Shown: positions 1 to 26,489 of the stretch, one piece after another
How positions within the stretch are numbered: position 1 is the first letter of the stretch
Layout of the letters: each line of letters opens with the position of its first letter
From: a virus
Length of the DNA stretch: 26,489 nucleotides
IMG/VR virus record: IMGVR_UViG_3300036790_000004
Span: 1-26,489 of that record
Direction: 5' to 3' (one strand)
Made by a program: the position numbers and the translations under genes
The notes under the pieces: generated by a model
Databases searched by the model: none
Told to the model about the DNA's origin: nothing
The model's input: only the letters and a program-made list of their open reading frames with translations

Positions 1-829
1 CATTGACGACTGAGATCGACGACGATCCAAACGTTCCCGAGCCGGGCGCTTTCTTTTTCGCGATGACAGCGGCGACCGCCGTATCGATGCCACCTTGAAC
101 GACGACCGCCAGCGAATTTGGCGCGACGCCATTCTGATCGGCCTGGGGCTGATCATTATCGATGCCGGAAACGTTCGACACGCCGGGAAGCTCGGCAATA
201 CCGCCAAGAATGCCTTCGAAGATCGACGTCGACGGCATTTGTGTTGAGATCGTTTGACGCTGGCGAAGCTCCGCGTCATCCTCGACCGGGGCGCCGGGCG
301 ATGCGTTCGACGTCGCTTGAACAGCCTGCCAGCCGTAAATCTGAGTCTCGATCGTTAACGTACTGTCAACGAAAAGCTCGATTGCCCCAAGGGCACTACA
401 GGTCGCAGTCGCATTGACGACGCCGCTATTTGGGATCGTCAATCCTGATGGAAGATTCCACTGGTTGCCGTCTTGATCGGTGAACGACCCATCCGAAATC
501 GTCGTTCCGGCTTGACCTGAGCATTGAACGTCACACGTCGAATAGGATGGTGTCTGGCGTTGGATTCCATTGACCTTGACGACCGATGATAATCCAACTC
601 CCTGCGCCGTCGCTGGCGAATATGAGTTGTAGGTCTGCACGCACGCACCGTTGACATCGTCGAGCGCCGCAGCGAGAAGACCAGACAGTTCACCATCTTG
701 AGAATCTGAGCCGAGATAGATATCCGAGCCATAGATGGTTTCGAAGCCGGTGTTGAAGTACGCGATGCAATCGTCGAGCGTCGGCTTTTGAATGCCGGTC
801 GCCGTGACTGAGCAAATCGGTGTGGACAT
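1..829 (-). CDS. Baseplate J-like protein (gpJ family), 3' end cut by window edge
   Basis: Reading from the ATG at 829 toward the left edge gives an uninterrupted frame of 276 codons with no stop, so the gene is partial only because the window ends. The product looks like a baseplate wedge protein of the P2 gpJ / Mu gp47 family, which forms the outer baseplate that drives sheath contraction. It starts MSTPICSVTATG and has an N-terminal stretch rich in GSD/DGEL (about residues 35-57). The family hallmark VEDDAELRQRQ begins at residue 182, followed by an EGI-x-G-x-I-x-LPGVSNV segment. The ATG overlaps the stop of the upstream gp25-like gene (ATGA), as expected for the gp25-gpJ order in contractile phages. 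The family call is strong; the length and C-terminus cannot be seen. Confidence 0.88.
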   Translation of the reverse strand, partial: MSTPICSVTATGIQKPTLDDCIAYFNTGFETIYGSDIYLGSDSQDGELSGLLAAALDDVNGACVQTYNSYSPATAQGVGLSSVVKVNGIQRQTPSYSTCDVQCSGQAGTTISDGSFTDQDGNQWNLPSGLTIPNSGVVNATATCSALGAIELFVDSTLTIETQIYGWQAVQATSNASPGAPVEDDAELRQRQTISTQMPSTSIFEGILGGIAELPGVSNVSGIDNDQPQADQNGVAPNSLAVVVQGGIDTAVAAVIAKKKAPGSGTFGSSSISVVN

Positions 830-1185
830 CAGAACGGCCCCGTTTGAACCTGTGCCGGCCCATAGATCGTGTTGATGTACGCTTGAACGTCAAACTCCCG
901 CGTGTTGCGATTAAGCTGCGACTGATATGTCGCAATCGACAAAACGCCAGGAGTCAAAAAGATGCGATTCGTGATCGCCGCGTCGCGAGTGTCTTCGGTG
1001 TATTTCCCGATGACTTTCGTCAACCACGGCATCCCATCGCTGCGGTACAAGAACCATTGACCAAGCCAAAGACGAAGACGTGTCGACACGATCTGTGCGA
1101 CGCCGACCGGATCATTGACGTAGTAGTCGGCGCCGCCGTGACCGAAAGTCATATCGCCATTCGAATCGAGCTTTCGAACACGCAT
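829..1185 (-). CDS. gp25-like baseplate wedge protein
   Basis: A 118-aa protein beginning MRVRKLDSNGDMTFG. It resembles the T4 gp25 / P2 gpW group of small wedge proteins, which join the inner baseplate to the sheath and have lysozyme-unrelated folds despite older names. Supporting residues are the DMTFGHGGADYYVND opening, a VAQIVSTRLRLWLGQWFL segment typical of the group, and a C-terminal region in which residues such as REFDVQAYINTIYGP form a predicted beta edge. An upstream in-frame ATG at 1323 would add 46 arginine-rich residues lying inside the spike gene. The ATG at 1185 is preferred because it forms an ATGA overlap with the spike gene stop. The position between spike and gpJ supports the call. 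Confidence 0.8.
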   Translation of the reverse strand: MRVRKLDSNGDMTFGHGGADYYVNDPVGVAQIVSTRLRLWLGQWFLYRSDGMPWLTKVIGKYTEDTRDAAITNRIFLTPGVLSIATYQSQLNRNTREFDVQAYINTIYGPAQVQTGPF

Positions 1186-2300
1186 CAGACGGTTCTCACG
1201 GCCAAGAGATTCGGGGTGTTCCCTGACCAGAGGTATAGACCACCTTTGACGACACCGCCAGCCTCGGCCGCAGCATCGTTCGCGTACACGCCGAGCAAGT
1301 TGGCGTCGGCGATATGGCGACAACCGACTACCTGCGGGCCGGGGAGAGAGCCGGCGAGATCGCCGCCAAGCGCACCGACATTGCTCGATGCTGCGCCAGA
1401 CGCCAAGGCCGACGACGACACGCCGCCAGATGGAAGTGATAACGACGGCGACGAAAGGCTGATTCCTGTCGTCGATGACAGCGCCAACGTCTGAGCGACC
1501 GACACAACAGACTGACCGCTAAACGCCGAGTGAACGATGCCACCGCCGGGCGTCATACTTGTCGTGTGAAGCGCGTTCTGCACCGAATGGATGATGCCGC
1601 TGAGATTCAATTTCAGCGTGTGAAGCGCGTTCTGAATTGAATGCGTGATGCCACTGTGATCGATGGTGTCTGAATGCTGGACGCCTGGGCTAACAGCACT
1701 GCGAATGACGCCAAGAATCTGATCGTGCAGCGTTTGAAAAAATGTCTGCGCCGAATTGTAAGGATCGGTCGACGGGTCACTTGCCGGGACGACCTTGTGC
1801 GTGATCTTCGTCAGACCAACGGCATGCGTCGTTTTGGCGTCATCCGATCGCGTGTGATGTTCGGTCGTTGACACGTTTGGCAGTTTGCGCGGAATGGAGC
1901 GACCGCCAGGGATATAGCGCGAGTCCGACAAGTGGTGATGACGACCATCGATCGGGTCTTGAACGCCGCCCTGTTGAAACCACGAGTCTTGTGGTTGTGT
2001 GACGATCTGGGCGATGCCCTCGTCACCCTTTTTCACTGGATGGGTTGCGGTCAGACCGCCGCCGCCAGTGAAGTGAACCGGCGCATCGGCGAGTTGGGGG
2101 AGGGTTACGATTTCCGTTGTGCCGTCTGGATGCGTGATCTTCATCTTGATCGACGGCTGAAGCTTGGCGGTGAAGCCATCGCTGTCCTCGGCGACGATGG
2201 TCGGTACGGATGACCACGTTTCGTGCAACATCGCTTCGATGGATTCTAGAAGCGAATCGGCATCGAAGGCTGCGCGCTGTCGTTCGTGCTTGATATCCAT
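1185..2300 (-). CDS. Baseplate central spike protein (Gp138 N-terminal OB-domain family)
   Basis: A 371-aa protein starting MDIKHERQ. The N-terminal half carries the Gp138-type OB-fold signature: LPQLADAPVHF, then a GGGG loop, HPVKKGDEG, a DSWFQQGG segment, and HHHLSDSRYIPGG. This family forms the trimeric membrane-piercing spike under the baseplate hub. The C-terminal half is Ser/Gly/Thr/His-rich and contains an 18-residue internal repeat (about 217-252) with QNALHT at 223-228 and 241-246, which suggests an elongated trimeric fibre or needle. No HxH iron-binding tip motif was pinned down. The start at 2300 forms a TAATG overlap with the hub stop; an upstream ATG at 2369 would lie wholly inside the hub gene and is rejected. 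Confidence 0.82.
   Translation of the reverse strand: MDIKHERQRAAFDADSLLESIEAMLHETWSSVPTIVAEDSDGFTAKLQPSIKMKITHPDGTTEIVTLPQLADAPVHFTGGGGLTATHPVKKGDEGIAQIVTQPQDSWFQQGGVQDPIDGRHHHLSDSRYIPGGRSIPRKLPNVSTTEHHTRSDDAKTTHAVGLTKITHKVVPASDPSTDPYNSAQTFFQTLHDQILGVIRSAVSPGVQHSDTIDHSGITHSIQNALHTLKLNLSGIIHSVQNALHTTSMTPGGGIVHSAFSGQSVVSVAQTLALSSTTGISLSSPSLSLPSGGVSSSALASGAASSNVGALGGDLAGSLPGPQVVGCRHIADANLLGVYANDAAAEAGGVVKGGLYLWSGNTPNLLAVRTV
1563..1634. repeat. Direct 18-bp repeat, 54-nt period, within the spike gene
   Basis: The 18-bp sequence cgtgtgaagcgcgttctg occurs at 1563-1580 and again at 1617-1634. The period is 54 nt, exactly 18 codons. It encodes the duplicated QNALHT stretch of the spike protein, so it is a coding repeat. 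Confidence 0.85.
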
Positions 2301-3277
2301 TATGGCTGCGCCGCTGTCGTGTCGGACGTCGTCAAGCCTGGAATATTGGCTTCGATGTCCATGTACCAAGGGTTGCCGCGCGTGTCGCCGCTATAGTCGA
2401 TCTTGAAGACGCGATAAATTCCATCGGCAGCGATACCGGCTTGATCCATCTGCGCTGATGACAGGCCAGAGGCTAACTCTTCCGTTCCAGATGGCTCGGC
2501 GCTACCGTCCGGCGACACTTGTGGAAGCAAACCTTGAACAAGGCTTTGATCGATATGAATTAGGCCGTTGACTTTGATGTTTGGGTTGATCAGCGAACGC
2601 GCCATGACGCCGCCGATCTGCAACGTCGGCATGCCGATCAGTCCTGTGTTCGTATTCAGTTCGACGGCGCTCCCATTCGAATCGGTCGGCGTCACCAGAT
2701 GGACCTTGCCCTGCTGATAGGACACCTGGGCGCCCTTTAACCTAGCAACGCGCTTCAAAATCTCATGCGCCATGCCGAACAGGGTTACGCTGCGCGGATA
2801 TGACGGCGTCGAAAGATCGATCGAACTGCCAACGAAGCCAAGAGAAACACCGTACTGCGACAATGCTTGGATAGCTGCGTTGACGTGATCCTTTGGCGTC
2901 GACCCTGGGGCGAGCGTCTTGTTGACAACCGCGTGCGAGCGCGCTTGATCGCCGTCGGCACAGAGAATCGTTGTCAGTGTGTCGGTCGGATTTTCGCGTC
3001 CGTAAATCGACCTGACGATGTTGCCGCTGAAGATGACGCCGTGGTTGTTGGGATAGCCGGCATCGATCGTGACCGTCTTGTATTCGGAATTGATCTGCAC
3101 AAGCTGTTTGGCCGCCGACGTGTCCTGATTGGTGATCTTGATAACGGCGATCGATGGCGTCGGGTTGTTGTGCTGCTTGATATCGAAGCGAATGCGCAGG
3201 CCGTCGCCATTGAACATCAACGATTGGCCGCCTTGGATCGAAATGTTGAGATATCGAAGCCAAAATGATTCGGCCAT
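2300..3277 (-). CDS. Baseplate hub protein (gp27/gp44/gpD-like)
   Basis: A 325-aa protein starting MAESFWLRYLNISIQGG. It follows the plug and precedes the spike, which is the place of the baseplate hub, a trimer joining tube and spike and topologically related to T4 gp27, Mu gp44 and P2 gpD. Visible support: an opening about inducing or tracking FNGDGLRIRFDIKQ, a VIFSGNIVRSIYGRENPTDTL segment typical of hub domain I loops, and a GSTPKDHVNAAIQAL helix. Sequence similarity in this family is low, so the call leans on order and these patterns. The ATG at 3277 forms an ATGA overlap with the plug stop; the upstream ATG at 3373 lies inside the plug gene. The C-terminus NPWYMDIEANIPG resembles hub proteins of DUF3383-sheath phages. 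Confidence 0.72.
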   Translation of the reverse strand: MAESFWLRYLNISIQGGQSLMFNGDGLRIRFDIKQHNNPTPSIAVIKITNQDTSAAKQLVQINSEYKTVTIDAGYPNNHGVIFSGNIVRSIYGRENPTDTLTTILCADGDQARSHAVVNKTLAPGSTPKDHVNAAIQALSQYGVSLGFVGSSIDLSTPSYPRSVTLFGMAHEILKRVARLKGAQVSYQQGKVHLVTPTDSNGSAVELNTNTGLIGMPTLQIGGVMARSLINPNIKVNGLIHIDQSLVQGLLPQVSPDGSAEPSGTEELASGLSSAQMDQAGIAADGIYRVFKIDYSGDTRGNPWYMDIEANIPGLTTSDTTAAQP

Positions 3278-3594
3278 CAGCTTGTCACCAATCGAAGATG
3301 CGCCGTGGTCCCGAGGTTGAAAAAGCGCGGCGGCTCGTCGGGATCGCCATCGGTCATGCAAATCATGGCGCAACCGAAACCAAGATACCCATATTGTTCC
3401 AAAAGATCACAGCCGGTGACAAGCGGAATGCCCTGCACAAGCGGGTTGCCGCTCGAATCGGCAATGTCGAGAATCCAGCAATCATCTGGAACGAAGAGGT
3501 AGTTGAGGGTCAGTTGATATCTGACGCCATTAGGAAACGTCGTCGTCAGCGTTTGCGGAACGGGGGTGAGCGGAATTTCATAGGTTGACGACAT
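3277..3594 (-). CDS. Baseplate plug / small tail protein (Pam3 gp18-like)
   Basis: A 105-aa protein starting MSSTYEIPLTPVPQTLTTTF. It is similar in pattern to the small baseplate plug family, one of the minimal baseplate components of this phage group: an N-terminal IPL-x-PVPQ-x-L stretch, YQLTLNYLFVPDDCWILDI, and LVQGIPLVTGCDLLEQYGYLGFG. The plug sits with the hub in the centre of the baseplate and helps close the tube. The ATG at 3594 is chosen over one at 3627 because it has a GGGGG/GAGG stretch just upstream and avoids a long overlap with the Dit-like gene, whose stop is at 3599. It ends in an ATGA overlap with the hub. Confidence 0.76.
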   Translation of the reverse strand: MSSTYEIPLTPVPQTLTTTFPNGVRYQLTLNYLFVPDDCWILDIADSSGNPLVQGIPLVTGCDLLEQYGYLGFGCAMICMTDGDPDEPPRFFNLGTTAHLRLVTS

Positions 3595-3598
3595 CGCC

Positions 3599-4210
3599 TC
3601 AACCCCCCGCCGCCTGAATGGGACCAACTAGGTTTTGCTGACCAGAATTAACTACGCCGGTTGAAATGGAATACTGATCAGGCGTAGTCGTCTCGCCGCT
3701 TAGCGTCGACGCTGGATCAATCGTTCCGTCACTATTCGAAGCGCTTGTCGTCGCAGAGCCAACGATGGTCACTTGCTGACAAAGGGCGATGACGTTGAGC
3801 GTGTATTCCGAATCTGGATCGGTGCGAACGATCAAGCTGCGAATGAGCATGTTCGAATACTGACGCTTGCCGGTCGTGATGTTGAATGGCGTGCGCGACT
3901 GCTGAAGCTGTTGAAGCGCGCTGTAGACGGCTTGGACATATCCAACGCTCTGCGCCGAACTGTTCGACCATCCGCACCGCATTTCAACCGTGACCGGCAT
4001 CATGAAAGCGTGGTCGCTGACTGGCGTCCCTGTTTCGACGGGATGCTGCGTGATCTGCAATTCGTCGCGATGAATCTCTTCGATGACGACATTCGGAATT
4101 AGCGTTCCGATCTCGCGCGCCCCGGTCGAGATCAGCGCATAGTTCGGAACAGCGTCACCGATCAACGGGCCAAACGTCGCCAGCGATTGAACGGTGTTGT
4201 TGCTGCTCAT
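3599..4210 (-). CDS. Dit-like baseplate protein
   Basis: A 203-aa protein. Its central segment, IEEIHRDELQITQHPVETG followed by VSDHAFMMPVTVEMRCGWSNS, matches the N-terminal domain pattern of Dit-like tail proteins of Pseudomonas, Burkholderia and related myophages. These bind the tube end and begin the baseplate. A conserved helix (GYVQAVYSALQQLQQSRTPFNI) and a beta strand (YSNMLIRSLIVRTDPDSEYTLNVIALCQQVTI) follow. The Thr/Ser/Gly-rich C-terminus (about 155-203) is probably flexible. It overlaps the second tape-measure-like gene by ATGA at 4210, and the plug follows 4 nt after its stop. Confidence 0.78.
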   Translation of the reverse strand: MSSNNTVQSLATFGPLIGDAVPNYALISTGAREIGTLIPNVVIEEIHRDELQITQHPVETGTPVSDHAFMMPVTVEMRCGWSNSSAQSVGYVQAVYSALQQLQQSRTPFNITTGKRQYSNMLIRSLIVRTDPDSEYTLNVIALCQQVTIVGSATTSASNSDGTIDPASTLSGETTTPDQYSISTGVVNSGQQNLVGPIQAAGG

Positions 4211-6090
4211 GGTGACACCGCACTCTGAAGGCTCTTGGCCGCCTCGGCCGAAACACGCTCTTGGCTCTGGGCGACCAAGGCCGCCGTTGTCATCGGATCG
4301 GACGATCCGTCGATATCAATCTTCGTCGTCTGTGGCATATCGAAGCGATTCACATTCATCGAATCGCCGCCAAGGACACCACCCGGAAGCGGCGCAAGCA
4401 TCTTGACATGATCCTCGCTCGGAACGCCAAACGCACCCGGCTTCCAATCGTCCCACGGCGACAATGGTTTTGTGCCGCCAGACGGTCCAAATAACCATGG
4501 CGCCAATTGGCTACCTACGCCACCAAGCGTAGTGCCGATCGCCCCTTGAGGGTTGGTCGCCGGTGGTTTAAGATCGGGCTGCGCCGCCTTCAAGGTTGAT
4601 TCGTTCTTCGCCTGTAGGTCTTTGCGTCTTGCGTTTAAGATCGATTCATATTTGTCGGCGGCGCGCTGAGAGTTGAACTGAATGTGCATATGATCGCCCG
4701 TACCGGGTTCGATCCAAAAGTCACTGTCGGCGCCAGCGCCCTCGGACATCCCCAGACCAGTCAGATAGGCTCGCGCCCTTTGGCGAGCGCCGTTGTAGTC
4801 ACCATCATTCATCGATACGTCGAACGCTAAGCCCTCAGTGTGTTTCGAGTGGTAGCGAATCCCATGATGATAGGAATCGTTGAAGGCATGAAACTCGCCG
4901 GTCTGTGGATCATTCGCCTGAATCTGCCGGCCTAGATCGACGATCCCTTGAGACGCCGGACCACCGCTAACGGCCTCCGGGGCGTACAGGCGAAGCCCCT
5001 CATAGCCCGCAGCCGTCGTCATGGGCGCATCCTTAGCCGGCGGCGCATGAGCAGCGTCAGCGGCAGCGGTAGGGCCGCCGGAAGGCGCTCGCGAGGGGGG
5101 CGCCGCCGGCCCAGCGGGGGCTTGGCTGTCAAGGCCGGGCAGTCCCAGGTCGTTAGACGGTGGCGCCGCCGCGTGTGAGCTAAGCTTCGCGAAGAAGCCT
5201 TCCGCCCAAACACGAAACTCGTCGAGATAGAACAGCACGTCTTTGACGAGGATCGCCATTTGAATCATGTCGTCGTCAAGCCCGAACGTCGATCCCGGCG
5301 CCGCCAACTCTTCATAGTCTTTCGCCGAAAGCCCCTTCATTGACGAAAGATAATCGGCAACCTCATTAGATGCCTGATCGGCCCATGTCAAAAGCTTAGT
5401 GACGAGCGGCAGAACCTTCACTTCAAGCGCGTCGGCCATAATGCCGAGATCATTCGTCAGCTTCGTCCATGCGACGGCGGCTTTGTGCGACTCATAGGCC
5501 GCTTTGGCTGGATCAAGCTGGAATGTATCGAGCGACTCTTGGTATTCCTGCATCCGTTGGCCGACTTCCAACGGATGCTCATGAATGGCGCGGCCGAAAT
5601 ATTGGTCGATCCCAAGGCGAGCGATCAACGCCTCGACGACATAGTCTGGCATCCCGGCTTGATATCGAGCAGCGACTTGGGCGTCATAGTGAAACTGCCC
5701 CGTCCTCTGATCACGGACGAAGCCAAGCTTTTCGATGTTCGCAAGCTCGCCAGGGCTGCGACGATAAAGGGCTGCGATTGCCTCAACAGATTTCCTCGTC
5801 GCCTCCGAAGAGACGCCAAAGAACTTCATCGCAGCTTCAATCGACTTAATATTCGCGACGCTTTCAAGCGATCGTTCTGAAGCGAAATAGAGATCATCGA
5901 ATCCGGCAATGACGCCGGTCAATAGGCTAATCGCTTCCTTGGCGGTCGCAATGATGATGTCGGCGAATATGTTTGCCTTGATCGTCGCATCTTCAATCGA
6001 CGCGGCGAATTTGTCAGCACCGTTTTCGCCTTGATCAAAATTGATCGAGACGAGAAATTCTTTGATGGTCTCAGTGTTAGGATTCGGCAT
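4207..6090 (-). CDS. Tape-measure-like protein 2 with M15-type peptidase domain
   Basis: A 627-aa protein. Residues 1-240 are clearly paralogous to the protein encoded immediately upstream (shared TI-[KR]-EFLVS start, FD-x-LY-x-A, SLE/SVE-A helix, PG, LGF/IGF-x-RD-x-[KR]-TGQ, LDP-x-KAA, W-TKL). After a helical part and a Pro/Ala/Gly-rich linker (about 302-360) comes a peptidase domain (about 362-482). It has the M15 metal signature S415-K-H417-T-E-G-L-A-F-D424 and a distal H467-M-H469, with H417, D424 and H469 the likely zinc ligands. M15 enzymes cut peptidoglycan cross-link peptides, which suits local wall opening during DNA entry. The C-terminus is low-complexity. Start: a GTG at 6093 is followed by the ATG at 6090, which forms a TGATG overlap with the upstream stop. 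Whether this protein or its paralogue sets tail length is not decided by sequence. Confidence 0.8.
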   Translation of the reverse strand: MPNPNTETIKEFLVSINFDQGENGADKFAASIEDATIKANIFADIIIATAKEAISLLTGVIAGFDDLYFASERSLESVANIKSIEAAMKFFGVSSEATRKSVEAIAALYRRSPGELANIEKLGFVRDQRTGQFHYDAQVAARYQAGMPDYVVEALIARLGIDQYFGRAIHEHPLEVGQRMQEYQESLDTFQLDPAKAAYESHKAAVAWTKLTNDLGIMADALEVKVLPLVTKLLTWADQASNEVADYLSSMKGLSAKDYEELAAPGSTFGLDDDMIQMAILVKDVLFYLDEFRVWAEGFFAKLSSHAAAPPSNDLGLPGLDSQAPAGPAAPPSRAPSGGPTAAADAAHAPPAKDAPMTTAAGYEGLRLYAPEAVSGGPASQGIVDLGRQIQANDPQTGEFHAFNDSYHHGIRYHSKHTEGLAFDVSMNDGDYNGARQRARAYLTGLGMSEGAGADSDFWIEPGTGDHMHIQFNSQRAADKYESILNARRKDLQAKNESTLKAAQPDLKPPATNPQGAIGTTLGGVGSQLAPWLFGPSGGTKPLSPWDDWKPGAFGVPSEDHVKMLAPLPGGVLGGDSMNVNRFDMPQTTKIDIDGSSDPMTTAALVAQSQERVSAEAAKSLQSAVSP

Positions 6091-8387
6091 CACTGAGCCC
6101 CAACTGCAACTTGGTTAGCTCTAAGTGCGCTGAAAGCATCAACGTCCTTGACTGGCGATCCAACTGCCGACGACGGTGAAGAGCTATCGCCGTTGACCGT
6201 GATGCTGACGTTGTGTGGCGCCGCGACGTCGATCGAATGAAACTGAGAGCGAAGCCATGTCGATGCAAGGTTCGATGGATTTGCAGACGTCGAGTCAAGC
6301 GACGTCAAGCCCTCTGCGTTCCACTCTTTCCAGTGATCGGTGGGCGGCGCACGATCGTTTGATTGAAGCGCCGTAGCCGCAGTGTCCTTGTATCCTTGCG
6401 CTCCTAAATGAATGTGCTGCGCCGCGTCAGTATCGCCCTGAAGCGGAACGATTTGAACGCCGGCAAAATTCGGGTTGCTGGCAACGAACGACTTCAACGC
6501 TTCGTTGACGCCTGGGAACGCCTTTGGATCGAAGCCGAGAATGCGAATGTCTTCCGGCCGAACACCTCGTGAGAGAAGAGCGCCAACTTGCGACTTGACG
6601 ACGCCGAGCTTGTCTTGAATCTGCTCGCCGGTAGCGCCATTGGGGAAGTCATTTGACAAGCCGGTCGACAGAACGACAACCTTGCCAGAAATGTCGCCTG
6701 GAATGTCGCCGATCTCTTTAAGAACGGCGCTTGTGTTCGCACCAACGATGCCACCGCCTGGGACACCGCCATAGCCGTGAATTCCCTCGGCAAGACTGTC
6801 ACCAACGACCATCGCATTGGACGATGACGTTGAAGCGAAACTCTTCGGAAGGCCACGAAGAATGCTGAGAGACTTTTCTGTTTGAGCGAGGGTATCGATC
6901 GGGCCTTCATGGTCGCGCGTCAAGGAAGTCATCGCCTGTTCGTCAGTACCTTCGTTGATCGTTTTCCATACATTGGGATAGTAGGTTTGAATCTCCCACT
7001 TCAACGCCGCAGCCTGTTCGGGGACGGTCATTTCATTCGGCATCTTGCCAAATTGCTGCTTGATCCGCTGCGAGCGTACATCGTCCCACGATGCAATGCC
7101 GTGGGCTTTTTGGTATGGATTCGACATTGACGGATCAGAATGAACGTCAGCGGGATTTCTCAACGCCTCGCGCGAGACGCTGGCGACCATTCGCCGCGCA
7201 GCGGTATCGGAGACGCCCTGGCTGATCAGCGCATCATAAAGCTCTTTTTGATGCTGGGCGAGCGTCCCATCGGCAATCGTCGACGGCGGCGATCCCGGCG
7301 CGCCCGGCGATCGCTTCGATAGAAGGTCGCCTAGCGTGCTACCGACATCGCTACCAACGGCTGCGGCGCCATGGTCGTCAGCGCCCGAAGTGACGAAGTT
7401 AAAGAACTTGGCAACAGAGCTATCTCTAACAAGCCAAACGATCCAGTCTTTCAGCTTGCCAAATTCGTCGTTGAGATCGGACAGCGTCTTATGAAACTCG
7501 ATACCAATCTGATCGTAAAGCTTGCCCTTGTTCTTTTCGAAATCGTCGAACATCGAAGCGGCATCGCGCCCTTGTTTTGTTCCGGCGGTCAGCCATGGCG
7601 CTCGGGCATCGCCACCCGACTGAATCGTCTTCGCCGCTGGACTCGTCTGAGTCAGCAAAAGCATCTGATCGACGAACTTGAGAATGACGACGGACAGCGG
7701 CGCCATCTTCACCAAAAGAGAATCGCCGAAAATCCCCCAATCCTCTACGAGCTTCGTCCAAGCCGATTGAACGGCGTTGGCCTGCGCGGCGGCCTTATCC
7801 GGGTCTAGGCCGAGACGCCTTTGCGCATCGGCGGTTTCATTCATCCGCTGCTGCACGGCGTATGGATCACGACGAATGGCGTAGACGACGTTGGGATCAA
7901 CGTTTCTTAGATTCTGGATTAGGAGTTCGACCTGAGACTGCGACATCCCTTGCACGCCGCCAGGGCCAGCGGCGAGTGCAGGATTGTACGGCAACATTTG
8001 ACCAGTCTTCGGGTCACGATCGAAACCGATAGCGCGCGTGAAATAAACGTTCCCAGGCATGGCACGCAAGGTCTGCGCCATTCCCTCAAGCGACGACTTG
8101 GCGCCGTCAGTCGTTCCGCCAAGCTGGCTGATGGCGTAGGAAAACGACTTGATAAATGTCGCGCTCTCGCCAGTGCGCGCAGCGGCCCAATATAGCGCAT
8201 CGAAGCGCTCGGCCATATCATTGACCGCCTCATAAACTTTGCGCGCGGCAGCTTCAATCCCATCGGAGAGAAGCTTCGCGCGCAAAGTAGCTTTTTCGAT
8301 TGATTCGTTGAATTTCTGTTCTTGAGTCTCGTTGGATGACCAGCCGAGCGAAACAAGAAACTCTCTGATCGTTCCCTCTGACGGCAT
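6090..8387 (-). CDS. Tape-measure-like protein 1 with tail-lysozyme and SGNH-hydrolase-like domains
   Basis: A 765-aa protein lying directly after the tail assembly chaperone, the usual tape-measure position. Residues 1-245 are mainly helical and paralogous to the next gene. Residues about 374-495 resemble the phage tail lysozyme domain: LYDALISQGVSDTAARRMVASV, a candidate catalytic E407 in SREALRNP, GIASWDDVRSQR at 430-440, then EQAAALKWEI. Residues about 525-675 resemble an SGNH/GDSL hydrolase: G529-D530-S531, STGLSND (N579) and QHIHLGAQGY (H660). The usual aspartate of the DxxH block appears replaced by Q657. The C-terminal 90 residues are unassigned. The ATG at 8387 gives a TGATG overlap with the frameshift-product stop; a GTG lies one codon upstream. 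Tape-measure identity is from position and family pattern; the enzymatic calls are from motifs. Confidence 0.8.
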   Translation of the reverse strand: MPSEGTIREFLVSLGWSSNETQEQKFNESIEKATLRAKLLSDGIEAAARKVYEAVNDMAERFDALYWAAARTGESATFIKSFSYAISQLGGTTDGAKSSLEGMAQTLRAMPGNVYFTRAIGFDRDPKTGQMLPYNPALAAGPGGVQGMSQSQVELLIQNLRNVDPNVVYAIRRDPYAVQQRMNETADAQRRLGLDPDKAAAQANAVQSAWTKLVEDWGIFGDSLLVKMAPLSVVILKFVDQMLLLTQTSPAAKTIQSGGDARAPWLTAGTKQGRDAASMFDDFEKNKGKLYDQIGIEFHKTLSDLNDEFGKLKDWIVWLVRDSSVAKFFNFVTSGADDHGAAAVGSDVGSTLGDLLSKRSPGAPGSPPSTIADGTLAQHQKELYDALISQGVSDTAARRMVASVSREALRNPADVHSDPSMSNPYQKAHGIASWDDVRSQRIKQQFGKMPNEMTVPEQAAALKWEIQTYYPNVWKTINEGTDEQAMTSLTRDHEGPIDTLAQTEKSLSILRGLPKSFASTSSSNAMVVGDSLAEGIHGYGGVPGGGIVGANTSAVLKEIGDIPGDISGKVVVLSTGLSNDFPNGATGEQIQDKLGVVKSQVGALLSRGVRPEDIRILGFDPKAFPGVNEALKSFVASNPNFAGVQIVPLQGDTDAAQHIHLGAQGYKDTAATALQSNDRAPPTDHWKEWNAEGLTSLDSTSANPSNLASTWLRSQFHSIDVAAPHNVSITVNGDSSSPSSAVGSPVKDVDAFSALRANQVAVGAQ

Positions 8388-9039
8388 CACGATCCTCTGA
8401 GGGCTAGAATGGCTCGCGCATTGTTCTCGGCGCGGACAGTGATTGCATCGTTCATACGAGCAATGTCAAACAGCCCGATCGTGCCGTCTAACAGCGACTC
8501 GTACTTGCACATCCCTTCGAGGACTGGCGCGAGAAGCCAATCCTCGTTGTCGACCATTCTTACCGGGTCGAAGACTGGTTGTTTGCCTTTCCGAGCAAAT
8601 CGGAGAGGCTTTCGGGAAAAAAACTTGAGAACGTCAGTTGCAGGACGCCGATCACGATCCGCAACATCAACGACAAGTCGTTGTTTATGTCGTCGAACAT
8701 CGCACGCGACGCCGAAGCGTTCCACACCCTCGCGAACGATTGCTCACTGTCGCGCTTGCGGTCGCAAAGTTCGAGACACGTACCAACGATGAAGGTGCGA
8801 TCTTCGTTCGTCATCTTAGCCAATTCGCGAGAGACCGGCGTGATGATCGAACTGAGCTTTTCGAGCGGCATATCGGCGAGGTTCCTGAGCCCTTCCTTGC
8901 GTAGCGAAACGATGATCGGAATCATTTCGCCGAAACCGGAAGCGAGCAACGGGGAGACCTTGGAGAAGATCGCCATTTGCGTGAAGGCGTCCATACGTCT
9001 CACGCTATAGATTGAATCGCTGACCCTGAATTCAGCCAT
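8387..9039 (-). CDS. Tail assembly chaperone, -1 frameshift product (GT-type), joined at 8617
   Basis: Translation starts at 9039 and follows the short chaperone frame through the codon ending at 8617 (141 residues, ending SSFF). A -1 slip re-reads the T complementary to 8617 and continues SRKPLRFARKGKQP to the stop at 8387. This gives 217 residues, of which the last 76 are unique. The unique tail (DNEDWLLAPVLEGMCKYESLLDGTIGLFDIARMND) looks like a real protein: helical, acidic and hydrophobic in regular spacing. In lambda G/GT and equivalents in many tailed phages, the longer product binds the tape measure while the shorter end recruits tube subunits. The slip site, spacer and hairpin are listed separately. 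The tape-measure-like gene overlaps its stop. Confidence 0.82.
8560..9039 (-). CDS. Tail assembly chaperone, unshifted product (G-type)
   Basis: A 159-aa protein beginning MAEFRVSDSIYSVRRMDAFTQ. It resembles the short tail assembly chaperone found between tube and tape-measure genes in DUF3383/DUF3277 phages. It has a YSVRRMDAFTQMAIFSKVSPLLASG start, an FIVGTCLELCDRK motif, and a helical end (NNDLSLMLRIVIGVLQLTF). Chaperones of this kind coat the tape measure during tail assembly and are absent from the virion. It begins 3 nt after the tube gene stop. Beyond residue 141 the frame runs only 18 codons to its stop at 8560, while the -1 frame stays open to 8387, the classic arrangement for a programmed slip. 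Confidence 0.8.
   Translation of the reverse strand: MAEFRVSDSIYSVRRMDAFTQMAIFSKVSPLLASGFGEMIPIIVSLRKEGLRNLADMPLEKLSSIITPVSRELAKMTNEDRTFIVGTCLELCDRKRDSEQSFARVWNASASRAMFDDINNDLSLMLRIVIGVLQLTFSSFFPESLSDLLGKANNQSSTR
8586..8608 (-). promoter_or_regulatory. Stem-loop 8 nt downstream of the slippery site (frameshift stimulator)
   Basis: On the coding strand CCTCTCCGA pairs with TCGGAAAGG around a TTTGC loop: a 9-bp stem with one C/A mismatch and a 5-nt loop. The spacer to the slippery heptamer is 8 nt (8609-8616), within the range typical of -1 frameshift stimulators. The inner 5 bp are perfectly paired. Confidence 0.72.
8617..8623 (-). promoter_or_regulatory. Slippery heptamer T-TTT-TTT for -1 ribosomal frameshift
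   Basis: Seven A residues on the plus strand read as TTTTTTT on the coding strand. In the chaperone frame the codons are AGT-TTT-TTT-CCC, so the run is phased as X-XXY-YYZ. Both tRNAs can re-pair after a one-base back-slip. The -1 frame remains open for 76 further codons. Confidence 0.85.
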
Positions 9040-9042
9040 CGA

Positions 9043-9513
9043 TCAAAGCCCCGTATTCTGGAAACCATTGCCAAGGATTTCATCGATCTCGATGAAGTCG
9101 AACGTCCAAGTGTTGATGCCACCCTCGGAGGCGTAGCCGATCGGCGACTGTCGAACGAACGCGCCGTCCTGGCAAGTGATGCTGTCGCCGGTGACGGGAT
9201 TAGTGATGGTGATTTGATTCTGCCCCCAATTCGCGCTCGACGATTGCTGGAAGGCGTACACCTGACTCAGCAACGCATTGGCGCTCGCCGTCTTGAGAAG
9301 CTGAAGTGTCACACGCCCAGCCTTCGAAGCACGAAGAGAGTGCATCCCGTCGCCATTGGCGCCGATCGTCATGACGTTCTTGTCGGCGATCATGTCGAGA
9401 CGAATCGCTTCCTCGGCGACGCCCGCCGAAGCAATGTCGAATGTTCCTCCTGGGCCTGTGAACGTGGCCTGGACGTCGAGGAACGAGTAAACGCCTGATT
9501 GGGGGGTGGTCAT
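9043..9513 (-). CDS. Tail tube protein (DUF3277 family)
   Basis: A 156-aa protein with the DUF3277 pattern: short N-terminus followed by YSFLDVQATFTGPGG, a GVAEEAIRLDMIADKNVMTIGANGDGMHSLRASKAG-type core (no stretch copied in full), and a C-terminal GINTWTFDFIEIDEILG. This family forms the inner tube of contractile tails that pair with DUF3383 sheaths. An AGGA ribosome site lies about 8 nt before the ATG at 9513. It follows the sheath gene by 29 nt and precedes the chaperone by 3 nt, the normal sheath-tube-chaperone order. Confidence 0.9.
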   Translation of the reverse strand: MTTPQSGVYSFLDVQATFTGPGGTFDIASAGVAEEAIRLDMIADKNVMTIGANGDGMHSLRASKAGRVTLQLLKTASANALLSQVYAFQQSSSANWGQNQITITNPVTGDSITCQDGAFVRQSPIGYASEGGINTWTFDFIEIDEILGNGFQNTGL

Positions 9514-9542
9514 TTTTCAATCCTCAGAGGGCAACGTTGGGC

Positions 9543-11363
9543 TTAACGGTTGATGTTGAGAATCACGTTAGGTGTGTGAACCGCGCCGGCCAGCTTGAAC
9601 GCAACTTGGAAAGGCACCGAAATACGCGACTCACGATCGGCCTCTGACTGTGTCGCAATGAGCGGGGCGTAGACATAGAAGCCCTTGCTCAACGTCATGC
9701 CAGTTTGCAACGAACCGAAGCCCGCAGCGTTCCAGACGCCCGGAGCGCCAAGTCCGTTGTTGATGCCGGCGATGCAAGACGACTCGATGATCGTCTGAAT
9801 GATATGGTTGCCGGCATCTGTCTGCGGAACTTTCGTCGACGTGGTATACATCAGATTGAAGAGATCAGTCTGGATTTGGTTCGCGAGCCAATCGACGCCC
9901 TGCACTTCGTCGAACCAATAGCCGTTGGTCATCTGGCCCGGCCAGATCATCGATGCGCCATTGTTCACGGCGATGTTGACATTCCCGCCCTTCGCCTTGA
10001 GCGTGGCGAATTGGGTTTCGTTCATGTTCTCCGACTGAAGACCCGGCGCTTGTTTCCAAGCGAGGGTGATCGTCGAGTCGCTGGCGGCGAAATTGACCGT
10101 CGCCGCGCGCCCGTACATGGTTGCGCAGGCATATGGGTTGGATGAAGAATACATCCAAAAGACGCGCTTGTTGTTGAGCGACTGTAACACGCTTGCGAGA
10201 TCGCTCGTCTGAGTCGAATCGAGGCACGCCGAACTCATGATCGTCAGACCGTACATACGGTTGCGCGATGAAGCGAGAATGTAGGCCGCGTTGGCCTCAT
10301 GCTGCGCATCGGTGATCGCTGTCGCAGCGGCGAACATGGCGCCATACCATTCGGTCGACACGTTGGCGCACGCCTGCAATGCAGCAAGCGGCTGTTCGGC
10401 TGCAACGCCCTCAACAGGGGGCGAAGCGCCGGCCGCCGAAGTCAGGCCGAGCAGCGTCGAGACATCGACGCCGGTGCCGCCGGCCAAGGTCGAGCCGCTG
10501 AGAGTGATAGCGGTCGACGATTTCGCCAGCGTATAGGCGTCGCCGCCGGTTCCCGGAGTCACTGCCGCGAGGTAAATCTTCGCCACACCGTCGCTGAAAT
10601 AGTCGCACTTGACGATGTTCGTGTCGACCGATGCGTTGAGATAGGTGAGCAACGCAGTGAGGGTCGACGGGACATCGGTGCCGACGGCAACTTCCCCGCT
10701 CGTCGGCGAATCACCATTGGCGATGAAGGTGATCACAGTTCCATCGATCGTCAACGTATCGCTGGCGGTCGGAACGCCAGTGAAGTCGGCGAAGCCGACG
10801 GCAGTCGGCGGTCCAGCGTACCCGACTTCCGATGTCGGACCAGTGGTCGAGGACTGAATGTTGAAGCGCTCGAAATCCGAGTCCCAGGTGCAAGTCACGC
10901 CTGCCGGAAGCTCAGCTTGGATCGACGACGCAAGGCCGTTGATGTTGATGTCGCCGATGAACGAGATACCCGAGATCGCGTGCGGAATGCCATCGATCTC
11001 GATGAACATCGCGCCGCTTGAGATCGACGTGAAGTTCGTCAAAAGCTGTTGCGTCGCTGACAACGACGCGCCGTGCAAGAGGCCCTTCGACGCAACGGCC
11101 GCCCACCTTCCAATGAAGGTTTTCGCCGGCTGCGGATTTTGCGAGAAGAGAAGTTCGGCCGCCAGATATTCGGGCGCCGACGATCCGAAGTCGGCGCCGA
11201 CCTGATCGATGCTCGAATAGGAGCGATACCGCTCATTGACGTCGATGACATTGCTGTCGCCGACAATGAGCGGAAGGCCGAAGCTGAGGTAGGGGATCGC
11301 CAGCGGCGTAACGTTGACGCTGACTGAGACGAAGTCACTAACATCGACGGTCTTGGCGGTCAT
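9543..11363 (-). CDS. Tail sheath protein (DUF3383 family) with an inserted beta-rich domain
   Basis: A 606-aa contractile sheath protein. The N-terminal part (VSVSVNVTPLAIPYLSFGLPLIVG) and the C-terminal part (GMTLSKGFYVYAPLIATQSEADRESR, then a VPFQVAFKLAGAVH strand) fit DUF3383. So does the central W-x-GAM-x-AA / YILASSRNRMYGLT region. Between about residues 184 and 299 sits an extra module with DTLTIDGTVITF, AVGTDVPSTLTALLTYLNA and PGTGGDAYTLA. This pattern is seen in other phage surface proteins as a small beta domain. The insertion makes the protein longer than the roughly 500 residues usual in the family. An AGAGGA ribosome site lies upstream of the ATG, and the start follows the neck gene stop by 4 nt. 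Confidence 0.9.
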   Translation of the reverse strand: MTAKTVDVSDFVSVSVNVTPLAIPYLSFGLPLIVGDSNVIDVNERYRSYSSIDQVGADFGSSAPEYLAAELLFSQNPQPAKTFIGRWAAVASKGLLHGASLSATQQLLTNFTSISSGAMFIEIDGIPHAISGISFIGDININGLASSIQAELPAGVTCTWDSDFERFNIQSSTTGPTSEVGYAGPPTAVGFADFTGVPTASDTLTIDGTVITFIANGDSPTSGEVAVGTDVPSTLTALLTYLNASVDTNIVKCDYFSDGVAKIYLAAVTPGTGGDAYTLAKSSTAITLSGSTLAGGTGVDVSTLLGLTSAAGASPPVEGVAAEQPLAALQACANVSTEWYGAMFAAATAITDAQHEANAAYILASSRNRMYGLTIMSSACLDSTQTSDLASVLQSLNNKRVFWMYSSSNPYACATMYGRAATVNFAASDSTITLAWKQAPGLQSENMNETQFATLKAKGGNVNIAVNNGASMIWPGQMTNGYWFDEVQGVDWLANQIQTDLFNLMYTTSTKVPQTDAGNHIIQTIIESSCIAGINNGLGAPGVWNAAGFGSLQTGMTLSKGFYVYAPLIATQSEADRESRISVPFQVAFKLAGAVHTPNVILNINR

Positions 11364-11367
11364 AGCT

Positions 11368-12009
11368 TCATTCCTCTAATGGATAGACACTGGCAGGGGT
11401 AGCGAACGGATCAATCGTGGTGTCAGTCTTGATCTCCCCTTGCGCTTTCTGAATGTTCTCGATCGGCCAATTGCGCGTGATCGTGCGCCTCAGCTTGAAC
11501 TCGACGTCGCAACGCCGATAAGTGACGCTGTTGATGGTTTCAAAAAACGGCGTCACGCGGCGAGGCACTACGCAAAGCGTCACGTCTTGTAGGATCAGTA
11601 CCTCACGGTTTTGAGGCACCGATAGCCCGACGCGAAAGAGATTCGCATTCGACCACGCCGACGGTCCATAGAAAGACGCCATCACGGTCTGCTCGACAAC
11701 TTCATACGTCGTCGTGTATCCGTCGCCGGTCGGGTCTGGCGGGTCTGCCGTTGATGGCGACGTTGATCGATGCACAGAGTCAATCGTTGCATCGCCCGAC
11801 TCGTCGGTGACGCCGATCGCACACCAATCGATATTCGCCTCGGGCTGTAGTGGCGGCGTTGGTTGCCAGCGCGGGCGAACGAGATTGGCGGGGAGACCAG
11901 TGACGCCAGCCGCAAGCTGCGCAAGGATTTCATCAAAGGCAGCGTCAGCGGTGGCGTTGAACGACGCGGTAGGGACAATGTAGCCGCCCGTCGCGCTGTT
12001 GTTCGTCAT
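11368..12009 (-). CDS. Neck / tail terminator protein (gp12-like)
   Basis: A 213-aa protein. The segment RPRWQPTPPLQPEANIDWCAIGV is the hallmark of the phage neck terminator gp12-like family found just before DUF3383 sheaths. Later strands, YEVVEQTVMASFYGPSAW and LFRVGLSVPQNREVLI, and a C-terminal YRRCDVEFKLRRT fit the same family. It would cap the tube at the head-proximal end and stop polymerisation. It begins in an ATGA overlap with the upstream connector gene. Confidence 0.8.
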   Translation of the reverse strand: MTNNSATGGYIVPTASFNATADAAFDEILAQLAAGVTGLPANLVRPRWQPTPPLQPEANIDWCAIGVTDESGDATIDSVHRSTSPSTADPPDPTGDGYTTTYEVVEQTVMASFYGPSAWSNANLFRVGLSVPQNREVLILQDVTLCVVPRRVTPFFETINSVTYRRCDVEFKLRRTITRNWPIENIQKAQGEIKTDTTIDPFATPASVYPLEE

Positions 12010-12389
12010 CCCTCGGCCTTTGGCGGATTGACCTGCAACAAATCGGCGACCGAATGGTGATAGCCGAAGTGAGAAAAATCCTCAGTGACGTTGACAACAT
12101 ACATGGCATTTCGCCACGTCACAATGTCGGCCTTTCGGGAATGCGAGTCGTCGATCTTATAGCCGGCGACTAGCATCCTGATCGAATAAACATCGATCGA
12201 CGCTGCATGGCGTGTGCCGTCAGCTCCATACTGCAACGATGTCTTCGACGGGATGACGGTCCCAATGCAATAGTCCGGCTTCGATACCGTATTGACGGCG
12301 ACGCCAGTCGAAACATCAACCATCGTCTTTGTGACGAGAAACTCGTCAGCAAATTCCTCCGACATAACGATGTCTGAGACCGTGATCAT
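12006..12389 (-). CDS. Probable head-tail connector / stopper protein
   Basis: A 127-aa protein beginning MITVSDIVMSEEFADEF. Its pattern is that of small head-completion or stopper proteins: a CIGTVIPSK segment, SLQYGADGTRHAASIDVYSIRMLVAG, then DIVTWRNAMYVVNVTEDFSHFGYHHSVADLL. In these, aDIV-x-W-x-g-x-x-Y-x-V closes the beta barrel. It lies between the gp10-like tail-completion gene and the neck terminator, where such a protein is expected. The ATG at 12389 is chosen because it overlaps the upstream stop as ATGA; a GTG three codons earlier (12398) is possible but has its AAGG site too close. The family assignment is tentative. Confidence 0.6.
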   Translation of the reverse strand: MITVSDIVMSEEFADEFLVTKTMVDVSTGVAVNTVSKPDYCIGTVIPSKTSLQYGADGTRHAASIDVYSIRMLVAGYKIDDSHSRKADIVTWRNAMYVVNVTEDFSHFGYHHSVADLLQVNPPKAEG

Positions 12390-13060
12390 TTGAGCCACGA
12401 CCTTTTTCTGATGACATAGGTGATGGCCGCCAGCAGCTTTCCGGTAGCGATCAACGGCGTCGTCTCAGTCGTCGACAAGCCAACGGCTGGATGCGATGCG
12501 CGATAATCAAGCTCTTTCTGGGCAGCGGCCCCGAGCGGAGAGTTGTGGCGAGCGCGATTGCGGAGCGTGCTATCCTTGAGACCGGGTGGAATGCCTTTGA
12601 CGATCCAGTTCTTGACCGCTGTCGACGCGATGATGCCGATCGCGTTGAGCGCTTGATCGACGAACGACGGTGGCGTTGGAATTTCAGCCTTGTTGATGTC
12701 TGGCGATCCAATAACGATCGGATGCCCGCGCGTCCGATCTGCCATCGTCACAGTTTGCGTGCCGCCCCTTCCTCTCTTGTCCCCAGGCAAATCCAGCGCC
12801 TTCATCGTCGTCGCTTTCATGACGTCAACGATCTTGTCTTTCACTGATTCGATGCCGGGGGCGAGAAACGGACGCGCCGGAATGTTGCGAGACGGCGCGC
12901 CGTAAGTGTGGATGTAGCCGAGCGCTGCATTGGTGATGCCGCTCTTGTCAGGTCTTTCGGTCGTGCTTTCAGGGATGCCGACCATAACGCGCTGGCCGGT
13001 CAACGCGCGAACGCTCTTCATCGCTCGCGCAACTTCATCCTTGAGGACCGTGACCGCCAT
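12386..13060 (-). CDS. Tail-completion protein (HK97 gp10 / Mu gpG-like)
   Basis: A 224-aa protein starting MAVTVLKDEVARAM. It contains RVMVGIPE, ALGYIHTYGAPSRNIPARPFLAPGI (family core, about residues 46-70), and a C-terminal LIATGKLLAAITYVIRKR. In gp10/gpG-like proteins the motif G-x-P-x-RNIPARPFL and the terminal TG-x-L-x-x-[SA]-IT-x-V are typical. These act at the head-tail joint. The insert around residues 90-120 (GDKRGRGGTQ onward) is longer than in small relatives. The start at 13060 gives an ATGA overlap with the DUF4054 stop; one codon upstream is a TTG. It ends in an ATGA overlap with the connector gene. Confidence 0.74.
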   Translation of the reverse strand: MAVTVLKDEVARAMKSVRALTGQRVMVGIPESTTERPDKSGITNAALGYIHTYGAPSRNIPARPFLAPGIESVKDKIVDVMKATTMKALDLPGDKRGRGGTQTVTMADRTRGHPIVIGSPDINKAEIPTPPSFVDQALNAIGIIASTAVKNWIVKGIPPGLKDSTLRNRARHNSPLGAAAQKELDYRASHPAVGLSTTETTPLIATGKLLAAITYVIRKRSWLK

Positions 13061-13482
13061 CAAACGTCTCGCGGCTGTGGCGGCTCGTCTGGGCCTGACA
13101 ACTGAACGCCGCCGGCGCCGTACATCATCATCAATTGATAGAACTGCACGCCGTAGGTCGTTAGATTGTACGCGCCTGCACCCTCAATCGTTCCAGCGGC
13201 GACGTCATAGCTAACGCTGACTGCGCCAACGCCCTTGCTGGCAATCGGACCCGCCGATGCGCCGAGATTGTCGGTCGCGGCCCCTTTGGCGTTGCGCCGC
13301 GCAAGGACGAGGTTGTGAGCGATGTAGAGCATCGAGCCGTCGTCGAGATCGTCGCCCCATACCTCGGCGCGCAGCATCCGCTTTGCTCGGCCAATCCACC
13401 AAACAATTTGCGCGTCGGAAAACCTGTTCTCGTCAGAGAACTCAGGGAAGACGGTGCGAAAACTGCTCGGCGTGACAGTCAC
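13060..13482 (-). CDS. DUF4054 family head-tail adaptor
   Basis: A 140-aa protein with the DUF4054 pattern: FRTVFPEFSDENRFSDAQI, then WWIGRAKRML, a central YIAHNLVLARRN helix and a C-terminal YGVQFYQLMMMYGAGG. This family is found next to the major capsid gene in many phages and is thought to be an adaptor under the portal. The only available start is a GTG at 13482, which overlaps the preceding stop as GTGA. That strongly implies translational coupling to the upstream gene. Confidence 0.83.
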   Translation of the reverse strand: MTVTPSSFRTVFPEFSDENRFSDAQIVWWIGRAKRMLRAEVWGDDLDDGSMLYIAHNLVLARRNAKGAATDNLGASAGPIASKGVGAVSVSYDVAAGTIEGAGAYNLTTYGVQFYQLMMMYGAGGVQLSGPDEPPQPRDV

Positions 13483-13778
13483 CGCTTCGACCTTCTATTC
13501 GGAGGCGGCGGCGATGCCGGTTCGTCGCCTTCGGGCGGTTCGTCGCCTTCGGACGGTTCGTCGCCTTCGGCCGGTTCATCGCCTTCGGCCGGTTCGTCGG
13601 CCGGCGGTTCGTCTTCAACGGCCTTGGTCTTCGGCGGAAGCCCCTTCGTCAGATGAAGCTTCGTGTACCAATGGCTTGCGATCTCGTCGTTCACGTCCTG
13701 CACGCCGGGCATGACATGAACGATCTGTCCCGGCTTCAGTTGAAGAGCGAATCGCTTTGCAACGCTGATGATGGTCAA
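13479..13778 (-). CDS. Small acidic protein with EGDEP repeats
   Basis: A 99-aa protein of unknown function. Residues 1-50 form a compact domain (LQLKPGQIVHVMPGVQDVNDEIASHWYTKLHL), in which the GVQ-x-V-x-x-x-[IV]-A-x-HWY pattern occurs in small proteins next to DUF4054 genes of other phages. Residues about 63-87 are four copies of a six-residue EGDEP-x unit, and the end is PPPPNRRSKR, so an acidic tail is capped by a basic terminus. The start appears to be a TTG at 13778, with GGGAGA about 6-7 nt upstream and no in-frame ATG before MPGVQ. It is followed by the GTGA overlap with DUF4054. A head-associated or adaptor role is inference from position. Confidence 0.62.
   Translation of the reverse strand: MTIISVAKRFALQLKPGQIVHVMPGVQDVNDEIASHWYTKLHLTKGLPPKTKAVEDEPPADEPAEGDEPAEGDEPSEGDEPPEGDEPASPPPPNRRSKR
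13519..13590. repeat. Four tandem 18-bp repeats coding EGDEP-x
   Basis: Four head-to-tail copies of an 18-bp unit (plus strand ggttcgtcgccttcgggc and near-identical versions) occupy 13519-13536, 13537-13554, 13555-13572 and 13573-13590. A degenerate partial copy follows. The period is a multiple of 3, so changes in copy number would keep the frame. Confidence 0.9.
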
Positions 13779-13872
13779 GCCTCTTCTCCCATTGTCTCGT
13801 CGCCAAACACGTCAACGGGTCAATCCTCTTCGTAAAGCGAATTGACCCGTCACAAGTCGCGCCGTGAAGGCG
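13779..13872 (-). other. Largest internal intergenic gap (94 nt), head to connector junction
   Basis: This stretch between the 111-aa gene and the EGDEP-repeat gene is the longest non-coding gap inside the operon. It holds the perfect 10-bp inverted repeat described separately and the ribosome site (GGGAGA) for the TTG-started gene. No promoter was recognised. Confidence 0.6.
13815..13850 (-). terminator. Hairpin: possible attenuator or RNA-stability element
   Basis: ACGGGTCAAT at 13815-13824 is perfectly complementary to ATTGACCCGT at 13841-13850, giving a 10-bp stem with a 16-nt loop. Inside, TTCG and CGAA could pair alternatively. On the coding strand the stem is followed by TGACGTGTTTGG, which lacks a proper T-run, so a strong intrinsic terminator is unlikely. 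It may instead be a weak terminator or a processing/stability element separating capsid from tail genes. Confidence 0.45.
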
Positions 13873-14208
13873 TCAGCCGAAGAGTGAGAAGCCGGTCGTC
13901 CCGAGAGCTTCCTCCATTGCCTGCACGGCCTCGACGACGGCGATCGGCGTCGTCGCTGCATTGAGACCCGGCAAAAGATTCTGGATAGCGCCAGGAAGAT
14001 TGGGGATTTCGGCAAGCTGTTTGGCTTCGTCGGCGACGATGGCGGGGGAAGCGCTATTGGCGAGGATCGCCGTCAAGCATTTCTTCACCGCCGCGTTCGG
14101 CGATGAACTGGTCGCCGCACTGAAGACGCTCGACACAGCCGACGCAAGATCAGAGCCGGTGAGACCGGCGCCCTTGAGGGCAGACGTGAGTGATCCGAGG
14201 ACTGACAT
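13873..14208 (-). CDS. Small hypothetical protein after major capsid gene
   Basis: A 111-aa Ala/Ser/Leu-rich protein beginning MSVLGSLTSALKGAGLTG. It has no recognisable domain. Predicted helices alternate with short turns; there is no clear signal peptide or transmembrane segment. An AAAGGG ribosome site lies about 6 nt before the ATG at 14208. It starts 48 nt after the capsid stop and is transcribed with it, so a virion or head-assembly role is plausible but not shown. One cysteine (C44) and no histidines were noted. Confidence 0.6.
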   Translation of the reverse strand: MSVLGSLTSALKGAGLTGSDLASAVSSVFSAATSSSPNAAVKKCLTAILANSASPAIVADEAKQLAEIPNLPGAIQNLLPGLNAATTPIAVVEAVQAMEEALGTTGFSLFG

Positions 14209-14256
14209 TGGATTTCCCTTTCATGTTGATAGGCACGCCCCAGGGATATGCAATTC

Positions 14257-15318
14257 TTAGCTCAGACCGTCGCGATAGGAAACGGTCTCAGGATAGGGAA
14301 ACTCGACTCCGCCGAGTCGGCAGTAGTAGGTCGTGATCTGGAACAGCGAACGATACTCCAACGGAGTCCGCTGCAACATCGTCAGAGGGAAACGAACGCG
14401 CTTCGCGTCTTTCGTGTACGCGATCATGCGATCATTGCCGTTCGACGTGCCGAGCGTGCCGCTGGCGCCGGAACCAATCAGCCACTTCAACGGCTGAATG
14501 TTGAGCTTGCGCCCGTTCTGATTGGTGAGGTTGTTCTCCATCAAGAACTTGAGGATGGAAGAGTTGCCGGCATCGCTGATTTTCTGCGACACGATATAGC
14601 CGTAGTCGATCGGCGGCAGACGAAGTTCCGTCGGGATCAAGGCCCACCCGCTGTTCGCCCATGTCGTACTCAGAATCTCGTTGACATCGGCGAGGATTTC
14701 GTCGGGCGTCTTGTTGGTCCACAACGGAGAACCAGAGGCGCCGTTGGCGACGTTGGTCGGGGTGACGGCGGTCGAATTGAGAAGGCCGACGAAACCGGCA
14801 GTGGAGTCACCGATGTAGACCTGTTCGTCCACATCCATGTTCCACTTCAGTTGCATGCCTTCGTACTTTTGAGAGTCGACCGATCTCCCGAGCTTCATCG
14901 CTGACTCAAGCTCAGGCAACGTGTATTTCACTTCCATGCCCCAGAGGTTCATGGGAGTGACGGTCTTGCTGATGTCGAGCGCGATCCCGGTGATTTGATT
15001 CGCGTCCTTGCTGATCCACGCCTTGCCGCCAGCGACGCCGTTCGGACCGCCAAGGCCGCCCGCCGCAGCGAACGTCGAGTTGGTGAACGATGAAGCTTCG
15101 TCACCGATCGTGACGTCACTGCGGAGATCGATGTCGCGGTTCCACGAGACATCGACCAGCGGCTCATGGAGCGTCTGGTCAAGACGTTCCAACTCGCCAA
15201 TAAGGAAGGCGCCGGTCGAATCCACAGTGCGCTGATCGTAAGTCATCGCATCGCGGAATTTGATGATGGCGGGCTTCGGAAAGGCCAGTCCCGCCGAGGG
15301 GTGAGTGCGCTTGGTCAT
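14257..15318 (-). CDS. Major capsid protein (DUF2184 family)
   Basis: A 353-aa protein with the DUF2184 HK97-fold capsid pattern. It shows an early EFL-like region ending LDQTLHEPLVDVSWNRDIDLR, a D-AS-SF-x-NSTFAAAGG stretch, NLWGMEVKYTLPELESAMKLG, DEQVYIGD, and C-terminal LPLTMLQR/YRSLFQITTYYCRLGGVEFPYPE. It follows the cement protein gene by 29 nt and lies downstream of the DUF2213 protease, the normal protease-cement-capsid order. An AGAGGA ribosome site is about 12 nt upstream. This is expected to be the most abundant head protein. No obvious long N-terminal delta domain is seen, consistent with a separate scaffold in the protease gene product. Confidence 0.92.
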   Translation of the reverse strand: MTKRTHPSAGLAFPKPAIIKFRDAMTYDQRTVDSTGAFLIGELERLDQTLHEPLVDVSWNRDIDLRSDVTIGDEASSFTNSTFAAAGGLGGPNGVAGGKAWISKDANQITGIALDISKTVTPMNLWGMEVKYTLPELESAMKLGRSVDSQKYEGMQLKWNMDVDEQVYIGDSTAGFVGLLNSTAVTPTNVANGASGSPLWTNKTPDEILADVNEILSTTWANSGWALIPTELRLPPIDYGYIVSQKISDAGNSSILKFLMENNLTNQNGRKLNIQPLKWLIGSGASGTLGTSNGNDRMIAYTKDAKRVRFPLTMLQRTPLEYRSLFQITTYYCRLGGVEFPYPETVSYRDGLS

Positions 15319-15347
15319 GACAGTTTCTAGTCCTCTGCGAGTTGTGA

Positions 15348-15851
15348 TCAGATATTGAAGGCGATCTCGACGTTGCCGTTCGCGTCGGCCGAGCCCATGA
15401 AGGTAGCGCCGGCAACGAGAGTGCAGTCGGTATCACCAGCCCCGACGTTGGTCAGGTCTTCGATGTCGCCGACAGCGTGAGAGCCCGCCGTCGTTCGCAT
15501 GGCGACACCGCCGCCCTTGACCGCCGTCCCACGCGCCAGCTTCACATTCATATAGCCGGCGCGAAGAATGCTGCACGAATCGGTCAACGACGGTGTACCA
15601 CCACCGAAGGCCGGCGAAGTCGAATTCTGCTGCGTCGGATAGGGTCGCACAATGAGACCGTAAACGACGCCGGCAGCAACATCGCCCGCAACGGCGCACG
15701 GCTGAATCTTGCCGGTGGCGAGCTTGACGAAAACGCCGAACGCCGTCGGAGGCGTATTGGCGTCGATAACGTTCGGTTCGACAACCGACAAGCCCGAGCG
15801 AGTGATCTCGCCGGGGATGCCGGCCGGCATTCTGAATTGAAAGGCGGTCAT
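15348..15851 (-). CDS. Capsid cement / decoration protein (structural protein Gp24-like)
   Basis: A 167-aa protein with the pattern of Gp24-type structural cement proteins: FRMPAGIPGEITR at the N-terminus, then PPTAFGVFVKLATGKIQPC, VVYGLIVRPYPTQ, SILRAGYMNVKL and a terminal VEIAFNI. Such proteins sit at capsid threefold positions and stabilise the shell. An AGGAG ribosome site 9 nt before the ATG at 15851 is one of the best in the window, suggesting high expression. It lies 15 nt after the protease stop. Confidence 0.85.
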   Translation of the reverse strand: MTAFQFRMPAGIPGEITRSGLSVVEPNVIDANTPPTAFGVFVKLATGKIQPCAVAGDVAAGVVYGLIVRPYPTQQNSTSPAFGGGTPSLTDSCSILRAGYMNVKLARGTAVKGGGVAMRTTAGSHAVGDIEDLTNVGAGDTDCTLVAGATFMGSADANGNVEIAFNI

Positions 15852-15866
15852 AGTCTAATTCTCCTG

Positions 15867-17474
15867 TCAGTGTCCCGCAGCGTGGAACTCGCGGTTGCGC
15901 TTGTTGATGTCGGCGATCGTGAGAGCGCCGTGGTTTTCCCTCGAAGCGCCGCCGGCTGCTCGCAAGGAATCGTTGTTGATGTCGCGCATCTTGCCGCTGG
16001 CCGCGAGAAAGAGAACCTTGGCCGCGTCGCACGTCATCGTCTTGATCTCGCCTTTGTCCTTGATCAGACCGGCGAACGCCGGGGCGCTCTTGGTGTCATC
16101 GAACGCCTCTTCCATCGTGCGACGACGAAATTGGCAAATCGTGTCGCGTGTCTTGGCGACGTCCATCTTGGCGTCGAGCGTGAGCGTCGGCGGCTTGACG
16201 CCGGGGCGCAGAATTTCAGCGAGCGAGAGCGCTTCATTGAACTCGCCGGTAACAACCTCGACCGTCTTGGCGTCGACCGTCTTGACGCCGCGAGAGTCGT
16301 TGGTCTGTCCGCCGCCAGCCGCGCCGGTTTGAGCCGCAGCCGCCGCCGCGTTCGCAGCATCATCGCCGCCACCGGCGCCGCCACTGACGACTTGCTCAAG
16401 CTTGTCCATGCGCGCCGCCAAGGCCGTGATCGCGTTGACGATGACCGTGATCGGATCATCCGACTCGCCAGCACCCGCACCGGCCCCAGCCCCAGCACCC
16501 GCACCGGCCCCAGCGCCACCGGCGCCAGCCGCAGCCGCAGCCGGATCGGCCGCGCCCTGGCCCGCTACGTTGACCGTAATGTGATGATGGACGCCGCCCT
16601 TGCCGTCGCCAGCCCCATCGCCAGCACCACCGCCGTCGGGCTTATCTTTGCCGTCGCCCGCCCCAGCGCCGTCGCCAGCGCCCGCAGCACCCTTGCCGCC
16701 GTCAGCGCCATCCTTGTCTTTCTCGGCGAGCGCCTTCTCAAAATCATCGAGCGAGCGCGCCCTGAAAGCCTGACGAGCCTTGTCGATCCAATTCATCGTG
16801 GTCATTGCCTGATCTCCAATCCTACACGCGCCACCGCAACGACCGTTGTCGACGATCGCAACGTGATTTCCAACGATCTGCGTTTGACTGCCGCGCCCCG
16901 GCTGAGTCTGATCATAGTGAGCATCATAGCCGCAGGACAATTCCGTTTTGTCGTTTGCCCTGACAATGCGAATTGCGTTGGCGTCGGTCAAGAGAAGATC
17001 GGCGACCAACGAATCGCTCATTGCACCGCGCCCACGACGAACGTTGAAGATCGTGCCGACGGCATAATCTTTCCAATTTTCGGGGGAGACGTCCTCGGGC
17101 GGATGGTCGATCGTGACGGGCTTGCCTTCGAACGATCGCATTGAGTTTTCGCTAAAGACTTCGTCCTCGGTTCGGTCGACGTAAATGATTCCGTCATGCG
17201 TCGCAATGAGACCGGGAAGCTCGTCTTTCGAATAGAGGTATCGGCCAACGCGCGCGATTGCGCAGTCGCGACAAATCATAAAGCCCTCTTTGGTGAGAGA
17301 GCGGTTGGCGCTGATCTGCCGGTCTTCATAGAACCGCGTCGATCTGCCGGCAGCGTCGGACTCAAAGCGCGACGCTCTGTCACAGGCCGAATAGAAGAAC
17401 CGCGTGCCGTCTTCCTTGCCGTATTCCTTGAGGAATGCGGAGAGAAGTTCTTCGCTTACGCCAACGCGCGCCAT
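15867..17474 (-). CDS. Prohead protease-scaffold fusion (DUF2213 family)
   Basis: A 535-aa protein. Residues about 48-225 are the DUF2213 prohead protease domain. It opens SLTKEGFMICRDCAIARVG and has candidate catalytic residues H124 (TIDHPPEDV), S180 (ELSCGYDA) and H204 (GNHVAIVDNGR). Residues about 255-345 are a Gly/Ala/Asp low-complexity region with a coding repeat. A helix with ALAARMDKLEQVVSG (about 355-370) could be a coiled-coil. The C-terminal domain (ILRPGVKPPTL, TICQFRRRTMEEAF, MTCDAAKVLFLAA) is the usual companion in long DUF2213 proteins, taken here as scaffold. An N-terminal extension of about 47 residues precedes the conserved start, yet the ATG at 17474 forms a TAATG overlap with the upstream gene. 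Confidence 0.88.
   Translation of the reverse strand: MARVGVSEELLSAFLKEYGKEDGTRFFYSACDRASRFESDAAGRSTRFYEDRQISANRSLTKEGFMICRDCAIARVGRYLYSKDELPGLIATHDGIIYVDRTEDEVFSENSMRSFEGKPVTIDHPPEDVSPENWKDYAVGTIFNVRRGRGAMSDSLVADLLLTDANAIRIVRANDKTELSCGYDAHYDQTQPGRGSQTQIVGNHVAIVDNGRCGGACRIGDQAMTTMNWIDKARQAFRARSLDDFEKALAEKDKDGADGGKGAAGAGDGAGAGDGKDKPDGGGAGDGAGDGKGGVHHHITVNVAGQGAADPAAAAAGAGGAGAGAGAGAGAGAGAGESDDPITVIVNAITALAARMDKLEQVVSGGAGGGDDAANAAAAAAQTGAAGGGQTNDSRGVKTVDAKTVEVVTGEFNEALSLAEILRPGVKPPTLTLDAKMDVAKTRDTICQFRRRTMEEAFDDTKSAPAFAGLIKDKGEIKTMTCDAAKVLFLAASGKMRDINNDSLRAAGGASRENHGALTIADINKRNREFHAAGH
16471..16514. repeat. Imperfectly complete 24-bp tandem repeat in the scaffold linker
   Basis: The 24-bp unit beginning gcacccgcaccggccccagc at 16471-16494 is repeated at 16495-16514 (20 of 24 bases before divergence). 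It encodes the alternating Gly-Ala stretch of the protease-scaffold linker. Confidence 0.85.
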
Positions 17475-17893
17475 TAGTTCAACAACCTCGCAAGCGAACC
17501 AGCTTGAACGTCGACGCTGAGTTTTGTCGACGCCGCATAGGTTCCGACGGTCGTCAGCTTGACACGAAACACCGAACCAAGAATGCCGTCCTTGACGGTG
17601 TTCGACGCAAGCGATCCGTCGTCAGGCGTATAGATCGTTGTCACCGGAGTGGCCGCCGATAGATTGGCGACTGCACGTGCGCTCGCCGTGGTGAAATGGA
17701 AATTGGCGATGTCGATCCATGTTGCACCCTCGTCGATCGACGTTTGAAGCCATGCGTCGACGGTCGTTCCGCCCGACCCATAGGCGAGATTCGCTTGGAC
17801 GGCGAGCGATCGTGGCGCGCCCTCCGCGAACCTGATGGTCGGTGACAGCACCGACGTAAGCGCCGTCGTAATGACCTTCGAAAGAACGTTCAT
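17474..17893 (-). CDS. Small phage protein, conserved pattern, unknown function (probable virion)
   Basis: A 139-aa protein starting MNVLSKVITTALTSVLS. The segment VQANLAYGSGGTTVDAWLQTS, with DEGATWIDIANFHFTTASARAV and a late DGILGSVFRVKLTTVGTYA, recurs in hypothetical proteins of proteobacterial prophages encoded near protease and capsid genes. It looks like a single beta-sandwich, as in capsid decoration or fibre proteins. The ATG at 17893 forms an ATGA overlap with the upstream gene (an earlier ATG at 17956 lies inside that gene). The stop overlaps the protease start (TAATG). A virion-surface role is inference. Confidence 0.66.
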   Translation of the reverse strand: MNVLSKVITTALTSVLSPTIRFAEGAPRSLAVQANLAYGSGGTTVDAWLQTSIDEGATWIDIANFHFTTASARAVANLSAATPVTTIYTPDDGSLASNTVKDGILGSVFRVKLTTVGTYAASTKLSVDVQAGSLARLLN

Positions 17894-18495
17894 GCGCTGA
17901 CGGCCCCAAGCTGCGCACTGATGATGGTGTTCGCAGCGATGCAGGTGTAGCGGCATCGAAGAGCATTGGTCAGCGTCACCTTGGCGCCGGCCGACCCGCC
18001 GTCGATCGTTGCGCCCGAAGCGCCAGGGAAGACCGACATTGGGTGGGCGCCAGCGTTGTAGACGTCCTGATGCTGACCAACGGCAAGCGCCGCAAGGGTC
18101 GCGGCGTCGTTGGCATTGGCGACGGTAGTGAACCGATTGATCGAACTCGTCAGAGCGAGACCACCGACCAACGTCTGTGTCGTCGATGCCGTCAGGCCGT
18201 TGGAGACACTGTCACCACCGAGGCCGGGCGAGAATGAAGTCCAAGTCGGCGACGCTTTCGTGCCGGTATTGAGATAGATCGCACCGTTGGTCGTGTCGAG
18301 GCACAACCAGCCCTTCAAGGCAACCCCGGCGAACGTACCGGCGCCGCCACTCGTCGGCGCTCCCGCGTTCTGCAAAAGAGGAGCGACGGGGATCGGCAGT
18401 CCGCCACTCGGGTTGTAAGAGAATCCCTTCGTGCCGGCTTCGATAATAGCCGCGCCATACCGTCCCTTCGAGGGGTGATAGTGGATGTCGAGCAT
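17890..18495 (-). CDS. Hypothetical head-associated fibre-like protein
   Basis: A 201-aa protein starting MLDIHYHPSKGRYG. The centre has GWLCLDTTNGAIYLNTGTKASPTWTSF, a short module common in phage fibre and head-decoration proteins. The C-terminal part (VANANDAATLAALAVGQHQDVYNAGAHPMSVFP, then TIDGGSAG and RCRYTCIAANTIISA) resembles a small beta-structured head domain. The start is placed at the ATG at 18495 with AGGAG 9 nt upstream; a TTG two codons earlier is too close to that site. It begins 12 nt after the Mu F-like stop and overlaps the next gene by ATGA. Function is unproven; decoration or head fibre is the leading guess. Confidence 0.62.
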   Translation of the reverse strand: MLDIHYHPSKGRYGAAIIEAGTKGFSYNPSGGLPIPVAPLLQNAGAPTSGGAGTFAGVALKGWLCLDTTNGAIYLNTGTKASPTWTSFSPGLGGDSVSNGLTASTTQTLVGGLALTSSINRFTTVANANDAATLAALAVGQHQDVYNAGAHPMSVFPGASGATIDGGSAGAKVTLTNALRCRYTCIAANTIISAQLGAVSA

Positions 18496-18507
18496 AACCA
18501 AAGTCTC

Positions 18508-19293
18508 CTATGACGCGATGAAGTCGGGGATGATTGGATCGGCGAAGCAGCGGCAGTTATAGATGCAGCCTGGATTGGCGCGCGCGCCAGTTCGACGATC
18601 GGCGACGGGCGGCGTGTCCCAACGAAACGTCTTGCCATTCAAGATGCGATGATCCGGCCGAACCGCGCCGTCGCCCATGGTGCGCCAGACATATTCCTCG
18701 CTACCAACGAACTCTGATCGAGCTTGTAGGAACGTACTTGAAGCGCGACCGACTTCGGTTCTGGCAATCGTGTTAGCGCGCGAGACCGTAACGCCTTCGA
18801 TGTGAGCGGCGATGTCTTTGGGACGAACGCCGCTGCTCACACTGTCAATCGCCATTTCGTGAACGTCTTGCGCAGCATCAAGCGGGATCGATTTGATCAA
18901 TCCAATCTGCTGCTCCATCAGTTCGCGGAAACGATCGCCGATTGGCGCACCTTCGATCTCGCGGACAATGTGTCGATTCATCGACTCACCGACCTGCCGC
19001 CAAATGGAGCGGTCACGTCGATCAACATCAACCAGCATCGCCGTCGATACAGCCTCGGCCCACGGCCCCAGCGCTTCCGAATATCGTTGGAGAGCGTCGC
19101 GAACGTAGAACGATTGAAGCGCGTCGGCTAGCGAGACATTCGCGCCGCTGAAATAGTGGCGGATGATGTCGCCAATATGCTCGGCAAGTGATCGGAGCTT
19201 GGTCGCGTATGACGTCTCAGCGGCGCGCGCCTGACGATACGCGGCTCGATTGATCGTGTTCGGTCGATCGCGAGTGGGAGTGGCGAGCGTCAT
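18508..19293 (-). CDS. Mu F-like minor head protein (SPP1 gp7 family)
   Basis: A 261-aa protein. The C-terminal half has the gp7/F signature: NTIARTEVGRASS, EEYVWRTMGDGAVRPDHRILNGKTFRWDTPP, and a terminal zinc-like cluster C243-I-Y-N-C247-R-C249-FADP. These proteins enter the prohead with the portal and help DNA delivery. The N-terminal half is helical. It overlaps the 765-aa gene by ATGA at 19293. Its place near portal and upstream of the protease is standard. At 261 aa it is shorter than some relatives but seems complete. Confidence 0.86.
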   Translation of the reverse strand: MTLATPTRDRPNTINRAAYRQARAAETSYATKLRSLAEHIGDIIRHYFSGANVSLADALQSFYVRDALQRYSEALGPWAEAVSTAMLVDVDRRDRSIWRQVGESMNRHIVREIEGAPIGDRFRELMEQQIGLIKSIPLDAAQDVHEMAIDSVSSGVRPKDIAAHIEGVTVSRANTIARTEVGRASSTFLQARSEFVGSEEYVWRTMGDGAVRPDHRILNGKTFRWDTPPVADRRTGARANPGCIYNCRCFADPIIPDFIAS

Positions 19294-21587
19294 GCGCTGC
19301 GCCCGGTGTGACGCTCCCGCACTCCCAGGTGAACAGAGTCACCACGAAGCGCGGGAGAATCCTGCAAGTCCCCAGCCGAGGCCGGGAGACGCGGACTATA
19401 ACGAGAGTCGGACAAATGTAAAGTCTTGCCCGGCTCGCCAGTGACTACTTTTTTTGTTCCGGCTTGTTCCCAGAAACGAGTTTGTCGATCGGGCTTCCAG
19501 CCGTACTTGAGCCCGAAGACGTCTTCGACGGCTGCGATCCTTGGCCCAAGTTGTGAGAAGATCGTGTCGGCTGTTCCCACCAAATCGGGTCTGTTAAGGG
19601 CGGCGATGGTCTCACGGTAACTTTCCCCATGGGGATGCGCCTTCCAATCGTTGTCGATATAGCCCGCCTCGGCGCGAACCGGATAAGCCTGCAAATCCGG
19701 TAGGTCGGGATGACCGTCGAGCGAGGCCACAACTTGGGCCATAAAGGCTTGATTATCAAGCCCTGTGGCCTCTGGAACGTTCAAAAGCCTAAAGCCTTGT
19801 TCGGTGCCGATCGGCGAATAGAAACCGCCGCCAAGCGATGAAAGAGCCTTGGTCGCCGCTAGAGCTTCATCGTCCGTCAATGGTCGGCCGGCGCGGAAAT
19901 CAACCATGTTCGATTCGTTTGGACTGATTGACGTCGCCGAGATCGCTTTCTCATTCAGGTCTTCGGAGATAAGCATCGGCTGATTGAAGGCATTCGGCTT
20001 GAGCAAGCCGTTATTTTCAGCGTACTTCCTCGCCGCGAATCGATTGAGCAACTGACCGCCGGGCGCGATAAAGCCAAACGGCTCGCGCATTAGATTGCCG
20101 CGAGACTTCATGAAGTCGTCTTGGACTTCCTTCGGCATCGATTGAAATGCCGCCTGATGTGTGACGCCACGGTATTGCTTGTTGCGCCACGTCAACGTGG
20201 GAATGAGATAGGGCTTGGCCGCATCGTCAGGCGACTTAAAGAACTGCGGGTGATGCCACGCCGCAGCGTCTTGACGCAACAGCGCACCGCGCACGGCTTC
20301 GCTGGCATTGAGTCGATCAGTTTCATCCTTCGTCAGCGGGCGAGCTTGACCGTAGGATTGAACAACGGATTGCGATCCGGGGTTGAGTCGCCCTTCGAAG
20401 ATACCGGGCGCATCGAAAGCGGGCTTAGTCTCAAAGCCGAACGCTTGCGCAATTCGATCGCCGCCGTGTTCGTCGAGCAGCACCTTTTGAATCGCTTGGT
20501 GATACTCGCGGCGCTGCTCGATGGGCGCGTCATGAATCCCTTCGAGATTGTGATTCGTGTGGCCTGGAGTCGACTCCCACGACAATTGCGTCGGCGCGTT
20601 CGCCGTCTCGACATTGCGATTGATCGTGACGTGACTGACATGAACCGTCCGCCCATGAGCTTTGACGCTGACCTTCGAGAACTCGCCAGCGTTCGCCGGC
20701 TGACCGCGAGGGTGCTTGTTCTCTTCGAAAGCGTCGTGAGTCGGCAGCTTGTTTCTTGGATCGTTTTTGTCCCAAGTGTCAGGATCAAAAGCGTTGACAC
20801 CATCGATGATGGCATCAAAAGCCCAATTCGAACGATCGACATTCTGCTTGTTATGAAAGATGCTCGTCAGTCGGAAATGATCGTGCAGCGCCTTCAAAGT
20901 GGCAACCAGCAATTTCTTGGTGTTCTTCGGCGAGAAACCGATCTTCTCTGCCAAGTGATGAATGGTGACGTTGATCACACCAGCCGACACGCCAACGGCA
21001 ACTGCCGCAGCAACGGGACCACCGATCGCGGCGGCAGTTGCGCCAATCGCAGCGAGCGCCACCGCCTGCATGTGCGCAATTAGAAGATCATGAACCGCGC
21101 CGATCAACGCGAAGTGTGATCCCTCAAGAACAAGCTCGCCGGTCTGTTTGGAAACCGTTTTGAGCGTGTCGTTAGCAACGCCGATCGCTCCGCGACTGCC
21201 GAGATATTCCTTCACATCGTACATCGCCGCATGGAAATCGATCTTCTCTTTTTTAAGAACGTTTCCTTGTTCCGGCGCCTTACCAACGATGTCGCGCAGA
21301 ATGGCGTTGACACGTTCGTTTGTCGGCTCAGCGGTGCCGATCAGCGTCGCTTTCTTCATCCACTGTGGCGTTGTTTGTCCGCGCCATTTCTTGACGCTGT
21401 GGCGCAACGGCGCAACGATGTGCGACGGATCGCTCTTACTACCGCCGCCCGCGCCACTCGACGTGAACTCGCCGCCGTGGATAGAGCCTTGCGCCTTCGT
21501 TCCTGCCGCGACGCGCTTCTCTTGTGAAACGTCGTCGCGCGTCACCAGCCGCCCGTTGACGAACGACAACGAGACGCGCTTGGTCAT
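19290..21587 (-). CDS. Large protein of unknown function between portal and minor head protein
   Basis: A 765-aa protein not assignable to a known function. Residues 1-60 are basic and Gly/Ser-rich, with a KAQGSIHGGEFTSSG element. Residues about 171-208 are a long Ala/Gly/Val hydrophobic stretch (AVALAAIGATAAAIGG onward), long enough for one or two membrane passes or a hydrophobic hairpin. At 288-305 is EENKHPRGQPANAGEFSK, a linker motif recurrent in virion-packaged phage proteins. From about 330 to 765 the chain is globular-looking (SWESTPGHTNHNLEGIHDAP, LNPGSQSVV, FYSPIGTEQGFRLLNVPEATG). It is coupled to both neighbours by ATGA overlaps and so is made with portal and minor head protein. A packaged internal or ejected protein is the leading inference; a polyvalent-type effector is an alternative. 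Confidence 0.62.
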   Translation of the reverse strand: MTKRVSLSFVNGRLVTRDDVSQEKRVAAGTKAQGSIHGGEFTSSGAGGGSKSDPSHIVAPLRHSVKKWRGQTTPQWMKKATLIGTAEPTNERVNAILRDIVGKAPEQGNVLKKEKIDFHAAMYDVKEYLGSRGAIGVANDTLKTVSKQTGELVLEGSHFALIGAVHDLLIAHMQAVALAAIGATAAAIGGPVAAAVAVGVSAGVINVTIHHLAEKIGFSPKNTKKLLVATLKALHDHFRLTSIFHNKQNVDRSNWAFDAIIDGVNAFDPDTWDKNDPRNKLPTHDAFEENKHPRGQPANAGEFSKVSVKAHGRTVHVSHVTINRNVETANAPTQLSWESTPGHTNHNLEGIHDAPIEQRREYHQAIQKVLLDEHGGDRIAQAFGFETKPAFDAPGIFEGRLNPGSQSVVQSYGQARPLTKDETDRLNASEAVRGALLRQDAAAWHHPQFFKSPDDAAKPYLIPTLTWRNKQYRGVTHQAAFQSMPKEVQDDFMKSRGNLMREPFGFIAPGGQLLNRFAARKYAENNGLLKPNAFNQPMLISEDLNEKAISATSISPNESNMVDFRAGRPLTDDEALAATKALSSLGGGFYSPIGTEQGFRLLNVPEATGLDNQAFMAQVVASLDGHPDLPDLQAYPVRAEAGYIDNDWKAHPHGESYRETIAALNRPDLVGTADTIFSQLGPRIAAVEDVFGLKYGWKPDRQTRFWEQAGTKKVVTGEPGKTLHLSDSRYSPRLPASAGDLQDSPALRGDSVHLGVRERHTGRSA

Positions 21588-23170
21588 TTGTTGATCCCTA
21601 CCAGCTTGCGCACGCGGCTTGGATCGATCGACGGTGTATGTGACGCCAGCCTCTCGCGCGCGCCCTGTAGCGCGTCAGGCGGCTTCACCACGGCGGCTAA
21701 CGACCCAACGTCGCCACCTGTGCCGCGCTGCGTCTCTGGCGCTGCGGCGGGCTTGGCGGCGCCCGCGCCACCCTCCGTGGCGCCAGCGCCGAGATCGGGC
21801 TTCGGCGCGCCTGGGACACCGGCCATGGCCGCACCGGCCGGCGGATCGAGCTTGGCTTTCTCGATATCCTGATCGGTGATGTTCGAGAACACCCCGGTCA
21901 CGTCGCTCGACTGTTTAAGTTCCTTGAGCGCGACCGAACGATCGATGATGCCGGCCTGATAGGTCGAGACAACGGTCTGCGACGTCTTGGTCGCAATGTC
22001 GGCCTTGCCACTCTCGTCGATCTGCCACAGCGACTTGAATGTAAAGTTGAGATCGTCTTGCGGTTGACGACCAAGCTCCGAGGCGTGCAGCAAGCGCAAA
22101 ACCTTGAGAAGATCGGAGCGCTCGTTGTCCTCTTGCAACTGACGAATCTTGTCGTAGTAGGTTTGGAGATCGCTCTGTCCGGTACTGTTCAAGCCGCCCG
22201 GCGATTGACCGAAGAGGCGCGTCACAGGGATGCCGAGCGATCCCGATAGCTGCGAGGCAAATTGCTGGATGATTTCGGCGAGACCGCTGAATGCGTAAGT
22301 GTTGACTTCGAAGTCATCCTCACCGTCGACGATCGTAATGCCTTCCGAACTCTGAAAGGCGCGAATGTTTTCCATCTGCTTGAGCAGCGAGGCATAAGCC
22401 TTGCCGCCGGTCGAAATGATCTCACGCAGTTTCTTGATCTTCAACGTGCGCAGATGCGCCTTAAAGATAAGCTGCGCGGCGCCGGCCGTGGCGCTATCGA
22501 ACTGAATCAACCGATCATAGATCGGCTCAAGCACGCTGAGGCCCCAGCCGTTCTCAGCGACGCGCTGATAGTAGGGGAGATCGTCGCCTTCGAAGCGAAT
22601 CACGCGCGAGTGATGAACGGTCTGTTTGGGAAGCTTCAGACTGTCGCCGATGATTCGATAGACGCGCGGCTTGCCGATGTCTGGCCCAAGCTCTGTGATG
22701 ACGTCGCCACCGGGCGGATCGATCATCCATCTATCGAGAACGGCGATGCCCTTGAACTGGTCCTTGCCGACTGACGCGATGTTAAGCGGCGACGACATGG
22801 ACTGTCCGTCGATCATGATGATGCCGACCGATCCGCCATAGAGACGCGCCCAGCACAGGTTCTCGTTGAAGGATTGCCAAATCTTGAGTCGCGAAATGCC
22901 TTGCTCAATCTTGTCAATATCAGCCGGATCGATGTCGGACGTGATCGCGATGCCCTCGCGCGTCATATCGTCGGCGATCGTCTTCACCGCAGCACGAACG
23001 ATCCACGACCCGCGATAAGCGTATTCGAGCATCTGACGATTGCGCGTGATGGGATTGAAGCCATACGTACCGCTCGACATGACTTTGTTGACGCCGACGC
23101 CAAGATCGGCGCGGAAGTTCTCATAGCTGTCTTTGGTCTTCGCCGCCGGCGCCGGCTTTCGTGCGGTCAT
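21584..23170 (-). CDS. Portal protein (DUF1073 family)
   Basis: A 528-aa portal, the dodecameric ring through which DNA is packaged and ejected. The DUF1073 pattern includes YRGSWIVRAAVKTIADDMTREG, LCWARLYGGSVGIIMIDGQ, a VLDRWMIDP stretch, HHSRVIRFEGDDLPYYQR, WGLSVLEPIYDRL and IPVTRLFGQSPGGLNSTGQ followed by a YYDKIRQLQE helix. The last 95 residues (about 434-528) are Pro/Ala/Gly-rich and probably disordered, ending in a basic SRVRKLVGINK. It starts 12 nt after the small membrane protein stop, with a weak GAGCGAG site, and overlaps the following gene by ATGA. Confidence 0.92.
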   Translation of the reverse strand: MTARKPAPAAKTKDSYENFRADLGVGVNKVMSSGTYGFNPITRNRQMLEYAYRGSWIVRAAVKTIADDMTREGIAITSDIDPADIDKIEQGISRLKIWQSFNENLCWARLYGGSVGIIMIDGQSMSSPLNIASVGKDQFKGIAVLDRWMIDPPGGDVITELGPDIGKPRVYRIIGDSLKLPKQTVHHSRVIRFEGDDLPYYQRVAENGWGLSVLEPIYDRLIQFDSATAGAAQLIFKAHLRTLKIKKLREIISTGGKAYASLLKQMENIRAFQSSEGITIVDGEDDFEVNTYAFSGLAEIIQQFASQLSGSLGIPVTRLFGQSPGGLNSTGQSDLQTYYDKIRQLQEDNERSDLLKVLRLLHASELGRQPQDDLNFTFKSLWQIDESGKADIATKTSQTVVSTYQAGIIDRSVALKELKQSSDVTGVFSNITDQDIEKAKLDPPAGAAMAGVPGAPKPDLGAGATEGGAGAAKPAAAPETQRGTGGDVGSLAAVVKPPDALQGARERLASHTPSIDPSRVRKLVGINK

Positions 23171-23182
23171 CTATCGTCTCGC

Positions 23183-23419
23183 TCAGTTGCAGTGAAACGA
23201 CGGCGCGCATAAGGCCCAAGCGACGCCGAACACGCCGACACCGAAGAGCGACGCGGCGCCAATGACAACCATGACGATGCCAATGAAGAGGGCGACCCTG
23301 GGGGAAAGTGGTGCATCTTCCGACGCAACGTTGTGTCCGAGAGAGAGGATGACGGTCCCGAATCCCACGATCAACGACACTGCTCCCCCGGCAACGATCC
23401 AGTCTATCAACGATTGCAT
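23183..23419 (-). CDS. Small two-helix membrane protein
   Basis: A 78-aa protein starting MQSLIDWIVAGG. Two hydrophobic segments are evident, about residues 5-27 and 41-70, separated by a short polar loop (HNVASEDAPLSP). The C-terminus is CAPSFHCN. No charged cluster or signal cleavage site is evident. The ATG at 23419 forms an ATGA overlap with the large terminase stop (another in-frame start at 23434 is less favoured). Size and topology would allow a holin-like or inner-membrane role, but no lysis genes are adjacent, so function is open. Confidence 0.66.
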   Translation of the reverse strand: MQSLIDWIVAGGAVSLIVGFGTVILSLGHNVASEDAPLSPRVALFIGIVMVVIGAASLFGVGVFGVAWALCAPSFHCN

Positions 23420-24927
23420 CACAGCCTCCCCCAAATCCCTTGAACGTTCTTGGCGAACGTCAGATTGAGACCATCGGCAAGGTCTGGCGAGCGCAGGCTG
23501 CGCGGCGGACGTTTCATTTCGTCCTTCGACTCTACTACCAAACGGGCCGAACTGTCGATCTTGTATTTGACGGTCGATAGCTCGCCGACCAAATCCTCAG
23601 CGTAGTCGGCAGGCGCTTCGATAAGCGATGGCGCTTCGTCGCGATACCAGATTTGGCAGTTCTGCCACAATTCGTCGCGAAGCCTGAATGGTAGAGCATC
23701 GATCCCGTCGAACGTTGTGTGATCTTCGGTGCGCTTCGATGCAGCGTTGACGCCTTGGACGTAGAGGTTCTTGATCTCTTTCTCATTGATCACTTCCTCG
23801 ACGCGATCGACAACGCCGACGCCCATGCCGCCTTCATCGATGTTTATAAAGTCAACGCGCCACTCTTTAGCGTAGAGAAGACAACGACCGGCCGTGATCA
23901 TCGTACTCTCTTTGGAGTGGACGGCGATATTGAGGACGTTGCGTCCTTGTCTTAGAACGAACGTCGTTCGATCATCGCCGTAACGCGCAACGTCAACGCC
24001 AAGAATGCGCGGCAGATGATCGTCTTCCTTGTATCGTGGTCGCTTCAGCGACGGCTCAGTAAGCTCAATCGAAATTAGAACATCGTCGTCCTGCAACGGG
24101 AAGTCGCCGTCGGCGCGGACACGAACGACGTTGGAGTTCTCGCCGAACTTGCGCGCAAGGTTTGTGCGATAGTTCGGATCGGCGAGCGGAGAGTCCATCG
24201 ATTTGAAATGGAGAGCCGTGTAGAGAGCGCGGCTCGACTTGTGACTCTTGGCAAAGTAGCCAACGCTGACAGTCGGATTTCCTACCATCAACAATCGGCT
24301 GCGCGGCGACGATAGTGCGCCCTCTGCGACTTCGAACACTGAATCAGCGACGCCAGACGCTTCCTCAACGATGAACAAAAGCTCGCCGCCGTCTGAGTCT
24401 TCAATGACCGTATAGCCATCGTTAGAGATTCGGAGGTTCGAGGCGTGAAAGCCCTGTAGCGCGTCCGGTGACTCAGGCTTCGCGGTACGCGCCACGGCGA
24501 ACACTTCGGACGGCGCTCGCGCGGCGTAGAGCTTGTCCTGCGTCAGCTTGAAGATGTCTCCAAGCCATAGATCGTGCGGCCAGCCTCTAGCGAAACTGAT
24601 CTCATCACTCTTGGCGCGCCACTTCGCTAACTCAGGCCACAACACGTCGCGTAGTTGCGACGACGACGGTGCAGTGATGGGGATGCGCGGATTGTCATGG
24701 CATTCGAGTACCCAATAAATGATACCCGCCACGGCCGACGTTTTGCCGATGCCATGACCCGAGCGCACCGTGACCTTAGAGCCCGGCGGCGCCACGGCCT
24801 CGACGATCTCAATCTGTTGCCACGTCGGATTGATGCCCAGCCGCATACGGAGATAATCGAGCGGGTTTGCCCGCCAATATAGCCGCAGCGCCTTATAACG
24901 TAAGCGCGTCGATTGTGGGAGAGCCAT
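23419..24927 (-). CDS. terL: Terminase large subunit
   Basis: A 502-aa DNA-packaging motor. The ATPase domain has Walker A VRSGHGIGKTS (about 54-64) and Walker B LLFIVEEA (183-190, E188/E189 including the catalytic glutamate). The C-terminal RNase H-like nuclease has D311 in GVDVARYGDDRTT, D364 in INIDEGGMGVGVVD, and D482/D485 in RSPDLADGLNL, the expected acidic triad positions. The motor docks on the portal, cuts concatemers and pumps DNA. The start at 24927 gives a TGATG overlap with the small subunit; a TTG lies one codon upstream. Confidence 0.96.
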   Translation of the reverse strand: MALPQSTRLRYKALRLYWRANPLDYLRMRLGINPTWQQIEIVEAVAPPGSKVTVRSGHGIGKTSAVAGIIYWVLECHDNPRIPITAPSSSQLRDVLWPELAKWRAKSDEISFARGWPHDLWLGDIFKLTQDKLYAARAPSEVFAVARTAKPESPDALQGFHASNLRISNDGYTVIEDSDGGELLFIVEEASGVADSVFEVAEGALSSPRSRLLMVGNPTVSVGYFAKSHKSSRALYTALHFKSMDSPLADPNYRTNLARKFGENSNVVRVRADGDFPLQDDDVLISIELTEPSLKRPRYKEDDHLPRILGVDVARYGDDRTTFVLRQGRNVLNIAVHSKESTMITAGRCLLYAKEWRVDFINIDEGGMGVGVVDRVEEVINEKEIKNLYVQGVNAASKRTEDHTTFDGIDALPFRLRDELWQNCQIWYRDEAPSLIEAPADYAEDLVGELSTVKYKIDSSARLVVESKDEMKRPPRSLRSPDLADGLNLTFAKNVQGIWGRL

Positions 24928-25436
24928 CAATCATCGCCTGACGCATCGGCATCACGTTCTCGCTTAGACTTGTCGTTGATTTGCTTAGCTGGCGGCCCAA
25001 TCAGCTTGTCGATAGACTCGTTCAATTCTTTCTCGTTCACGTCTTCCTCGCCGCGAGCCGCACGCCACTGAGGGTCATTTATTTCGAGCCAACGAATAGC
25101 GGCGCGAACGTCGGCTTCGACATGCTGCGTCCTTCGAACAGACTCGATGTATGTACCACTGTTGCCGCCGTGCGATAAGACAAAGTCCTTTGTGATCTTT
25201 CGTTTGTAGCCGGTTGCACGCTGCAACAGACTAGCCTTGACCATCCTATTCTCTTCGGACTGCGAGCGGACACTTGCAGACAGAAACTCAGGATGGGCGA
25301 GCTTCCAATTTCTTATGGTCGTCCGCGAAACCTCAAAATAGTCGATGATTTGCTGATCGGTGAGCCCGATTACGCATAATCGACGAACAACCTCGACGTA
25401 TTCGTCTTTGTATTCGGTCGGCCGTCCGCCGGGCAT
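24927..25436 (-). CDS. terS: Terminase small subunit (helix-turn-helix)
   Basis: A 169-aa protein from the preferred start, MPGGRPTEYKDEYVEVV. A helix-turn-helix of the TerS type lies at about 26-46 (TDQQIIDYFEVSRTTIRNWK), with a W-x-x-x-HPEF continuation. The rest is helical with a charged C-terminus (KSKRERDADASGDD). TerS binds the packaging site and recruits the large subunit. The ATG at 25436 is chosen because AAGGAAG (25445-25451) lies 8 nt before it and MPGGRP is a common family start. An ATG at 25475 would add 13 residues and is a real alternative. It ends in the TGATG overlap with terL. Confidence 0.88.
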   Translation of the reverse strand: MPGGRPTEYKDEYVEVVRRLCVIGLTDQQIIDYFEVSRTTIRNWKLAHPEFLSASVRSQSEENRMVKASLLQRATGYKRKITKDFVLSHGGNSGTYIESVRRTQHVEADVRAAIRWLEINDPQWRAARGEEDVNEKELNESIDKLIGPPAKQINDKSKRERDADASGDD

Positions 25437-25493
25437 TGAGCCATCTTCCTTCGTTGTGCGCCACACGACACGCATTGATCGACCCTAGTAAAC

Positions 25494-25967
25494 TCAAACA
25501 ATGGCCGAGATCATATCCCGTTTGCAAGTGAAGCGCGCCGAGGCACATTGAAGCAGTTCGATGATGGCCCGATCCGCGTTGAGATCGGCGATCTTCCCGA
25601 GCATTCCGGCGAACGGTCCATCAGATACCTTGACCTTGTCGCCGACTTCGAAGCTGTCGTTGAAAACGCCCTCGTCCGTCGCACGGCGTATGGCAAGGAT
25701 CGCGTTGTCATCAATCGACGATGGATGGCGACCAAAGCGAACGAAGGCGACTGCGCCGCTCAAGCGTTGAACGTCCTGCCAGCGATCCTCGTCAGGATCG
25801 AAGCGCACAAACAGATAGCCAGGAAAGAGCGATCTAGGTTCCCACGACACACGACGCGCGTGGGAGATCATTTGAAGACGCCTTGGCGCGAATGTCTCAA
25901 ACCCGATGCGCCTGATCAACGAACGTTCGAACACAGGCTGAATCTTCAGCACTGTCCACACTCGCAT
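25494..25967 (-). CDS. Phage NusG/RfaH-like transcription antitermination protein
   Basis: A 157-aa protein. Residues 1-80 fit the NusG N-terminal domain: VWTVLKIQPVFERSLIRRIGFETFAPRR, a basic loop (RR-x-S-W), LFPGYLFVRFD, and VAFVRFGR. Residues about 107-135 are a KOW motif (VGDKVKVSDGPFAGMLGKI). NusG-family proteins bind the RNA polymerase clamp and reduce pausing; specialised paralogues like RfaH are operon-specific. GGAGGG (25974-25979) lies 6 nt before the ATG. The first 71 nt overlap the nuclease gene in another frame. A role in reading through the long late operon is inference. Confidence 0.85.
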   Translation of the reverse strand: MRVWTVLKIQPVFERSLIRRIGFETFAPRRLQMISHARRVSWEPRSLFPGYLFVRFDPDEDRWQDVQRLSGAVAFVRFGRHPSSIDDNAILAIRRATDEGVFNDSFEVGDKVKVSDGPFAGMLGKIADLNADRAIIELLQCASARFTCKRDMISAIV

Positions 25968-26388
25968 CGCTGGCCCTCCGAAGCGCGTCGTACAATCCGC
26001 TTATAGACCAATCGGCGTCAGAAATCTCGATTGCCTTTGAAACAGGAAGCGAGCCGCGAGCCAAGAGTGAGGCGAATCGACTGCCCACTGCATAACGGCC
26101 ACCGCCTTGGATCACAAGCAGGAAGGCCGATCGCCTACAAGCCAAGGCGAAGAGCGTATGCCATCGAATCTGCGACGCTCGCACCCTAGTGAGCATCAAC
26201 GGGGAAGGGCCGGCAGGCGCACCACGCACGATCCATCCATGCTTCAACTCGACGAACCAACTCTCGTCGTTGGGGAAGATCAAATGCGTATCGGGGAAGC
26301 CGGCGCCGACCGAGCGCGTCTCAAGTCGTTCGGCATGGGGGAAGGGAAGGGTGCGAATACTTTTCCAGAGAACCGTTTCACGAGTCAT
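25897..26388 (-). CDS. VRR-NUC-like nuclease (PD-(D/E)xK superfamily)
   Basis: A 163-aa protein starting MTRETVLWKSIRTL. The core is G30-F-P-D33-THLIFPNDESWFV-E47-L-K49, the PD...ExK arrangement, with Q73 in SQIRWH matching the helix that follows in VRR-NUC nucleases, then AFLLVIQGGGRYAV. Such nucleases cut branched or flap DNA and occur near phage packaging genes, perhaps resolving concatemer junctions. AAAGGA (26397-26402) lies 8 nt before this ATG. The same frame is open upstream to the window edge (ATG at 26430 and beyond), so a longer form cannot be excluded. Confidence 0.72.
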   Translation of the reverse strand: MTRETVLWKSIRTLPFPHAERLETRSVGAGFPDTHLIFPNDESWFVELKHGWIVRGAPAGPSPLMLTRVRASQIRWHTLFALACRRSAFLLVIQGGGRYAVGSRFASLLARGSLPVSKAIEISDADWSISGLYDALRRASDASVDSAEDSACVRTFVDQAHRV

Positions 26389-26489
26389 CGCTGTGATCCT
26401 TTCTAGGGAGGGAGAGAAGCTATCGAACATTCCGCATTCCGCGTATTCCGCTAGAACGTACTTTTCTGAGTGCAGTAAATAACATAAAT
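26389..26489 (-). other. Upstream edge region with short repeats; no clear gene
   Basis: The last 101 nt hold the ribosome site of the nuclease gene and three ATTCCGC copies. A coding-strand frame ending in CGA-TAG near 26421-26426 could be the end of an upstream gene, and the nuclease frame itself is open here. An AT-rich TATGTTATTTA stretch lies at the very edge, but no matching -35 is seen. Nothing can be assigned firmly. Confidence 0.4.
26429..26451. repeat. Three ATTCCGC direct repeats
   Basis: ATTCCGC occurs at 26429-26435, 26436-26442 and 26445-26451 on the plus strand (GCGGAAT on the coding strand). It is just upstream of the nuclease gene ribosome site. It may be an operator-like array or simply a coding repeat of an upstream gene. 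Confidence 0.6.

Follow-up and report, generated by a model that had tools for sequence, protein, structure and literature searches.

Tandem tape measure paralogues with different wall-cutting domains in an uncultured contractile-tailed phage

The tape measure protein (TMP) of a tailed phage is normally a single protein that sets the length of the tail and bores through the cell wall, and TMPs are treated as the product of one gene that forms one homomeric ruler. The TMPs closest to the locus described here are those of myophages with a DUF3383 sheath (Magia, Bordetella phage IFTN9, SEN34, Mulock; phrog_12506). They share with it an N-terminal module and the gene slot between the tail assembly chaperone (TAC) and the distal tail protein (Dit) and, also as here, carry a wall-degrading domain ahead of a conserved C-terminal tail (C-tail). 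In these phages the TMP is one gene, whereas in the present locus the wall-cutting cargo is spread over two proteins, P1 and P2, and one copy is without the C-tail.

The TMP of Pseudomonas phage Pa193 (gp41, PDB 9b45) also has a homologous N-terminal region and a wall-cutting (transglycosylase) domain. It differs in that three copies of one gene product are docked by their C-termini; the last 19 residues (840-858) assemble into a trimeric helix that binds both the tail tip and the hub (PMC11042391).

Two other systems resemble the locus in part. A LAS-type peptidase module with the motifs HxxxxxxD and HxH, as in P2, is present in motif 3 of the TM4 TMP, where it is borne by the TMP itself, and in VldE. 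However, TM4 is known for one TMP, and the likeness of P2 to VldE is remote, at the level of fold and motif only. Sle1 and Tme, which are TMP-like effectors from contractile injection systems, may be comparable in that a tape-measure-type module serves to load an ejected activity, but they do not deliver phage DNA and have other cargo.

Gene order around the pair

The window analyzed here, 26,489 bases long, makes up a complete linear virus record from an uncultured phage. On its minus strand, Pfam and PHROG profiles identified genes for the morphogenesis of a contractile-tailed phage, in the order DUF3383 sheath (PF11863, 4.5e-124), tube (a match to KPP10_Orf10), chaperone, P1, P2, Dit-like protein, Pam3-type plug, hub and spike, with the terminase upstream. 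The original prediction had the coordinates and strand of the two central genes right. The genes relevant here are the following:

8560..9039, minus strand, tail assembly chaperone (Phage_TAC_15; PF21822, 3.3e-15), directly upstream of P1
8387..8725, minus strand, ORF overlapping the chaperone (phrog_4364, 1.5e-16), whose stop overlaps the P1 start
6090..8387, minus strand, P1, first tape measure paralogue, 765 aa from ATG (766 from GTG at 8390)
4207..6090, minus strand, P2, second tape measure paralogue, 627 aa from ATG
3599..4210, minus strand, Dit-like distal tail protein (PF21821, 8.3e-32), directly downstream of P2

The ATG codons at 8387 (P1) and 6090 (P2) are probably the true starts. 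Both overlap the preceding frame in a TGATG, which at the P1 start is shared with the ORF that overlaps the chaperone, and AGAGGA lies upstream of the P1 start. This ORF is probably read via a -1 programmed frameshift of the chaperone, of the lambda G/GT kind; a run of seven T is present in the chaperone gene at 8617-8623 (minus strand). Because of the TGATG overlaps at the two starts and the overlap of the P2 stop with the Dit start, P1 and P2 were read as one operon. Misassembly of the contig is unlikely, since the overlaps are clean and the synteny is correct.

Shared module, different cargo and a single C-terminal tail

BLASTP aligned residues 3-242 of P1 with residues 5-240 of P2 at 89 of 240 identical positions (37%, 138 bits, E = 2e-38), as had been predicted for the first 240 or so residues, and a tblastn query of the record with P2 recovered P1 at 1.1e-37. 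At the level of sequence, a chance likeness of the two N-termini is excluded. The modules are placed as follows:

7665..8384, minus strand, N-terminal TMP module of P1, residues 3-242, by alignment to P2 and the TMP family HMM
5374..6081, minus strand, N-terminal TMP module of P2, residues 5-240, the faster-evolving copy

Both proteins matched the PHROG TMP family phrog_12506 (9e-23 and 7e-16) and also phrog_2276, another PHROG TMP family. An HMM of the TMP N-terminus, built without the two rows from the window, gave 3.6e-40 for P1 and 2.5e-32 for P2, and the N-termini of both matched those of annotated TMPs (Magia, IFTN9, SEN34 and others). In the PDB, the module profile found the Pa193 gp41 TMP (9b45_a, three chains) at E = 1.4e-7, and a narrower module profile did not find it there. 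The TMP slot, from the tail chaperone to Dit, holds both P1 and P2. N-terminal sequence and gene position therefore assign both proteins to the TMP family. By its sequence, P1 is a TMP paralogue rather than a complete TMP, because the C-tail of the family was not found in it.

The number of residues ahead of the cargo is nearly equal in the two proteins (about 372 in P1, 350-365 in P2); the total lengths are 22% apart. A match between the rods (P1 245-372, P2 243-358) was not used: 6 of 1000 shuffles were at least as good, and the region is a Pro/Ala-rich linker.

The C-tail of the family was located in P2:

4216..4371, minus strand, family C-tail of P2, residues 575-626, QTTKIDIDGSSDPMTTAALVAQSQERV

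A tail of the form QxTxIxVxGxxDPxxTAxxVxxxQ was present in all 54 complete single-copy representatives of the family, each of which scored 20.7 bits or more in leave-one-out comparison with the tail model. The P2 tail scored 43 bits, and none of 1977 shuffles was as good. No recognizable family tail was found in P1 (3.8 bits, a score reached by 67 of 2000 shuffles), and the other frames of the P1/P2 junction held no remnant of one. The original prediction that the two proteins diverge completely behind the shared module thus needs to be narrowed: the cargo does differ, but the family C-tail is retained in P2, and the P1 rod aligns in its first part, up to about residue 320, with a TMP of a second contig, L232, described below.

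If the C-tail corresponds to the docking helix of Pa193, P2 would be able to dock and P1 would not in the usual way. The better N-module in P1 and the docking end in P2 are the strongest hint of a mixed assembly; it is a hint only, because the Pa193 link of the P2 tail is made by position and family and not by direct alignment of the two tails.

The same division of parts can be read to mean that only one of the proteins measures the tail, the other being a cargo effector loaded via its TMP N-module. P2 would then be the true TMP and P1 a passenger, or P1 the ruler and P2 a hub-side protein. We consider this unlikely, if worth keeping in view. P1 is without a docking tail, and contractile injection systems provide known examples of TMP-related effectors (PMC13277306); against this, both proteins have the whole N-module with a similar length ahead of the cargo, both lie between TAC and Dit, and it is P1 that has the better conserved N-module.

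Three wall-cutting domains were assigned to the two proteins:

6873..7274, minus strand, phage tail lysozyme domain of P1, residues 373-506 (PF18013, 3.5e-7)
6321..6848, minus strand, SGNH-like domain of P1, residues 515-690 (motifs, alignment to L021, weak fold matches)
4606..5046, minus strand, LAS/M15-like metallopeptidase domain of P2, residues 350-496 (motifs, homologues, AF2)

The lysozyme-like domain of P1, already noticed in the original prediction, was confirmed by Phage_lysozyme2 (PF18013) with 30.9 bits, above the Pfam gathering cut-off of 28.2, and was also supported by the family HMM. Its glutamate, E408, is invariant across ten aligned sequences. Foldseek matched the phi29 gp13 tail lysozyme with a probability of 0.99-1.00, yet with E values of 0.07-0.09. 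The AF2 model of the lysozyme and SGNH region was weak (pLDDT 64), and Foldseek results there serve as support only; with the cargo models of P1 and P2 no match fell below E = 0.04.

The SGNH-like and M15-like domains that had been proposed are borne out by motifs, by the alignment of relatives and by weak fold matches, but not by Pfam. In P1, which had no Pfam match in this region, SGNH blocks I, II and III and the block V histidine are present (S532 of the GDS motif, G550, N580 and H661). All four residues are conserved with the TMP of a related phage (L021), to which the domain is 33% identical. The Asp of the block V DxxH motif is present in L021 and was not found in P1, which has Q658 at this position. 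We therefore call the domain SGNH-like only, and the ester-directed activity first ascribed to it is doubtful for the same reason. A profile search matched SGNH-type acyltransferase chains (5ug1/5ufy) with E of about 5e-4, and PatB, EstA, 3mil and PlaA were weak Foldseek matches. These searches point weakly to SGNH enzymes, including peptidoglycan acetyl-transfer proteins.

In P2, the zinc-ligand pattern HxxxxxxD plus HxH (H418-x6-D425, H468-x-H470) is invariant in seven sequences, and VldE shows the same pattern (PMC11667670). The AF2 model of the domain was confident (pLDDT 88). LAS folds (VldE 9flk, hedgehog) were among its Foldseek matches, all with E above 0.1 and amid unrelated folds; the similarity to VldE MT3 and to hedgehog, each of which has a LAS fold, was weak. 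Since no Pfam family, M15 included, matched the domain at E up to 1, we refer to it as LAS/M15-like and do not name it an M15 family member. Homologues were found in L020, a close relative of L021, and in L216, L217 and L219-L222. The module of the latter loci, which no Pfam family describes, is part of unrelated tail proteins (L217:844-4416, L216:4495-6558, L219-L222); its carrier in L217 is a lambda-type TMP_3 protein. The P2-type module is also similar to a portion of tail or endolysin proteins of the phage EL type.

L021 and L020 are the nearest relatives with one TMP. In the single TMP of L021, lysozyme and SGNH domains occur together, and in that of L020 the LAS domain lies behind a lysozyme-like region, which was recognized by eye and had no profile confirmation. 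A scan of about 195 TMPs found either module only in these two and in P1 and P2. The cargo of P1 aligned with L021 (26% over 261 residues), and cargo plus tail of P2 with L020 (25% over 285 residues). The cargo of the pair differs, as predicted, but the proposed acquisition of complementary hydrolases cannot be polarized, because L021 and L020 already carry similar sets singly. Across P1, P2 and the 54 representatives, Phage_lysozyme2 was present in 18 of 56 proteins and SLT in 9 of 56, so that one wall-cutting domain per TMP is ordinary; two TMPs that share a larger wall-cutting set are not. The N-modules of L020 and L021 are very similar and their wall-cutting cargo is completely different, a contrast that points to rapid swapping of the cargo behind a head that stays conserved.

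Copy number and origin of the pair

IMG/VR was scanned with three profiles and bacterial genomes with one, which yielded 289 module-bearing loci; this figure includes the window and counts some contigs repeatedly. The loci comprise 220 distinct N-termini, and 231 of them have more than 2.5 kb on both sides of the TMP ORF. A tandem pair was present in two of the 289 loci, the window and L232, with one copy elsewhere. The original prediction would have been refuted by relatives that routinely have two unrelated proteins here; relatives have one copy, and the prediction passed this test. Annotated phages with the same gene order (IFTN9, Magia, PSTCR3, SEN34, EKP1) have one TMP in the slot, and the whole records of the nearest relatives (115, 68 and 62 kb) have one TMP each. 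About 1,150 further bacterial genomes, few of which held the TMP family at all, contained no tandem pair. Queries of IMG/VR with P2 or the sheath as single proteins retrieved no relatives, so that profile queries were needed, and a DNA-level search of phage records found nothing. A second match in L161 (0.0066) and repeated module matches within one ORF were rejected as noise. In the open literature searched we found no precedent for a pair of tape measures, whether described as a second, duplicated or paralogous one; the phrase "two tape measure" in papers referred to chaperone genes or had other uses.

L232 is a 5.2-kb contig (IMGVR_UViG_3300014499_000092) on which the sheath end, tube and chaperone are followed by two TMP-type genes, the first complete (about 791 aa) and the second cut by the contig end. 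The twin arrangement is thus not unique to the window, which shares it with this one short contig. The L232 pair resembles that of the window in its tandem TMP-module genes behind the same tail genes, but has other cargo and apparently arose by an independent duplication. Its first copy keeps a C-tail, and the split of the docking tail is therefore not general.

By eye, the first L232 TMP (L232:1842-4217) contains a lysozyme-like EGLTDIEGKRYDR region followed by a CHAP- or NlpC-like region; this putative pair of wall-cutting domains had no Pfam matches. Two TMPs were also seen in Brucella sp. 21LCYQ03 Scaffold27. Both have 712 aa and the same kind of M15_4-type domain, and they lie about 16.5 kb apart (L125:3922-6060 and L133:7989-10127). 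One of them is well away from the tail cluster, and behind each lies an antisense gene for a small secreted protein. The extra Brucella TMP may represent a spare TMP cassette or an artefact of scaffolding.

P1 and P2 were sisters in trees of 27, 54 and 32 rows (99/94, 97/80 and 99/95), in a clade with L020, L021, L023 and L059, and with either copy removed the other stayed in this clade. Because the two are sisters in all three trees, tandem duplication, as originally predicted, is the favored origin of these paralogous TMPs. Gain of the second gene from another phage of the TMP family by recombination would explain why cargo and tail of P2 are like L020 and the cargo of P1 like L021. We hold such a gain to be rather unlikely, since the trees place the two N-modules as sisters (97-99% bootstrap) and each gene is preceded by the same TGATG junction.

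In the 32-row tree the two L232 copies were likewise sisters (100/95). A grouping of P1 with the first L232 copy, as expected from one shared ancient duplication, was rejected (p-AU 0.0096); a grouping of P2 with the second L232 copy (0.068) and of all four together (0.065) was not. The sister pairs and the p-AU values favor two independent duplications for the window and L232. The alternative is an old duplication plus gene conversion of the N-modules, with which the two looser groupings are compatible.

The branch of the P2 N-module is long (1.6-2.0 versus 0.7-1.0 for P1), which could reflect relaxed constraint. Together with the loss of the C-tail in P1, the long branch might indicate that one of the two genes is decaying and has lost its function. 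Such decay appears highly improbable given two long uninterrupted ORFs in an overlapping operon context, intact active-site residues in the lysozyme and LAS domains, matching GC by codon position in the two genes (0.60/0.46/0.61 and 0.62/0.46/0.62) and the recurrence of the twin arrangement in L232.

A proposed division of labor within one tail

We propose that a tandem duplication within the phage lineage would have yielded two TMPs that then divided their labor. P1 and P2 would both be loaded into the tube of the tail, most likely in a mixed TMP bundle that the common N-terminal module holds together and that P2 connects to hub and spike. Contraction of the sheath would push the bundle into the periplasm, where the enzymes may act together, P1 cutting glycan strands and P2 stem peptides, and the cuts would let the tube or the DNA pass. 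The basis for a division of labor lies in the N-modules, the operon adjacency, the sister relation, the differing cargo and the presence of the C-tail in P2 alone. We give an even chance to duplication, division of labor and co-loading of P1 and P2 in one tail taken together. Both proteins probably belong to one tail; their co-assembly, ejection and enzyme activity we infer from the genes. More tentatively, and with somewhat less than even confidence, we suggest a heteromeric ruler in which P1 is the glycan-cutting partner and P2 the peptide-cutting one with the only docking tail, and that such pairs arose at least twice in one uncultured clade.

The two genes might also serve as alternative TMPs. 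Each tail would then hold one homotrimer or the other, giving two virion types with different enzymes according to host or growth state, and two homomeric rulers of unequal length could give two tail lengths. The fast shuffling of cargo between the close relatives L020 and L021 and the Brucella contig with a second TMP outside the tail cluster are in line with such a use. However, P1 alone would have no docking tail, and nothing in the operon, where the two genes overlap, points to switching, so that we regard alternative use as quite improbable.

The arrangement suggests a ruler built from two different proteins. A natural pair in which cargo and docking end are separate would make it possible to test directly which region of a TMP does the measuring and which the docking, and the same pair would also test how many chains are needed and whether two kinds can be present within one tail. 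For the phage, it would mean that the wall-cutting repertoire can be widened by gene duplication instead of by lengthening a single protein whose size is limited by the tube.
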